DNA of 64,000 nt from Sapientia aquatica (GTDB lineage: Bacteria; Pseudomonadota; Gammaproteobacteria; Burkholderiales; Burkholderiaceae_D). Under the pieces are notes generated by a model that made no database searches, had not been told where the DNA came from, and was given only the letters and a program-made list of their open reading frames with translations. The translations under genes and the position numbers were made by a program. How positions within the stretch are numbered: the first letter of the stretch is position 1; each line of letters opens with the position of its first letter. This document shows positions 1 through 64,000 of the stretch, in pieces. Where the stretch lies: contig NZ_SMYL01000007.1 of assembly GCF_004358105.1 (NCBI RefSeq), positions 1 to 64,000 on the forward strand. The letters run 5' to 3'.

Positions 1-124
1 AGCAACTGTACAAAAACGCGCCTGTGGATTCCGAAATCGGGACAATTTCAAGATCGCCGTATATTTCCATTGTGGCGGGCTTGACCTTTATCCGACTTCA
101 GCGACCCACAGGAAAGTCTGATGA
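1..124 (+). pseudogene. Degraded or frameshifted 5' part of the propeller sensor kinase
   Basis: No single frame is open from the left edge into the kinase gene. In the kinase frame two stops, TGA TGA, lie back to back at 119-124. Just upstream that same frame (about 71-91) reads CGGLDLY, the 'GGLDLY' ending typical of a regulator-propeller blade, and a second frame (about 44-60) reads FQDRR, the usual blade beginning. This is what a coding region broken by one or more indels looks like. It could be true decay or read error. The start of the gene lies outside the window. Confidence 0.5.
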
Positions 125-166
125 ATCAAAACATTTGGGGAAAGCCAGGAATTTAAACCCGATACC

Positions 167-3046
167 GTGGAATCACTGCTCCAAGATATGGAGGGCAATA
201 TTTGGATTGGAACGCAGAGAAACGGCTTACTATTTTGGGATAGTGCCAGAGGTAAATTCCAATATTTACGGGATGACACCCGAAGTCTGAAGAACATGTC
301 TGACGACACGGTGCAATCCTTATTTCAAGATCGCACCGGAACATTATGGGTCGGTACTTGGGACAAAGGTGCGGGCTATATTGATCTTGCCGGCGGCGGC
401 TTTTCTAGCGTGATGTCTTCTCAAAATTTTGGTGCCTCGTTGACCAATGAGCGAATTCAGACAATTTCAGGAGATGCGGCAGGAAACATCTATGCTGGAA
501 CGATGGGTGGTCTGAGCGTTATCGACATACAAAACAATGTCACCAAATCTATTCTGGTGAGCGGTAAGTCGCCGACTTTGGACGACCGCGAATCGGTGTA
601 TTTTATCGTGCGCAAAGATCCGACTTCTCTTTGGGTTGCCAGCAATCAGGGGATCTTGGTATTTGACACCAAGCAGGGCAAGTACGTCACTAAAAATAAA
701 TTTGCCAGCTTCAGTAAATACACCAATGTCTTTTCATTGATGGTCGATCATCGGCAATTATTGTGGATTGGCACCCACAACGGGTTGTACCGCTTAGACC
801 CGAAGTCAGACACAACAGAAGCGTTTTTGCATGATTCTAGTAATCCTGCCAGCATTCCCGACGATGCCGTTGAACCACTTCTTGAAGATAGCCAACATCG
901 AATTTGGATCGGTGCCGACTCTGGTTTGGAGATGTTTAATCCGGCTACCAATAAGTTTGTCATCTTTAAAAATTCGCCCAACGACAAGGACAGCATAGGC
1001 TCGGGCGCAATTACATCGTTGTACGAAGATTCACAGAAAAGACTTTGGATTGGGAGTGAATCTGGACTGAGCGTTGCCTTTGTCAATCAAGACAATGACA
1101 TTAAATTCCGTTTTTTTCCGACAGAGTCCCTAGTGGATTGCGTCTTGGAGGGAAGCGATGGAAATCTGTGGCTGAGCACAGATAATGAAATACTTAAATT
1201 CGATCCAAATCAGTTCGAGTTTAAAAAATTCATGATCCAAAATAGCCAGCCCAAAGCAGAGTTCTACTTCAACTCCTGTTACAAGGACATCAACGGAACA
1301 ATGTATTTTGGTGGCGCCCAGGGAATGGTTTATTTCAAGCCCGGCAGCGTTTTTGGAAACTCCTATTCGCCTAATGTCGTCATCACAGATTTCCAAATAC
1401 TAAATCGCTCAATACGCAGGAAAGGCAATTATCAAGGCGTGGAGTTAGATCATGCCATCCAAGAGGTACGGCACATACAGATTCCGAACGACTTTAATTC
1501 ATTTTCAATTGAGTTCGCCGCGCTACATTTTGCCGACCCCGTAGCCAATAAATACATGTACCGCTTGGATGGCTTTGACCAAGGCTGGATTTCAACCAAT
1601 GCTGATCGCCGCTTCGTGACGTACACCAATCTTAATCCGGGTGTTTATACATTCAGAGTCAAAGCTGCAAATAAAAACGAAGTGTGGAGCGCAAACGAAA
1701 CGACCTTGGTAATCGAAATTTTTCCGCCGTTTTGGAAAATATGGTGGGTACAGTGGTTGATGGTTATTGCTGCTGCGCTGTCACTGTTTTCGTTTTACCG
1801 CTACCAAATCGGAAAAGTAATTTGTCAACGCGATGAGTTAGAGCGGATGGTGGCGAACAGGACTCAAGAAATTCGCCAGCAAAATTTTAATAAATCAAAG
1901 TTCATTGCCGATGCGGTGCACGATTTAAAGCAGCCGTTGCAGGCAATCACTAATTTTTTAGCCGCTACAAGAAGCGCCATTTCGAACAAAAATTATCCTA
2001 AGAGCCGAGAGCTAATTGATTTGGCGCAGGACGCCACTCAGGTAATGCGAACAACCTTTGGATCGATATTGGAGTTGTCCAGGTTAGAGTCCGGCTTGAT
2101 CGAAGCAGAGTGCTCGGTGTTTAATCTAAAAGACATCATTGAAGAGCTCGTTCTCTCGGCAAGCGCCACAGCGGAAGCAAAAGGTGTGCGATTAGTTGTT
2201 CGACAAAACCCAGCGAATTCCTATTTCGTTGATAGTGATCCAGTTTTATTGCGAAGAGTAATTGCCAATCTATTGTCCAACGCAATTAAGTACAGCGATG
2301 TGCAAAAAGCGCATTGTCCCAAAGTGATTATCGGTTTGGTAGCGCGTAAAGATGTTTGCAGAATATATGTGGTTGATAACGGTATCGGTATTCCTCATTC
2401 GGAACAGGAAAATATATTCAAACCTTTTTTTCAAATCCATCATGAGAAGCCCGGATTTGGCGATGAAATGGGAATGGGGTTGGGGTTATCAATTGTCAAC
2501 GCCATCATTAATTTATTACCGAATCATAAGCTGTTCTTTAAGTCAGTCGTTGGTGCCGGAACTAGGTTTTATGTTGATGTTCCGCGCGCCGATGAGCAAG
2601 ACGCGCCATTTGGTAATTTGGTTAATCAAAGTCATATCACAGAAATAAAAACCGAAGTCGCCGGACTTTTTGTTTTGTATGTCGAGAATGATATGTTGGT
2701 GAGAAATTCTACCGAGGCACTATTTCAAGCCTTCGGGATTTTGTGCCAAGCAGTAGGTTCCATCGAAGAATTGCACGCGGAATTGCCCAATATTCTTAGG
2801 AGACCAGATATTCTATTGGTCAATTATTACTTACCCAATGGATTTACGGCGTACAAAGCAATCGACATTATTCGTAGCGAGTTTGAGCATACGATACCGA
2901 CGATTGTCGTTACTGGCAATCCGAAGGAAGTTAGTCTGTCCGCTGCTCTTGGACAGACCATCTTGCTTCAAAAGCCTGTTTCAGCAGAAGTCTTAATAAA
3001 TGAAATTCATCGATTAACTAGCGTAGATGATTTGGGGGAATTATGA
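167..3046 (+). CDS. Propeller-type hybrid sensor histidine kinase with a degenerate receiver (5' end missing or broken)
   Basis: The readable part begins at a GTG at 167 that falls inside a blade, so the true N-terminus is missing. Residues from about 8 to 420 hold repeated regulator-propeller blades (IWIGT, LWVGT, IYAGT, LWIGT, IWIGA, LWIGS). A Y_Y_Y domain follows at about 443-515, one membrane helix at about 525-547, then a HisKA domain with the phospho-accepting His at residue 585 (AVHDLKQPL). The HATPase has its N box (NLLSNAIKYSD), G1 box (DNGIGI) and G2 box (GLGLSIV). The last 120 residues are receiver-like, but the phospho-acceptor position is Asn886 (LLVNYYLP) and the acidic pair is E-N, so this domain probably cannot be phosphorylated. 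The topology is periplasmic sensor plus cytoplasmic kinase. The gene overlaps the next regulator by ATGA, so the two probably form a pair. Confidence 0.85.
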   Translation: MESLLQDMEGNIWIGTQRNGLLFWDSARGKFQYLRDDTRSLKNMSDDTVQSLFQDRTGTLWVGTWDKGAGYIDLAGGGFSSVMSSQNFGASLTNERIQTISGDAAGNIYAGTMGGLSVIDIQNNVTKSILVSGKSPTLDDRESVYFIVRKDPTSLWVASNQGILVFDTKQGKYVTKNKFASFSKYTNVFSLMVDHRQLLWIGTHNGLYRLDPKSDTTEAFLHDSSNPASIPDDAVEPLLEDSQHRIWIGADSGLEMFNPATNKFVIFKNSPNDKDSIGSGAITSLYEDSQKRLWIGSESGLSVAFVNQDNDIKFRFFPTESLVDCVLEGSDGNLWLSTDNEILKFDPNQFEFKKFMIQNSQPKAEFYFNSCYKDINGTMYFGGAQGMVYFKPGSVFGNSYSPNVVITDFQILNRSIRRKGNYQGVELDHAIQEVRHIQIPNDFNSFSIEFAALHFADPVANKYMYRLDGFDQGWISTNADRRFVTYTNLNPGVYTFRVKAANKNEVWSANETTLVIEIFPPFWKIWWVQWLMVIAAALSLFSFYRYQIGKVICQRDELERMVANRTQEIRQQNFNKSKFIADAVHDLKQPLQAITNFLAATRSAISNKNYPKSRELIDLAQDATQVMRTTFGSILELSRLESGLIEAECSVFNLKDIIEELVLSASATAEAKGVRLVVRQNPANSYFVDSDPVLLRRVIANLLSNAIKYSDVQKAHCPKVIIGLVARKDVCRIYVVDNGIGIPHSEQENIFKPFFQIHHEKPGFGDEMGMGLGLSIVNAIINLLPNHKLFFKSVVGAGTRFYVDVPRADEQDAPFGNLVNQSHITEIKTEVAGLFVLYVENDMLVRNSTEALFQAFGILCQAVGSIEELHAELPNILRRPDILLVNYYLPNGFTAYKAIDIIRSEFEHTIPTIVVTGNPKEVSLSAALGQTILLQKPVSAEVLINEIHRLTSVDDLGEL

Positions 3047-3726
3047 ATTCAGACCAAGGGCCGCATATTCTTTTGCTTGAAGATCAAGCCTTAGTTCGAG
3101 CAGGCATGCGCGAGCTAATTCTGATGGCAGAGCCAAAAGCGAAGATATTAGAGGCGTCCAATTTTAGTCAAGCCACCGATTTTCTGAGCAAGGAGTCGAT
3201 CCAATATGCTTTTCTAGACGTCGATTTGAAGGCCGATAAAACAGGCATCGATGTACTCGCTTTCATCTCAAGCAATGAGATCAATGTGCGTGCGATTATG
3301 TTGTCTGGCAATTCAGAGAAGGAAGTTGTTCTCGATTCCATTAATTCTGGTGCTTGTGGCTTCATCCCGAAGAGCATGGACGGCAACGATGTGTTTCGCC
3401 AAGCGATCGATACGGTGCTGAGTGATCGCATTTTTTTGCCGTTAGATTTTCTGCAAAGTCCCAGCAAAGTAGCCAAGGAAAATTATAGCGAACCCATTTC
3501 TAACGATGATTCTCCCTTGGTTTCGGGACGAAGTCTGCAAGTTCTTTATTATATTTGTCAGGGTCTTCCTAATAAATCGATTGCGCGTAAATTAAAAGTA
3601 GAAGAAGGCACGATACGCAAACATTATGTGCCGAAACTATTTGCCGCTTTCAAAGTGGCCAGACGTTCGGAGCTAATTATTGAGGTGTCCAAGCGTAGGA
3701 TAAAAATTCCACGATTTGACGATTAA
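3043..3726 (+). CDS. LuxR/NarL-type response regulator
   Basis: This is a 227-residue DNA-binding response regulator. The receiver starts with LLLEDQ (acidic pair E-D), the phospho-acceptor is Asp59 (AFLDVD), and the conserved Lys is in GFIPKSM. The C-terminal third (about 162-225) is a LuxR-type helix-turn-helix (GRSLQVLYYICQG, then NKSIARKLKVEEGTIRKH). The recognition segment continues VPKLFAAF instead of the usual linker-helix wording, so the target site may be unusual. Its ATG overlaps the kinase stop in an ATGA junction, so translation is coupled and the kinase upstream is the obvious partner. What it controls is not visible here. No terminator was recognised after it. Confidence 0.9.
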   Translation: MNSDQGPHILLLEDQALVRAGMRELILMAEPKAKILEASNFSQATDFLSKESIQYAFLDVDLKADKTGIDVLAFISSNEINVRAIMLSGNSEKEVVLDSINSGACGFIPKSMDGNDVFRQAIDTVLSDRIFLPLDFLQSPSKVAKENYSEPISNDDSPLVSGRSLQVLYYICQGLPNKSIARKLKVEEGTIRKHYVPKLFAAFKVARRSELIIEVSKRRIKIPRFDD

Positions 3727-3900
3727 CAATCGGATCGCTTAGTTGAAATCCTTTGCGGTGCGCCAGTGCGCTGAACATTGGCAGCCAACAGCATGAAGCT
3801 TAGCTGGCCTTATTTGCGTAAATAGAACAATCACCGAATTCCGACGGATGACACCGTTAGCGTTGCTGAGCTAACTCAATTTTCTTTAAATGGTTGCTGC

Positions 3901-4545
3901 CTAATCGTATTTCAGATAATCGAATAATTCACGGGTATTTAAATAAAGGTAGGAACCATTAATAACCCGTTGATGATGTCCTCGCGTGACGACAAGATGT
4001 GGAGCGCCTTGGATTAACAGATTACGCATACGATTCTGGGTCACGATGGTGGTTGATGCATTGAGGATTAACAGCTCATTGTCCTCGTCAACAAAGCGCC
4101 GTATCGCGTCGGTGAATCGATACTCCCTCATTATCTCTACTAAAACCTTTTTCTTGGTCACATCAAGCCCATGAATGAATCGCGCTTCTTGGATGTTTAT
4201 CAGTGCTTCAAGGGCTCTTTTTGGCTCGCAAATGTTGACTGCTGTTAGGGCCAAAATTGCTTGACTCGAATCAAATGGGCTTTCTGAATTTTCAAGAATA
4301 TGCCGGTATTTCTCACTAAATACGCGCCCAGTCAATTGTTCAATGCGCTTGCAGTTGTGCCACGAATAGGTCGCAAAATGACGATCGACAGGATGCTTCC
4401 CGGTTTCGGCATACAGTCCAGATGGACAGAGTTCAAGAGTAATATTTTCTAGGTTCTGTATTCGCTTCAGTGTCGCTGATGCGCCGTAACACCATTCGCA
4501 GAATGGATCGAAAAGGTAACTGACATGAGTGGGCTGTTGCATCAT
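3901..4545 (-). CDS. DsbA-family (FrnE-like) thiol oxidoreductase
   Basis: This is a 214-residue protein of the thioredoxin-fold DsbA superfamily. The active-site motif is C16-E-W-C19 in the context FDPFCEWCYG, which is the wording of the cytosolic FrnE/HCCA-isomerase-like branch. The cis-proline loop is visible as GAPHLVV near residue 182, and an all-helical insert lies between. There is no signal peptide, so it should act in the cytoplasm. Two ATG codons are adjacent. The AGGA-type ribosome site fits the second one (4542) slightly better. The gene stands alone, convergent with the LuxR regulator on its left. Its substrate cannot be told. Confidence 0.85.
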   Translation of the reverse strand: MMQQPTHVSYLFDPFCEWCYGASATLKRIQNLENITLELCPSGLYAETGKHPVDRHFATYSWHNCKRIEQLTGRVFSEKYRHILENSESPFDSSQAILALTAVNICEPKRALEALINIQEARFIHGLDVTKKKVLVEIMREYRFTDAIRRFVDEDNELLILNASTTIVTQNRMRNLLIQGAPHLVVTRGHHQRVINGSYLYLNTRELFDYLKYD

Positions 4546-5452
4546 CTTCCTTTTTAATTATCTACAATTCTTATGCAATCGAAATGGACTTATGACTGGC
4601 ATCCATTGCGATGATTAAACTTGGTCGCGACTAAAAAAATGCTGAATTTGCCGACCTAAATCTTTTATTGTCTATCGATCAAAAAGTGTCGCTGGACGTG
4701 TAAATTTCTTCGCCCTAGCTGGGTTGTGTTAAGCGCTCATCTGTCGCAATTCGAATTGCCTCAGTTCCGTAAAGGTCAGATCAGAATTGGGTAAATGGAA
4801 TTTCAGGCTCTCGCAGCTTGGGTCGTCGAAGTCAATCATTGAATACTCCCGTGATTTAATCTCCGTGCAAATATTATTGATTTCAACATGGGGAGGCGAC
4901 CAGCAATTGGTCTGCGATAGACGCGGAATTGTCGCCAGAGATTGCGACGTAATAGAGATAACAGAGCGAACATATTTATTTTTTAAAAACGGTATAAATC
5001 ATTGGTCGCATTTTTGATCGGATACCATTCACCCTACCGGATCCAAATTTTCAAACTACATTAAATTCTGTGCCAAAACGATGATCGTTATGTGAAAGCG
5101 TATTTCCTAAAGAGGCAGTTTCGGACCTGAGGATGTTTCTCTCGTTTTTGATCGATCCGCAATTGGTTACATTGTGTAACGATATTGATCTTCTACTCAG
5201 GGACTCGCAACTGGACAAAAGTCATGTTTTGGTTTTTTCAAACCTATGACCTTGGGCAATTTGATGTTGGCTTACTACAAAAAAGAGAGCGGGGCGAATC
5301 GGCTGGCGCAAGGCCGAATCTAGTGAGATGGTTTTCGTTGAAGTGTATTCGTCTGGATGGAGCAGCAATAGGACGGGGCATGCATCGGAATGACTCTTTT
5401 TTACCGAGGTCGCTTTTTGAATTTTGTGAGGCTATTTGGGTAGATGATTAAG
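4546..5452. other. Gene-poor interval, about 0.9 kb
   Basis: I see no convincing gene. Open frames of 76 and 88 codons at 4787-5017 and 5185-5451 have weak non-ATG starts, no ribosome site and no recognisable protein pattern. Two inverted repeats stand out: GTCGC-N8-GCGAC at 4931-4948 and the perfect GTTACATTGTGTAAC at 5166-5180. Confidence 0.5.
5166..5180. promoter_or_regulatory. Perfect 15-bp palindrome, possible operator
   Basis: GTTACA-TTG-TGTAAC has two perfect 6-base arms around a 3-base centre. Its size is typical of a dimeric regulator's site. It lies in a gene-poor interval about 740 bp from the start of the CheY-like gene, so no target gene is obvious. Confidence 0.25.
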
Positions 5453-5908
5453 CTAAGGCGAATATGACGCCATATGTTGGGTTTCGGAGTTGGGTTGCTT
5501 TTCGCTGAGTAGTGGCTCCCGTTTCACTAAAATTGCGTCGATTTTTGTATCTAACGTCACCGCCGCAAATGGCTTCACAATAAATCCATCGGCGCCCGCA
5601 TTCATGGCGGCGATGATATTTTCTTTCTTGGCCTCGGCAGCAATGATGAGTACGGGGAGATGATTAAATTTCTTGTCGGACCGGATGGTTTTTATCAGCG
5701 ATAGCCCATTGGTATTTGGCATGTCCCAATCGGTAATTACAAAATCAATTGGAGCTTGTAAGCCCGTTGATCGCAAAAGCTGCAAAGCCTTTTTCCCATC
5801 TTCTGCTTCCGAGAATTTCGTGTAATCAAGCTCTCTTAACGTTCTGACGATGATGCCGCGCATGCTAGGCAAATCATCGACGATGAGGAAGTGGAGTTTC
5901 GGAATCAT
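5453..5908 (-). CDS. Stand-alone CheY-like response regulator
   Basis: This 151-residue single-domain receiver is close to CheY. The acidic pair is D11-D12 (LIVDDLPSMR), the phospho-acceptor is Asp60 (FVITDWDMPN), and the conserved Lys is in FIVKPF. The block AKKENIIAA is nearly the same as in enterobacterial CheY. The residue matching CheY Thr87, normally Thr or Ser and used in signal transmission, is Ala here (LIIAAEA). About 25 extra polar residues follow the domain. No kinase or chemotaxis gene is adjacent; the chemotaxis genes lie more than 30 kb away. It may be a phosphate sink or a motor-type regulator, and I cannot decide which. Confidence 0.85.
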   Translation of the reverse strand: MIPKLHFLIVDDLPSMRGIIVRTLRELDYTKFSEAEDGKKALQLLRSTGLQAPIDFVITDWDMPNTNGLSLIKTIRSDKKFNHLPVLIIAAEAKKENIIAAMNAGADGFIVKPFAAVTLDTKIDAILVKREPLLSEKQPNSETQHMASYSP

Positions 5909-6598
5909 TGTATTCGGGAGAAAATTTGGCGAAGCTTTTTGAAAACCTTGATCACTTTTAAATTAATGCGCTGTCCGTGCTTAGTTGGATTTCCCTAATT
6001 CCCTATTTCTGCCATGTGCTCAAAGCATGCTCATTACTTAGTTTGCTTGCGTGCTGATACTAAAAATTACTAGTTGTGTTCGCGTGGTTTGGCTTTGAAA
6101 TAACCGTTTGTCAGTGGGAAGCGTTTTTCTCTAAAAATGATTTGAGCTACTAATGCATAAAGCGTGTGCGAAAGATTTTTTTTTAAAATTGGCACATTGA
6201 ATTACACGAATTAACGATTAAGATTTGCTCAAATAGCAGCAACGAGCTACATCGCTTTAACGTCGAGCGCAGTATTTCACGACTGTTTTTTTAGAACAAT
6301 GCGACATTTGTCGGGTTGCTTAAAAAGGACTTTTTTGGGGAAGGGGAGATGGTGAAGAGCGTGGAACAAAGTATGGAAAATTGCGCGCACGCAGAGGCGT
6401 ATGGTGCTTTTTGGGCGTAGGTGTTTGCAGCGATGGATGTGTTTGTTCTTAAAGCCGATTGCTAAGTTAATTGATTTGGTGGGAGGTTTTTAGGTCGCAT
6501 TCAGGGGCTTTAAACGGCTTACTAGTCCTACTATCGCTAAACCTGCTGAGCGTATTGAATCGATTTTTTCCGTAGGCGGTCGTTCTTAATCAGTCCCG
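5909..6598. other. Gene-poor interval, about 0.7 kb
   Basis: No supported gene was found. The stretch is AT-rich near 6150-6300 and contains the near-palindrome GCGACATTTGTCG at 6301-6313. The same motif recurs at 11486-11498 and, in variant form, at 11609-11622. Confidence 0.45.
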
Positions 6599-7384
6599 CT
6601 ATTTTGTCGCCGGGTTGACAAATAAATGATTTAGCTCGCCTGATGCTCTTGCTTTTACTAGCGCAGAATTGAGACGATTTAAGTAAGCGTCGTTGTATCC
6701 AGGAGCGACTGCGAAGTGATTAGAGATCACCGCTGCCGGCTTGGGAACGATGCAGAACGGGTTTGTTTTCATCGAGCCGGTTTCTAGATTTGCCAAGCGC
6801 CCGTATTGACGAATTCGCGAGTCTAGCGCCGCATCAGCGGTTTTCATTTGGCTATAAATTAAATGTCCGTCTTCACGTTTTTTCAGCAATTCTTGCAGGC
6901 TTGATTCGAAGTCATGAAACTCATAGGCTAGTATCACGCGGTCATTTAATATCTTATCCAGCTCTTCGCCATACGAAGCGTCTCGCATTACTCCTATCGT
7001 TTTCCCTGTTAGATCTTCCAGTTTATCGAAGACGAATTTGGTATCGCATCGTTTGACTATCCATACATAGTCATAATAAATTGGTTCGCTAAATTTAAAA
7101 CTGAGGGCTCGTTTTTTTGTGATCGAAGCACCGTATAAAAAGCCGTGACCATTTTTTGCTAAAAAGAGTGCCTGCTTCCAGGGATAGCGCTTGAATTCGA
7201 AATGCACATTTGTTTCTTTTTCAAGATACTGAAAAAATTCTGTCGTCTCTTTATTGAACGGAATCACTTTATCCGTTGAATCAAGATTCCTGTTGGTGAG
7301 AATAGTGATCGTCTGAGTTTCTTGGCCCAGCGCTGGACTAGTCAGAATAACTAAGGCGAGTAGTGTGATGACAGAAGTGAACAT
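6599..7384 (-). CDS. Orphan periplasmic solute-binding protein (SBP_bac_3 type), copy 1
   Basis: This is a transporter-type substrate-binding protein of the bacterial family-3 fold, about 261 residues. I place the start at the ATG at 7384 rather than the longer frame to 7447. From 7384 it begins with a clean signal peptide (MFTSVITLLALVILTSPALG, cut before QETQ), which lines up residue for residue with the paralogue at 9563-10345. The mature part carries the family blocks EFFQYLEKETNV, FKRYPWKQALFLAKNG and TGKTIGVMRDASYGEELD. Four relatives lie within 4 kb, but no permease or ATPase gene is near. It may therefore serve a distant transporter, a sensor, or act alone. The ligand is unknown; the fold usually binds amino acids or other small polar molecules. 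Confidence 0.85.
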   Translation of the reverse strand: MFTSVITLLALVILTSPALGQETQTITILTNRNLDSTDKVIPFNKETTEFFQYLEKETNVHFEFKRYPWKQALFLAKNGHGFLYGASITKKRALSFKFSEPIYYDYVWIVKRCDTKFVFDKLEDLTGKTIGVMRDASYGEELDKILNDRVILAYEFHDFESSLQELLKKREDGHLIYSQMKTADAALDSRIRQYGRLANLETGSMKTNPFCIVPKPAAVISNHFAVAPGYNDAYLNRLNSALVKARASGELNHLFVNPATK

Positions 7385-7733
7385 AATAGTTGACTGCGAT
7401 TTAAGGCCGTCCCGTATTTTATAGTAATGCCGCGCTGTAATATCCATGGGTGATAAAAGTAGCTAATGTCGTATCAGTCAATTAAACCATTCCGTTGCTA
7501 GACATGATTTCTCTCCAAAACGTGGCGAAAGACTCGTATTAATTCGACCGATTTATGTTGTTCGCGCTGGTTAAATTTCAAATTCGATCCTCTTGGTGGT
7601 GAAGTCTACCTTGTTAGAATATAGTGCTTTATTCTCGACCAATTCATTTTTAGTCCGCTATTCAGAAGGCATTTATTTCGGCCTGATCGGATTCTTATTT
7701 ATTTGGTCATTGTTATAATTCAATAAATATAAA
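7385..7733. other. Divergent intergenic region between two solute-binding genes
   Basis: About 350 bp of AT-rich DNA separate the minus-strand copy 1 and the plus-strand broken copy. It must hold the promoters of both. No operator-like repeat was recognised. Confidence 0.35.
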
Positions 7734-8549
7734 ATGAAGCTTAAATCTCTTTATGCAGGTGTTTTGCTATTGGTATTTTTTACATTCAATGTAGTGTTTG
7801 CTCAACAGGATTTCAAATCTACTTTGCAACCTCGCCCAGATTCCGCTCGCGTTAACTTGTTTTTTTCCAGCAGTGTTAAAACAGATTCAACTATCGAACC
7901 TTTGTTGCCGGAGACCATTGGCGTTATTCGTTATCTAGAACAGGAACTTGGTTTTAAATTCGACTTAGTAAGAGAGCCTTGGAAGCGTGCACTGACCTGA
8001 ACGATGGCGGGCGAAGGGATCATTATTGGTATTTCTAAAACGAATGAGCGACTTCAATATTTTGATTTTTCTGAGGCACTTTCTGAGGACAATGTGTGGT
8101 TGGTTACGCGTTGCGACAAGATTTTCCCGTTTAAAACGCTAGACGATCTTAAAGGTAAAACAATAGGCGTTGTGCGGGGAGTAAGCGCGGGCGAGGAATT
8201 TGATGGGCAAGCTAACAGACTCTTTAAAATTGACGATGATACCGACGTTACCGAGGCGCGATTTATCAAACTCTACAATGGTCGGGCTGATGCATTAATT
8301 TATTTGAAAACCGCAAACTCGACATCATCAGAACTTGCGCGTGAATTAAATCAACGGTATTTGCCGGTGGAGGCAAAAATCAGCGCGGCGAGCCCTACTT
8401 TTTGCGTGCTGGACAATCCAGTGGTGTCGGTTTCCGTGCACATTGCTCAGAGAAAAGGTCTTGACCAAAGCCCGCTTCAACGTATCAACAAGGCGATTAT
8501 TTCGGGAAAACAAAATGGAAAATTAAAACGTGTGACGGCGAGTAAATGA
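7734..8549 (+). pseudogene. Solute-binding protein gene (copy 2) split by an in-frame TGA
   Basis: Two open stretches, 7734-8000 and 8004-8549, lie in the same frame and together match the neighbouring solute-binding paralogues over their whole length. The first encodes a signal peptide (MKLKSLYAGVLLLVFFTFNV) and reaches the block REPWKRAL. The second resumes with GEGIIIGISKTNERL and continues through GKTIGVVRGVSAGEEFD. At 7998-8000 a TGA stands where the paralogues carry an ordinary residue (PWKQALFLAKNG in copy 1). A single nonsense change therefore truncates the product after 88 residues, unless the TGA is a read error or is read through. The rest of the frame is intact, so the lesion looks recent. 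Confidence 0.75.
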
Positions 8550-8599
8550 GTCCAGTCCAATAACCCAGAAAGAGAAAATTGATCAACGCCGCTTTGCTA

Positions 8600-9424
8600 T
8601 TAGTTTAAGTTGGCTTTCGAATTAGTGAAAATTAATTTAATTCTACCGCTACGTTTTCCATGTTCAATCGCCTTGCTTATTTTAGTCATTTCGCCTTGGT
8701 ATTTACCTTTAGCACAGGCAAAATGAATCGTGTCAAAAAAAATAGGCGTGTAGGCTACAGTAAATTCTTGCGCAGCGATGTGCTGATCACTGAAGGTTGG
8801 GAACAGGTTTTTGATGAGGTAGGCTTTCAATTCGGCGCCGGAATCAAACTCAGAATCTAGGCGACGTCCGATCCAGAGCATTCCATTATTCCGCCCTGAA
8901 AATAATTTCTGAAATCGTCGTTCCATCGACAAGGTGTCATCATCTACTTTGAAGATCGTTGCTTTCGCTGCTTCAAATTCAAAACCATAGCTTGCTCCGC
9001 GCTCTACTCCGATTATTTGCCCTAACAAGTCTTTCGGGCTGTGGACCTTAACTTGTTTCTTACCCGCGCTGATTAGCCAAATTTTCTCTACCCAAAAAGG
9101 CTCAGAAAAATCGTAATCGATGATGCGTTCAGGAGATTTTGAAAAACCAAATAAGAATCCCTGACCATTTTTTGCGTATTCTTTTGCGCGGTTCCACGGC
9201 AGCACCACAATCTTTAGAGACAGGCCTGTTTCGGATTCCAAATAGCGCACAAATTCGTTGATATCTCGACTCACTTCAGCGGGCCGCCCATGAATATCTA
9301 ACACCTCTCCGACATACACTGGAATCGAGTTCTGAGCGAGGGTTGGAGTGAAAATACTCGAACCCCCAAAAATAAGGGATGCAAAAATTAACTGTCGTGA
9401 GTGCCAAGTGAGAAAGTCAAACAT
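8600..9424 (-). CDS. Orphan periplasmic solute-binding protein (SBP_bac_3 type), copy 3
   Basis: This 274-residue protein has a signal peptide ending near TLAQ (residue 31). The mature chain has the same block order as its neighbours: FVRYLESETGLSLKIVVLPW, EYAKNGQGFLFGFSKSPER, FSEPFWVEKIWL and GQIIGVERGASYGFEFE. It is the most diverged intact member and, with the broken copy 2, shares a motif missing from copies 1 and 4 (KVDDDT in this copy, KIDDDT in copy 2). It is convergent with the broken copy and in the same direction as copy 4, with 138 bp between, so it may have its own promoter. No transporter partner is adjacent. Confidence 0.85.
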   Translation of the reverse strand: MFDFLTWHSRQLIFASLIFGGSSIFTPTLAQNSIPVYVGEVLDIHGRPAEVSRDINEFVRYLESETGLSLKIVVLPWNRAKEYAKNGQGFLFGFSKSPERIIDYDFSEPFWVEKIWLISAGKKQVKVHSPKDLLGQIIGVERGASYGFEFEAAKATIFKVDDDTLSMERRFQKLFSGRNNGMLWIGRRLDSEFDSGAELKAYLIKNLFPTFSDQHIAAQEFTVAYTPIFFDTIHFACAKGKYQGEMTKISKAIEHGKRSGRIKLIFTNSKANLN

Positions 9425-9562
9425 AAGTAAGGTCGCGCATTAGCAGTAACAATTTGAGTGGCGATTCAAGTTAGCGTTGATTGTCACTCGATTTCGGTGA
9501 TGGTAACTTGTTCGTCAAAGTAATCGCTTGCCGCATGGGCTAATCGCCGATTGCCCAGTTCG

Positions 9563-10345
9563 CTATCGTGGCGATGACTTTAAGAATATGCGAGCGAGTT
9601 CGCCGGACGCTTTGGCCTTTATGAGCGCAGCATTAATTTTCTCTAGATAGGCGTCGTTGTAGCCTGGTGCGACCGCGAAATGATTGGATATAACTGTTGC
9701 GGGCTTAGGTACGACGCAGAAGGGCTTTGTTCTCATGGAGCCAGTTTCTAAACTGGCCAAGTCGGCATATTGATGGTTGAGCATATCCATTAATGCGTCA
9801 GCTTTTGATTCACTGTAAACCAAGTGCCCGTCTTCCCGCTTTTTAAGCAGATCCTTCAGGCTTATTGCGAAGTCGTTCATCTCATAAGCGAGTGTGACGC
9901 GATCATTTAATACGCTATCTAGCTCCTCGCCATACGAAGCTTCGCGCTTGACTCCGATTGTTTTTCCCGCTAGGTCTTCCGGCTTGTCGTAGTCAACCTT
10001 GGTGTCGCATCGTTTGACGATCCACACATAATCAAAATAAATTGGGTGACTGAATTTAAAGTAGAGCAATCGTTTTTTGGTGATCGATGCACCGTACAAA
10101 AAACCATGTCCATTTTTGGCTAAAAATAGCGCTTGCCTCCATGGATGGCGTTTGAATTCAAAACGGACGTTGGTTTCCTTTTCAAGATATTGAAAAAACT
10201 CAGTGGTCTCTTTATTAAATGGCATCATTCTGTCTGACCCATCAATATTTTTATTTGTCAGAACGGTAATCGTCTGGGTTTCTTGGCTCGCCGCAGGAGT
10301 TACCTGAATTAAAAGCGCAATGAATGCGATGAGTGGTATTAGCAT
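9563..10345 (-). CDS. Orphan periplasmic solute-binding protein (SBP_bac_3 type), copy 4
   Basis: This 260-residue protein starts with a compact signal peptide (MLIPLIAFIALLIQVTPAAS, cut before QETQ). It is very close to copy 1 throughout, for example NKETTEFFQYLEKETNV, AKNGHGFLYGASITKKR and ISNHFAVAPGYNDAYL. Copies 1 and 4 are therefore a recent duplication. Copies 2 and 3 are an older pair placed between them. Export to the periplasm is clear; the ligand is not. No permease or ATPase gene lies upstream or downstream. Confidence 0.85.
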   Translation of the reverse strand: MLIPLIAFIALLIQVTPAASQETQTITVLTNKNIDGSDRMMPFNKETTEFFQYLEKETNVRFEFKRHPWRQALFLAKNGHGFLYGASITKKRLLYFKFSHPIYFDYVWIVKRCDTKVDYDKPEDLAGKTIGVKREASYGEELDSVLNDRVTLAYEMNDFAISLKDLLKKREDGHLVYSESKADALMDMLNHQYADLASLETGSMRTKPFCVVPKPATVISNHFAVAPGYNDAYLEKINAALIKAKASGELARIFLKSSPR

Positions 10346-11850
10346 TTTGTTCTAGTGGAATTGGAGGATCACTTCTATTTTATAATGCCATGCGGCAATA
10401 TTATTATCGTTTGAAAATAATTTATTGTGAGTTGGCGATTAGAAAATGAGCGGGACAAAAGTCCGGATATTGGCAATTTGTTCTTTTTAAATCGAATTTA
10501 AAAAAAAGCTAGAGCGCCAACCAAAAGCAAGTCGTTTTGTGTTGAACACCTTGAATTTGCTATCGTGGCCGAAAAACTTAACGCTCTGTTCGCGCATGTT
10601 TAAACTTAAAAATGGCTGTGCTTTTAGCAATGAAACGCTTGTGGCGCATGCCGATTTTTGTCCGAAGATTAGTAAATATTTACTGTTAATTTGAGGCACG
10701 TTTGTCCCGACGCGCTCGCCTGTTGTTGTCTCAGCGCCACATGGTTAAACCGCATATTGTTAATACCCAATCCTATTTGTGTGAGGTGGCGGACAAAGTT
10801 AATTAACAGCTATTTCAGTTTCAATATCGGTGATGCACTTGCTGATAGCAATGATGGAAACTTTGTCCGTCGCTTAAGCCAAAAGAGTTGTGCGAAGAAC
10901 ACCTTATGAGTTTTATTAGTGGATCAAACTCGCTGCACTCGCATCAATTTTTTCTGGCTTTATTTCGTCAGCAATTAAAAAAACTTTCTTTGTGTTTGCG
11001 GTTTGATTTAACGAGCCGAACTAGCAAAACCGCTTCGCCGTTTTTAGATTTGTCAGCATCTACTGTCGCTAAAAACATGTACCCACGTTTTAAGGTTCAA
11101 TTCCCAGTTCGGGACATCCTCAAAGAAAATCATCTTGTGTGCGCTTCGATCCGAATTTAGATCGATGTAAATAAAGCGCGTCTCAATTTTTTACCACGTC
11201 CAATTTTCTGGAATTTCAAAAAAAGTAGGTCGCTGATTTGATAGCACTCACGATGCTGCTTTCACTAAATCAAGCGCTGCCAGCCAACACTTCAAACTAA
11301 AAAACGGCGCGATAAGTTTTGTATTTGTTTAGCCTGCTCACAAGTCCGCGTGAATAAAAGCTTGCTGTATGGAGCACTGGCCAAGCTAAATGCAATTCTC
11401 CATTTACTGCCGATTTTTATTAACTTTCCGAGTTAAAAATTTGGCGAAAAAAATAGGTGTGTTGTCGCGCGGTCCTTAACTATTTGCGACAAATGTCGAG
11501 CCGACTAAGCAGTTTTTCCTCGATGAAAACGGGACGCAGAACTCCACATAGATGCGGCCTTGGCGCGTGGTGATTGCAATGTGCTGCGCACGCTGCGCTA
11601 AAAATAACGCGACATATGTCACGTATGAAAGCTAAATAGGATTTGATTTAATGCTTGCGAGGCTGATGTTTAATTCGTTGAAATCTGGCTGATGCTATTT
11701 TTACAAACGATGAAAATTAAACAGCTTTTTCGTGCGAGCTATGGGTGATCTTTGAATCGGTTGTGTTCACCATCAACACATCGCGCCTGATTTTTATCAG
11801 CCTCATTGGTTCGCCCACTTTTATAAATTAAAAATCCTTAGGTAATCAAA
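10346..11850. other. Gene-poor interval, 1.5 kb
   Basis: No open frame here has a good start, a ribosome site and a recognisable protein. Frames of 70-90 codons at 10487-10699, 10691-10909 and 10888-11160 overlap one another and look random. Non-random signals are five copies of GGACAAA (either strand) between 10453 and 10868, and GCGACA-type palindromes at 11486-11498 and 11609-11622. The last 200 bp must carry the promoter of the OmpR-type regulator. Confidence 0.5.
10453..10868. repeat. Cluster of five GGACAAA motifs
   Basis: The heptamer occurs at 10453-10459 (+), 10657-10663 (-), 10701-10707 (-), 10791-10797 (+) and 10862-10868 (-). Most copies extend to C/GGGACAAAG/A. By chance a given heptamer would be expected far less than once in 416 bp on both strands. 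No coding reason for it is visible. Confidence 0.4.
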
Positions 11851-12567
11851 ATGAGAATTGCGCTCGTTGTTAATGACACCAATTTATTAAAATTGCTCAG
11901 CACTTTCTTGTATTCAGCAGGACATAAAGTGGAACAGTTTACGAATGGAGAAACTGCGCTACAAAGCCTGTTGGACGACAAGTATGAAATGCTAATACTC
12001 GATTGGCAGTTTCCTGAATTAGTTGGCGCTCAATTTATATTATCGGTGAGAGACAAACTACCTTCGAGCTTTCCCATTTTGTTTATGACCAATCGGTGCG
12101 GAGAAGACGATATCGTCGCTGGATTGGCGGCTGGTGCCAATGATTACATGATTAAGCCAATACGCCGCGGCGATCTAATCGCACGCGCGCAAACGCAGTT
12201 GCGCAGGGCCTACCCGAATCAACATACGGCTGATTATTTTGAATTCGGAAAATACGTCTTTGAAACAGGGTCGGCAACCTTAACAATCACCGGTGAATTC
12301 ATCGAGCTAACTCAAAAAGAATTTGACCTGGCCCTGCTGCTATTTCGCAATTTAGGGCGTGCGCTCTCGCGCGGTTATATATGGGAAACCGTATGGTTCC
12401 GTGACGTTGGTGGTTTATCCAGAACGATGGACGCGCATATTTCGCAAATCCGCAAAAAATTACACCTCCACATTGATAACGGTTTTCGCCTCACGCCAGT
12501 GTACAACTATGGCTATTGCTTAAATCACTTCGTGCGGAAACCAAACGAAAGCAGATTCGTAGCATAG
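11851..12567 (+). CDS. OmpR/PhoB-type response regulator heading a GTPase-Roadblock module
   Basis: This 238-residue protein has an N-terminal receiver and a C-terminal winged helix. The phospho-acceptor is Asp51 (LILDWQFPE) and the conserved Lys is in YMIKPIRRGD. The acidic pair is N-D (VVNDTN) instead of D-D, which may weaken metal binding. The winged helix (about 135-228) has the OmpR pattern ELTQKEFDLALLLFRN, SRTMDAHISQIRKKL and a final hairpin YNYGYCL. No histidine kinase lies beside it. It precedes, by 83 bp on the same strand, the winged-helix/GTPase/Roadblock genes and probably belongs with them. It could act as their input or regulate their transcription. Confidence 0.9.
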   Translation: MRIALVVNDTNLLKLLSTFLYSAGHKVEQFTNGETALQSLLDDKYEMLILDWQFPELVGAQFILSVRDKLPSSFPILFMTNRCGEDDIVAGLAAGANDYMIKPIRRGDLIARAQTQLRRAYPNQHTADYFEFGKYVFETGSATLTITGEFIELTQKEFDLALLLFRNLGRALSRGYIWETVWFRDVGGLSRTMDAHISQIRKKLHLHIDNGFRLTPVYNYGYCLNHFVRKPNESRFVA

Positions 12568-12650
12568 GGCTGACCACCAAACAAACCGCTAGCGAAATAA
12601 ATGACGATGCGCTGCGCTGACTCTGTTCTTATAAATTTAACCCCACCAGA

Positions 12651-13331
12651 ATGTGTTTTATGGCTGAAAAGCATACCTTTAATTTTCGTTTCGGCGATGT
12701 TCCGTCACGACAGTCAGCGCTCTTTGAATCGTACGTCAGAGTTTTAGAATTTCGCTTGCAACATAAGTGGCGCCAACTAGATGGTGCAGTCGATTTGTTT
12801 ATTTGCGGTGACGAAATAGACGTCGATACGATTCAACAGATGTCAGCTGAGTTCGCGCACACCGTCATGTTATCCGAGACTAAACAGGGCGAAAATTTTT
12901 TGAGCTTGCCGCTAAAGTCCGATGAAATTGAGACGGTGTTAAATCGCATCGGTCAACTGATCGTAAAAAGGAAAACTAACGCCGACCCAGATCGCGCTGG
13001 CATGCATTCAGTCTTTCGAATGGTGCGCTGGCCGCCTTCTGAAATTCTTCAACGAAGTCCGGAGCGAGTGCGTCTGGCGAGCTTAATGACTAAGCAGGCG
13101 AGCTCGATATTCGAGCTGCATAGTCGTTCTGGAATCCCAATAGATTTATGTCGCCGTTTTATCGAGGATATGCACGCTAAAGGCTTATTGAAAGAAGAGG
13201 CCAAGTTGGAATATCCGACCCACAGTTTGAATGTCCAAGAACAAGCGATTCATGCATCGTCGCAATTCAAATTATTTTCTTTGATTCGTCAAAACCTATC
13301 TCGCTTCGTTAATAGCGATGCCCATAAATAA
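12651..13331 (+). CDS. Uncharacterised protein with a winged-helix-like C-terminus, partner of the GTPase
   Basis: This 226-residue soluble protein has no signal peptide or membrane helix, and I do not recognise a named family. Residues from about 125 to 180 read like a small winged helix: PSEILQRSPERVRLASLM, then SSIFELHSRSGIPIDLCRRF, then IEDMHAKGLL. This resembles the DUF742 proteins (CvnC) that accompany Roadblock and GTPase proteins in actinobacterial conservons, but the likeness is by pattern only. The N-terminal 120 residues look like an alpha/beta domain and may be a degenerate receiver. Its stop TAA overlaps the ATG of the GTPase by one base, so the two are made together. A second ATG at 12660 could be the start. 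Confidence 0.7.
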   Translation: MCFMAEKHTFNFRFGDVPSRQSALFESYVRVLEFRLQHKWRQLDGAVDLFICGDEIDVDTIQQMSAEFAHTVMLSETKQGENFLSLPLKSDEIETVLNRIGQLIVKRKTNADPDRAGMHSVFRMVRWPPSEILQRSPERVRLASLMTKQASSIFELHSRSGIPIDLCRRFIEDMHAKGLLKEEAKLEYPTHSLNVQEQAIHASSQFKLFSLIRQNLSRFVNSDAHK

Positions 13332-13876
13332 TGAAACACAACATACTTTTTACAGGAACCACAGGGGCGGGGAAAACAACGGCGATTAGCGCAGTTAGCG
13401 AGATAACTGCATTGAGTACGGATGTCACCAACTACGATTGTACGGTGAAAAAAAATACGACTACCGTAGGATTGGATTACGGCGAAATGACGTTGGCCAA
13501 TGGCGACACGCTGCGCTTATATGGCACGCCCGGTCAGACTCGGTTTGATTTTATGTGGGAGATTTTGTCGCGTGGTGCTCTTGGACTAATTATTCTCATT
13601 GATAACCAGTCAAGTGATCCGCTAACGGATTTGGATACGTATCTGAACGGTTTTAAACGTCTAATCGCCGATACCGCCTGTGTTGTCGTGATATGCCGAA
13701 TGGATACGCACCCCAATCCAACCATTGATTGTTTTGCACAACGTTTAGAAAAACACGGAGTGATATGTCCTGTTTTAGCCGCTGACGTCAGGGACCCTAT
13801 CCAAGTTGCCGAGCTATTAGAGTTATTAATGATGCAGTTAGAAAGCAAGTTGGATAGAGCAAACTATGAAAAATAA
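13331..13876 (+). CDS. Small Ras-like GTPase of the MglA/CvnD kind
   Basis: This is a 181-residue P-loop GTPase. G1 is GTTGAGKTT (residues 9-17). A Thr-rich switch I (NTTTVGLDYGEM, 42-53) and G3 GTPGQTRFDFMW (65-76) follow. The G3 word is GTPGQ, not DxAGQ, as in prokaryotic Roadblock-linked GTPases such as CvnD. The guanine-specificity motif NKxD is replaced by CRMD (122-125): the Asp is kept but the Asn is lost, so base preference should be tested. The gene overlaps the Roadblock gene downstream by 11 bp and the winged-helix gene upstream by 1 bp. Roadblock proteins are known activators or effectors of such GTPases, so the neighbours are likely direct partners. Confidence 0.88.
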   Translation: MKHNILFTGTTGAGKTTAISAVSEITALSTDVTNYDCTVKKNTTTVGLDYGEMTLANGDTLRLYGTPGQTRFDFMWEILSRGALGLIILIDNQSSDPLTDLDTYLNGFKRLIADTACVVVICRMDTHPNPTIDCFAQRLEKHGVICPVLAADVRDPIQVAELLELLMMQLESKLDRANYEK

Positions 13877-14252
13877 TCCGCAATTAATTAGAGATGCTGC
13901 GTTGGCCGTTGATTTTATTATGAATCAAGCCAGCAGCGTCAAAGCAGTCCTGATCTCAACCGAAGATGGGTTTGAAGTGGCTTCGCGCACTGAAAACACA
14001 GCCCAAATAAAACGACTCTCGGCAATGGCAAGTTCGCTGGCTGCGCTTGGCGCGTTGGCTGGTGAAGAAAGTCGCTTAGGGGAGTGCAAGAATTTAATTG
14101 TCGAGGCCGAATTTGGCCTACTCATCATCCTTCAAGTGCGTATTGGCACCGATACATTAATTATGAGTGTCATCGCTGGCAAGGACGCCGCAATCGGACA
14201 AGTTCTTTACTACGCAAAAGATGCCGCTCGCACGTTGGCAAGAGCGCCGTAG
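13866..14252 (+). CDS. Roadblock/LC7-domain protein 1
   Basis: This 128-residue protein consists almost wholly of one Roadblock/LC7 domain. Its order is an N-terminal helix, a strand reading VKAVLISTEDGFEVAS, a long Ala/Leu-rich helix (RLSAMASSLAALGALAGEE), then strands NLIVEAEFGLLIILQV and TLIMSVIAG, and a final helix. In MglB and CvnB such domains form dimers that bind a small GTPase and change its nucleotide cycle. The start codon lies within the last codons of the GTPase gene, so the two are translationally coupled. It is cytosolic. Confidence 0.88.
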   Translation: MKNNPQLIRDAALAVDFIMNQASSVKAVLISTEDGFEVASRTENTAQIKRLSAMASSLAALGALAGEESRLGECKNLIVEAEFGLLIILQVRIGTDTLIMSVIAGKDAAIGQVLYYAKDAARTLARAP

Positions 14253-14468
14253 TCAAATGGCTCAGGCACATTTGCTACTGGTCGCCATGCCAAATTTTAA
14301 AAAAATCTGAGCCAGGCCAGAGCAGGCTGCGCGTACCAATAACACCGAATTATTTTGGACGTGGTAATGGCGTGGGAACTAATACGGGAAAACAATTTTT
14401 AGCGCAAATGTCGTTTATACCGCCACGACACTTGTTTATCTTTGACGGCGGAAATTTTGGAGGTTTAA

Positions 14469-14831
14469 GTGGCAAATATTATTCAGTCAGCGCAAGCTAT
14501 CTTGGCGCAAATCGACGGTTCCATTTGTTGTGCAATCGTGGACTCGACCAGCGGGATGATTTTGGCCCAAGCGGGTTCCGGAATTGATCTGGAACTTGCA
14601 GCAGCCGGCAATACTGAAGTTGTTCGTTCCAAGCTTAAAACAATGCGTAGCTTGGGATTGAACGATGCTATCGAAGACATCTTGATTACTTTGGGCAAGC
14701 AATATCACATTATTCGCCCAATGGTTAAGCAAGAAGGGTTATTCATTTATGTGGTTTTAGATAAGCCCAAATCCAACCTGGCGTTGGCCCGTCGAAAAAT
14801 TTCGGATATTGAGTCAGAAATCACCGTGTAA
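14469..14831 (+). CDS. Roadblock/LC7-like protein 2
   Basis: This 120-residue protein begins at GTG 14469, with a good ribosome site (GGAGG, 14459-14463). It follows the Roadblock layout more loosely: a helix (QSAQAILAQI), a strand (CCAIVDSTSGMILAQA), a helix, then strands DILITLGKQYHIIRPM and LFIYVVLD, and a C-terminal helix. It is the last gene of the module, 216 bp after Roadblock 1, which is long enough for a separate promoter. It may be a second partner or an inhibitor of the GTPase; the sequence does not say which. Confidence 0.75.
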   Translation: MANIIQSAQAILAQIDGSICCAIVDSTSGMILAQAGSGIDLELAAAGNTEVVRSKLKTMRSLGLNDAIEDILITLGKQYHIIRPMVKQEGLFIYVVLDKPKSNLALARRKISDIESEITV

Positions 14832-14877
14832 TTTTCTGAAGTCAAATTTGAATCTAGATCAAAATGACCAAGTGAAT

Positions 14878-14898
14878 AAAACACGGCAGTGTTTTTTT
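14878..14898 (+). terminator. Probable intrinsic terminator of the GTPase-Roadblock module
   Basis: AAAACAC-GGCA-GTGTTTT forms a 7-bp hairpin with a 4-base loop and runs into more T residues. It lies 47 bp after the second Roadblock gene. The stem is AT-rich, so it may be weak. Confidence 0.45.
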
Positions 14899-15131
14899 AA
14901 ACAGGTAGTCACGCGGTTTGAAGTGCAGAAAAATCAAAGCAAGTTTGGTGATTTAGTTTTCAAACTTTTTACTGCCTTAAAACCTTCCCATCCTCGAAAT
15001 TCCAATTCCAGCATAAGCTCACCACGGCGTTGTCGTTTTTGGGAATTGGTGACTGTTTAGTTCGCTATTTAAGTTTGATCTAATTAAGCATTTGTTTGAT
15101 TTTGTATCTTACGTCTGTCGATAGTAAAACA

Positions 15132-15159
15132 GGGAGGGCGGATTGCAGTCCGCCTTCCC
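15132..15159 (-). terminator. Intrinsic terminator after the TonB-dependent receptor
   Basis: An 11-bp GC-rich stem with one wobble pair (arms 15132-15142 and 15149-15159) encloses a 6-base loop. On the minus strand a TGTTTTAC tract follows. It sits 23 bp past the receptor's stop codon. Confidence 0.8.
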
Positions 15160-15181
15160 ACTTACGACTGTCGTTACATTC

Positions 15182-17659
15182 TTAGAACCGATATGCTACG
15201 GATGCTTCGATTGCTCTGCCAAAGATCGGCCTAGCCATCACTACGCCTGAGGTAGTTCCTAAAATACGGTTATCACCCTCGGTCAAACCAAAGGTATTGG
15301 TTAAATTCGTACCGCTGACTCGGAACTCCAATTTGTCGCCGACTTCCGCCACAATCCCACCGTCCAAGGTATGGTATGCCGGCAGAACCTGTTGGTTTTG
15401 AATATCCGAATACCGCTGACCAATATAGCTGTAAGTGCTATAGAGCTTGATCGAACCCCAATCCATAGGCACGCGATAACTTGGCGTTAAGCGTGCTTGG
15501 AATTTTGGCTGACGTTGTAATTGATTGCCGTTATCGCTGTGACCGATGGACGAGTCGATGCCTTGGAAGCCACTGTATTTACCGTCTTCATAGTCACCAG
15601 AGAACGCTAATTGTAGGTTAGTCAATGGTCGCCAAGCGCCTTCAAATAATGCGCCGTTAGTGACCGACCCGTAGTTATACCAAATGGTTTGTCCCGAACT
15701 CAAAATCTGGCTATCTTGAATACCGGTAAATACTTTATGAAATACGGAGCCATACAACGAAAGCACTGGACCAACCGATTTGATACCGACTTCGTAAGTA
15801 TGGATACCTTGCACGGGCGCGGTCACGCTTGACCCGGCGTCTCCCCGAATGTCGTCAAACTGCGGCATTAAATGGCCAGAGTTGATGCGTGCATAGATAT
15901 TTAAATCTTTATCCAACTTATAGCCTGCACCAACGGTAAACGACGTTGCGTTATCGTTTTGTTGTACCGATTGATAGGTGCCATTTAATACGCTGGTATT
16001 TTGGTTATACAAATGCAGCGGATTGGTATCGATATTTTGGGACGAGATATTTTCTAAGGTGGCGTTAATAGTTTGGCGTTCGCTACGCAATCCAGCATCG
16101 AGCGTTAATGCCGGATTAATTTTCCATTGATCAGCGACGAAAAATGCGGTTTTTTGTCCGGTATAGGAATCATTGACCGAGTAAAAGGTTGGCCCATCAT
16201 TTCCTTTATTGGAAATAATTGCGCCATTGTTTAAGGCCACATTAATGGTTTTGGGATTCGTGGTTGCTGTCATCAATGTGCTATTACCCAAGTACCAAAT
16301 ATCGTGCGAAGAATAATTGGCTAAGAAAGTACCAAAGGTAAAGGTGTGATCTTTGATGAGCTCCTTACTGAATTTCAACTCATCCGTAGTCGATCGAATT
16401 TGCTTGTCCACATACCATGCACCCGCGTCGAGTACCTGCTGATTTCCGGCGACGGTACCCGAACCATCGCTGTAAGTGGCCGATCCCGTTGTCGCCAGAC
16501 CACCAGCAGCTACCGCAGCCGTATTTTTGTTAGCGTTAGTGATGGCATTAGCGATGTAACTATTCATTGTCTGAGGCACGCCACCGGTAAAAAATGCATT
16601 CGTTTGGACATCGCCGCTAACGAAGTTGAGTTTATTGCTGACATCCCAGCCGCTGATTTTTTGGGTGAAATCGACGCCGAAGGTGTGCAAGTTAATGCCT
16701 CGCCCGTTTGACATGTCAATGTTTTGGCTTTGCCCTGGTCCGGTTTGTAGGGTAAAAAAGCGAGTTTCATTGCCGTACAGCGATCCGGTCAGTGGGTTGA
16801 AACCTGGGAAAGCACCAGTAGGAACACCGGCGCTATTTGCAGTCACTGGGATGGCCGTGAAAAATAAGTTCTTGTCATTAACCGTGCGTCCGTAAATCGT
16901 GATTTTTCCCTCATCCAGTTTATGGGTGAGTGTGCCAGTTAACTGGTAACCATCGTCGGTTGGGAATTGGCTATTACGCACACCTTCGTCAGTACGATAA
17001 AAGCCGCCAATCGTGGCATACCATCCCTCAGAAATCTTTCCACCTAAAAAGCCGTCATAGCGGCGCTCATTGCCGGTGCCGACAGTGGCACGGAATAATC
17101 CCTCGTCGCCATTTTCACCGGTTTTTAATACGAAGTTCATCGTTGCACCTGGCTGCCCGTTCGATAACACAGTGTTCGGTCCGCTGACCAAGGCTTCCAT
17201 GTGATCGATTGTGTCATCCAAACGGAATAACGACGAATTGTCCATGAACGACAGGGTAGGTGCTGGGTAAATTGGTGCGCCATTTAATTGAATGGTGACG
17301 TAAGGTGCATCGCCGCCACCGGGAAATCCCGCGACTTCAATGTTAGGGCCGGTTTGTCCGCCAGACGTTTCGGCATAAACACCGGGAACGATCTTAAATA
17401 AATCGGCTGTTGACAGCGGATTGGCCTCTTTGATTTGTTCTTCACTGGCCGTTGTAATCGAATAGGGCGCATCGATTTTGCGTATTCCACGACCTTGTGC
17501 GCTACCGGTAACGACAATTTGTTGCACTTCGGCTTGTGAGTCAGCGGACTTGCTGAGTGCTGCTGGGTTTGCCGATTGATCCTGTGCGTGCGCCTGATTG
17601 GACAAAGCCAAAATCGCGATGGTGATATTCGATAATACAAACTTGTAATGGCGTTGCAT
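15182..17659 (-). CDS. TonB-dependent outer-membrane receptor, probably for a maltose-type sugar
   Basis: This 825-residue receptor has a signal peptide cleaved after AHA (residues 23-25) and a TonB-box-like IVVTGS near residue 48. A plug domain at about 60-180 contains DLFKIVPGV and ends GATMNFVLKTG. A 22-strand-type barrel follows and ends in the outer-membrane signature VAYRF. Such receptors import ligands with energy from TonB/ExbBD, which are not in this window. It is the last gene of a carbohydrate locus (MFS permease, beta-phosphoglucomutase, GH65 phosphorylase, LacI). A LacI-type palindrome lies 157 bp upstream of its start, so the ligand is probably a disaccharide or maltodextrin, not a siderophore. 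Confidence 0.9.
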   Translation of the reverse strand: MQRHYKFVLSNITIAILALSNQAHAQDQSANPAALSKSADSQAEVQQIVVTGSAQGRGIRKIDAPYSITTASEEQIKEANPLSTADLFKIVPGVYAETSGGQTGPNIEVAGFPGGGDAPYVTIQLNGAPIYPAPTLSFMDNSSLFRLDDTIDHMEALVSGPNTVLSNGQPGATMNFVLKTGENGDEGLFRATVGTGNERRYDGFLGGKISEGWYATIGGFYRTDEGVRNSQFPTDDGYQLTGTLTHKLDEGKITIYGRTVNDKNLFFTAIPVTANSAGVPTGAFPGFNPLTGSLYGNETRFFTLQTGPGQSQNIDMSNGRGINLHTFGVDFTQKISGWDVSNKLNFVSGDVQTNAFFTGGVPQTMNSYIANAITNANKNTAAVAAGGLATTGSATYSDGSGTVAGNQQVLDAGAWYVDKQIRSTTDELKFSKELIKDHTFTFGTFLANYSSHDIWYLGNSTLMTATTNPKTINVALNNGAIISNKGNDGPTFYSVNDSYTGQKTAFFVADQWKINPALTLDAGLRSERQTINATLENISSQNIDTNPLHLYNQNTSVLNGTYQSVQQNDNATSFTVGAGYKLDKDLNIYARINSGHLMPQFDDIRGDAGSSVTAPVQGIHTYEVGIKSVGPVLSLYGSVFHKVFTGIQDSQILSSGQTIWYNYGSVTNGALFEGAWRPLTNLQLAFSGDYEDGKYSGFQGIDSSIGHSDNGNQLQRQPKFQARLTPSYRVPMDWGSIKLYSTYSYIGQRYSDIQNQQVLPAYHTLDGGIVAEVGDKLEFRVSGTNLTNTFGLTEGDNRILGTTSGVVMARPIFGRAIEASVAYRF

Positions 17660-17815
17660 GGTTAGTCTCCAATTTGAAAGTGATAACAGCTCTATGGTGA
17701 GCTTGTGGTGTTAAATGAGAGGGTTCAATGAACGTATTGAAACACTCATTTTGCTGCTGTGCTACCTACTACAGTTGAGCCTGGTGCTGCGATTCTTTGC
17801 CTTGTTACTTTTGGA

Positions 17816-17829
17816 TGGTATCGATAACA
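17816..17829. promoter_or_regulatory. LacI-type operator before the TonB-dependent receptor
   Basis: TGGTATCGATAACA matches the palindrome TGTTATCGATAACA with one mismatch. A second copy with one perfect half lies before the GH65 gene at 22392-22405. A CG-centred 14-bp palindrome is the usual form of LacI-family sites, and a LacI gene is in the locus. Confidence 0.6.
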
Positions 17830-17943
17830 ATTTTGCTCAAATAAATTTAACGGTTTTAGCCAAGTTACTGATTGATTAGAATTTGCTGCTTAACTGATTG
17901 CTTGGTGAGGCGCGGCAGGTCGCAAGTTAGCGCGCCGATAGGA

Positions 17944-19188
17944 TTAACATCGGCTTAGTTCGTGTTTTAGTTTCCACAATGTTGGAAGCATGACGCCTAG
18001 TGGAATTAAGGTCAGGTAAAACGCGGCTTGGCCGCTGAAATGCGAGAACACAAAACCAGTAATCAATGAGCCGGTAGTGCCGCCTAGGGCAGAAAAAATC
18101 ACAATCAATCCAGTCATTGACGAGTGCTGATACTTCGGTAACGCACTCAGAATTAGTGAATTAATGACTGGATAAATAGGCGCCATAAACAATCCGATCA
18201 GAGGAAAAATAAACGCTGCTATCGGCGCATTACGCCAACCAGTCACTTCGCTTGCATCAATTCCTTGCGTCAATGGCAGGGTAAGAAGGACGAGTGAACC
18301 CATGCAAGTGAGGCAAATCGCAAGCAATGTGTACCAGTTGATTTTTTTAAGAAGAAGGCCGAATCCCATTCGTCCAATCGCGGTCGAGGCGGCTAAGATG
18401 CTGGTCACTTGAACCGAAAGTGAAAGCGGCAATTTCATAATCTCGTTGTTAAAGGTGGGAAGCCAAGAAGTAATGCCTTGTTCAACCAGCACCGATAAAA
18501 ATGCCGCAAGAAGAAAGACATACACGATAGGTTTCGCGAATAATTTGAGCATCAAGACAAAGCCAACCGAATGGATTGTGACGTCGTTCGCATTGTCGCC
18601 CGCCACTGGATGGGCGAGCGACTCGTCCAATGGACTACCTAGTAAAAATAAAAATAACGCAATGCAAGCGGTTGCCAACAATGAATATACCGCCAACCAA
18701 GCATGTGACTCTGGATGCGTTGAATCAATAAATTGAGAGAACAACCAATAGCCGCTAAGCACACCCAACATAAAGAAACCTTCGAGCATATTCATGTATT
18801 GTCCGTGTTGCTTGGCGTCGTTGGTGATTAGCCCAATGGTGGAGTACACCGACACTTTGACTAACGCAAACGAAATGCCACAACACATAAAAAACAGCTT
18901 TGTGGTGCTAAATCCTGGGAAAAACGGCATAGCAATGCAAGCCACGGCCATAATGGCTAAAGCCATCAACATTGACTTTCTATAGCCAAATCGCGGCAAG
19001 AACGCCGCCGCCATGAAGGAGGCGCCTGCAATTGAAAGGTCTTTGAATGCTTCGAGTGCGCTCGCATTTGTCTTATCCACATTAAAACTGTGGATTACCT
19101 GAAGAATGACCGTACCAACACTATTGAGCAAAATTGCGAATAAAAAGTACAGCAAAAATACTGAAATAGTTATGCGTGAATTTTTCAT
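17944..19188 (-). CDS. MFS sugar permease
   Basis: This inner-membrane major-facilitator protein has about 414 residues and twelve hydrophobic segments. I choose the ATG at 19188 rather than the longer frame to 19242, because AAGGG sits just upstream and the first membrane helix then starts near residue 6 (ITISVFLLYFLFAIL). The loop between helices 2 and 3 has the MFS-type basic pattern (PRFGYRKSMLM). Its place between a TonB receptor and a phosphorylase/phosphoglucomutase pair suggests uptake of the same disaccharide, probably with protons. It lies 134 bp downstream of the mutase gene and may be read from the same promoter. Confidence 0.85.
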   Translation of the reverse strand: MKNSRITISVFLLYFLFAILLNSVGTVILQVIHSFNVDKTNASALEAFKDLSIAGASFMAAAFLPRFGYRKSMLMALAIMAVACIAMPFFPGFSTTKLFFMCCGISFALVKVSVYSTIGLITNDAKQHGQYMNMLEGFFMLGVLSGYWLFSQFIDSTHPESHAWLAVYSLLATACIALFLFLLGSPLDESLAHPVAGDNANDVTIHSVGFVLMLKLFAKPIVYVFLLAAFLSVLVEQGITSWLPTFNNEIMKLPLSLSVQVTSILAASTAIGRMGFGLLLKKINWYTLLAICLTCMGSLVLLTLPLTQGIDASEVTGWRNAPIAAFIFPLIGLFMAPIYPVINSLILSALPKYQHSSMTGLIVIFSALGGTTGSLITGFVFSHFSGQAAFYLTLIPLGVMLPTLWKLKHELSRC

Positions 19189-19322
19189 CACCAACCCTTT
19201 TTGTCTCGTTATTATGTGATGCTCAAGGTTTCTGCGAACCATCAGAGGAGCATCAATCTTTACTGCTTCAACGCTTAAGTTATCCGCTGTGTTTTACTCA
19301 TTTTGACCTTCATACCCGACGC

Positions 19323-19976
19323 TTAGTTTAGTGAAATATAGTGGAGTAGGGTGCGTAAATCGGGAATCGTCATATCGGCTTCTCGGAGCACACTTGATGA
19401 ACCTATCCCAATTGCCGTCATTCCCGCCGATTTAATTGAGCTAATCCCTGCGATTGAATCTTCAACCCCAAGGCACATCGATGCGCTGACGTTGAGTTGC
19501 TTAGCCGCGGTTAAAAAAATTTCTGGATCAGGTTTGCTATGTTTAATTAATGCAGCATCGACGACGACATCAAAATAGTGACGAATTTCTAGACTTTCTA
19601 AAACCGCCAACGCGTTTTTGCTAACCGAGGCAAGTCCTAACTTAATCTTTGCGAGGCGTAATGAACTCAGACACTCGATCGCACCAGGCAGCAAATCGTC
19701 GGGACTCATGTGTGCGATGAGTTTTTGGTAATGGCGATTTTTTAATTCAGCGAGTTTTAATTTGTCGTCATGGCTGAATTGTTTGTCGGATAAATCGAGG
19801 ATGCGGGACAATGAACCCATCCGATCCACGCCTTTGAGTTGCTCGTTAAATGCGCTATCAAAATCAATTCCGAGTGACTGGGCTAGCTGCTGCCATGCCA
19901 GAAAATGAAAATGAGCCGTATCAGTTAATACGCCATCCAAATCAAAAATTACTGCGTCATATCGTTGCTGTTTCAT
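19323..19976 (-). CDS. pgmB: Beta-phosphoglucomutase
   Basis: This HAD-superfamily enzyme of 217 residues converts beta-glucose 1-phosphate to glucose 6-phosphate. The start is the ATG at 19976, which overlaps the GH65 stop as ATGA and has a GGAGG site before it. The nucleophile is Asp12 and the acid/base is Asp14 in FDLDGVLTDTAHFHF; the last part is the beta-PGM wording that binds the sugar phosphate. Further family blocks are the cap segment EQLKGVDRMGSL, LGLASVSKNA, HSKPDPEIFL and GVEDSIAGI. Coupling with a GH65 phosphorylase is the classic arrangement, since that enzyme releases beta-glucose 1-phosphate. Confidence 0.93.
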   Translation of the reverse strand: MKQQRYDAVIFDLDGVLTDTAHFHFLAWQQLAQSLGIDFDSAFNEQLKGVDRMGSLSRILDLSDKQFSHDDKLKLAELKNRHYQKLIAHMSPDDLLPGAIECLSSLRLAKIKLGLASVSKNALAVLESLEIRHYFDVVVDAALIKHSKPDPEIFLTAAKQLNVSASMCLGVEDSIAGISSIKSAGMTAIGIGSSSVLREADMTIPDLRTLLHYISLN

Positions 19977-22387
19977 TGGGCCTCCGGGATACTTGATTCG
20001 CATTGCTGCACTGGTTGTTGACTACTGAGCTGAACGATCTGATCGTAATGTTTAAGCTGCAGCGCCATTCCCTCCAGTAATTCGTAGGTCACAACATCGG
20101 TCGCAATCGTTATCCGTACACGTGCATCACTTACTTGAATCTGAAAACGGTAGTAATTCCACTGCTGCGGCAAAGTCGGTTTGAAGCACAACATGCCATT
20201 GTTGACCCGCATCCCAGCGAAGCCGTAGGTCACTCCCATCCAAGTTCCAGCCATCGCAGCAGTATGCACGCCATGTCCTGTATTGCCGTGGGTGTTGTCT
20301 AGATCCATACGTGCTGTTTGCATGAAATAGCGATAGGCCTTGTCGTGATAGCCAATTTCTGCGGCGATGATTCCAAATATGCAGCTCGATAACGACGAAT
20401 CGTGGGTCGTAATGCGCTCGTAATAGTCGAAGTTGTTTTTCTTTTGATTGGATGAAAACTTGTCGCTCAACAGCAGCATGGCCAGCAATAAATCGGCCTG
20501 TTTGCACACTTGATGGCGGTAAATAACTAAGGGGTGAAAATGCAAAAGTAAGGGATATTTTTCTTTGGGTGTGTTTTCGAAGTCCCAAGGTTTTTTAGAT
20601 AAAAAACTATCGTCTTGTTCGTGGATGCCGAGCTGATCGTTGAACGGTAAGTACATGCATTGCACTGCTTGTTTCCATTGAGCGAGTTCATCGGATTCCA
20701 ATCCTATCGATTGCACGATACGCGTGTAATCCTGAGGGTAGTGGGTTGATAGTTTTTGGGCGATATCCAACGCAAATTGCATATGCATTTGCGCCATTAA
20801 ATTGGTGTAGTAATTGTTGTTGACTAAAGCGGTGTATTCATCCGGACCGGTTACCTCATTGATACAAAACCGCTCTGGATCAACAGCCGAATATCCTCCA
20901 ATGCCCAACCAAATGCGAGCAGTTTCAAAAACCATCTCTGCACCGTATTGAATTAGAAATTCATCGTCACCGGTCGCATCCAAATACGATTTAATCGCAT
21001 AGGCAATGTCCGCATTGATGTGGTACTGCGCTGTTCCGGCTGGGAAGTAGGACGAACACTCACTGCCTGCAATCGTGCGCCATGGATAGAGCGCGCCCTT
21101 GGCATGTGACATTTCCCGCGCGCGTGCGCGTGCTTGCTCTAAACCTGCAAAACGAAATTGCAATAACTGCTTGGCGATCTCAGGTTTGTTGAACAAGAAA
21201 AATGGGAAGATATAAATTTCGGTATCCCAGAAATAATGCCCCTCATAGCCTTCGCCCGTTACTCCTTTTGCCGCGATGTTGGTTTTACCATCGCGTCCTA
21301 CCGATTGAAGTAGATGAAATTGATTGAAATGTATCCCCTGCGCGATTGCTTGATCGCCGTCAATTTCCACATCGGCTCGTTGCCAGAAGTCAGCGAGATA
21401 AGATTTTTGCTCTGCACATAATTCCTCAAAACCGCGCTGCTGAGCTTGCACTAAATAAGCTCGGCTGCGTGCTTCAAGTTCCTGCTCGGCATAGTCGCGC
21501 GAGGAAAAGTAACACACGTACTTCGTCATGCTAAGAACTTCCCCAGGATGGATTTCTTGAGAAAATTTCTGCGTGATACGTGAAGCTTGCGCTTTAACGT
21601 CGTGTATTGAGACAAATTCTTCTGACCAACCGGACCCAGCATGAGTCATCGCGCTGATTAAGTGGAAGCCACTTTGCTTCGTTTGTTGGACTAGTGCCGC
21701 GTAAGTCGATTCTTGGATCGCTTTCAGCACATGCAAGGGATTGTCAGACATCGCTGATCCAATCCGTGGATCGTCACCCGCGCTCAGATTCTTAACTTCG
21801 CCGTCGATCGTCGATGAGATCGAGACCTTTCCAGCAAAGTTGATCGACGTAATTTGATAACGAATTGCGAACAGGTGTCGGTGTTCAAAGCTGGCGATAC
21901 GCTCTGAAAACAATTCGATTTGATGACCCTTAGGCGAAGTCCAGCGCACTCTGCGGCTTAGTATTCCGGTTTTAAAATCCAGCACTCTTTCATAGTCGTT
22001 GACTTGACCTTGCGAAAGATTAAAGCATTCATCGCCCAACCACAGTTGCAGTCCCTTAGCGTTGGGCACATTGAGCATAAATTGGTTTTGCTTTGCCAAT
22101 CCATAAGCGGCTTCTGGGTAGTGAATAGTCTCAGATTCGTAGAATCCGTTGAGGTAATTGCCCTCTTGAGAGCTGCCTTGCGCGCCTAAAAAAGCCTCCT
22201 CGTGGGTTCCGCGTAGCCCAATGGTGCCATTACCTAGCGCGAATAATGTTTCGGCTAAATTATTGGACTGTGCATCAAACTCAGTCTCACGGATTCGCCA
22301 AGAATCGAGCGAATAGCTGTGACGGTGGGGCGCGGGAAAAGACACGTTTAAATTTCCTAAAATTCGAGAATTGATGTATTGAAACAA
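19973..22387 (-). CDS. GH65 disaccharide phosphorylase, probably maltose phosphorylase
   Basis: This 804-residue glycoside hydrolase family 65 enzyme performs inverting phosphorolysis of an alpha-linked glucose disaccharide to beta-glucose 1-phosphate and glucose. The N-terminal beta-sandwich covers about 1-280 and the (alpha/alpha)6 barrel about 330-720. The general acid is Glu517 in VTGPDEYTALVNNNYYTN. The phosphate-loop region reads TTHDSSLSSC and later HGNTGHGVHTAAMAG. The words TALVNNNYYTN and HDSSLS match maltose phosphorylases better than the trehalose or kojibiose type (HRSTPS), so maltose is the first guess. There is no signal peptide, so it is cytosolic. It heads a minus-strand operon with pgmB. 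A LacI-type operator sits just before its start. Confidence 0.9.
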   Translation of the reverse strand: MFQYINSRILGNLNVSFPAPHRHSYSLDSWRIRETEFDAQSNNLAETLFALGNGTIGLRGTHEEAFLGAQGSSQEGNYLNGFYESETIHYPEAAYGLAKQNQFMLNVPNAKGLQLWLGDECFNLSQGQVNDYERVLDFKTGILSRRVRWTSPKGHQIELFSERIASFEHRHLFAIRYQITSINFAGKVSISSTIDGEVKNLSAGDDPRIGSAMSDNPLHVLKAIQESTYAALVQQTKQSGFHLISAMTHAGSGWSEEFVSIHDVKAQASRITQKFSQEIHPGEVLSMTKYVCYFSSRDYAEQELEARSRAYLVQAQQRGFEELCAEQKSYLADFWQRADVEIDGDQAIAQGIHFNQFHLLQSVGRDGKTNIAAKGVTGEGYEGHYFWDTEIYIFPFFLFNKPEIAKQLLQFRFAGLEQARARAREMSHAKGALYPWRTIAGSECSSYFPAGTAQYHINADIAYAIKSYLDATGDDEFLIQYGAEMVFETARIWLGIGGYSAVDPERFCINEVTGPDEYTALVNNNYYTNLMAQMHMQFALDIAQKLSTHYPQDYTRIVQSIGLESDELAQWKQAVQCMYLPFNDQLGIHEQDDSFLSKKPWDFENTPKEKYPLLLHFHPLVIYRHQVCKQADLLLAMLLLSDKFSSNQKKNNFDYYERITTHDSSLSSCIFGIIAAEIGYHDKAYRYFMQTARMDLDNTHGNTGHGVHTAAMAGTWMGVTYGFAGMRVNNGMLCFKPTLPQQWNYYRFQIQVSDARVRITIATDVVTYELLEGMALQLKHYDQIVQLSSQQPVQQCESSIPEAQ

Positions 22388-22391
22388 AAAA

Positions 22392-22405
22392 TGTTATCGA
22401 TGTTA
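22392..22405. promoter_or_regulatory. LacI-type operator before the GH65-pgmB operon
   Basis: TGTTATCGATGTTA has a perfect left half and centre of the palindrome TGTTATCGATAACA found before the TonB-dependent receptor. It lies only 5 bp upstream of the GH65 start codon, where bound repressor would block transcription or its start. Confidence 0.5.
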
Positions 22406-22519
22406 ATTTAATTTAACAGCCGTGTTGTTTGGGATAAAAAGTGTATTTTTCTGGCTTTGAGGGACTTATTTCAAGCGCTGTGTGCGGCGGCGCGGGGTGG
22501 CGGGGTTTGCCAGTGCGGG

Positions 22520-23524
22520 CTAGGTTTGACGAATAACTAAGGTGGTTGGTAGCTTTTCAGAGCTTACTTCTTCGTTATGAATTAAGGCCAGCATTTTCTT
22601 AGCCAACAGCACTCCGCCGTCGTGCAAATATTGATGCACGCTAGTGAGTGGCGGAACAAAGCTAGCGGCATGCGGTGTGTCGTCATAGCCGATCACGGAT
22701 ACTGCATCAGGAACAGAAATTTCAGCCTCAGTGAGTGCGTGAATCGCGCCCATTGCAAGCAGATCGCTCACAGCAAAGATTCCATCAATATCATGACCAT
22801 GTTCATGCAAGAATTGCGAAACACAGGAAGAGCCAGATTCGAACGTGAACATATCCGGTTTAAGGCAGATGACATTTTTGCCCGTGCGGCCCATAGCGTC
22901 GATGAAACCGGCATAGCGCTCTTCTACTTCTGCGTGATCGATGTCGCCCAAAAACACCAACTTTTTGCGTTTGAGTGCCTTAAAGCGTTCGGCCGCTTGC
23001 GCCCCGCCTGTGCGGTTATCGCTTCCGACCACAATGCATTCAAAATCTTTATGCGGCGCGCCCCAAACGACTAAGGGCAAGCCGCAGCCTTGGATTTGTT
23101 TTACCGCTTCTCCGTGGGAACCTTGGCCAAGCAGAATGATGCCGTCCGCGCCTTGGACGGGCGGAGTGTTGATGAGCTGCTTTGACGTGAGTACAGCGCT
23201 AAAGCCAGCTGAGGTTAATTCCTGAGTAATTCCACCCAAAAGTTCGAGCGGGTAGTGACCTGACATTGGGCGATCTTTAGCAGGCGACATTTCAACAACC
23301 ACCGCGACCGAATAACTACTACGCAAACGCAAATTGCGCGCGCTAATATTGAATCGATAGCCTTGTTGCTGTGCAATCGCCTGAATTTTTTCGCGCGTTT
23401 TATCTGTCACCAAGGGACTGCCGCGCAGCGCACGGGAAACAGTAATCGTAGAAACGCCAGCGATCTCCGCGATTGATTGCATCGTCAGACTAGATTCGAT
23501 TTTTCGATTACGTTGTTGCGCCAT
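22520..23524 (-). CDS. LacI-family transcriptional regulator of the sugar locus
   Basis: This 334-residue protein has the LacI helix-turn-helix near residues 15-34 (MQSIAEIAGVSTITVSRAL) followed by the hinge helix region (ISARNLRLRSSYSVAVVV). The rest is a periplasmic-binding-protein-like effector domain with the usual ending (IFAVSDLLAMGAIHAL, VSVIGYDDTP, LTSVHQ). It is 132 bp upstream of the GH65 gene on the same strand. It most likely represses the two palindrome-bearing transcription units until a sugar or sugar phosphate binds. The effector is unknown. Confidence 0.92.
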   Translation of the reverse strand: MAQQRNRKIESSLTMQSIAEIAGVSTITVSRALRGSPLVTDKTREKIQAIAQQQGYRFNISARNLRLRSSYSVAVVVEMSPAKDRPMSGHYPLELLGGITQELTSAGFSAVLTSKQLINTPPVQGADGIILLGQGSHGEAVKQIQGCGLPLVVWGAPHKDFECIVVGSDNRTGGAQAAERFKALKRKKLVFLGDIDHAEVEERYAGFIDAMGRTGKNVICLKPDMFTFESGSSCVSQFLHEHGHDIDGIFAVSDLLAMGAIHALTEAEISVPDAVSVIGYDDTPHAASFVPPLTSVHQYLHDGGVLLAKKMLALIHNEEVSSEKLPTTLVIRQT

Positions 23525-24186
23525 TACGTTTACTTTCGTTAATTTTCTTAGTGACCTATCGCCATCGTGAAGACGGACATTACAGCGCAGTTGAGGCTAA
23601 AACAAGAAGGAAAAACTTTTAACCTACATCTAAACTCAACACCTAATTAGAGATGTGCGTCGATAAAAATATCAATCAATTGCGCTCAAACCCAGACCAG
23701 AGTCATGTCCCGTCAGAGTGAAAGCCAATGCAACGCGCGACCGAGAATTGCACGCCGATTTTGGCTAGCTTAGTCGATCCCCAAGCGCATCGACCATTCC
23801 GTGAGCAGTTCAATAACTACTTTATCCATCTTTTCGATGATTTGTCATTCAGACAGAAATCTATTTCTACAATTTAACAAATTCTACTAAATATTCTTAA
23901 TGGAGTGAGCTAATTTGTTGAATATCGGAACCTGGCTTAGATTTGGCATTCTATGAAAGGGAATGCTCTGATCGGCATAATTATTCGTTATTTTCAGATA
24001 AACATCGATGCGCCATCGAATAAATCCCCTTACCAGCATGACCCGCTAGAGAATCTCCTGTCCCGTATTGAGCCGGATGAAAAGTGAGAAAATACCGGCC
24101 AGCAGGTAACGAATGATGCTTTTACGGTTTCAATGCACGACTTACCTAGCCGATAAACTAATCTCACATTTCAAGCAGCCACTTCA
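23525..24186. other. Intergenic interval, 0.66 kb
   Basis: No gene was recognised. The interval contains the promoters of the divergent lacI gene and the cryptochrome gene. A short AT-rich tract lies at about 23870-23900. No strong hairpin or repeat was seen. Confidence 0.4.
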
Positions 24187-25533
24187 ATGCCGCACACAGC
24201 GCCAACAATTTATTGGTTTCGTCACGATTTGCGACTGGAGGATAATCCAGCGCTTAATGCCGCTTGTGCTAGTTCGGCTAGTTTGCTTGTTGTGTACTTT
24301 AATCAATTACCCAACAACCAAGTAACGCGCTGGAATGTGCCGCGAACTAGTCATCATCGCCGGGATTTTTTGGCCAGTGCACTTGCTGATTTGAGCGCGC
24401 AATTAGTTGCCCGAGGAAGTAGCTTGCTGGTGGTTGAAGGCAGCGCGGAGCACTACTTGCCGCTGCTAGCAAAAGAGATAGGCGCTGATACGGTTTATTG
24501 CGAAGAGATTGCAGCGCCCCAAGAGCAAGATGAAGTGAGCGCTTTGCATGCAGCAGGTTTAACGGTGCATTGCGTGTGGCAATCAAGTTTGCTGGAACTC
24601 TCCGTATTACCATTTGAACCTTCTACATTGCCGGATGTGTTTACTCAGTTTCGTACCGAGGTCGAGCGCAACAATGTGGCTGTGGCGCGGCCTTTATCGA
24701 GTCCCGCAAAGTTTCCCCCATTACCCGATTCCTTTTCTGAAATCGCTAAAAAATGGTCAGCCGTTAGTGGTTCTGAATTCTTGTCGAGCGCCGATCAAGC
24801 GCTAAGTCATTCCGACAAAAAGCTGCACGGTAGTCGGTCATCCTTTCCTTATTTCTTGCCTGAGTTTTCGGGCGGAGCAAGCGCTGGCATGGCGCATTTA
24901 ACGAATTATTTCGACCGAAAATTAGCGCTCAGCTATAAGCAAACACGCAATGGGTTATCGGGTGTCGATTATTCCACCAAGTTTTCGCCTTGGCTTGCGT
25001 CTGGTGCTTTATCGGCGCGACAGATTTATCACCAGCTAAAATTATTTGAAGCAGAACACGGTGCCAATGACAGCACGTATTGGATCTGGTTTGAATTGCT
25101 GTGGCGTGATTATTTTCGCTTTCTCCATTTGAAATACGGTCGTCAACTGTACCGTGGGCGCGGTCTGACCCAGCAAGCGCCGCCAAGCCATGACCCAACT
25201 CGGTTTGAGGCATGGTGTCGAGCCGAGACTGGTGAACCATTAGTCGATGCGGGGATGGCCGAACTGGCGGCTAGTGGCTATTTATCGAATCGATTACGCC
25301 AAATTGTGGCGAGTTATTTGATCTACGATCTAGGCTGCGACTGGCGTGCTGGCGCCGCATGGTTTGAGTCGCAGTTAATCGATTACGATGTTTATAGTAA
25401 TCAGGGTAATTGGCTCTATATCGCCGGACGAGGAACTGATCCGCGCAATGGCCGCCGTTTCAATATTCAAAAACAGGTGCATGATCATGATCGCGATGGA
25501 ACCTATCGGCGCTTGTGGAATGCGGGTGGCTAG
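24187..25533 (+). CDS. DASH-type cryptochrome/photolyase
   Basis: This 448-residue flavoprotein belongs to the photolyase/cryptochrome family. It opens with IYWFRHDLRLEDNPAL, the photolyase N-terminal signature, followed by the alpha/beta antenna domain. The FAD domain contains the words SSFPYFLPEFSGGASAG, DYSTKFSPWLASGALS and WFELLWRDYFRF. The ending GRGTDPRNGRRFNIQKQ with DRDGTYRRLW is typical of the DASH branch. These proteins bind FAD and often methenyltetrahydrofolate and repair pyrimidine dimers, mostly in single-stranded DNA, using blue light. It is followed about 100 bp later by a DCC-family gene on the same strand. Confidence 0.9.
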   Translation: MPHTAPTIYWFRHDLRLEDNPALNAACASSASLLVVYFNQLPNNQVTRWNVPRTSHHRRDFLASALADLSAQLVARGSSLLVVEGSAEHYLPLLAKEIGADTVYCEEIAAPQEQDEVSALHAAGLTVHCVWQSSLLELSVLPFEPSTLPDVFTQFRTEVERNNVAVARPLSSPAKFPPLPDSFSEIAKKWSAVSGSEFLSSADQALSHSDKKLHGSRSSFPYFLPEFSGGASAGMAHLTNYFDRKLALSYKQTRNGLSGVDYSTKFSPWLASGALSARQIYHQLKLFEAEHGANDSTYWIWFELLWRDYFRFLHLKYGRQLYRGRGLTQQAPPSHDPTRFEAWCRAETGEPLVDAGMAELAASGYLSNRLRQIVASYLIYDLGCDWRAGAAWFESQLIDYDVYSNQGNWLYIAGRGTDPRNGRRFNIQKQVHDHDRDGTYRRLWNAGG

Positions 25534-25635
25534 GGTTCTTAGTGTTGCGCTTGGTATTAGGTGACAGCGACGCTTTTTAGGAAGCGAAGAATTTTTGATA
25601 TACGTCTAAAAAATTTCATAAAGATCGGCACAAAC

Positions 25636-26016
25636 ATGGCAAGCGCGAATACGACATCGACACCGCAGAAGAATTGCACAGTCTATTTTGATGGTGCTTG
25701 TCCGCTCTGCACGAAGGAGATTGCCACCTACAAAACGTGGCAAGGAGCGGAGCAGATTGAGTGGGTGGACGCGAGTTCATGCCCAGAACAAGAACTGGGC
25801 GTGGAACTTGATCGTAGCTCGGCTTTAGCCCGAATGCATGTGCGCGACGCCGAGGGAAATTTAATTCAAGGTGCCGCTGCGTTTGTCGAGCTATGGGCGC
25901 ACTTGCCGGCAATGGCTTGGTTGACTCCGGTGCTCTCCAATTCCTTCATGATCAAGATATTGGATGTGATGTACGCGCTATTTTTGCGGATTCGGCCGTT
26001 ATGGCGCAAAGCCTAA
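25636..26016 (+). CDS. DCC-family (DUF393) thiol-disulfide oxidoreductase-like protein
   Basis: This small protein has about 126 residues from the ATG at 25636; a longer GTG frame from 25561 is less likely. The defining DxxCxxC motif is YFDGACPLCTKEI. It then has the helices and WVDASSCP typical of the DUF393 family, and a C-terminal hydrophobic stretch (SFMIKILDVMYALFLRI). The family has a thioredoxin-like motif but its reaction is not established. Members are often next to photolyase genes, as here. The stop is 11 bp from the convergent regA stop. Confidence 0.82.
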   Translation: MASANTTSTPQKNCTVYFDGACPLCTKEIATYKTWQGAEQIEWVDASSCPEQELGVELDRSSALARMHVRDAEGNLIQGAAAFVELWAHLPAMAWLTPVLSNSFMIKILDVMYALFLRIRPLWRKA

Positions 26017-26027
26017 ATTGGTGTGAT

Positions 26028-26561
26028 TTACTTGATGCGCTGCTTTTCGAGCTTGCGGGCTAGGGTGCGACGATGCATTCCTAGTTGGCGCGCGGTTTCT
26101 GAAATATTGAAATTAGTCGCTACTAACATTTCATGAATCCGCTCCCATTCCAGATTTTTAATTGAGGTGGCGCGGTTGGTCAGCTCAACTTTCGTGCTGC
26201 CCGCAACGTGGTTAAAAGCGGCTTCGATATCGTTGGTGTTCGATGGCTTTGCCAAGTACTGGCATGCGCCGAGTTTGATCGCTTCAACAGCGGTATTGAT
26301 GCTGGCGAAACCGGTGAGCACAACAATTAACATCGCTGGATCGTGTTGATGCAGCATTTGCACGCAACTCAATCCTGATTCGTGTCCATGCAATTGCAGG
26401 TCAACTACCGCAAATCCGGGCTTGTGAGTTTGAACTAACTGGCTTGCTTGTTCGAGGTTTTCGGCAACAATCACTTGGTAGCCGCGGCGCTCAAATGAGC
26501 GACCTAAGGTGCGCGAGAAAGTCGCGTCGTCTTCAATAATTAATAGCAGCCGTTCAGACAT
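26028..26561 (-). CDS. regA: RegA/PrrA-family redox response regulator
   Basis: This 177-residue regulator has a receiver (acidic pair E-D-D in LLIIEDDATFS, phospho-acceptor Asp in FAVVDLQLHG, Lys in YLAKPSNT). A short linker and a Fis-type helix-turn-helix follow at the C-terminus (NISETARQLGMHRRTLARKL). That HTH wording, including HRRTLQRKL-like spacing, is the mark of the RegA/PrrA/ActR family, which controls respiration and other redox functions. Its start overlaps the end of regB by 8 bp. It is the last gene of the cyo-SURF1-regBA run. Confidence 0.93.
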   Translation of the reverse strand: MSERLLLIIEDDATFSRTLGRSFERRGYQVIVAENLEQASQLVQTHKPGFAVVDLQLHGHESGLSCVQMLHQHDPAMLIVVLTGFASINTAVEAIKLGACQYLAKPSNTNDIEAAFNHVAGSTKVELTNRATSIKNLEWERIHEMLVATNFNISETARQLGMHRRTLARKLEKQRIK

Positions 26562-27915
26562 CGTTGTTACTCTCTACTTCTGTTTCTAAGCGAATCGCCT
26601 GCAGTGGCAATGAGAATCGCACCACAGCACCGCTCTCATTTGGGGCATCGGGCTGATGTTGATTGTAGGCGGTGACCGTGCCACCGAGTTTGCGCGCGAC
26701 GTTGACCACAAAAAACAATCCCAAGCCGCGTCCAGGGCGGCCTTTGCTGGACTTATAAGGTTTGCCAAACTGGGTCAGCATGGTATCGCTAAAGCCGGGA
26801 CCTGCGTCGGCGACGATAAGGTTTAATTTGGCATCTTCGCAGGTCGCGATGAATTTAACCCACTTCGGCGACGCTTCAAAAGCATTGTCCAGCACATTCC
26901 AAATCATTTGCTTTAATGCCGTGTTGAATGCGATGGGAAAATCCCCGGGAATTTTGTTCTCAAATATAAAGATAGCGATCGCGTGGCTGGACTTCCATTC
27001 TTCGACCAAGTCATTTAAAAAACGGTGGATAGAGGTTTTGGCCGATGATTCGCTGCGAACCTCTCCGGCGGATAACAAGATCCCGCTGATTATGCTTTTA
27101 CAGCGATTGAGCTGAATCTGCATATCGTGCATTTCCTGTTGCACTTCGGTGTTGCGGTTGAATTCAGGCATGCGCTGCCAGTCGCCCAAAATCACTGATA
27201 AGGTCGCCAATGGAGTGCCTAGCTCGTGCGCCGCACCAGAAGCCAGTAAGCCCATGCGAACGATGTGATCTTCTTCTGCGGCGTGCTGGCGCATTTCAGC
27301 CAATTGCGCTTCGCCTGCGCGTAAATTTTTGCTAATCCTTGTGATAAAAATGGTGAGCAGTGCTGCATTCAACACAAAGCAAATCACCAGCCCCAAGGTT
27401 TGTAGGCTAGAAAATCCATTGGCACTCGGTGGCAGTTGTAAGGGAACCGAAAACACCGATAAACCCGCTAAGCAAGCGCTAGTAATAAGAATGATGCACC
27501 AAGTCGAAATCGTGTTGAGTAACACTGCGCTAATAATCACCTGCAGTAAATACAAAAAAGCAAACGGATTTTGCGTGCCGCCACTTAAATACAGTTGAGC
27601 GGTTAGGGTGATTACATCTACCAGCAAGGCGAAGAATAATTCGCCACTAGAAACGCTTAACGATTCATGCCAGCGCAATGAGCTAGCGATATTGAAGGCG
27701 ATTAAAAAAATTAAAATCGCCAGCATCGCCGGTGTTGGGATGGCAATGTTGAACACTAAATTAACAATCGCGATAGTGCTGATTTGCCCGACCACCGCGA
27801 TCCAACGTAATTGGATCAATTGCAATGCGTTTTTGCGGCCAACAATGCTGTCATAGCTCGACGGAGCGCGCCAGTAGGTCAACATTGTTTGGGTAAAATC
27901 AGTCTTGCTTTGCAT
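26554..27915 (-). CDS. regB: RegB/PrrB-family redox sensor histidine kinase
   Basis: This is a membrane histidine kinase of about 453 residues with six predicted helices in the first 200. Between helices it carries the RegB quinone-binding motif GGTQNPF (residues 114-120, counted from the ATG at 27921), and the phospho-accepting His232 lies in GAAHELGTPLAT. Cys274 in NRCKSII matches the redox-active Cys of RegB. The ATPase boxes are NVLDNAFEAS, DAGPGF and GLGLFFV. I prefer the ATG at 27915, because AAGGA is then spaced correctly. It reads the oxidation state of the quinone pool, the very pool used by the oxidase encoded upstream, so the layout suggests feedback. Confidence 0.93.
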   Translation of the reverse strand: MQSKTDFTQTMLTYWRAPSSYDSIVGRKNALQLIQLRWIAVVGQISTIAIVNLVFNIAIPTPAMLAILIFLIAFNIASSLRWHESLSVSSGELFFALLVDVITLTAQLYLSGGTQNPFAFLYLLQVIISAVLLNTISTWCIILITSACLAGLSVFSVPLQLPPSANGFSSLQTLGLVICFVLNAALLTIFITRISKNLRAGEAQLAEMRQHAAEEDHIVRMGLLASGAAHELGTPLATLSVILGDWQRMPEFNRNTEVQQEMHDMQIQLNRCKSIISGILLSAGEVRSESSAKTSIHRFLNDLVEEWKSSHAIAIFIFENKIPGDFPIAFNTALKQMIWNVLDNAFEASPKWVKFIATCEDAKLNLIVADAGPGFSDTMLTQFGKPYKSSKGRPGRGLGLFFVVNVARKLGGTVTAYNQHQPDAPNESGAVVRFSLPLQAIRLETEVESNNDV

Positions 27916-27951
27916 GTTCATCCTTGGGATGCCATTTATTTGTTTTTGATG

Positions 27952-28809
27952 TTAGTTTGCTTGGGATCGCAATCGGCGTTCGCTGCGAATCAATACATAT
28001 CCGGCCAGCGCGACCATGATTGCCAATCCATACCAAGTAATACTATAGACCAAATGATTATTATTAAAGTGAATAACCGTTAAGCCGCCAATTGGGTAAT
28101 CGCTGCACGCGCCGTTGGCACATTTGCTTGGTGTTTCAGTGGCTTCCGCATCAATAAAAAATGGTGCGGTGTTCTCTGCCTTTAGCAGCGGGTGGCTGCG
28201 CGTTAATGCCTCAATATCGCGTGAAAACCATTGTTGCAACTCGGGTCGGTTCGCTTGCATCAAGCTACCTTTGGGCTCGCTGATTCGCAACAATCCGGTG
28301 ACGACTTGGGCTTCGGCAGGAATGGTATCAGGGGAGGATTTTAAACCGGAATTGGAAGTGGCGTCGGAGCTAGCGCTACGAATCGGGCTGGAATTAAATT
28401 CGATAAAGCCACGATTAACCCAGATCGCGTTGCCATCGGCCATTTGGCAGGGCGTCATTAGCCAGAATCCGCGCCCCAAAATGGTCGATGCTTGGCTGCG
28501 TGCGCTGGATTCTTGTTGGAAAGTGCAAATGATTCGCACGCGCCGATATTCATCCGATTGCGCGTTGATAGCTGGCCATTGTTCTTTGGCGGGGATTGCG
28601 GAAGGTGGTGCGTGGACACGTTGTTCAACGCGGGAAATTAGGTCACGTTTCCAAGCCAGGCGCTTGAGTTGCCAGGTTCCTAGTCCGACAAATCCTGAGA
28701 ACGCGATAGCACAACAAATCAGTAAAACGATGACGATGCTAATTGAGCGAGGACCGCGAACGCCATCGTGTGCTGCTGTTCTGCCGTCTGACTTGCCGCC
28801 CTCGCTCAT
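27952..28809 (-). CDS. SURF1-family oxidase assembly protein
   Basis: This 285-residue protein has one helix near the N-terminus (about 22-44) followed directly by the SURF1 signature GLGTWQLKRLAWK. A periplasmic domain follows, with WVNRGFIE near its centre and another helix near the C-terminus (VYSITWYGLAIMVALAGYVLI). SURF1 proteins help insert heme into subunit I of heme-copper oxidases. The gene lies 29 bp from cyoD, so it should serve this bo3-type oxidase. An unusually long Ser/Ala-rich insert (about 140-170) sits in the periplasmic part. Confidence 0.9.
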   Translation of the reverse strand: MSEGGKSDGRTAAHDGVRGPRSISIVIVLLICCAIAFSGFVGLGTWQLKRLAWKRDLISRVEQRVHAPPSAIPAKEQWPAINAQSDEYRRVRIICTFQQESSARSQASTILGRGFWLMTPCQMADGNAIWVNRGFIEFNSSPIRSASSDATSNSGLKSSPDTIPAEAQVVTGLLRISEPKGSLMQANRPELQQWFSRDIEALTRSHPLLKAENTAPFFIDAEATETPSKCANGACSDYPIGGLTVIHFNNNHLVYSITWYGLAIMVALAGYVLIRSERRLRSQAN

Positions 28810-28838
28810 TGCAATGTGCCTAAAGTTGACTCTTACTA

Positions 28839-29306
28839 CTAGCGCATTTGTTGCATCGTGTCGCCAGCAGGTTGAGGAGCAACCGGCGGCGCAGGACGAA
28901 TCGATTCTGGTTTAGCTTCCAAGGTCGATTCATTCATCATGCCGGGCATCATGTTGTGATTCATGTGATACATCACCCAAATCGAGCCGCTCATCATAAT
29001 GACGACCAACATGGTCGTAAACACCAGTGCCAGCATTGTCCAGCCGCCTTCGGATTTGGTGTTCATGTGCAGGAAGTAAATCATGTGCACCACGATTTGC
29101 ACCGCTGCCAGACCTAATAACACCAAGCCAGTGGTGCTGGATTTGTCGAGCACTTTGCCCATAACTAGCCAAAACGGGATTGCCGTCAAAATTACAGCCA
29201 GAATGAATCCGGTTACATAGCTTTTAACGCTGCCATGGTCGGCATGAGTGTGTCCGTGATGATCGTGTTCACCATGCTGTTCAGAATGTGTATGTGCTGC
29301 GCTCAT
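28839..29306 (-). CDS. cyoD: Cytochrome bo3 ubiquinol oxidase subunit IV
   Basis: This protein has about 155 residues from the ATG at 29306, which overlaps the cyoC stop as ATGA; a longer frame to 29387 is ignored. After a His-rich head it has three helices (YVTGFILAVILTAIPFWLV, LVLLGLAAVQIVVHMIYFLHM, MLALVFTTMLVVIMMSGSIW) and the family motif HMIYFLHMN. The His-rich N-terminus and the Met/Pro-rich tail (MNHNMMPGMMNES) might bind copper, though this is inference. Subunit IV assists assembly of the oxidase. Confidence 0.93.
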   Translation of the reverse strand: MSAAHTHSEQHGEHDHHGHTHADHGSVKSYVTGFILAVILTAIPFWLVMGKVLDKSSTTGLVLLGLAAVQIVVHMIYFLHMNTKSEGGWTMLALVFTTMLVVIMMSGSIWVMYHMNHNMMPGMMNESTLEAKPESIRPAPPVAPQPAGDTMQQMR

Positions 29307-29935
29307 GGTAGAACTCCCATCAAATAAACAAAGGTGAATACGCCAATCCACACGACATCCAAGAAGTGCCAGAACATCGACAAGCACATCAAGCGACGCT
29401 GATTAGCTTCGGTAAATCCAAATCGCTTTAACTGGAATATCAAGGTCACGAGCCACACAATACCAAAGCTAACGTGCAAACCGTGAGTCCCGACTAAGGA
29501 GAAAAACGCGGTCAAAAAGCCACTGCGTTGTGGACCTGCGCCTTCATGGATTAAATGCACAAACTCAAATAATTCCAAGCCGATAAAACACGCACCTAAA
29601 ACGCCAGTGATGGCTAACCAAACGAGCGTGGTATTCATTTTCTTGCGCTGCATTTCCAGCATCGCAAAGCCGTAGGTAATGGATGAAATCAACAATAACG
29701 ATGTGTTAATCGCCACCAGCGGCAGATCGAATAATTCCGCTCCGGATGGGCCTCCAGCGTAGTTGCGGCCCAATACAGCGTAGGCGGCAAATAAGCAGGC
29801 GAAGATTAAACAGTCGCTCATCAAGTACAGCCAGAAGCCTAGCAATGTACCGTTTTCTGGATGATGCTCTAGTACGTAAAAACGCGAGCTATCACCAGTA
29901 TGTAGTGCTTGGGTGAAAGAAGTGATCTCAGACAT
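29303..29935 (-). CDS. cyoC: Cytochrome bo3 ubiquinol oxidase subunit III
   Basis: This 210-residue protein has five helices, fitting the COX3-like subunit III of quinol oxidases. Recognisable blocks are [20 protein letters not shown] near the start, [11 protein letters not shown] and [17 protein letters not shown] at the end. It overlaps cyoB upstream by 8 bp and cyoD downstream by 4 bp. It stabilises subunit I and does not carry metal. Confidence 0.95.
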
Positions 29936-31940
29936 GGCTCAGGCTATTCAAAAGTTGAGTGCGTTTATTTTCGGAGCGAGTAACATCGTCGGCCGAGATG
30001 TAATAGTCGCGGTTGTAATTAAAGGTATGAATAATAATGGCGGCGATGATCACGACAAAGCTGACCACCGAAACCAACCACATTTGCCAAATCAAGGCGA
30101 ATCCAATCACCGCACTTAATGCCGCAATCACAAATCCAGCAGCGGTATTTTTTGGCATGTGGATCGCTACAAAACCAGCGATAGGTCGAATGAATTTGTT
30201 TTCTTTCATATCAGTCCACGCATCGCGGTTATGCACTTGCGGTGTGAAGGCGAAATTGTAGTCTGGCGGTGGCGACGAGGTTGACCATTCCAAGCTACGA
30301 CCACCCCAAGGATCGCCAGTATTGTCACGTAAGGAGTCGCGGCGCATGAAACTCACCACTAATTGGATTACGAACGACAAGATTCCGAACAAAATCAACA
30401 CCGCACCAATTGCAGCAATCACAAACCAGATTTGCAACGATGGATCATCAAAGTGGCTCAAGCGACGAGTTACGCCCATTAAGCCCAATACATACAGCGG
30501 CATAAAGGCGGCATAGAAACCAATTACCCAGAACCAGAATGAGCATTTACCCCAGAATGGATCAAGCTTGTAGCCAAACGCTTTCGGGAACCAGAAGTTG
30601 ATACCAGCGAACATACCAAATACCACGCCACCGATAATCACGTTGTGGAAGTGAGCGATCAAGAACAAGCTGTTATGCACCACGAAGTCGGCAGGCGGCA
30701 CGGCTAACATCACGCCCGTCATACCACCAATCACAAACGTGATCATGAAGGCAATGGTCCACATCATCGGCAATTCAAAACGGATACGTCCGCGGTACAT
30801 CGTGAATAGCCAGTTAAAGATTTTCGCGCCTGTCGGGATAGAAATAATCATCGTGGTAATCCCGAAGAACGAATTCACGCTAGCTCCCGAACCCATGGTG
30901 AAGAAGTGGTGCAACCAAACCAAGTAAGCCAAGATAGTAATCACGACGCTGGCGTATACCATCGAGGTATAACCAAAGATACGTTTATTGCAGAATGTTG
31001 GAACCACTTCAGAGAACACGCCAAATGCTGGCAGAATCAAAATGTACACTTCAGGATGACCCCAAATCCAAATCAGATTGACGTACATCATCGAGTTACC
31101 ACCAAGGTCATTGGTGAAGAAGTTGGTGCCAAACATGCGATCCATGGACAGCATCGCTAACACCGCGGTCAACACTGGGAACGCTGCAACGATCAAGATG
31201 TTGGTACACAGCGCAGTCCAAGTAAATACGGGCATTTTCATCATTGTCATGCCTGGAGCGCGCATTTTGATAATGGTGGCAATCAAGTTCACACCAGACA
31301 GCAGCGTACCAATACCAGCAATTTGTAACGACCAAATATAGTAATCCACGCCCACATCCGGGCTAGATAAAATGCCCGACAGCGGTGGATAAGCTAACCA
31401 GCCAGTGCGTGCGAATTCACCGACAAATAACGAAGCCATCACCAAGAAACTACCAAAGGCGGTGAACCAGAAACTGAGGTTATTTAAGAACGGGAACGAC
31501 ACATCGCGCGCACCGATTTGTAGTGGAACGACATAGTTCATTAAACCGTTCACTAATGGCATTGCCACGAAGAAAATCATGATCACGCCGTGCGCGGTAA
31601 AGATTTGATCGTAGTGATGCGGCGGCAAGAAACCGGCATTATCACCAAACGCCATCGCTTGTTGAGCGCGCATCATTAATGCATCGGCAAAGCCACGCAA
31701 CAACATGACTAAGCCCAAAACGATGTACATAATGCCGATACGTTTGTGATCGATACTGGTGATCCAATCACGCCACAATGGCGTCCACAATTTGAAATAG
31801 GTCAGTGCGCCTAAGACCGTAATACCGCCAATGGCAACCATGGCAAAAGTAAGCAATAGGATAGGCTCATGTAGAGGGATAGCGTCCCAGCTCAGTCGAC
31901 CAAAGATTAACTTGGTCAGATTAATTTGCTCGGGCATCAT
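29928..31940 (-). CDS. cyoB: Cytochrome bo3 ubiquinol oxidase subunit I
   Basis: This 670-residue catalytic subunit carries heme b, heme o3 and CuB, reduces oxygen and pumps protons. [15 protein letters not shown] opens the core. The quinol-site region reads [16 protein letters not shown] and [21 protein letters not shown]. The CuB/Tyr segment is [21 protein letters not shown], with the later His pair in LVWLHHFF and the heme ligands in [13 protein letters not shown]. These are quinol-oxidase wordings rather than cytochrome c oxidase. Its start overlaps the end of cyoA by 20 bp. The C-terminal 100 residues hold two additional helices, as in Escherichia coli CyoB. Confidence 0.97.
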
Positions 31941-32964
31941 TATTTACCTTTAATAAAGAAGGAGTGGTTGTACATATTTCGTTATTAACGTCAGCCAAAC
32001 GCAATGCGGCGGAGGCTGGATTTTTACTTGCATAAACTTGGGTATTTTTGTGCGCATCGGTCATCATCATTTGATCCATGCACATGCCGTTGGCGCCCAC
32101 GCAGCGATTTAAAATGCCGTGATACAAGTTGGCGTCAACGGAGCCGTAATGTTCTACCGGGACCCGGATGCTTGGTTTTTCTAATTCCAAGTAACCCGCG
32201 CTGTTCAATGCTTTGTCCGCTTTGACGGTGGCAACCCATTTATCAAAATCCGCTTGATTCATTCCATGAAACTTAAACTTCATGTCAGAAAAACCAGCGC
32301 CGCTGTAGTTGGCAGAAAATCCCTCGTATACACCGGCTTTGTTAATTACCGCGTGCAATGTAGTTTGCATGCTCGGCATCGCGTAAATCTGTCCAGCTAA
32401 AGCGGGAATGAAGAACGAATTCATCACAGTTGATGCAGTAATTGAAAACTGAATCGGCGTATCGACTGGGGCCGCTAATTCATTAACGGTAGCGATATTG
32501 AGGTCGGGATAAATAAACAACCATTTCCAATCGAGCGCCACCACTTCAACACGTAAATATTTGGCATCAGCAGGCATGGCGCGGTTTGCATCAATCCTAT
32601 CCAATTTGCGATAAGGGTCTAAAGTATGCGTACCTATCCAAGTGAGCAAGCCAAGAACGATAATGATTAACAGTGGCGCGCCCCAGATAACTAACTCCAA
32701 TGCAGTCGAGTGATCCCACTCTGGTTCGTAGCGCGCGGCGGTATTGCTTTGACGATATTTCCAAGCGAAAAAAACGATCAACGCAATCACTGGCACAATG
32801 ATGAGCAACATCAGTAGTGTTGAAACAACAAGCAAGCGACCTTGTTGTAGCGCAATATCTCCCGATGGATTGAGCACTATAGTGTTACAACCGGATAGTA
32901 AGATGGGGAGGATGCACGGCAACGCAATTCGACGTGTTGCTGTGAGGGTGGCTGAAATGTTCAT
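31921..32964 (-). CDS. cyoA: Cytochrome bo3 ubiquinol oxidase subunit II (lipoprotein)
   Basis: This 347-residue protein has a lipoprotein signal (LLSGC, Cys26), two helices (about 45-68 and 88-112) and a cupredoxin-like periplasmic domain. The region that binds CuA in cytochrome c oxidases reads [14 protein letters not shown] and has no Cys pair, so this is a quinol oxidase. Other subunit II blocks are WKWLFIYPD and [17 protein letters not shown]. It is the first gene of the cyoABCD-SURF1-regBA operon and is divergent from an MFS gene. Confidence 0.96.
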
Positions 32965-33025
32965 TTAAGCGTTCCGTACCATGAGAAATATGTTAATGTA
33001 CAGCAACAGCTTGACATAATCGATT

Positions 33026-33038
33026 GGACACTTTGTCC
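33026..33038. promoter_or_regulatory. Inverted repeat in the cyo promoter region
   Basis: GGACA-CTT-TGTCC is a perfect 13-bp inverted repeat, 61 bp before cyoA. On the minus strand a TTGACT box (near 33045) lies just upstream of it and a GATTAT box follows, so it would sit between the -35 and -10 boxes. A regulator bound there could block the operon. The arm plus centre (GGACAAAG) is the same word that clusters at 10453-10868. Confidence 0.4.
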
Positions 33039-33174
33039 TAGTCAAGTCGTCAATAAACTAAGAGAATCGGTTTAAAGTAGAGGTACTGTAGTACAAATAC
33101 TTTGATTAGGTTACTCATCAGAAATATAGTGAACGGTAAGCATATACCGATACGAATTTTGGAGACTTGACACC

Positions 33175-34530
33175 ATGCTTAATACATTGAATCCCGATAG
33201 CGCCCATTCCGGTGGACATTCTTCTATCAAGCCAGCAGTAACGGCGACTACAAAATCCAATCATCACGATCAATCGTCAATTACTCCCAACGAAATTGCA
33301 GTGGGCGTCATCATCGGTCGTGCGTCCGAATACTTCGATTTCTTCGTGTATGCGATTGCGTCGGTGTTGGTTTTTCCTTCCGCGTTTTTTCCGTTTGAAC
33401 AGCGTTTAGAAGGCACCTTGTATGCCTTTGCGATTTTTGCTTTAGCCTTCCTCACGAGGCCACTAGGCACGGTCGCTTTTATGGCGATTCAACGGCGCTA
33501 TGGACGCGAAGTTAAATTAACGATTGCCTTATTTATGTTGGGCACATCGACCGCTGGTATTGCGTTCTTGCCGACTTTCTCGCACATCGGGATGGCGTCG
33601 ATTGCCTTGCTGGCCTTGCTGCGTATGGGGCAGGGTGTAGCGGTGGGCGGTTCGTGGGACGGTTTGCCTTCGTTGTTGGCGCTCAACGCACCTAAAAAAC
33701 GGCGCGGCTGGTACGCAATGTTGGGGCAACTCGGTGCACCGATTGGTTTTATTATGGCGGGCTCGTTGTTCGCTTATTTGTCTACCTCATTATCGACGGC
33801 TGATTTCCAAGAATGGGGCTGGCGTTATCCGTTTTATGTCGCGTTTGCGATCAATGTGGTCGCCGTTTTCGCACGCTTGAAACTGGTCTCGTCGGATTCC
33901 TTCGCGCGACTGCTAGAGCAAAAAGAATTAGAACCAACCAATGTGGTTGAGATGTTGCAATCCCAAGGCCGTAACGTATTAATTGGTGCTCTCGCCGCCT
34001 TAGCAAGTTACGCATTGTTCCATCTGGTGACGGTGTTCCCGCTGTCGTGGATTTTGCTCACCTCAACGCGCTCGATCACCGATGTATTGATCGTGCAAGT
34101 AATCGGTGCTGGCTTGATGGTGGTTGGCATTGTGATTTCAGGAATTATTTCCGACCGCATCGGACGACGCAAAACATTGGCTTCGTTTGGTTTGCTGATT
34201 GCAATATTTAGCTGGTTTGTACCAGTTTTAATGGGCGGCCAAGTGTGGCAGCAAAATGCGTTCATTTTGTTGGGCTTTGTTTTGTTAGGCTTGTCTTACG
34301 GTCAAGCCGCGGGCGCGGTGACGGCAAACTTCCCATTGAAATACCGTTACACCGGCGCTGCTTTGACATCGGATTTATCGTGGTTAGTTGGCGCAGGTTT
34401 TGCCCCGTTAGTGGCGCTGGGTTTATCGGCCCATTTTGGCTTAGCTTATGTCAGCTTGTATTTATTGTCGGGCGCGCTATCGACCATGGCGGCGTTGAGT
34501 TTGAATCGTGCCTTGGAGATTCGTGATTAG
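33175..34530 (+). CDS. MFS transporter, metabolite:H+ symporter-like
   Basis: This 451-residue protein has twelve hydrophobic segments after a Ser/Thr/His-rich head of about 40 residues. Words typical of the metabolite:H+ symporter branch are EYFDFFVYAIASVLVFPS, FLTRPLGTVAF, and SDRIGRRKTLASFG in the loop to the second half. It should sit in the inner membrane and co-transport an organic acid or similar compound; the substrate cannot be named. It is divergent from cyoA with 210 bp between. A palindrome GTACTGTAGTAC lies upstream at 33083-33094. A strong two-way terminator follows. Confidence 0.85.
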   Translation: MLNTLNPDSAHSGGHSSIKPAVTATTKSNHHDQSSITPNEIAVGVIIGRASEYFDFFVYAIASVLVFPSAFFPFEQRLEGTLYAFAIFALAFLTRPLGTVAFMAIQRRYGREVKLTIALFMLGTSTAGIAFLPTFSHIGMASIALLALLRMGQGVAVGGSWDGLPSLLALNAPKKRRGWYAMLGQLGAPIGFIMAGSLFAYLSTSLSTADFQEWGWRYPFYVAFAINVVAVFARLKLVSSDSFARLLEQKELEPTNVVEMLQSQGRNVLIGALAALASYALFHLVTVFPLSWILLTSTRSITDVLIVQVIGAGLMVVGIVISGIISDRIGRRKTLASFGLLIAIFSWFVPVLMGGQVWQQNAFILLGFVLLGLSYGQAAGAVTANFPLKYRYTGAALTSDLSWLVGAGFAPLVALGLSAHFGLAYVSLYLLSGALSTMAALSLNRALEIRD

Positions 34531-34560
34531 TCATCAATAACGAGAAGTCCAAATAAAAAT

Positions 34561-34601
34561 GGGGCCGGTTTGACTAAGATAAGCTTAGTTAAACCGGCCC
34601 C
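34561..34601. terminator. Strong bidirectional intrinsic terminator
   Basis: Two 18-base arms (34561-34578 and 34584-34601) pair with a single mismatch around a 5-base loop. The stem is GC-rich at its base. An A tract precedes it and a T tract follows, so it can end both the MFS gene (+) and katG (-), which converge here. Confidence 0.9.
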
Positions 34602-34621
34602 AACTTTTTACAACCTCGTGA

Positions 34622-37138
<2,517 letters not shown>

Positions 37139-38881
37139 ATGCGTATTGAGAATCTTACTGTCGCAAAGCGGCTTGGCATTGGGTTTGGAACATTGCTAGT
37201 TTGCTTGCTTATGGTGGCTGGTTTTGGGATGCATGGACTTCGAGCAGCGGATCAAGCGCTTCATCATATTGCTGACGTCAATATTGTAAAAATCGAGTTG
37301 CTCAGCGATATGTCGGAATCCTCTCATGTTGTAGCGCGTGTCATGCGCACCATTGCCTTACTGCACGATGATGCGGAAATTACCAAACAGACAGAAAAAA
37401 TCACTGCCGAGCGCGCCATCTACGACAAGTCCTTCGGAGCGCTAGAAAAAATGCCCTTGGACGAAGCCGGTAAAGCCTTCGTTGAAAAAATCAAAATCAA
37501 TGCCGCCGCCGCGCGTGAGATTAACAATAAATTCATGGCGCTGAGCAAAACCAATCCCGAAGCGTCGGTCAAACTTTTAGTAACCGAATCCATCCCGATC
37601 AACGCCGCGTGGCAAGACGCCATCCACGAATTCAGCGATTTACAAAAAAGTAAAAACCGCAAAGACGAAGACGCCGCAGCGCAAGCCTACCAAAGCACCA
37701 TCACATTTATCTCGCTTTTTACCTTAGCGGCATTAATTGCCAGCATTGCGCTCGCAGTAGTGATTGCGCGCTCGATTATCAAACAATTGGGTGGCGAACC
37801 AAACTACACCGCGTCGATTGCAAACGGCATTGCCGAAGGTGATTTAACACTCGATATTGCGACCAAACCGGGTGATCGTTCAAGCTTGCTGTATGCGATC
37901 AAACTCATGCGCGACAGTTTAGAAAAAATTGTTTTACAAGTGCGCACCGGCACAGAGGCGATCACCGCTGCATCAAGCGAAATCTCAACAGGCAATATGG
38001 ATTTGTCTTCGCGTACCGAGCATCAAGCCAGCGCCCTTGAAGAGACCGCTGCGTCGATGGAGGAATTGACTTCTACCGTTAAAAACAATGCCGACAATGC
38101 CAACCGCGCAAGTCAATTAGCGGTGGAGGCATCCAGCCACGCCGAAGACGGCGGTCGGGTCGTTGAAAAAGTGGTGGAGACCATGACGTCAATTAACGAA
38201 TCGAGCAAAAAAATTGTCGACATCATTGGCGTCATTAATGGCATCGCTTTTCAGACCAATATTTTGGCGCTGAACGCCGCAGTAGAAGCCGCACGCGCGG
38301 GCGAACAAGGTCGCGGGTTTGCGGTCGTGGCATCTGAAGTCCGCAACCTTGCGCAACGCAGTGCCGCAGCCGCTAAAGAGATTAAAGAGTTGATTGGCGA
38401 CTCGGTCGAAAAGGTTGAAGCTGGCACCGATCTGGTCGATAAAGCTGGCGAAACGATGAAAGATTTAGTCGCCAGCGTGCGCCGCGTAAGCTTAATCATT
38501 GGTGAAATTGCCGCGGCTAGTACGGAGCAAACTGCGGGCATTGAGCAGATCAATGAAGCGATTACCCAAATGGACGAAGTGACCCAACAAAATGCCGCTC
38601 TAGTTGAGCAAGCAGCCGCGGCGTCGCAATCAATGCAAGACCAAGCTAGTGTGCTCACGCGCGTCGTTAGCCTATTTAAATTACATACCCAAAACCTGGT
38701 TAATTCCTCGGCGGCGATGGCTGGTAAGGCTGCCGCAAATTCACCCTTAAAGTCCTCAATCAAGGCATCCAATAAGCCCGCTAAATTAGCTGCAAGCTCA
38801 GATAAAAAATTAATTGCAGCCAAACCGCCCGCCACCAAACAAGCGGAGCAATCGGCGCCCGATGCATGGGACGAATTTTGA
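37139..38881 (+). CDS. Membrane methyl-accepting chemotaxis protein
   Basis: This chemoreceptor has about 580 residues. The ATG at 37139 has GGAGGG 5 bp before it; the TTG at 37127 overlaps that ribosome site and is rejected. It has a first helix (about 10-30), a four-helix-bundle ligand domain to about 185, a second helix (about 187-209), a HAMP domain, and the signalling hairpin tip near 372-400 ([38 protein letters not shown]). The chain ends in PDAWDEF, close to the pentapeptide that tethers CheR/CheB on high-abundance receptors. The chemoeffector is not predictable. It heads a receptor-receptor-CheW run. Confidence 0.93.
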
Positions 38882-38943
38882 CTATTGCTTAGTTCAACGC
38901 TGCAAAATTGATCGTAAAAATAGAGAGTTAAAAGGAGTAGATT

Positions 38944-41034
38944 TTGAAAACCGGCACGCACAAGCACCAACAAACTGGCTTAGATTCCTTGGAAGAACAG
39001 AGAATTAAGTTTGATGCCATCAACCAAATTCAAGCGATTATTGAATTTGACCCTGAAGGCAATATCCTATTTGCCAATCAACTGTTCCTCGATACGATGG
39101 GCTACACGCTCGATGAAGTAGTCGGTCAACATCACAGTATTTTTTGTACGCCAGACTATATTCAAAGCGACCAATATCAGCAGTTTTGGGAATCGCTCGG
39201 CAATGGCTTTGCGCAGCAGGGCGAGTATCGACGCTTGAGTAAGCAAGGAGATTCGGTCTGGTTGCAGGCTTCGTATAATCCGATACGCAACCAAGACGGT
39301 CAGGTTTATAAAGTGGTTAAGTTTGCCACCGATATTACCGACTCGAAATTGCGTAATTCCGATTTTGAAAGCAAGATCAACGCCATTAGCCGTGTGCGTG
39401 GTTTGGTTGAGTTTGATTTGGATGGCACAGTGCTTACGGCCAATCAAAATTTCTTAACGACGTTTGGCTACGAATTAGCCGAAGTTGTCGGTCAATCCCA
39501 TCGATTATTTTGCGACTCGGTGTTTGCTGGCTCGACCGAATACATCGCGTTTTGGAATCATCTGGTGACGGGTAATTTCCACCAAGGCGAATTTAAGCGC
39601 ATCAGTAAACACAGCAACGATATTTGGATTCAAGCGACCTATAGTCCGATCTTCGATAGTGAGGGCAAGGTGGTTAAGATCGTCGAGTTCTCAACCAATA
39701 TAACCGCGCAAAAACTAGCCAATGCCGACTCACAAGGAAAGATTGAGGCGATTGAGCGGGTGCAAGCGGTAATCGAATTTGATTTGACTGGGCGTGTGCT
39801 GCGCGCCAATGAAAACTTCCTACGCACTTTTGGTTATCAAGCCGATGAACTAATCGGCCAACATCACCGTATGTTTTGTCTTCCGCAGGAAGTCCGCTCA
39901 CCCGACTATCTCACTTTTTGGGAGCGGCTTGGTCGGGGTGAATTCAATGCCGGCGAGTTTCGGCGGGTGAATAAAAAAGGTGAGGATGTGTGGATTCAGG
40001 CTTCCTACAACCCAATCTTAGACACCGATGGCAACGTTTTGAAGATCGTTAAATTTGCGACCGATATCACCGCGACCAAGCTACTCAACTCAGATATCTC
40101 GGGCAAGATCGAAGCGATCTCCCGTTCGCAGGCGGTGATTGAATTTACGATGCAAGGCGATATCTTGTCGGCTAACCGCAACTTCCTGCGCACCATGGGT
40201 TATACCGACGCCGAAGTCATCGGTCAGCATCACAGCATGTTCTGTGAAAAAGAATTGGTGCAATCGGCTGACTACCGCGATTTTTGGGCCGATTTGAGCG
40301 AGGGTAAATTTAAAAGCGCGCGCTTTAAACGTATCGGCAAACATGGCGCGCAAGTCTGGCTGCAGGCGACCTACAATCCAATTCTGGACGTGGATGGAAA
40401 ACCGTTTAAGGTCGTCAAATTTGCGATGGACATCACCGAGCAAGTCAAACGCGAGCAACTTGTTAAAGACAAAATCCGCGAAATTACCGAGGTGCTGGAA
40501 GAGCTATCTACATCGATACGCAGCATTGAGCAAAATGCGCAGCTATCCAACGGTTTAGCCCAGCAAACTCAAAAAGAGGCCAAAGATGGTCACCAATTAT
40601 TAGGCAAATCCTTGGATGCGATTCACGAAATCCAACGTTCGTCGCAAGACGTGCACGAAATCGTTGGCACCATTAGCGACATTGCTAGCCAGACCAATTT
40701 ACTCGCCTTTAACGCCGCTATTGAAGCAGCGCGTGCTGGCGAACATGGATTGGGCTTTTCGGTCGTTGCCGATGAGGTGCGCAAATTGGCCGAGAAATCC
40801 GGTAAAGCCGCTAGCGAAATCGCCAAATTAATTAACGAAACAATCGCCCGGGTCAACGAAGGTGGGCAAATCTCATCGCAGGTTAAAAACGCCTTCGATC
40901 AGATTGAGCGCTCAGTCAACAATACCGGTAGCTCGATTGCTCAAATCCACAGCGCCACTAGCGAGCAAGCTGAAGCTAGCCAAAACGTTGCGGCCTTATT
41001 AGCGCAATTGCAGACATCGACCGAACGCGGCTAA
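38944..41034 (+). CDS. Soluble chemoreceptor with four tandem PAS domains
   Basis: This 696-residue protein has no membrane helix. Four PAS units of about 122 residues each (roughly 20-130, 142-252, 264-374 and 386-496) share the same wording: VIEFD-GxIL-AN-NFL-T-GY, EVxGQHH, KxGxxVWIQAxYNPI, and VVKFATDIT. They are internal duplications. The MCP signalling part follows (tip near [21 protein letters not shown]), and the chain ends soon after. Such repeated PAS domains often bind heme or flavin and sense redox state or oxygen; the cofactor is unknown here. The start is TTG at 38944, supported by AAGGAGT at 38932-38938. The triple-CheW gene starts 3 bp after its stop. Confidence 0.9.
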
Positions 41035-41037
41035 TCC

Positions 41038-42570
41038 ATGATGGAAGCGAATACAAACGCGCCCTCGCTTGAGACTGTGACCGATCTCGGTGGAGACGAA
41101 ACAGCGCAGCAAGATACGCTGCTCAATTTCGCGCAAATCGATATTGATGGCATGGCGGTGGTCATCTTGGCGCAATTCGTTATGGGTGCGGTCGTCCGTC
41201 CAGCGGCACTGACGCCATTGCCGCGTAGTCACGCCACGATTGAAGGTGTATTTACCTACGAAGAGCAATTAATCCCCTTGGTCGATTTACGCAAGTGGCT
41301 CAATCCATCGCTCGCTCACCAAGCACCGCAGCCGTATGTGATTTTGCTGCGCTCGGGTGGAAAGGTAATTGGATTAGCCGTTGATGCGGTGCACGGCATG
41401 ATTCGGATTCCGCGTTCGCATAGCCAACAGATCTTGCGCGATTGTGCCGCCGATAGCTTTTTTCAACATGTCGTTAAATCGGAAAAAAGCGATCGATTAT
41501 TTAGTCAGCTTGATCCCTTGGTATTGATGAATCAAGTCCAAGTGTGGGCCGAGGCGGCCGATGCAATGACCGGCGCGATACAAGATCAGGATTTAACGCA
41601 TTCAGCATCGAAGGCCAAGAGGCCGTCAACCACAACTGGCGCGCAGGTGATCGTGCGCGCTGGCACATCCATTTTGGCTATCCCTGCCACGCAGGTAGCC
41701 GAAGTCATTCCTATGCCACCGATTGACGATGTATTTGCCTTAGCCGATAGGTTGCTGGGATTAACCCATTGGCACGACACTACGGTCGCGGTATTGGATT
41801 TGATCGCTACTTTAGGTTTAGAAAGTCCGCCGCAGCAGGCGCAATTATTGCTGATCTTAGACCGCGACGGCTTGACTGCGGCTATCCCAGTTAATCAGGT
41901 TTTGGCGGTGCGTAGTTTTCCAATGGGCACGGTTGATACAGATTTCCACAGTCAACCCGGCTTCCAGCATTTTTATCTCGGCACGACCTTGCTCGACAAT
42001 CAAGAACGGGTGATGTTAGTTGACGGCATGGCGGTTTTAGCCGCTTGCCCTTTGAACGATTTATCGGATAAAAAAACGGCTGTCATTAATGAGGTAAATA
42101 CGGATCTCGCTAACGCTAAGCAGCAAAATAGCTTGGTGACTTCCGCGCATATTGTGTTTTTTACCGATTTGACTTGGGCAATTGATATGCGCCACTTGAA
42201 AGAAATTGTCCCCGTTCCAGCCAGTTATAAGGCGAATGCTGAGACGGATGATAGTTTGATCGGTACTTGCGAATGGCGCGGAAATTATCTGCCGGTGCTC
42301 AATCCTAATGGCGCGGTAACGGGCGAGGTGCTGCACAAAAAGTTGATTGTTGTGAACTATGAAGGCAAAGATGCGGGGATTTTGGTCAACGATATCCTTG
42401 AGTTAATTCCCGCCCATCGCGGCACGCAATTTAGCTTCACTCCGCCGAACGGAATATTGGTGCGGATGATGACGGTCAATGTTGGTTCTGATCAGCGTAG
42501 TTATCGGATATTTGATTTATCGAGTGTGCATTTTTTTAAAAATTCCGTAGAACAAGCCGCGTCCGATTAA
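41038..42570 (+). CDS. Protein of three tandem CheW domains
   Basis: This 510-residue chemotaxis scaffold has CheW-like domains at about 25-170, 205-335 and 365-500. Domain 1 shows VFTYEEQLIPLVDLRKWL. Domain 2 shows GTSILAIPATQVAEVIPMP. Domain 3 shows DLTWAIDMRHLKEIVPVP, WRGNYLPVLN and GILVNDILELI. Ordinary CheW has one such domain and links receptors to CheA. A chain of three could join several receptors or kinases in one array. It lies 3 bp behind the PAS receptor and is surely co-transcribed. No cheA, cheR or cheB is in the window. Confidence 0.88.
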   Translation: MMEANTNAPSLETVTDLGGDETAQQDTLLNFAQIDIDGMAVVILAQFVMGAVVRPAALTPLPRSHATIEGVFTYEEQLIPLVDLRKWLNPSLAHQAPQPYVILLRSGGKVIGLAVDAVHGMIRIPRSHSQQILRDCAADSFFQHVVKSEKSDRLFSQLDPLVLMNQVQVWAEAADAMTGAIQDQDLTHSASKAKRPSTTTGAQVIVRAGTSILAIPATQVAEVIPMPPIDDVFALADRLLGLTHWHDTTVAVLDLIATLGLESPPQQAQLLLILDRDGLTAAIPVNQVLAVRSFPMGTVDTDFHSQPGFQHFYLGTTLLDNQERVMLVDGMAVLAACPLNDLSDKKTAVINEVNTDLANAKQQNSLVTSAHIVFFTDLTWAIDMRHLKEIVPVPASYKANAETDDSLIGTCEWRGNYLPVLNPNGAVTGEVLHKKLIVVNYEGKDAGILVNDILELIPAHRGTQFSFTPPNGILVRMMTVNVGSDQRSYRIFDLSSVHFFKNSVEQAASD

Positions 42571-42715
42571 CCTATCTTGTGCGCGCTTTGGTCGACCCAT
42601 GCTGGTTGAAATTGGATGACTACAATTTGTTTGCGCCTGTCATCCAAACCGAATCCGCTCGCGTTATTCGCTCTGTCAATGTAAGTCCAAACTTAAAAAC
42701 AGAGCCAATCCGCCG

Positions 42716-43366
42716 ATGAGACTACTTTCCCTATTCCTGCTGCAAATTATTGTCATTGGTGCCGCGCACGCCCAAGTCATTAAATGCGTTGACCCTAAAA
42801 CGAAAGCGGTATCGTTCACCGATGGCGCTTGTCCAGCCACTGATCGGGAAATTTTGATTGAGCCGCGCCATTCAGCGCAGTATTACGAGAATGAAAATAT
42901 CAAAGCACAAGAGGCCAGAGAGCGCATAGATCAAAGCCTGCAGCGTGAAGCGCAAGAGACGCGGCTGTTAGCTAGGGATACCCAGCAACAAGCGAGTCCG
43001 CGTGAACCGGCTCCGATAGATAATTCCAACTCATACGAATGCAGTATTGCCAAACAAGCCTTGGGTGTTGCGCAAACCAATAACAAACCAAATCTGGATA
43101 CGATAGCCTTAAAGCGCCAAGAAGCCGAGGTGGCCTGTTTGGGAGCAAACGCACATGTTCAGCTAGAAGAAGCGCGCGAAAAGCGCAAAGCCGAAGAATT
43201 GAAAATCGCTGCTGAACGCACAACGTCGGTCGTTTATATGACGAGCTGCGATCAAAGCGGCTGCTGGGGCAGTGATGGCAATCGTTATAACGCGCAAGGC
43301 AGCACTTTGGCGGGGCCACATGACAGAACCTGCCAGAAACTTGGCAATACCGTTCAGTGTCAATAA
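42716..43366 (+). CDS. DUF4124-type periplasmic protein
   Basis: This 216-residue protein has a signal peptide (cut after GAAHA, residue 19). A short DUF4124 domain follows at once (VIKCVDPKTKAVSFTDGACP), in which two Cys can pair. A charged helical middle (about 55-100 and 140-170, Glu/Arg/Gln-rich) and a Cys-rich end (SCDQSGCWGSDGNRY, then CQKLGNTVQC) complete it. The end wording with a glycine-rich SDGxRY is seen in small secreted proteins of this bacterial group. The function is unknown. It overlaps the convergent cupin gene by 7 bp. Confidence 0.75.
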   Translation: MRLLSLFLLQIIVIGAAHAQVIKCVDPKTKAVSFTDGACPATDREILIEPRHSAQYYENENIKAQEARERIDQSLQREAQETRLLARDTQQQASPREPAPIDNSNSYECSIAKQALGVAQTNNKPNLDTIALKRQEAEVACLGANAHVQLEEAREKRKAEELKIAAERTTSVVYMTSCDQSGCWGSDGNRYNAQGSTLAGPHDRTCQKLGNTVQCQ

Positions 43367-44019
43367 CGCCCTTGCTGTCCTTGCTGTGGGCTTAACTTGT
43401 CGATAAAAAGATGCCCCGTTTTAACCAGTATTAAACAACCTTCAGTGCTAAACGGTGTGTGCATGCTCATGTGCGGGCTGCGTAACCAAGTACCCGCTGG
43501 ATAACGTCCAAACTCGTCCTCAAACACGCCTTGCACAACTAAAATTTCTTCACCGCCAAAGTGCCGATGCGGATTAAATTGTGTACCCGGCATCCAGCGC
43601 ACCAAGGCGGTGTGCACTGTTTCAAACTCGGATAAGGGCAATACCGACAGTCCCGCGACTAACCCTGGGTACCATTGGGCGGTTGTGGTGTCGATGACTA
43701 TGCGCGTGCTGTCATCGGGCGCAAGGTAGCGCAGCTTAACAAACAAGGTGCAGCCATTAATGGAGCGCGGCGAGTGCGAGGAACCGGGCGGATTTTTAAT
43801 ATAGCTTCCCGCGCCATAACTGCCGGATTCATCTTGGAAGTCGCCTTCCAGCACAAAAATCTCTTCACCCAGTTCATGCGTATGCAAATTGAATTGTGAG
43901 CCAGGTGCGTAATGGACAATCGAGGTAGCGCGTGCGACTTCGCCGCCATCGCGTTCGAGCAATTTGCGTTTGATTCCCGCAACGGGCGAATCGACCCATA
44001 CTACTTGTTCAGTTTGCAT
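43360..44019 (-). CDS. Double-cupin protein, ChrR-like
   Basis: This protein has about 219 residues and two cupin barrels in tandem. Each barrel has the metal-binding pattern: APGSQFNLHTHELGEEIFVLEG in the first and MPGTQFNPHRHFGGEEILVVQG in the second. Each is followed by a GxY/RYxAGSxxxxPxxSxHxP segment (GAGSYIKNPPGSSHSP, PAGTWLRSPHMSMHTP). This is the arrangement of the ChrR cupin family, part of which binds zinc and restrains ECF sigma factors, but no sigma gene is adjacent. Start choices are ATG 44019 or 44055. I prefer 44019, where the conserved part begins. Confidence 0.8.
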   Translation of the reverse strand: MQTEQVVWVDSPVAGIKRKLLERDGGEVARATSIVHYAPGSQFNLHTHELGEEIFVLEGDFQDESGSYGAGSYIKNPPGSSHSPRSINGCTLFVKLRYLAPDDSTRIVIDTTTAQWYPGLVAGLSVLPLSEFETVHTALVRWMPGTQFNPHRHFGGEEILVVQGVFEDEFGRYPAGTWLRSPHMSMHTPFSTEGCLILVKTGHLFIDKLSPQQGQQGRY

Positions 44020-44131
44020 GATTATGCGTTGTGAATAGTCAGTGTTGAGGTTCATTTGTAGATTAAATAGCGGCGAGGAGCGCAATTATAGGGCAGCACA
44101 ACTAATTGCGTTGGACGCCACAGCATTGCAA

Positions 44132-45157
44132 TCAGTGCTTAATCTGTGCTGAATTTAACGCTCGATATTCCGATGGCGCAATATGTTCCCAGCGCTTAAA
44201 CGCCCGCCTAAAATTGGCCATGTCGCTGTAGCCCAGCGTGTAGGAAATTTCTTGAATACTCAAATGAGTTGACTTGAGATGCTCCACCGCTAACACATGG
44301 CGCACATCTTCTAAAATTTCTTTGTACGAAGTTTGTTCTTCGATCAAGCGTCGGTGCAGCGTGCGCGGCGTTAAATTGAATAATCGCGCCATCAGGTTGA
44401 GTGAAGGAAATCCGCCCTGTTTTTCTAACATGATGCGCCGCACTTGGGCGCTCAGCGATTCATTTTTTACCAGCTTATCGAGCTCGCGCTGGCAAATTTG
44501 CAGCGCATCGATAAATGCTGCTTGGTCTGCCATTTTAAGTGGCTTATCCATGTTGGCTAAATCCAGCGCAATCCCAGCCCAGCTTTGTCGATAACTGACT
44601 TTGCATTTAAATAAATCACCCGCTAATGCGGCGTATTCCGGTTCGGCAAAAGGGAAGGCCACTTCGAGCACGTTGCTGGAATCCAGGGCGATGTGATCGA
44701 ATAGATTTTTGATTGTCAGGATGATGGCTTCCAGTACTGGGCGACGTATTTCACCGAGCGGTAAAGGTTCGCTAAATACCAGCCGGAATTGACTCCCGTG
44801 AATTTCATTATTTAGCAACAGTAACGAGGTGCGCACGCGCAGATAGTGTTCAAACAATTCGGCGGTTTGGCGCAAGGTAGCACTATTCATCGCAGCATAG
44901 CCCAAGATACCGTGACTATTGGCGAGCAACCTTTCCCCAATCAATAAGCCAATCGCTGGCTCATTGGTAGCCGCCAAGGCATCAGTGATTAACTGTTTTA
45001 AGGTGGAGTAGGGCAGTTGAAGTGAGGAATCGTTAAGCTGCGCTTCGCTGACCTGACTGCGCTGCAGCCAGCTCGCGACATCGCCGCCCGCGGTGCGAAT
45101 TTGTTCCGCGATTTGGCGTAGATAGACCACCGATAAGGAAAATTCTGTCTGTGGCAT
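44132..45157 (-). CDS. AraC-family regulator, probably of the adjacent alkane monooxygenase
   Basis: This AraC/XylS regulator has about 341 residues from the ATG at 45157; the frame extends to 45229. The N-terminal part is the Arabinose_bd-type domain found in OruR/AlkR-like proteins (ANSHGILGYAAMNSATLRQTAELFEHYL). The C-terminal double helix-turn-helix reads SLNLMARLFNLTPRTLHRRL and then SIQEISYTLGYSDMANFRRAFKRW. It is divergent from the AlkB fusion gene with about 130 bp between. AlkR-type AraC proteins are known to activate alkane hydroxylase genes, so that role is likely but not proven. Confidence 0.88.
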   Translation of the reverse strand: MPQTEFSLSVVYLRQIAEQIRTAGGDVASWLQRSQVSEAQLNDSSLQLPYSTLKQLITDALAATNEPAIGLLIGERLLANSHGILGYAAMNSATLRQTAELFEHYLRVRTSLLLLNNEIHGSQFRLVFSEPLPLGEIRRPVLEAIILTIKNLFDHIALDSSNVLEVAFPFAEPEYAALAGDLFKCKVSYRQSWAGIALDLANMDKPLKMADQAAFIDALQICQRELDKLVKNESLSAQVRRIMLEKQGGFPSLNLMARLFNLTPRTLHRRLIEEQTSYKEILEDVRHVLAVEHLKSTHLSIQEISYTLGYSDMANFRRAFKRWEHIAPSEYRALNSAQIKH

Positions 45158-45289
45158 AAGCTTGTGTGCGAGGTCAGGATTGCCTCGATTGTCAATAAAT
45201 GACCCATTAATGTCAATCGCGCACCTCAAGATAAGCGCTGGCTTGTCGTAGTATTGCTACAAGTCAAATAATAAAATTTAGGAGAGAGC

Positions 45290-47551
45290 ATGTTTTTTTC
45301 AAAGACCACTAATCTGGCTACGACAGCCCATATCAATGACACAACAATTTCTGTTCTGCCCGACGAAACCTTGCTCACTGCCGCACTGCGACAAGGAATC
45401 AATTTTCCCAATAGTTGCAGGGTTGGCGGATGCGCGACTTGCAAATGCAAATTGACCGCTGGGCGGGTGAAGGAATTAACCGAATCCACCTATATTTTGT
45501 CGGATGACGACATGGATCAAGGTTACATCCTAGCGTGCCAAAGTGTGCCGCAAACTGAAGTGTCGATCGAAGTTGATCTGAGCCGCGGCAGGGCAGCACA
45601 ACAGGTTTTTGGTGCTGTCATCGCCCAACACAAACTGACCCACGATATCACTCGATTGAGCGTGCAATTGGATGCTCCGCTCAATTACAAAGCGGGGCAA
45701 TTTGCGCAAATCAGCGTTGACTCTTTGCCGCATGTTAACCGCAGCTATTCATTTGCCAACCCACCCCAAGAAGACGGTTGCGTGAGTTTCTTTGTGCGTA
45801 AAGTGGATGGTGGTATTTTTTCTACGCACATCCACGAACAGGATGTGATTGGGCAAAAAGTTACTATTGAGGGGCCAGCCGGTGATTTTTGCTTGCGCGA
45901 TTCGGATGCGCCGATTTTATTGGTTGCCGGTGGCAGCGGGCTAGCTCCGATTTTGGCGATTCTGCAGGACGCGGTACAAAACAAAGTGCAACGGTCGGCG
46001 ACCTTGTTATTTGGCGCACGTAGCTCGGAGGATTTGTACTGTCTCGACCAGATTGAAGAAATCAAGCGCCATTGGCAAGGCGAGTTTCGCTTTGTGCCCG
46101 TGCTGTCCGATGCCAGTCAGGTTGACGGTGCCGAGCGTCGGCACAACTTGATTGAGCAAATTCCGCAATCACTGGAACGCGGAGCACATGCTTATTTATG
46201 CGGCCCGCCGGCAATGGTTGATAGCGCGGTTGCGGTGCTGCGCGAGCATGGTGTTGGCAACGACTATATTCATGCCGACCGATTTCTAACTCAACATGAA
46301 GGTGGTTTGCAGCCTGCGTCAACGCCGACTGCCGCAGAATTGAATGCATCGAAAAATAAGATCGCTAACCTGTTCGATTACGTTAAGTATTTCATGTTTC
46401 ACTTAGTCGGCTTATTTTCAGCCGCGTCGATTGTGGCCGGTAGTTCCGCGGTGACGTTCGGATTGTTGGGCGTGTTATTTTTTTACATTATCGGTGACGC
46501 GCTGCTCGGTGACGATAAGTCGGTGCCACGATTTACCCATCCGCGCGTCTTAACGACCCAACTTTGGCTGGCGCTGCCGTTGTTGCTCTTAATCGTCTTT
46601 TGCTCGGTTTGGACGGTCAGCACCGGCGATCCGTTTGGTTTCGGTCAATTCATCACCCAGCTAACTGGCTACGATGTAGTCGCTGCGCGCGCGGCGACTA
46701 ACCTAGGACATCATATTTCCGCGCTGATCTTAACCGGTTTAGCCATTGGCTTAGTTGGTACGATTACCGGCCACGAATTAACCCACCGCACTTGGGACCC
46801 GATTTCGATGTTAATCGGGCGTTGGTTGTTGGCCTTTAGTTTTGATACCTCGTTTGCGATTGAACACGTGTACGGCCATCACCGCTATGTCTCCACTGAG
46901 CACGACCCCGCCACCGCGCCACGCGGGCGTAATGTCTATCACCACATAATTGCGTCAACCATCAAGGGCAACGTTAGCGCGTGGAAGATTGAGGCGAGAC
47001 GTTTAAAACGCAAAGGCTATGCGCTCTATTCGCCACACAATGCGGTCTTGCGTGGCTATTTGATGAGTGCCGTTTTGGTGCTCGCGGCTTGGGCAATTGC
47101 TGGAATAGTCGGTGCCGTTTTCTTTACCTTATGCGCCTTGTTCGGCAAATCCTTGCTGGAAATCGTCAACTACATGGAACATTACGGCATGGTGCGCCAT
47201 CCCGAGACGCCAGTGCAACCGCGCCATTCATGGAATACCAACCGCCGCGTTAGCTCGTGGACGATGTTTAATTTAACGCGCCATTCGCACCATCACGCAC
47301 AAGGCGAAGTGCCTTACCATGAATTGCAACCGTACCCTAATGCGCCAATGATGATTAACGGTTATTTGACGACGATTTTGATTACGCTGGTGCCGCCGCT
47401 CTGGCATGCGTTGATGACACCGAAAGTGTTGGCTTGGGATAGAGATTTCGCCTCTAAAGACGAGCTTGAATTGGTGGCGCGGGCCAATGCGCGCAGCGGC
47501 ATTGCGGGCTTAAAAAATGCTGATTCCCCTTTTGTACGTGTCAGCTCCTAA
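45290..47551 (+). CDS. Ferredoxin-reductase-AlkB fusion (self-sufficient membrane hydroxylase)
   Basis: This 753-residue chain joins three parts. Residues about 1-95 are a plant-type [2Fe-2S] ferredoxin (Cys43, Cys48, Cys51, Cys83). Residues about 100-335 are an FNR-type reductase (FAD motif RSYSFANPP, nucleotide motif GGSGLAPI). Residues about 360-745 are a membrane diiron hydroxylase of the AlkB family. All its His motifs are present: HELTH from His495, EHVYGHH 525-531, NYMEHYG 627-633 and RHSHHHA 664-670. Electrons would pass NAD(P)H-FAD-FeS-diiron within one protein, replacing rubredoxin and its reductase. Medium-chain alkanes or similar hydrophobic compounds are the likely substrates. 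A GGAGAG site precedes the ATG. Confidence 0.92.
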   Translation: MFFSKTTNLATTAHINDTTISVLPDETLLTAALRQGINFPNSCRVGGCATCKCKLTAGRVKELTESTYILSDDDMDQGYILACQSVPQTEVSIEVDLSRGRAAQQVFGAVIAQHKLTHDITRLSVQLDAPLNYKAGQFAQISVDSLPHVNRSYSFANPPQEDGCVSFFVRKVDGGIFSTHIHEQDVIGQKVTIEGPAGDFCLRDSDAPILLVAGGSGLAPILAILQDAVQNKVQRSATLLFGARSSEDLYCLDQIEEIKRHWQGEFRFVPVLSDASQVDGAERRHNLIEQIPQSLERGAHAYLCGPPAMVDSAVAVLREHGVGNDYIHADRFLTQHEGGLQPASTPTAAELNASKNKIANLFDYVKYFMFHLVGLFSAASIVAGSSAVTFGLLGVLFFYIIGDALLGDDKSVPRFTHPRVLTTQLWLALPLLLLIVFCSVWTVSTGDPFGFGQFITQLTGYDVVAARAATNLGHHISALILTGLAIGLVGTITGHELTHRTWDPISMLIGRWLLAFSFDTSFAIEHVYGHHRYVSTEHDPATAPRGRNVYHHIIASTIKGNVSAWKIEARRLKRKGYALYSPHNAVLRGYLMSAVLVLAAWAIAGIVGAVFFTLCALFGKSLLEIVNYMEHYGMVRHPETPVQPRHSWNTNRRVSSWTMFNLTRHSHHHAQGEVPYHELQPYPNAPMMINGYLTTILITLVPPLWHALMTPKVLAWDRDFASKDELELVARANARSGIAGLKNADSPFVRVSS

Positions 47552-47560
47552 CACCTGACA

Positions 47561-48086
47561 TCAGGGTGATAGCGACGAAACATAGGCAGCTAAAGCTAGC
47601 ATGTCCTCCGACGTAAGTTGTTCAACCACCGCCAACATCGGACCAACCTCAGCGCCAGTGCGGCTACCGTATTTAATGTCGACTAGCTGGCGCGCAAGAT
47701 AAGAGGGAGAACGGCCGGCGGTTCTGGGTGCAGCATCAGTGCCTTTAAGTTTTGGCCCATGACATGTGGCGCATTGCCGTGTTTTGCCGCCTGTTAGTCC
47801 TTGCGCTAAACGTTGTCCTCGTTGGATGCTGCCGATTGGCACGTAAGCGGCAAACTGAGTTCGTGTGTCACGATTTTCAAATTGTTCATCGTCGTTTGCG
47901 ATTAGGTGCTATTGCTGTCAGGGACATGCCTGATTTCAGCGGGATTGATCTGCGATTTGATCGCGTCGGAGGGCGAAATCCACGGATAGGCCCATTGGAC
48001 AATGGGATCAGGCGATACTGCGCAGTTACTGCAAATGGCGCACTAAGCAGTAATCCAGCACACAAGCAATTGCAGGTATTTCCCAT
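47561..48086 (-). pseudogene. Remnant of a diheme-type cytochrome c gene
   Basis: The 3' part (47561-47842, 93 codons) encodes a c-type cytochrome end with one heme motif CATCH and the words AGRSPSYLARQL and VVEQLTSEDMLALAAY. It has no signal peptide. Upstream, in other frames, lie matching pieces: a signal peptide (MGNTCNCLCAGLLLSAPFAV, from 48086), then QWAYPWISPSD and IRHVPDSNST in a second frame ending at a TAA, and ENRDTRTQFAAYVPIGSIQRG running into the 93-codon part. Intact relatives have over 100 residues with a first CxxCH between these pieces. This gene thus shows frameshifts plus an internal deletion and is very probably dead. Confidence 0.7.
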
Positions 48087-48473
48087 GGATAAGCCCCGAA
48101 ACAGTTCTTGGTCGATAGTGAGATCGAGCCAAGCTGATTGAATGCCGCTTAGCCAAAGCGGTGCCGTCCTTGGGCATTAAATAGCAGATGCTGTTGCCAG
48201 GCAAACTTCGCAACGTTGTCGGAGGTTAGCCATTAAATTGCCCCAGAGCGACTGCGATCCATTGGGCGAAATCCCTTGAATTTATTGATTTAACGCTGAC
48301 GTCGGACTGTTTTGAGAGGAGAGTTTGCGTCCGCATTTTTTGCACGGCGACGACGTAAAAATTGAGGATTTAGCAGGTATTTGCGCGAAAAATTAACGAT
48401 CTGCCCGCGATTTATCCTTAACTTCGGTAGAATTCGTGTTTCTTTTTAGCATTTAATTGAAGCGAGTCAACCC
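48087..48473. other. Intergenic interval, 0.39 kb
   Basis: No gene was recognised. The interval lies between the broken cytochrome gene and the TSUP exporter and should contain the exporter's promoter. No strong repeat or hairpin was seen. Confidence 0.4.
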
Positions 48474-49238
48474 ATGATGATTGCCGGCCAACCCTTGTAC
48501 GTACTTTTATTAATCGGATTAGCAGGCCTGTACGCCGGTATGCAAAACGCTCTTGCTGGCGGTGGTTCGTTCATCACTTTCCCTGCATTGCTATTGGCTG
48601 GATTGAATCCTTTAGCCGCCAACATGAGCTCGACTATCGCGCTGTTTCCTTCCCAAATCGCTACGTCGATTGCGGGCCGAAAAATGGTCAGCGGTGTCGG
48701 TGGCGTGTCGTTTCGCAGCTTATTCATCATCAGCATCGTCGGCGGCGTCTTGGGGGCAATTCTGTTGTTGTCCACGCCGGTCAGCATTTTTTCGAATTTA
48801 GTCCCTTGGTTGGTGCTGTTTGCTACCACCGCGTTTGCATGGGGCAGCTTTGGGTTTAAACCGAAGGCCGCCGGTGAAGCGGGGCATATGCCGAGTTGGG
48901 CGATTTTGTTGGTGCAGGGTTTGATCGCGATTTATGGCGGGTACTTTGGTGGCGGGATTGGATTTTTGATGTTGGCGGCGCTGACTATCGCAGGCCAACA
49001 AGTGAAAACGGCGAGCGCCACGAAGAACGCCTTAGCCATGACGATGAACGCCTCTGCGGTCGCTATTTTTGCCTTTTCACCGATGATTAACTGGGCTGCG
49101 GTGGTGGCGCTGGGAATCGGTGGCGTGTTAGGCGGCGTGGGCGGCGCGTGGTTGATACATCGATTGCCCGAGCGCTTGTTGCGTGGATTTGTGGTCTTGG
49201 TTGGTATTAGCTTAACAATTTGGTTGTTTGTTCGTTAA
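48474..49238 (+). CDS. TSUP (TauE/SafE) family anion exporter
   Basis: This 254-residue inner-membrane protein has about eight hydrophobic segments. The two family repeats are visible as GLYAGMQNALAGGGSFITFPALLLAGL near the start and YGGYFGGGIGFLMLAAL in the second half. TSUP proteins move sulfite, sulfoacetate or related organic anions; which one is not predictable. It stands alone, ends in a clear terminator, and has AAGCGAG as a modest ribosome site. The distance to the AlkB fusion and the intervening pseudogene argue against a shared operon. Confidence 0.88.
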   Translation: MMIAGQPLYVLLLIGLAGLYAGMQNALAGGGSFITFPALLLAGLNPLAANMSSTIALFPSQIATSIAGRKMVSGVGGVSFRSLFIISIVGGVLGAILLLSTPVSIFSNLVPWLVLFATTAFAWGSFGFKPKAAGEAGHMPSWAILLVQGLIAIYGGYFGGGIGFLMLAALTIAGQQVKTASATKNALAMTMNASAVAIFAFSPMINWAAVVALGIGGVLGGVGGAWLIHRLPERLLRGFVVLVGISLTIWLFVR

Positions 49239-49265
49239 TTGTTGCGTCCTTTATGGGCAAAAAAT

Positions 49266-49295
49266 AGAGCGCTTGAATTTCAATCGCTCTTTTTT
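49266..49295 (+). terminator. Intrinsic terminator after the TSUP gene
   Basis: AGAGCG pairs with CGCTCT (49266-49271 with 49285-49290), with an inner TTGA/TCAA pairing, and a run of six T follows. It lies 27 bp past the stop. Confidence 0.85.
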
Positions 49296-49522
49296 ATTGT
49301 CTCTTGGGTGCTCGAAATTAATATAAGCCCTTGATTTGTAATATACTCTAGGTCTTTCCGCCTTACCTCACTTTCGTTGATTTATTAAAACAAGTGGCTT
49401 CTGCGGACATTGTTGACAAGCCTTAACTTGTTGCAATCGTTACTCGATAAATTTACCCACGCAGCAAGCGTTAAGTCTGCCAAAAACGCCATTTTAAAAT
49501 CACGCAAGGCCTACCCTATACC

Positions 49523-51034
49523 ATGACTGAAATTAAGTCCGATTTGAATTCAAGTACTACCCCCAACCAACCTAATTTTGCTAGTGCTGAAGTCGCCGAT
49601 GATGTGCGCTTCGCTGATTTTGGCTTGTCGCCAGAAATCTTGCGCGCCTTGTCCGATCAAGGCTATGTGCATCCAACGCCGATTCAAGCCGCCGCGATTC
49701 CGATGGTTTTAGAAGGCCGTGATGTGATGGGTGCAGCCCAAACTGGTACCGGTAAAACAGCCGGTTTTTCTTTACCGATTATTCAGTTATTGCTGGCGCA
49801 CGCCAACGCGAGCGCTTCGCCCGCACGCCATCCCGTGCGTGCTTTGATCTTAACGCCGACGCGCGAACTGGCTGACCAAGTTGCTGACAACGTAAAAGCC
49901 TATTCCAAGTACACCCCGCTGCGCAGCATTGTGGTCTTTGGTGGTGTTGATATGGCGCCGCAAACCACGGCATTACGCGGTGGGATTGAAATCGTGATTG
50001 CAACGCCAGGCCGCTTGCTCGACCACGTACAACAAAAAACGATTAACTTAAGCCAAGTGCAAATGCTGGTGATGGACGAAGCTGATCGCATGTTGGACAT
50101 GGGCTTTTTACCTGACCTGCAACGCATCATTAATTTGCTGCCTAAAGATCGCCAAAGTTTGATGTTCTCAGCGACTTTTTCGACTGAAATCAAAAAGCTG
50201 GCCAACACATTTTTACGTAATCCATTAACGATTGAAGTCGCCCGCAGCAATGCAACGTCTGAAAACGTGACGCAGATTTTGTATGCGGTAGAAGAACAAA
50301 ATAAACGCGAAGCAGTGAGTTTTATCATTCGCGAACGTCATTTAAAACAAGTGATCGTGTTCTCCAACACCAAAATCGGGGCATCCCGTTTGGCGGTGCA
50401 TTTAGTAAAAACGGGTGTCAAAGCCGCCGCGATTCATGGCGACAAAACGCAGTCCGAACGTATGGCCGCTTTGGAAGCATTTAAGCGCGGTGAGATTGAA
50501 GTGTTGGTTGCAACAGACGTGGCTGCGCGTGGTTTAGATATTGCTGAGTTGCCGTGCGTGATTAACTTCGATTTGCCGTATAACGCCGAAGATTATGTGC
50601 ATCGCATTGGCCGCACTGGCCGCGCTGGTGCTAAAGGTGATGCGATTTCATTGTGCACCGACAAAGACGATCGCTTGTTGGCGGATATTGAAAAATTGAT
50701 TAAGCAAAAAATCGTACGCTTGAATCTGGCTGGTTTTGTTGCGACCAAAGAAGTCGAGCCGCCGAGTGCGCGTGAAGCGCGTCATGAATCACGTAACGAT
50801 TCGCGCCATGAACCCCGCTCCGGAGCAAAACACAGCGCAGGCAGCGACGTTAAAAGCGATCGCCGCACGACGACGCGCCCTTATTCCTCCGCGCCAAAAG
50901 TTGATCCATGGTTCTTCCAACCATATCAACCCACGCCAAGCAAACACGCTGCCGAAAAGCCAGCTTCGGAGGCTAACAAGTCCTCTGCTAAGCCGATTAA
51001 ACGTGCCGCTTTGTTAGGTGGATTACCGAAATAA
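49523..51034 (+). CDS. rhlE: DEAD-box ATP-dependent RNA helicase, RhlE type
   Basis: This 503-residue helicase opens with the Q motif (FADFGLSPEIL, then HPTPIQ). Its blocks are motif I AQTGTGKT, Ia PTRELA, II DEAD (MDEADRM), III SAT, IV VIVFSNTK, V ATDVAARGLD and VI HRIGRTGRAG. The last 110 residues are low-complexity, rich in Arg, His, Ser and Lys, and probably contact RNA. RhlE-type enzymes act in ribosome assembly and RNA decay, often in the cold. It is a single gene with a strong terminator after it. Confidence 0.93.
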   Translation: MTEIKSDLNSSTTPNQPNFASAEVADDVRFADFGLSPEILRALSDQGYVHPTPIQAAAIPMVLEGRDVMGAAQTGTGKTAGFSLPIIQLLLAHANASASPARHPVRALILTPTRELADQVADNVKAYSKYTPLRSIVVFGGVDMAPQTTALRGGIEIVIATPGRLLDHVQQKTINLSQVQMLVMDEADRMLDMGFLPDLQRIINLLPKDRQSLMFSATFSTEIKKLANTFLRNPLTIEVARSNATSENVTQILYAVEEQNKREAVSFIIRERHLKQVIVFSNTKIGASRLAVHLVKTGVKAAAIHGDKTQSERMAALEAFKRGEIEVLVATDVAARGLDIAELPCVINFDLPYNAEDYVHRIGRTGRAGAKGDAISLCTDKDDRLLADIEKLIKQKIVRLNLAGFVATKEVEPPSAREARHESRNDSRHEPRSGAKHSAGSDVKSDRRTTTRPYSSAPKVDPWFFQPYQPTPSKHAAEKPASEANKSSAKPIKRAALLGGLPK

Positions 51035-51053
51035 CTGCACGAAGTTCAGACGT

Positions 51054-51093
51054 AAAAAAACGGGTAACAGCTTCAAACTGTTACCCGTTTTTT
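51054..51093. terminator. Bidirectional intrinsic terminator between rhlE and trhO
   Basis: CGGGTAACAG (51061-51070) pairs perfectly with CTGTTACCCG (51078-51087) across a 7-base loop. A run of A lies before and a run of T after, so it serves the convergent genes on both sides. Confidence 0.92.
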
Positions 51094-51104
51094 ATTGCGT
51101 CGGA

Positions 51105-52016
51105 TTACGCTGATTCGGATGCTTGGTTAGTTTGTTCTGGCGCCTCTGGCTTGCATTGTTTTTTGCAATGCGGGCAGGATTTGCCGGGAATGTAGTAGGG
51201 CGATAATTGCTCACGCGGCGTGACCACAGCGCGGCAGGCATAGCATTGCTCGGTATCGGTAGCTTCCAATTGCGGATTGAGCGCGGTGCGGTAATCGAAC
51301 ACAAAACAGTCGCCGTGATAATGCGCGCCACCGACTTCTTCGAAGTATTTCAAAATTCCACCCTCGAGCTGATATACGTGTTCGTAACCGACGTTTTGCA
51401 TGTGGATGGCGGCTTTCTCGCAACGGATTCCACCGGTACAAAATGTCACCACAGTTTTATCGTTGAGCTTGTCTTTGTTCTCGGCGATCACAGCAGGGAA
51501 CTCGGTGAATTTTTTGATGCGGAAATCGATCGTGTTATCAAAGCTGCCGACATCGACTTCAAAATCATTACGGGTATCCACCATCACAACCGGACGGCCT
51601 TCGTCATCGTGACCTTGATCTAACCAGCGCTTTAAAGTCGGCGGTGTCACGAACGGAGCGCGACCATCTTCGGGGCGAATCAACGGCATGCGCATGGTGA
51701 TGGTTTCTGCTTTTAACTTGACCAACAATTTGGTAAACGGCTGGCTGTCCGAAAAACTCTCTTTAGCCACTACATCGCTAAAGCGCGGGTCGGTGTGCAG
51801 CCAATCCATAAAGCCATCGATTTCGTGACGCAAACCGGCCAAGAACAAATTGATTCCTTCGGGCGTTAGCAAGATGGTGCCTTTTAAATTAAGTTTTTGG
51901 CAAATCGCTAAAAACTCAGGGCGCTTTTCTGCGGTGTCGTTGAAGGTGATGAATTTATAAGCAGAAATGTTGACGTAAGGTGGTACGTTTTGCGGAGTGC
52001 TTGACTGCGTGGACAT
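51105..52016 (-). CDS. trhO: tRNA uridine(34) hydroxylase / rhodanese-family protein TrhO
   Basis: This 303-residue protein of the UPF0176 (YceA) family makes 5-hydroxyuridine at tRNA position 34. The N-terminal acylphosphatase-like domain contains [18 protein letters not shown]. The rhodanese domain has the active-site Cys193 in [11 protein letters not shown]. The C-terminus carries a Cys-rich extension (CYACRAVV, then CPHCKK) that resembles a zinc site. It starts at the ATG at 52016, 271 bp from the divergent dnaE. Confidence 0.92.
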
Positions 52017-52287
52017 AGTAGTGATGACAAAAAAGGTGATTGGGCTCGTGCAAATGCGCGCTGGACATAGCGCGGTTTGGTTTCTTTACCGGCTTGGAGA
52101 CAACTTAGGGAATATGAAAATTATAAGAAGAGGCCAAGCAAAAGTGCAGATAAGTCCTTGATTAGGCAGCATTATAAACGCAAACAGGCCAATTTCAATC
52201 AGCGCAGACAAATCATCTGTGTCAGCTTTGCAATTACTCGCCCGATTCTCGTCGCAGCGGCCTTGCGCTACGGTAAAATAGCGGGCT

Positions 52288-55200
52288 ATGACAACACCGC
52301 ACTTTATCCATCTCCGCCTGCATTCTGAGTACTCCATCGTTGATGGTTTAGTACGTATTGACGATGCCGTTAAGGCCGCTGCCAAAGATCAGCAACCCGC
52401 ATTAGCTATTACCGATTTGAGCAATTTATTCGGTATGGTGAAATTTTATAAAGAAGCACGAGGTAAGGGCGTAAAGCCAATCGCTGGTTGCGACGTTTGG
52501 ATTAGCAACGACGAGCAGCGCGACAAACCAACTCGCTTGCTGCTGTTGGTTAAAAATCATGCTGGCTATTTGCAATTGTGCGAACTGCTCTCGCAATCGT
52601 GGTTAGTCAATCAACATCTGGGCCGCGCTGAAATCCGCGCCGAATGGCTGGCCGCTTTGCCACCCGGTGGATTGATCGCTTTATCTGGCGCACATTTTGG
52701 CGACGTTGGAATTGCCATTGATAACGGCAACATCGACGCGGCGCGGGCGTGCGCCAAACATTGGGCTAGCGTTTTCCCCGATCATTTTTACATTGAAATT
52801 CAACGCGCCAATCAGCCGAATATGAATAACCATGTTCGGCAAGCGGTTGCGCTCGCGGCCGAATTGGGTTTGCCGGTGGTGGCCACCCATCCGATTCAAT
52901 TTATCGACCCTAGCGAATTCCAAGCGCACGAAGCGCGTACCTGTATCGCTGAGGGCGAAATTCTGGCCAATGGTCGGCGCGTGAAGCGCTTTAACCAAGA
53001 CCAATATTTCAAAACCCAAGAAGAGATGCAAGAGTTGTTTGCCGACTTGCCCGGTGCGTTGGCTAACTCGGTGGAAATCGCCAAGCGCTGTAATTTGGTG
53101 CTGGAATTGGGTAAGCCTAAGCTGCCATTATTCCCAACGCCAGACGGCGTAACGCTCGATGAATTTTTGGTCTCCGAAGCGCAGGCCGGTTTGAAGCAAC
53201 GCTTGGAAATGCTTTATCCCGATCCTGCGGTGCGCGAGAAAGAGCAAGATCGTTACTTTGCTCGACTCAAGTTTGAAACCGACACGATTATCAAAATGGG
53301 TTTCCCCGGTTACTTCTTAATCGTGGCGGAATTTATTTTATGGGCAAAAAATAACGGCGTGCCGGTTGGCCCGGGACGGGGTTCAGGTGCTGGCTCGCTG
53401 GTGGCGTATTCCTTAAAAATTACCGATCTTGATCCGCTGGCCTACAACTTGCTGTTTGAGCGATTCTTAAATCCAGAGCGGGTTTCGATGCCCGACTTTG
53501 ATATTGATTTCTGCCAAGAAGGACGCGATCGCGTTATTCAGCACGTTAAAGATCTGTACGGCAAAGACGCGGTATCGCAGATTGCCACGTTCGGAACAAT
53601 GGCGGCCAAAGGCGCGATTCGTGACGTGGGTCGGGTGCTCGATTTTGGTTATAACTTCTGCGACGGTATTTCTAAACTGATTCCCTTTAAGCCGGGTAAG
53701 CAAGTCACGATTGCTGAGGCGATTAAAGAGGAACCGCAATTAGCCGAACGACTAGAAAACGAAGACGAAGTACGTCAGTTGCTCGATCTGGCACAGCAAG
53801 TCGAAGGTATTACCCGCAACATCGGTATGCATGCCGGTGGTGTGTTGATCGCGCCGGGCAAGCTGACTGATTTTTGTCCGTTGTACACGCAGGGCGGCGA
53901 CAGCGGTGTGGTGTCGCAGTACGATAAAGACGACGTGGAAGCGGTCGGATTGGTCAAGTTCGACTTTTTAGGTTTGACCACCTTGACGATCTTGGATTGG
54001 GCGGTGCGTTACATCAAGCAGCTTGATCCAGCGATGGCTAATTTCAATTTAGAGACTTTACCGCTCAATGACAAAGCCTCTTACCAACTGCTGACCAAAG
54101 CCAAAACCGTCGCCGTATTCCAGCTAGAAAGTCGCGGCATGCAAGGCATGTTGAAAGACGCGCGCCCTGATCGTTTTGAAGACATTATTGCGCTCGTGGC
54201 GTTGTACCGTCCGGGTCCGATGGATTTGATTCCGGACTTCTGTAAGCGTAAGCACGGCGAACGTTTTGATTATCCTGATCCACGTACCGAAGGTATTTTG
54301 TCCGAAACCTACGGCATTATGGTGTATCAGGAACAGGTTATGCAGATGGCGCAGGTGGTTGGCGGCTACTCACTCGGCGGGGCGGATTTGCTGCGCCGTG
54401 CGATGGGTAAAAAGAAGGCCGAAGAAATGGCCGAGCATCGCCAAATTTTCCGCGACGGTGCAGCCAAAGACGGTTTGTCGGAACAAAAAGCCGACGAGAT
54501 TTTTGACTTGATGGAAAAGTTCGCGGGCTACGGTTTTAATAAATCCCATGCCGCCGCCTATGCCTTATTGGCCTATCACACCGCGTATCTCAAAGCCCAT
54601 CACGCCGCCGCGTTCATGGCTGCCAACTTGTCGTTGGCGATGGACGATACCGATAAAGTCAAAATTTTAGTTGAAGATGCGATCGATGTTTGCAACCTAA
54701 AACTGCTGCCACCCGATGTGAATCATTCCGACTACCGCTTCACGCCAGTAGCGCATCCGGCGGGTCCATCGCAGCCGGCGAATCAAATCCGTTACGGTTT
54801 GGGTGCGGTCAAAGGCTCCGGTCAAAACGCGATTGAAAACATCATCGAAGCGCGTAAAAACGGGCCGTTCACGGATTTATTCGATTTCACCAAACGGGTT
54901 GATAAACGCCAAGTCAATCGCCGCACGATTGAATCATTAATTCGTGCGGGCGCGTTTGATTGCTTCAAAGTTGATCGCGGCGTGTTGTTGGCGAGCGTCG
55001 ATTTAGCTTTGGAATATGCCGAACAGGCGGAAGCATCGCGCAATCAAGTCAGTCTTTTTGACGACGATGAAACGATGTCTGGCGCGCCCGATTATGTGAC
55101 CGCCACGCCGTGGAGTGAGAAGCGCAAACTGTCGGAAGAAAAATTGGCTTTGGGCTTTTATTTGTCCGGTCATTTATTCTCGATCTATGCGCCTGAAGTC

Positions 55201-55743
55201 CGTAAATTTATCCGCACGCCCTTATCCAAATTAGAAACTTCGCGCGACCCACGCTTGATGGCAGGGATTATTTCTGGCATCCGCACCCAGATGACTCAAC
55301 GCGGCAAAATTTTAATCGTTACCTTGGATGACAGCACCGGCACGCAAGAAGTCACGGTTTATGCCGACTTGGCAGACCAGTTCAAATCGTATTTTAAAGA
55401 AGATGAATTCTTGGCTGTGAGCGGCAAAGTATCCGAAGACCGCTTCTCTGGCGGCTTGCGCGTCACCGCAGAAAAAGTCATGGACATTGCCCAAGCGCGG
55501 ATTCAATACGCGCAAGCCTTACGCATTGAGATTAACGCTCAGATGGACGTCAAGCTGTTATTGGCTTCGTTAGAGCCGCATTTAAACGAACAGGGTTGTC
55601 CGTTGGTCGTGCAGTACCAAGGCCCAACTGCATCGGCAGAATTGCGTTTTTCCGATGCGTGGCGAGTCAATCCTGACGACGAATTGCAGCAAAAATTGAT
55701 CGGCATGTTGTCACCCGAAAAAGTCGCGGTTGTGTACGCTTAA
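52288..55743 (+). CDS. dnaE: DNA polymerase III alpha subunit
   Basis: This 1151-residue replicative polymerase has the usual length for DnaE. The PHP domain begins FIHLRLHSEYSIVDGLV. The palm carries GPGRGSGAGSLVAYSLKITD and the catalytic Asp pair in PDFDIDF (Asp403 and Asp405). Later blocks are IGMHAGGVLIAP, VALYRPGPMD, and YGFNKSHAAAYALLAYHTAYLKAH. An OB fold follows near residue 1000 (LMAGIISGIRTQMTQRGKILIVTLDD). A beta-clamp-binding-like word NQVSLFDDD is at about residue 920. It is essential and acts in the replisome. msbA follows 54 bp later. Confidence 0.97.
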   Translation: MTTPHFIHLRLHSEYSIVDGLVRIDDAVKAAAKDQQPALAITDLSNLFGMVKFYKEARGKGVKPIAGCDVWISNDEQRDKPTRLLLLVKNHAGYLQLCELLSQSWLVNQHLGRAEIRAEWLAALPPGGLIALSGAHFGDVGIAIDNGNIDAARACAKHWASVFPDHFYIEIQRANQPNMNNHVRQAVALAAELGLPVVATHPIQFIDPSEFQAHEARTCIAEGEILANGRRVKRFNQDQYFKTQEEMQELFADLPGALANSVEIAKRCNLVLELGKPKLPLFPTPDGVTLDEFLVSEAQAGLKQRLEMLYPDPAVREKEQDRYFARLKFETDTIIKMGFPGYFLIVAEFILWAKNNGVPVGPGRGSGAGSLVAYSLKITDLDPLAYNLLFERFLNPERVSMPDFDIDFCQEGRDRVIQHVKDLYGKDAVSQIATFGTMAAKGAIRDVGRVLDFGYNFCDGISKLIPFKPGKQVTIAEAIKEEPQLAERLENEDEVRQLLDLAQQVEGITRNIGMHAGGVLIAPGKLTDFCPLYTQGGDSGVVSQYDKDDVEAVGLVKFDFLGLTTLTILDWAVRYIKQLDPAMANFNLETLPLNDKASYQLLTKAKTVAVFQLESRGMQGMLKDARPDRFEDIIALVALYRPGPMDLIPDFCKRKHGERFDYPDPRTEGILSETYGIMVYQEQVMQMAQVVGGYSLGGADLLRRAMGKKKAEEMAEHRQIFRDGAAKDGLSEQKADEIFDLMEKFAGYGFNKSHAAAYALLAYHTAYLKAHHAAAFMAANLSLAMDDTDKVKILVEDAIDVCNLKLLPPDVNHSDYRFTPVAHPAGPSQPANQIRYGLGAVKGSGQNAIENIIEARKNGPFTDLFDFTKRVDKRQVNRRTIESLIRAGAFDCFKVDRGVLLASVDLALEYAEQAEASRNQVSLFDDDETMSGAPDYVTATPWSEKRKLSEEKLALGFYLSGHLFSIYAPEVRKFIRTPLSKLETSRDPRLMAGIISGIRTQMTQRGKILIVTLDDSTGTQEVTVYADLADQFKSYFKEDEFLAVSGKVSEDRFSGGLRVTAEKVMDIAQARIQYAQALRIEINAQMDVKLLLASLEPHLNEQGCPLVVQYQGPTASAELRFSDAWRVNPDDELQQKLIGMLSPEKVAVVYA

Positions 55744-55797
55744 TACTCTTTAACGCCTACTTCACTACAATAAAAAACACGAAAGATATTATTTGTT

Positions 55798-57543
55798 ATG
55801 ACTATTAATCCTTATTTTGTTCGATTGTGGAATGCGATCAAGCCGTATAAGCATCGGATAGTTTTCGCGCTTTTGGGCATGATAGGCGCATCTGCTACCG
55901 AGCCTGCATTTCCATGGATATTGAAAAAATTAATTGATAACGGATTTTCAGAGCAACGTTCACTGCCGGTTTGGTTGGTACCGTTGTTCATTGTCGGGAT
56001 ATTTTTCTTACGTGGGATTTTTACCTTTTGCACTCAGTATTACATGTCTTGGGTGGCTAATAAATTATTGAGCGATATGCGCGACTCGATGTTTCAGCGC
56101 ACCTTAATTGTTCCGATTTCCTACTACCAAAACGAATCCAGCGGCAAGCTCATTAACACTATCATGTATGAAGTGCAGCAAGTCGTTGAGATGGTAAAAG
56201 GCTCGATCAATACCTTGGTGCGTGATTCAATTACTGTGGCTGCATTGATGGGTTATTTGCTGTATCAAAACTGGCAATTAACGGTAGTGGCGTTGTTGAT
56301 TATTCCGTCAATGGCCTATGTCGTGCGCGTGACCAGCCGACGCTTACGTCAACTCAATCAGAATCAGCTCAAGCTCAACAGCGAATTGACCCAAGTGGTG
56401 GAAGAAGCGACTCGCGCGAATCAAGTCATCCGCATCTTTGGCGCACAAAGTTATGAGCACAAACGCTTCCAAGCAAAGAGTGAAAAGTTACGCGGCTACG
56501 CGCAACGCGTCACAGTCGTATCCGGTTCGACCACGCCAGTAACGCAAATGGTCGCAGCGTTAGCGGTGTCATTGGTGATCGTGGTCGCAATGCGTCCGAG
56601 TTTGCTGCCATTTGCGACGCACCCGTTTAGCCCTGGCGATTTCGTGGCGTACATTACGACGATGCTGCTGTTACTCGCGCCACTCAAACGCCTATCCGAT
56701 TTAAACGGCCCATTACAACGCGGCTTAATCGCTTCCGAATCGGTCTTTAATTTAATCGATACGCCAGCCGAACCAGTCGGTGGCTTTGAATTTGAAGGCC
56801 GCGCCAAAGGTAATTTGGAATTTATTAATACGGAATTCAAATACCAAGGCCAAGAGTTGCAAGCCTTAAAAGGCATTAACCTACGCATCAATGAGGGCGA
56901 AACCGTTGCCTTAGTCGGTATGTCGGGCGGCGGCAAAACATCTTTGGTGAATTTAGTGCCGCGCTTTTACACCCCAACTGCTGGTTCTATCCGACTCGAC
57001 GGACGTGACTTGGCCGATATTTCGATCACCAGCTTACGCGCACAGATCGCCATGGTCGGACAAAACGTGGTGCTATTCGATGACACCATCGCCGCCAACA
57101 TCGCCTATGGCGACAGCAATCCCGATCAAGCAAGGATTGATGCAGCAGTGGTTGCCGCGCATTTATCGGATGTAATTGCCGATTTACCTCTGGGTTTGCA
57201 AACCGAAATCGGCGATAACGGAACTCGCTTATCCGGCGGTCAACGCCAACGCCTAGCGATTGCGCGTGCGATCTATAAAAATGCGCCAATTTTGATTTTA
57301 GATGAAGCCACCTCGGCCTTGGATTCGGAATCAGAACGCGCAGTACAAGCGGCCTTAGATTCATTGATACAAGGTCGTACAACCTTAGTCATCGCCCACC
57401 GCTTATCCACCATCGAGCGCGCTGATCGGATTGTGGTGTTGGTCGATGGTGAAATAACCGAGATGGGTTCGCATGCAGAATTGCTGCAAAAAAATGGCAC
57501 TTACGCGCATTTGCATCAGTTGCAGTTTACTCAGGCTGAGTAA
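55798..57543 (+). CDS. msbA: Lipid A export ABC transporter MsbA
   Basis: This 581-residue ABC exporter half-transporter flips lipid A-core across the inner membrane. Six helices fill about the first 310 residues. The ATPase has Walker A GMSGGGKTSL, Q-loop MVGQNVVLFDD, signature LSGGQRQR, Walker B ILILDEATSALDSE and the H-loop IAHRLSTI. The length and the N-terminal segment NPYFVRLWNAIKPYKHRI fit MsbA. The next gene is an O-antigen ligase and the following ones are lipopolysaccharide glycosyltransferases, so the context agrees. Confidence 0.93.
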   Translation: MTINPYFVRLWNAIKPYKHRIVFALLGMIGASATEPAFPWILKKLIDNGFSEQRSLPVWLVPLFIVGIFFLRGIFTFCTQYYMSWVANKLLSDMRDSMFQRTLIVPISYYQNESSGKLINTIMYEVQQVVEMVKGSINTLVRDSITVAALMGYLLYQNWQLTVVALLIIPSMAYVVRVTSRRLRQLNQNQLKLNSELTQVVEEATRANQVIRIFGAQSYEHKRFQAKSEKLRGYAQRVTVVSGSTTPVTQMVAALAVSLVIVVAMRPSLLPFATHPFSPGDFVAYITTMLLLLAPLKRLSDLNGPLQRGLIASESVFNLIDTPAEPVGGFEFEGRAKGNLEFINTEFKYQGQELQALKGINLRINEGETVALVGMSGGGKTSLVNLVPRFYTPTAGSIRLDGRDLADISITSLRAQIAMVGQNVVLFDDTIAANIAYGDSNPDQARIDAAVVAAHLSDVIADLPLGLQTEIGDNGTRLSGGQRQRLAIARAIYKNAPILILDEATSALDSESERAVQAALDSLIQGRTTLVIAHRLSTIERADRIVVLVDGEITEMGSHAELLQKNGTYAHLHQLQFTQAE

Positions 57544-57875
57544 TGATTGAGAGTGTTTCACTTGTTTCTTAAGTCTGGGTAACGTAAAGAATGGTAATAA
57601 GCGCTGATACATTTTTAGCCGACCAGAAAAACAGAAAACCCTGTTCTAGCTTGTATGAGTTTGAATGCGGTAGGTAAAGTTGTACCTTCAATTCATTTAT
57701 CTCTCTAAACTACAGTGCTACTGCAACCGGTTGATACCGGGGGCAGAATTAAGAGTGTAAATAAAATGACGGCTTGCTAACTACGGGTTGCATTTTTAAT
57801 AATTCAATGTCATGACATTGGCTGATTTCGTCAGTACAATTCAGGCTAATTTTTTTACTGGTATGTAAGCAATTT
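57544..57875. other. Intergenic interval, 0.33 kb
   Basis: No gene was recognised. The interval is AT-rich in its second half and likely contains a promoter for the O-antigen ligase. No clear terminator hairpin follows msbA. Confidence 0.4.
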
Positions 57876-59144
57876 ATGACGTTCAATTTGAATAGAACAA
57901 GCCAACAACACGTAATTGCCTTGGCTTTGCTCTGTGTTTTGTTTGGTGCGGGATTGCCCGGCCGCCTGCTAAATTTAAGCTATTTTCTGCTGATTATTTT
58001 AGCCCTTGTGGCGTTATTCCGAAAAACTGGAATTACCACTCAGTTCGGCGAAGTCTATCAATCGTTTAAATTGTTGCACTGGGCCATGGGATCGATGTTG
58101 GTGGCGCTAATTTTGAGCCAAATCGCGCATGGTCATCTCTACTTACCTTCATTCAACTCCATCGCTAGGTTAGCTACTTTTGTTGTGGTGCTATGGATGG
58201 CCCTCAATTTGAAGATTGAACAGCTCCGCACAGTTCAATGGGCGTGGGTGGCGGGTATTGTTTTATGCGCTGTGCAGATTTGGTTTTTACCTAGAGGCTA
58301 CAACGGCCGACCAGAGATCGAAAACTGGTATGTCGCGCTGGCAAGCTTGTTAGGAACGTTTTCGGTTTTTTCCTTGGCTTGGGATGAGAAACCAAGCAAA
58401 TTAAGTATCGCCATACATTTGCTTGGTGGACTATGTGGGATATATGTCATCTATGTGAGCCAGACGCGTGGTGTTTGGATCGCGCTGCCGATCTTTATTA
58501 TCTTGGGTTATGCAGCATTTGTGCCCAAGGCGTTCGCTTTAAAAAAGATCGGGTATTTGTTAGCGGCGGTCGCGATTGTTGGAGTTCTATTTTTTAGCAC
58601 TGACTTGGCCAAAAGTCGTATTGAGCAAGCTGCGCAAGATATCCAAATCTATGCAGTCGATAAGAATACCGATACGTCGGTCGGTGTGCGATTTCAACTT
58701 TGGGAGGCCGGTTGGAAAATGATCGAGGAACATCCCATAATCGGGGTCGGAACCGGCGACTATTACAAAGAAGCATTGAAAGAGATGGCGAGTCGCAGGG
58801 TATTGCCAACTGACTACAACGGGGCGCATAGTCACAATGAGTTGATATACAGTACCGCGACGATGGGCGTTTTAGGGCTTGTCGCGATTTTGATGACCTA
58901 TTTGGTGCCGGCATATTATTTTTCTAAGAGCTTGTTCAACCAAGATAGGCAGATACGTGCTGCAGCGGCAATGGGCCTGAGCGTTTGCGCTGGCTTCATG
59001 ATCTTTGGATTGGTTGATGTTTTGTTTCAATATAAAGAGTGTGAAACGTTTTATTGCGTTGCTTGCGCGGTATTTTTTGCGTTTATTGGTGAACGAAAAA
59101 AACAGCTGCAACCTGATTCACGCTCAATTCGCAACAATCCTTAA
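57876..59144 (+). CDS. O-antigen ligase family protein
   Basis: This 422-residue inner-membrane protein has about eleven hydrophobic segments. It has the Wzy_C/WaaL region: SQTRGVWIALPIFIILGY before a large periplasmic loop, and within the loop the conserved HPIIGVGTGDY and HSHNELIYSTATMGVLGL. WaaL proteins join O-antigen to the lipid A-core on the periplasmic side; some relatives are polymerases. Its place between msbA and core-type glycosyltransferases favours ligase. It converges with the first GT9 gene. Confidence 0.88.
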   Translation: MTFNLNRTSQQHVIALALLCVLFGAGLPGRLLNLSYFLLIILALVALFRKTGITTQFGEVYQSFKLLHWAMGSMLVALILSQIAHGHLYLPSFNSIARLATFVVVLWMALNLKIEQLRTVQWAWVAGIVLCAVQIWFLPRGYNGRPEIENWYVALASLLGTFSVFSLAWDEKPSKLSIAIHLLGGLCGIYVIYVSQTRGVWIALPIFIILGYAAFVPKAFALKKIGYLLAAVAIVGVLFFSTDLAKSRIEQAAQDIQIYAVDKNTDTSVGVRFQLWEAGWKMIEEHPIIGVGTGDYYKEALKEMASRRVLPTDYNGAHSHNELIYSTATMGVLGLVAILMTYLVPAYYFSKSLFNQDRQIRAAAAMGLSVCAGFMIFGLVDVLFQYKECETFYCVACAVFFAFIGERKKQLQPDSRSIRNNP

Positions 59145-59213
59145 TTGCCGGAATTTGATCCGTTGATTCAACGCTATTTTGGCTTGATTCAACGCCGATT
59201 AAGCCCTATTTTT

Positions 59214-60341
59214 CTACTCCTCAGAGCGAAGAACTTTCATAACGTCATTGACGGTGATCTCATCCATCCAAGCCTTGCGTTTCTTGACCTTAATGATCGT
59301 GGTGATCGACGCATCGATAGGCACCCATTCAGGGCTTGTTTGGCGCATTAACGCGATCACTGGTACATGCACGGCATTGGCTAAATGCATCACCGCCGTT
59401 TCGACCGAAATAATTAAGTTGCAAACGCTCAGAATGGCCGGCAATTGGAAGAAGTTCGTTGTCGCGCTAAATAGATGCACATGTTCAATCGGACGTTGTG
59501 CAATAACCGATCTCGCATATTGCATCTGATCGGGCACGACGTTGATGATAATGCCAGCGTTGCTCCATGCGGGCTGTCGTTTAATTTCGGCAGCTAAGTC
59601 AAGCACTCGCTCAATTTTCCAGCTTCTGTCGGCTGACTTTGAATAGCCATTGATAAAAAAGACGCGTTGGCCTTCCCGAAAACCCCAATCGTTAAATTGT
59701 AGCTGGGCGTATTCACGCCATTTCTCGGGAATATCAACATAGGGCAAGCGCTCGCTGTCTGAAACGCCGATATTAAATAAAGTATGAAACCAACCGGCAT
59801 AAATTTCACTGATGTGCGGCACAGCTTGCAAATTGGCTTGGTGTTTTTTTGAAATTTTATAAGCCGGAATAAACGCATCGAGTTTGCGATAAATTAGGTG
59901 CTTCGGAATATCATAAAATCGCACACGTTTTTTTTGGCCGACGATAAATCCGTTCGGACTTAGGCGACGAATGAGATTGACGTATTTATGCCGGTGCAAA
60001 ACTGCCAGTGAGATCACAATCGGGTAGTTCTCGGCCTGTGCCTCTTTAACCGATTGTTCAAATAATTGCGGACTGTAGGTTTGACTGTAAACTTTGTCGA
60101 ACAACGAAGACGAATTGACCCAATCATACAGCGAGTATTTTTTTAAATGTTCCCACTGAGTTTCGTCGTCAGTACGACGTAATTCGTCCACCCACAAATG
60201 CACTTTGATGTGCGGATATGCTTGGGTAAATGCTCTAAAACAGCTTTGCATGTAGGTGAAATCACCCAATGCCAAATGGGCCACGAATAGGATTTTATCG
60301 GCTTTTTGCAGCAGCTCAGCAGGGACAAGTTGGGTGGTCAT
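59214..60341 (-). CDS. GT9-family (heptosyltransferase-like) glycosyltransferase A
   Basis: This 375-residue protein has the GT9 two-domain fold. It begins with KADKILFVAHLALGDFTYMQSCFRAF, the family's N-terminal GDxxxxxP-like region. In the C-terminal half it has the segment LPAILSVCNLIISVETAVMHLANA followed by VPVIALMRQTSPEW, the sugar-nucleotide site. GT9 enzymes such as WaaC/WaaF add heptose to the LPS core in the cytoplasm. It is a clear paralogue of the gene at 61355-62458, with the same words throughout. Between them is a GT8 gene, and all three run on the minus strand. Confidence 0.88.
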   Translation of the reverse strand: MTTQLVPAELLQKADKILFVAHLALGDFTYMQSCFRAFTQAYPHIKVHLWVDELRRTDDETQWEHLKKYSLYDWVNSSSLFDKVYSQTYSPQLFEQSVKEAQAENYPIVISLAVLHRHKYVNLIRRLSPNGFIVGQKKRVRFYDIPKHLIYRKLDAFIPAYKISKKHQANLQAVPHISEIYAGWFHTLFNIGVSDSERLPYVDIPEKWREYAQLQFNDWGFREGQRVFFINGYSKSADRSWKIERVLDLAAEIKRQPAWSNAGIIINVVPDQMQYARSVIAQRPIEHVHLFSATTNFFQLPAILSVCNLIISVETAVMHLANAVHVPVIALMRQTSPEWVPIDASITTIIKVKKRKAWMDEITVNDVMKVLRSEE

Positions 60342-60376
60342 TTATTTTTTTAGGCCAAGAATTGGTTGGGTAACGG

Positions 60377-61354
60377 TTATCGTGGTCGTGCCAAGGCATA
60401 GCGCCAAAACCATTTCACGCTGTCAGCAAATTGGCGGCGGCGCCACAAAAAGCGCGAATGCATGCGCATTTCTTTGTAATTGATGGGTTGCTCATCCATG
60501 GGCATATCGGCCCACGGTGACATGCGGTGATATTTAGCGAATATCGCGCGCGAATCGTGCATGCACCAATTGGCCCAAGGTTTCACTGCCCCAGCAAAAT
60601 GGAGGAACACGGCATCGCCGACATCCCGCATGGCACGGTAATCGTTTTCTAAATCGCCGATCAAACCGTACAAATAATTCCAACGTTTTTCGATATAAAT
60701 TGCTTTGCCGTCCAAGGCAATGTTGAGTGCGTCTTGATCGGGGAAACGCAAATCATCGCCGCCAGTGAGCAGCGCGTGAATGGTGGCTTCGGTAATTTGA
60801 TTCGCTAACCATTCTTTGATATTCATGTACAACACGCCAGAATTGAAGTATTTCACTTGCGATAATTTAAGTGCAGCAGCACGGCGCACCGTCGTTGCTT
60901 CTGCGTCTGGCACAACATACGCGATCACATTGTCCATCGATAGCTCGATGAGATCGTCCATTTTTCCGACACACAAAATATCTGCATCGAGGTACAGAAC
61001 TTTGTCGGTGTAATCCTTGAGAATGTCAGGAATCGCTAGGCGCGTGAAGATAGCCGGGGAATAATAAGTCGATTCAATAAAGTGAGCGAACCGGCTAAAC
61101 AGCGATGGCGATACAAGGTGAATATGGGTTTGGACTGGATAGTTTTCTTCTAGCTTAAGCAGTCGTGCGCGATGTTCATCCGAGACCGAAAATGCCAGCA
61201 CGTGAAAGGTGAAATGAACGCCAGGATTGTTATCCAAGATCGACAAAATCGTGGCGCCCATCGCGCGGAAATAGCGATTATCAATACAGAACGCAATATG
61301 GAATGAATCGTTTGCGGCTTTTGTTATGGATTCTGAATTCAATGCGGCGCTCAT
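60377..61354 (-). CDS. GT8-family glycosyltransferase
   Basis: This 325-residue enzyme of the LgtC/WaaJ type uses a UDP-sugar. The metal-binding DxD motif is in KVLYLDADILCVGKMDD. It is followed by KYFNSGVLYMNIKEW and PDQDALNIALDGKAIYI, and by HFAGAVKPWANW, the GT8 HxxGxxKPW signature. It probably adds glucose or galactose to the LPS outer core. Its ATG directly follows the TAA of GT9 B, with no spacer, so the two are translated together. Confidence 0.92.
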   Translation of the reverse strand: MSAALNSESITKAANDSFHIAFCIDNRYFRAMGATILSILDNNPGVHFTFHVLAFSVSDEHRARLLKLEENYPVQTHIHLVSPSLFSRFAHFIESTYYSPAIFTRLAIPDILKDYTDKVLYLDADILCVGKMDDLIELSMDNVIAYVVPDAEATTVRRAAALKLSQVKYFNSGVLYMNIKEWLANQITEATIHALLTGGDDLRFPDQDALNIALDGKAIYIEKRWNYLYGLIGDLENDYRAMRDVGDAVFLHFAGAVKPWANWCMHDSRAIFAKYHRMSPWADMPMDEQPINYKEMRMHSRFLWRRRQFADSVKWFWRYALARPR

Positions 61355-62458
61355 TTAGACGACCTTTAAAATAGCTGATACGGGAATTGCATCGACCCAT
61401 TCACTGCGGCGCGTGGTGGTAATGACGGTGCTAATTTTGCTGTCAATCGGAACCCATTCTGGATTTTTCTGGCGCATCAACGCGATGACAGGAACGTGTA
61501 CCGCATTGGCTAAATGCATGACGGCGGTTTCGACTGAAATGATTAGGTCGCAGCGTTGCAATATCGCTGGCAATTGGAAGAAGTTTTCATTCGCACTGAA
61601 AATATGGGTGTCTTGCAAGTTGTAGGTTGCAAAAACCGATTTCACATTATTAAGTTCTTGCGGAACTGCGTTGACGACGAAGTGGGTATTGCTCCACTGG
61701 GGCAGTGCACGCATGGCGATGATGAGTTCGGCTACGCTTTTCAGCGGCCAGCAACGTTTTTTAGTTTTAGCGAACGCATTGATGAAAACAACTTTTTGCC
61801 CAGCTGCCACGTTTGCTTCGGTCACACCCCAAGTAATGAATTGTTGTCGCGCATAACTCGTCCATTGGTCTGGAATATGAACGAACGGGAAGCGGTTTTC
61901 TGAAGTGACAGTCAGATTGCACAGTTGCTTAAACCAGTCGGCGTAGATTTCGGTGATGTGATAACCACTTTGCGGCGGGTGGAAGGGCGCGAAGGTGGCG
62001 TCGAGTTTGTTATACACGGCACTCTGCCAAGGCGCATACCATTTCGCCCTACCGCGTATCCCAATCGCTAAGGCATGTGGCCCGACCGTGCGTGCGAGCT
62101 GCGCGTATTTGTGTGGACGTAATGTCGCGAGTGAAACGACTAAGGGATAGTTTTCTTGTTGTGCTTCATGTATGGATTCTTGCAACAACTCTGGGCTATA
62201 TGTGCGGCGATAAACTTTACGGAAAAACGAGCAATTTTCAGCCCAATCGTAGAGCGAATACTTTTTAAGGAATTCCCATTTGCTTGGGTCGGATGTGGCA
62301 CGCACTTCATCAATCCAGATATCGACCTTGATGTGCGGGTAGGCCTTAGCAAAGGCGCTGAAGAAATTTTGTAGATAGGTAAAATCGCCAATCGCCAAAT
62401 GAGTAATAAATAAAATTTTGTCGGCTTTTTCAAGCGCTTGTGCTGGGATCAATTGCAT
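61355..62458 (-). CDS. GT9-family (heptosyltransferase-like) glycosyltransferase B
   Basis: This 367-residue paralogue of GT9 A is the first gene of the three-gene glycosyltransferase operon. It opens EKADKILFITHLAIGDFTYLQNFFSAF and ends with the site region QLPAILQRCDLIISVETAVMHL and VPVIALMRQKNPEWVPID. The middle parts have diverged more than the ends, which suggests a different acceptor. Both copies keep the core residues, so both are probably active. Confidence 0.88.
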   Translation of the reverse strand: MQLIPAQALEKADKILFITHLAIGDFTYLQNFFSAFAKAYPHIKVDIWIDEVRATSDPSKWEFLKKYSLYDWAENCSFFRKVYRRTYSPELLQESIHEAQQENYPLVVSLATLRPHKYAQLARTVGPHALAIGIRGRAKWYAPWQSAVYNKLDATFAPFHPPQSGYHITEIYADWFKQLCNLTVTSENRFPFVHIPDQWTSYARQQFITWGVTEANVAAGQKVVFINAFAKTKKRCWPLKSVAELIIAMRALPQWSNTHFVVNAVPQELNNVKSVFATYNLQDTHIFSANENFFQLPAILQRCDLIISVETAVMHLANAVHVPVIALMRQKNPEWVPIDSKISTVITTTRRSEWVDAIPVSAILKVV

Positions 62459-62811
62459 GGTGGCGTGTGGGTTTTAGGGACAAAATTGGCGTTGGGATTT
62501 AAATCAGGCATGGTAATTCGTTAGTGTTTTTTAATTTTTTTCAAAACGGTTAGTCAGCGCATGGTTTTTCGCACAGCATGTTAATTGCATAAAATCTAAA
62601 AATGAATCCCGGTTTAAGCCCCAGCAAAGCACCGCTTTATAGGGAGAAATCGGTAACTGCTTAAGCTAAATGCGGGGGAGGAAAGGCAAGCAAGGATTAT
62701 ACATAGGAGTGTTTCTGACGTCACAACAAGCGAACGCTTTATTGTGCAGGAATTTGAAGCTAGCTAAGCGGGGATATCGGATCAGAAGAAAATACGGGCC
62801 AAGCCAAACGG
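62459..62811. other. Intergenic interval, 0.35 kb
   Basis: No gene was recognised. It is AT-rich from 62525 to 62610 and probably holds the promoter of the glycosyltransferase operon. Confidence 0.4.
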
Positions 62812-63159
62812 TTAGACGGTCACATTAATGGTATTACCCAAAGTCGCCGTGGTCGTGTTACGGGTATTGGAAGTCGAATTACCTTGGGTAGCCGCAATTT
62901 GGTTAGCTTGGTTGGCTGCACTAGATCCATTGGCCGCGCTAGCCTTGCCGGAATTGATTTCTTGTAATTGGGTAATTTGAGCTTGTAAGGCGCTAATTGA
63001 TTGTTGCAATGCCTTTTGGGTTTGGGCGCAATTTGTGCACACCAGTTGTTGCTGAAGGGCTGCTAGTTGTTTTTGCAAGGCGGCAATCTGGGTCGTGCTG
63101 CTTGAGCCCGTTGTGGCGCTGTTGCTAATGCTGCTAGAGTTTCCAATTGCCGCAACCAT
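62812..63159 (-). CDS. Small coiled-coil, Ser/Thr/Asn-rich protein
   Basis: This 115-residue protein has no signal peptide. A low-complexity Ser/Thr/Asn head (about 1-22) is followed by a coiled coil with heptad-like LQKQLAALQQQL and LQQSISALQAQITQLQEI. The coil is interrupted by a CxxC pair (CTNCAQ, Cys41 and Cys44), and an Asn/Thr/Ala-rich tail ends TLGNTINVTV. It is similar in build to FlxA-like proteins, but I would not assign that firmly. A CxxC between two helices could form a disulfide or bind metal. It lies between the glycosyltransferase operon and RNase G. Confidence 0.6.
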   Translation of the reverse strand: MVAAIGNSSSISNSATTGSSSTTQIAALQKQLAALQQQLVCTNCAQTQKALQQSISALQAQITQLQEINSGKASAANGSSAANQANQIAATQGNSTSNTRNTTTATLGNTINVTV

Positions 63160-63277
63160 GATTTACCGTAATGGCTTATCGAATGATTTGTTAACGGCAG
63201 CTTTCAGAAAAGGTTGAATGTTGCTCTTTGATAAACCTAACTGCGCGGGTTTTAGTTGGGCGAATGAGCTTCCCGCC

Positions 63278-64000
63278 TTACATCAAAATAATGTCGTATT
63301 GCTCTTGGTGGTAAGTGCTTTCAACCTGTAGCGAAATTGGTTTTCCAATGAAATCACCCAGCATTGCTAAATGCTGTGATTCTTCTTCCAAGAACAAATC
63401 CACCACCACTTGCGAGGCTAAAATGCGGAATTCGCGCGGGTTAAATTGTTTGGCTTCGCGCAGCAGTTCGCGCAGGATTTCGTAGCTGATGGTGCGTGCG
63501 GTTTTGACTTGGCCTTTGCCGTCGCAGGCGGGGCAGGTTTCGCACAGAATATGGGCTAACGATTCGCGCGTGCGTTTGCGGGTAACTTCGACTAAACCCA
63601 GTGCTGAGAAGCTGGACGCGGAAATTTTGGTGCGGTCGCGCGCAAAGGCTTTGTTGAGTTCGGCTAACACGGCTGTTTTGTGCTCGGCGTTATCCATGTC
63701 GATCAAATCGAGAATGATCATGCCGCCCAGATTACGCAAGCGCAGTTGGCGCGCGATAGCGTGGGCTGCTTCCAAATTGGTTTTGAAAATCGTGTCAGCA
63801 AAATTGCGACCTGCCACATAACTGCCCGTGTTGACGTCTATCGTGGTCATCGCTTCGGTTTGATCGACGATTAAGTAGCCGCCCGATTTGAGATCAACCC
63901 GCTTGCCTAAAGCACGCTGGATTTCTTCCTCTACGCCATACAAATCAAACAGTGGGCGTTCGCCGGTGTAATGGACGAGTTTGGGAATGACCGATGGCGT
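63278..64000 (-). CDS. rng: Ribonuclease G (3' part; start lies beyond the right edge)
   Basis: The frame stays open to the right edge, giving about 240 C-terminal residues of RNase G. The catalytic DNase I-like region has GGYLIVDQTEAMTTIDVNTGSY and GGMIILDLIDMDN, with the metal-binding Asp residues. The Zn-link region has CETCPACDGKGQV, the CPxCxG motif that pairs the dimers. The chain ends soon after the small domain, without the long tail of RNase E, so this is RNase G. It matures the 5' end of 16S rRNA and decays some mRNAs. Confidence 0.95.
   Translation of the reverse strand, partial: TPSVIPKLVHYTGERPLFDLYGVEEEIQRALGKRVDLKSGGYLIVDQTEAMTTIDVNTGSYVAGRNFADTIFKTNLEAAHAIARQLRLRNLGGMIILDLIDMDNAEHKTAVLAELNKAFARDRTKISASSFSALGLVEVTRKRTRESLAHILCETCPACDGKGQVKTARTISYEILRELLREAKQFNPREFRILASQVVVDLFLEEESQHLAMLGDFIGKPISLQVESTYHQEQYDIILM

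Follow-up and report, generated by a model that had tools for sequence, protein, structure and literature searches.

Gene organization of the locus

The stretch of Sapientia aquatica DNA analysed here (the window) is 64,000 nt in length and has five consecutive genes on the forward strand between positions 11851 and 14831. The open reading frames and both short overlaps described by the sequence-only reading are present. The first gene (11851–12567) encodes a 238 aa response regulator of the OmpR/PhoB type, with Response_reg and Trans_reg_C both above the Pfam cut-off. It is 83 bp upstream of the gene for P226 (12651–13331), a protein of 226 aa, which overlaps by 1 bp the gene for a 181 aa small GTPase of the MglA family (13331–13876). 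The GTPase gene overlaps by 11 bp the gene for RB1 (13866–14252), a Roadblock protein of 128 aa that resembles MglB and carries a D-G pair (TEDGFEVA). After a gap of 216 bp follows RB2 (14469–14831), which encodes a second Roadblock protein of 120 aa and has a GTG start; its ribosome-binding site, as read from the sequence, is the GGAGG at positions 14459–14463. Also from the sequence, a second ATG at position 12660 may be an alternative start of P226.

Promoter-like sites (3 found, 6.1 expected from shuffles) and terminator-like sites (4 found, 3.9 expected) are not above chance, so the limits of the operon are not fixed by them. There are no Rfam matches at gathering score within positions 11000–15200, and the base composition shows no sign of recent transfer. 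A scan of nine other open reading frames of the window revealed one kinase (167–3046). An anti-phage system is not supported: P226, the GTPase, RB1 and RB2 gave a single match in PADLOC, a weak one between IetA and the GTPase (E 0.0078).

Conservation of the gene order

Fourteen further loci of the host's GTDB family were compared, and 11 have the order P226–GTPase–RB1–RB2. This recurrence places the arrangement beyond chance. It also bears out the earlier proposal that the GTPase and two Roadblock proteins represent one conserved unit whose genes stay together in relatives. The conserved core is the four genes at positions 12651–14831. Among 93 related loci, a P226-family match is present upstream of the GTPase in 73 and absent in 20, and a Roadblock protein is encoded no more than 4.6 kb from the GTPase in 75. 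On one plasmid a BLUF protein occupies the position of P226. P226, the GTPase and RB2 were not found in the four other genomes of the genus, and a DNA search of the other genus genomes gave the regulator as the sole match.

Predicted structure of P226

P226 has nothing above the Pfam cut-off. The AF2 model (mean pLDDT 84.3) displays a receiver-like domain (residues 9–110, positions 12675–12980), a winged helix (residues 121–183, positions 13011–13199) and a C-terminal helix (residues 204–225, positions 13260–13325), which contains the motif LFSLIRQNL and is proposed to be a docking tail. The winged helix that had been read into the end of this protein is therefore present in the model. Foldseek matches to the model include AmiR and StyR, with a structure described in its title as pilus assembly-related at rank 4. 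The protein is compact at 226 aa; its alignment has 42 rows, of which 37 measure 360–478 aa.

The receiver-like domain lacks the Lys and probably the acceptor Asp of a phosphorylated receiver. L86 is found where 35 of the 42 aligned rows carry Lys, i.e., judged by the alignment, the receiver Lys is replaced. The acceptor Asp is probably replaced by C52, which ends the third strand in the model, in a region where the alignment is uncertain and D54 and D57 are nearby.

A similarity of the P226 end to DUF742, the domain of CvnC, had been suggested from the sequence and is supported by profile-profile comparison and by a search of open reading frames with a CvnC profile. The P226 C-terminal profile scores 65% with DUF742, and 86% when DUF742 is the query. 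Control values are 14% for MarR, 40% for IclR (small profiles of 6 and 2 sequences, respectively) and 0.5% for the DNA-binding domain of the regulator; the best of 100 column shuffles gives 1.5%. With DUF742 as query, IclR also scores 65%, and some of the signal may therefore stem from a generic winged helix. When 8046 open reading frames were searched with the CvnC profile, 10 of the top 25 were P226-family proteins, which are related and thus non-independent, as compared to 1 with the MarR profile and 1 with the regulator profile. The P226 of the window is weak on its own in this search (E 0.096, rank 4). Ranked first is a different protein, L068, also the top match of the MarR profile. Of the top 50, just 13 belong to the P226 family or lie directly upstream of a GTPase. 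There is no Pfam match to DUF742 above the cut-off, and the similarity is a remote one.

A winged helix and structural matches to the regulators AmiR and StyR are consistent with P226 being a DNA-binding protein and the GTPase controlling that binding. Such a transcription switch is how PMC4316618 reads Group 3 MglA systems and, as a hypothesis, has been put forward for CvnC (PMC8510531). The recognition-like helix of P226, however, is hydrophobic and has few Lys or Arg residues (0.76 per 14 residues, as compared to 4.0 in paralogues of the regulator; the MarR and DUF742 segments in this comparison were placed by rough patterns). In addition, of the profiles compared, CvnC pairs best with P226, and MfpC, a homologue of CvnC, has been reported as an exchange factor. 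We consider a transcription switch rather unlikely.

The upstream response regulator

The sequence-only reading had a response regulator in place of the conservon kinase and a phosphorelay into the GTPase, with the phosphorylated OmpR-type regulator handing its state to the GTPase. The regulator gene is indeed close to P226 and on the same strand, and alignment with its paralogues shows that the acceptor Asp, Thr and Lys are retained. The two acid-pair positions, however, are both substituted (V7 and N8); the six paralogues have D or E at position 7 and D, H or N at position 8. By Pfam, a kinase domain is absent from all five proteins.

An OmpR-type regulator that scores >80 bits with the regulator profile and is encoded on the same strand, no more than 3.2 kb upstream of the GTPase, is present in only 1 of the 93 related loci, and paralogues of the window regulator are located elsewhere in all five of the genus genomes (5/5). 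On these two results the regulator is rejected as a core component. In the single locus with an upstream regulator, that regulator is interpreted as belonging to a kinase/regulator pair. The regulator at 11851 is probably a lineage-specific neighbour outside the conserved module, and consequently neither the replacement of the kinase nor the phosphorelay is supported. The residues found at L86 of P226 and V7/N8 of the regulator also argue against a phosphorelay, which we regard as very improbable. In our reading it is a duplicated neighbour that may control expression of the operon.

The GTPase and its class

The GTPase matches ATP_bind_1 above the Pfam cut-off (5.9e-12), with Roc just below. 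The GTPGQ switch motif noted earlier is located at positions 13523–13537 (residues 65–69). It is part of the sequence YGTPGQTR, and Thr replaces the Arg finger in TTTVGLDYG. The G4 motif is CRMD, without Lys, and the G5 motif is DVR, where Arg is kept and Ala is changed to Val. The gene beside the GTPase encodes a REC-like/winged-helix protein, P226, by fold prediction and profile similarity; two MglB homologues, RB1 and RB2, are coupled to it; and the host belongs to the beta/gamma-proteobacteria. By motifs and gene neighbourhood, the core module fits Group 3 MglA, which was named in 2014 by Wuichet and Sogaard-Andersen and is described in PMC4316618 as a receiver-like/winged-helix protein, MglA and one or two MglB proteins. 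The sequence-only reading had missed this named class. In a quick tree, built from 90 of the 105 rows and covering Neisseriaceae, Moraxellaceae, other rows and CvnD, 14 CvnD sequences separate from 76 others, including the window GTPase, with support of 100.

Group 3 systems, as described in PMC4316618, share with this locus the REC-like/winged-helix protein, the GTPGQ GTPase, the unusual G4 and G5 motifs, one or two MglB proteins and the conserved neighbourhood. The locus differs in its compact P226 lacking the Lys that most relatives keep, in the added OmpR regulator, and in that RB2 comes from a subfamily found in four phyla. Conservons (CvnA–D; the Mfp system, AGPS) also have an MglA-family GTPase with GTPGQ, a Roadblock protein and a winged-helix protein of the DUF742 type, to which P226 is remotely similar. 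The description of the module as conservon-like in kind holds to this extent, since MglA-family GTPases are common to both. Membership in the conservons (Group 2) was rejected: the CvnA kinase is missing from the module, the gene order is C-D-B-B' and not A-B-C-D, DUF742 is not found at the Pfam cut-off, and the GTPase falls outside the CvnD clade in the quick tree.

The MglA–MglB pair of Myxococcus and Thermus (Group 1) likewise consists of a GTPase and a Roadblock partner, and the RB2 model matches MglB structures. An alternative is that the module sets polarity for type IV pili as MglA does, with P226 mainly a localisation factor. Three PilT-family proteins above the cut-off are encoded in the genome, and the Foldseek match at rank 4 points in the same direction. 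Further support comes from Snodgrassella, a betaproteobacterium whose mgl locus is described as having a Group 3 mglA and several mglB genes, and where mutation of an orphan mglB in the Group 3 set changed the colony edge and gut competition (PMC11112851); the available part of that account mentions no P226 counterpart. From this one Group 3 case, motility or surface behaviour is a plausible output by analogy. The window GTPase, however, lacks the Group 1 traits, with Thr for the intrinsic Arg finger and GTPGQ for TVPGQ, and no pilus gene was seen among those neighbours of the operon that were read. A pilus-polarity module is unlikely in our estimate. It concerns the output of the switch and may hold alongside the exchange-factor explanation given below.

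The Roadblock proteins

RB1 has a match to Robl_LC7 that is below the Pfam cut-off. RB2 has no Pfam or NCBIfam model above the cut-off, and Robl_LC7 is not listed among its matches. It is a Roadblock protein by predicted fold, as the earlier reading had it; the best structure matches are Roadblock, MglB, MglC and Ragulator chains. RB2 keeps 66–73% identity with relatives in which the remaining module proteins drop to 16–35%, and its subfamily is spread over four phyla. RB2 probably joins a Roadblock dimer or links the switch to a conserved partner.

A proposed exchange-factor mechanism

No biochemical mechanism for the beta-/gamma-proteobacterial class of Ras-like GTPases was found in the open-access literature searched. 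Based on sequence, models and analogy, we infer a Group 3 switch where P226 would be a sensor-controlled exchange factor and RB1 a GTPase-activating protein; the chance that this is correct is about even. The N-terminal domain of P226 would sense a signal without ordinary phosphorylation. The CvnC-like winged helix and the C-terminal helix would dock on the GTPase and favour the release of GDP, RB1 would stimulate GTP hydrolysis, and the GTP-bound GTPase would be the output. Its targets may be type IV pili or surface behaviour, in line with the Snodgrassella phenotype and the PilT-family proteins of the genome.

P226 is read as an exchange factor because MfpC, a CvnC homologue, is reported as one, with MfpD as the GTPase-activating protein (PMC13343842 and PMC13015309). 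For CvnD9, interactions with both CvnB9 and CvnC9 have been reported (PMC8510531), and the response regulator complex RomR/RomX, termed the exchange factor of MglA (PMC9481161), provides a precedent. Other published statements count against this reading: mfpC is said to be confined to Actinobacteria (PMC13015309), and in PMC4316618 the Group 3 winged helix is taken to point to gene regulation. In addition, both roles, activating protein and exchange factor for MglA, have been ascribed to MglB (PMC11016934), so that a separate exchange factor may be unnecessary.

A broader proposal, which we advance tentatively and hold to be somewhat short of evenly probable, is that P226-type proteins are Group 3 exchange factors with an exchangeable input and that RB2 represents an unmodelled Roadblock subfamily, carried in part on plasmids, that changes far less than its partners. 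The input domain would be a pseudo-receiver here, BLUF in Agarilytica and perhaps a DUF4388-type domain in Streptomyces, and the CvnC-like winged helix driven by it would bind protein and not DNA. If true, conservons and Group 3 systems would share one design of sensor, exchange factor, GTPase and Roadblock protein. Should P226 and its relatives prove to be exchange factors whose sensor can be swapped, the activator of the Group 3 class would be identified, in a system of four small proteins, and the RB2 subfamily would give a new handle on the targets of these switches.

Gene set and class

The module (positions 11851–14831, forward strand) is carried by a betaproteobacterium. All five reading frames claimed in the sequence-only reading are found in the window as described. 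These are an OmpR-type response regulator (11851–12567), a 226-residue protein termed P226 (12651–13331), an MglA-family GTPase (13331–13876) and two Roadblock proteins, RB1 (13866–14252) and RB2 (14469–14831). The claimed overlaps are also present, 1 bp between P226 and the GTPase and 11 bp between the GTPase and RB1. The regulator is separated from P226 by 83 bp, and RB1 from RB2 by 216 bp. Pfam fully recognizes the regulator. It gives the GTPase a single model above its cut-off, ATP_bind_1, RB1 a match below cut-off only, and P226 and RB2 no model above cut-off. RB1 is also the single Robl_LC7 match in the S. aquatica genome, below cut-off. NCBIfam shows no match above cut-off for P226, the GTPase, RB1 or RB2.

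Upstream of the module, positions 167–3046 encode a sensor kinase in which Reg_prop and Y_Y_Y repeats are combined with HisKA and HATPase domains. Related genes of the solute-binding type cluster at positions 6599–10345, and one of them is confirmed as SBP_bac_3; within this cluster, 7734–8000 and 8004–8549 look like a single gene of this type broken by a stop.

MglA GTPases have been split into five groups (PMC4316618). According to the accessible part of that source, Group 3 is found almost only in beta- and gammaproteobacteria and typically consists of an unknown protein with a receiver-like N-terminus and a winged-helix C-terminus, MglA, and one or two MglB genes. Every testable Group 3 feature in that part of the source is found here, i.e., the GTPase motifs, the Roadblock partners and P226. 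The window GTPase has GTPGQ, a Thr replacing the Arg finger, a G4 without Lys and a G5 with Arg. The module is very probably a Group 3 MglA system. It is a real, conserved GTPase switch and a compact variant of an already named class.

In a quick tree built from 90 GTPase rows (105 less 15 omitted near-duplicates), the window groups with genome G186 (support 99). A clade of 14 rows (support 97) consists of the window and loci L101–L103, L021, L022 and L107–L114. The position of L107–L114 is unsure, since the branch that carries these GTPases is very long (3.75) and the usual G4 motif is missing from them, with LLARPIS-like residues at G4.

Conservation of the module

Among 195 genomes of the GTDB family, the GTPase is found in 12 (own genome counted), RB2 in 10, and P226, by single-sequence search, in 5. 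All 12 RB2 matches in the family adjoin GTPase places, and three of the 15 GTPase matches are without an RB2 match (G029, G043 and G061:C26). Of 14 further family loci, 11 show the order P226-GTPase-RB1-RB2, which bears out the expectation that these genes are kept together in relatives. P226, the GTPase and RB2 have no match in any of the four other genus genomes.

A wider set has 93 loci, made up of the best 80 of 580 relatives on named genome contigs and 13 stretches from other genomes, left after one duplicate was dropped. A P226-family match is upstream of the GTPase in 73 of these loci, a Roadblock match is within 4.6 kb of it in 75, and an OmpR-type regulator is within 3.2 kb upstream in one; these counts are descriptive and not an independent test, because the profiles were iterated on the same loci. 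A few others have a regulator that is more distant or downstream.

Some loci have additional genes. Between the GTPase and Roadblock genes, L106 (4577–5968, reverse strand) and L042 (6529–7881, forward strand) encode a fusion of an ABC-ATPase with a dual-specificity phosphatase domain. In some gammaproteobacterial loci (L032 7613–8863, L063 3069–4338) the Roadblock gene of 120 aa has genes of 158 aa and 248 aa after it; judged by reading alone, these resemble a PAS protein and a phosphonate-binding-type protein.

The response regulator

The regulator has six relatives with 55–66% identity across five genomes of the genus. By gene names read from the proteins, four are between minCDE and hemA (one in the S. 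aquatica genome) and a fifth precedes hemA with no minCDE near; the sixth lies on a small S. aquatica contig. Stretches L125–L129, from five genus genomes, show an orphan OmpR-type regulator ahead of a gene read as hemA, in four after minCDE-like genes. At position 7 the window regulator carries V, compared with D or E in its relatives, and at position 8 it carries N, compared with D, H or N; it retains the receiver Asp, Thr and Lys. It is read as a duplicated neighbour. L042, from a gammaproteobacterial MAG, is the only other locus of the wider set (best 80 of 580 relatives plus 13) with a regulator upstream of the GTPase; by reading, that regulator looks like one half of a kinase/regulator pair.

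The RB2 subfamily

The RB2 model displays a Roadblock fold (pLDDT 85.9), and its structural matches are Roadblock, MglB, MglC and Ragulator chains. RB2 is 66–73% identical to its counterparts in 12 of the 13 loci of the sublineage. The thirteenth, L022, is truncated at its contig end and yields a different Roadblock (27%). In L107–L114, identity to the window is 66–70% for RB2, 30–35% for the GTPase, 26–30% for RB1 and 16–25% for P226.

Of 398 Pseudomonadota genomes, 33 carry RB2, at 45 places in all, and 39 stretches were fetched around 42 of these. A GTPase is found in 21 of the 39, on the opposite strand in L226 and 5.5 kb off in L227; in the remaining 18 RB2 looks like an orphan or the stretch ends close to a contig end. 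Two of the 39, L233 and L234, are weak matches (26–35%). RB2 also occurs in 27 plasmid-collection records, some chromosome-sized, Comamonas, Acinetobacter, Streptomyces, Deinococcus and Hymenobacter (40–45% identity) among them. The Roadblock subfamily seen in RB2 (14469–14831) and stretches L181–L186 and L216–L258 has the core AAAGNTEVVRAK. Records with matches come from Pseudomonadota, Actinomycetota, Deinococcota and Bacteroidota, and any annotation given in the plasmid listing reads 'hypothetical protein'.

Predicted structure of P226 and similarity to DUF742

The AF2 model of P226 (42 rows) has a mean pLDDT of 84.3 and a pTM of 0.52. It shows a receiver-type strand-helix order, then a winged helix, as had been suspected from the sequence, then a terminal helix. 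Among solved structures, Foldseek ranks AmiR first (E 5.8e-5) and StyR second (9.2e-5), followed by another AmiR hit and a pilus-assembly-related protein; TM-scores by query are low for these four (0.28–0.34), P226 having two domains. The N-terminal profile matches the regulator receiver profile with 72% probability.

The C-terminal profile was compared with DUF742, the family of the conservon protein CvnC. From 20 actinobacterial DUF742 loci, 14 of which yielded CvnD, 18 DUF742 stretches were used; L159 (partial match, 82 positions) and L163 (contains a stop) were omitted. The two profiles match over 69–71 columns, with a probability of 65% when P226 is the query and 86% when DUF742 is, and the best of 100 column-shuffled controls reaches 1.5%. 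A P226 query gives 14% for MarR, 40% for IclR and 0.5% for the regulator DNA-binding domain; a DUF742 query gives 29% for MarR and 65% for IclR, the MarR and IclR profiles being small (6 and 2 sequences).

When the DUF742 profile is run against 8046 ORFs of the fetched loci, P226-family proteins are 10 of the 25 best (88 of 8046 in the pool), and 13 of the top 50 are P226-family or just upstream of a GTPase. Hypergeometric values for this enrichment are too strong because family members are not independent. The window P226 has rank 4 (E 0.096); rank 1 is another protein that is also rank 1 with the MarR profile. The MarR and regulator control profiles each place one P226-family protein among their 25 best. 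Among the open-access papers listed on DUF742 with winged helix, CvnC and conservons, none was seen to make a P226-CvnC/DUF742 link. In the homologous Mfp system, the accessible parts of the sources report that MfpC, the CvnC homologue, is an exchange factor and MfpD a GTPase-activating protein (PMC13343842, PMC13015309), and state that mfpC occurs only in Actinobacteria (PMC13015309). The profile similarity points to a remote mfpC counterpart beyond Actinobacteria.

Possible function of P226

P226 may be an exchange factor of the GTPase or a DNA binder; the former is the preferred, tentative reading. The recognition-like helix has on average 0.76 Lys+Arg per 14 residues in the P226 family (42 rows), compared with 4.0 in the regulator paralogues (7) and, with segments placed by rough patterns, 0.93 in DUF742 (15 of 18) and 1.83 in MarR (6). 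A LFxRIxxKL-type tail ends 37 of 47 P226-family proteins (strict pattern), and DUF742 proteins have LLERVLxGL-like C-terminal tails. CvnC is directly before CvnD in conservons, in the order given in the accessible part of PMC13343842, and P226 is directly before the GTPase. RomR/RomX, described as an exchange factor of MglA (PMC9481161), is an earlier example of a receiver protein with this function. MglB is described as serving MglA not only as an activating protein but also as an exchange factor (PMC11016934), which counts against the need for a separate exchange factor.

Other proteins take a similar position elsewhere. In Agarilytica plasmid pSU2 (L182, 6354–8030) a BLUF protein (E 8.1e-23) is encoded ahead of a GTPase of MglA type and a Roadblock gene. 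In a Streptomyces plasmid a protein with sub-cut-off DUF4388 and helix-turn-helix matches precedes a Roadblock gene as well as RB2. These neighbours fit an exchangeable input domain.

Output of the module

Three PilT-family proteins are above cut-off in the S. aquatica genome. In Snodgrassella, mutating an orphan mglB that belongs to a Group 3 set reportedly altered both competition in the gut and the edge of colonies on soft agar (PMC11112851). The likeliest output of the S. aquatica module would be surface behaviour.
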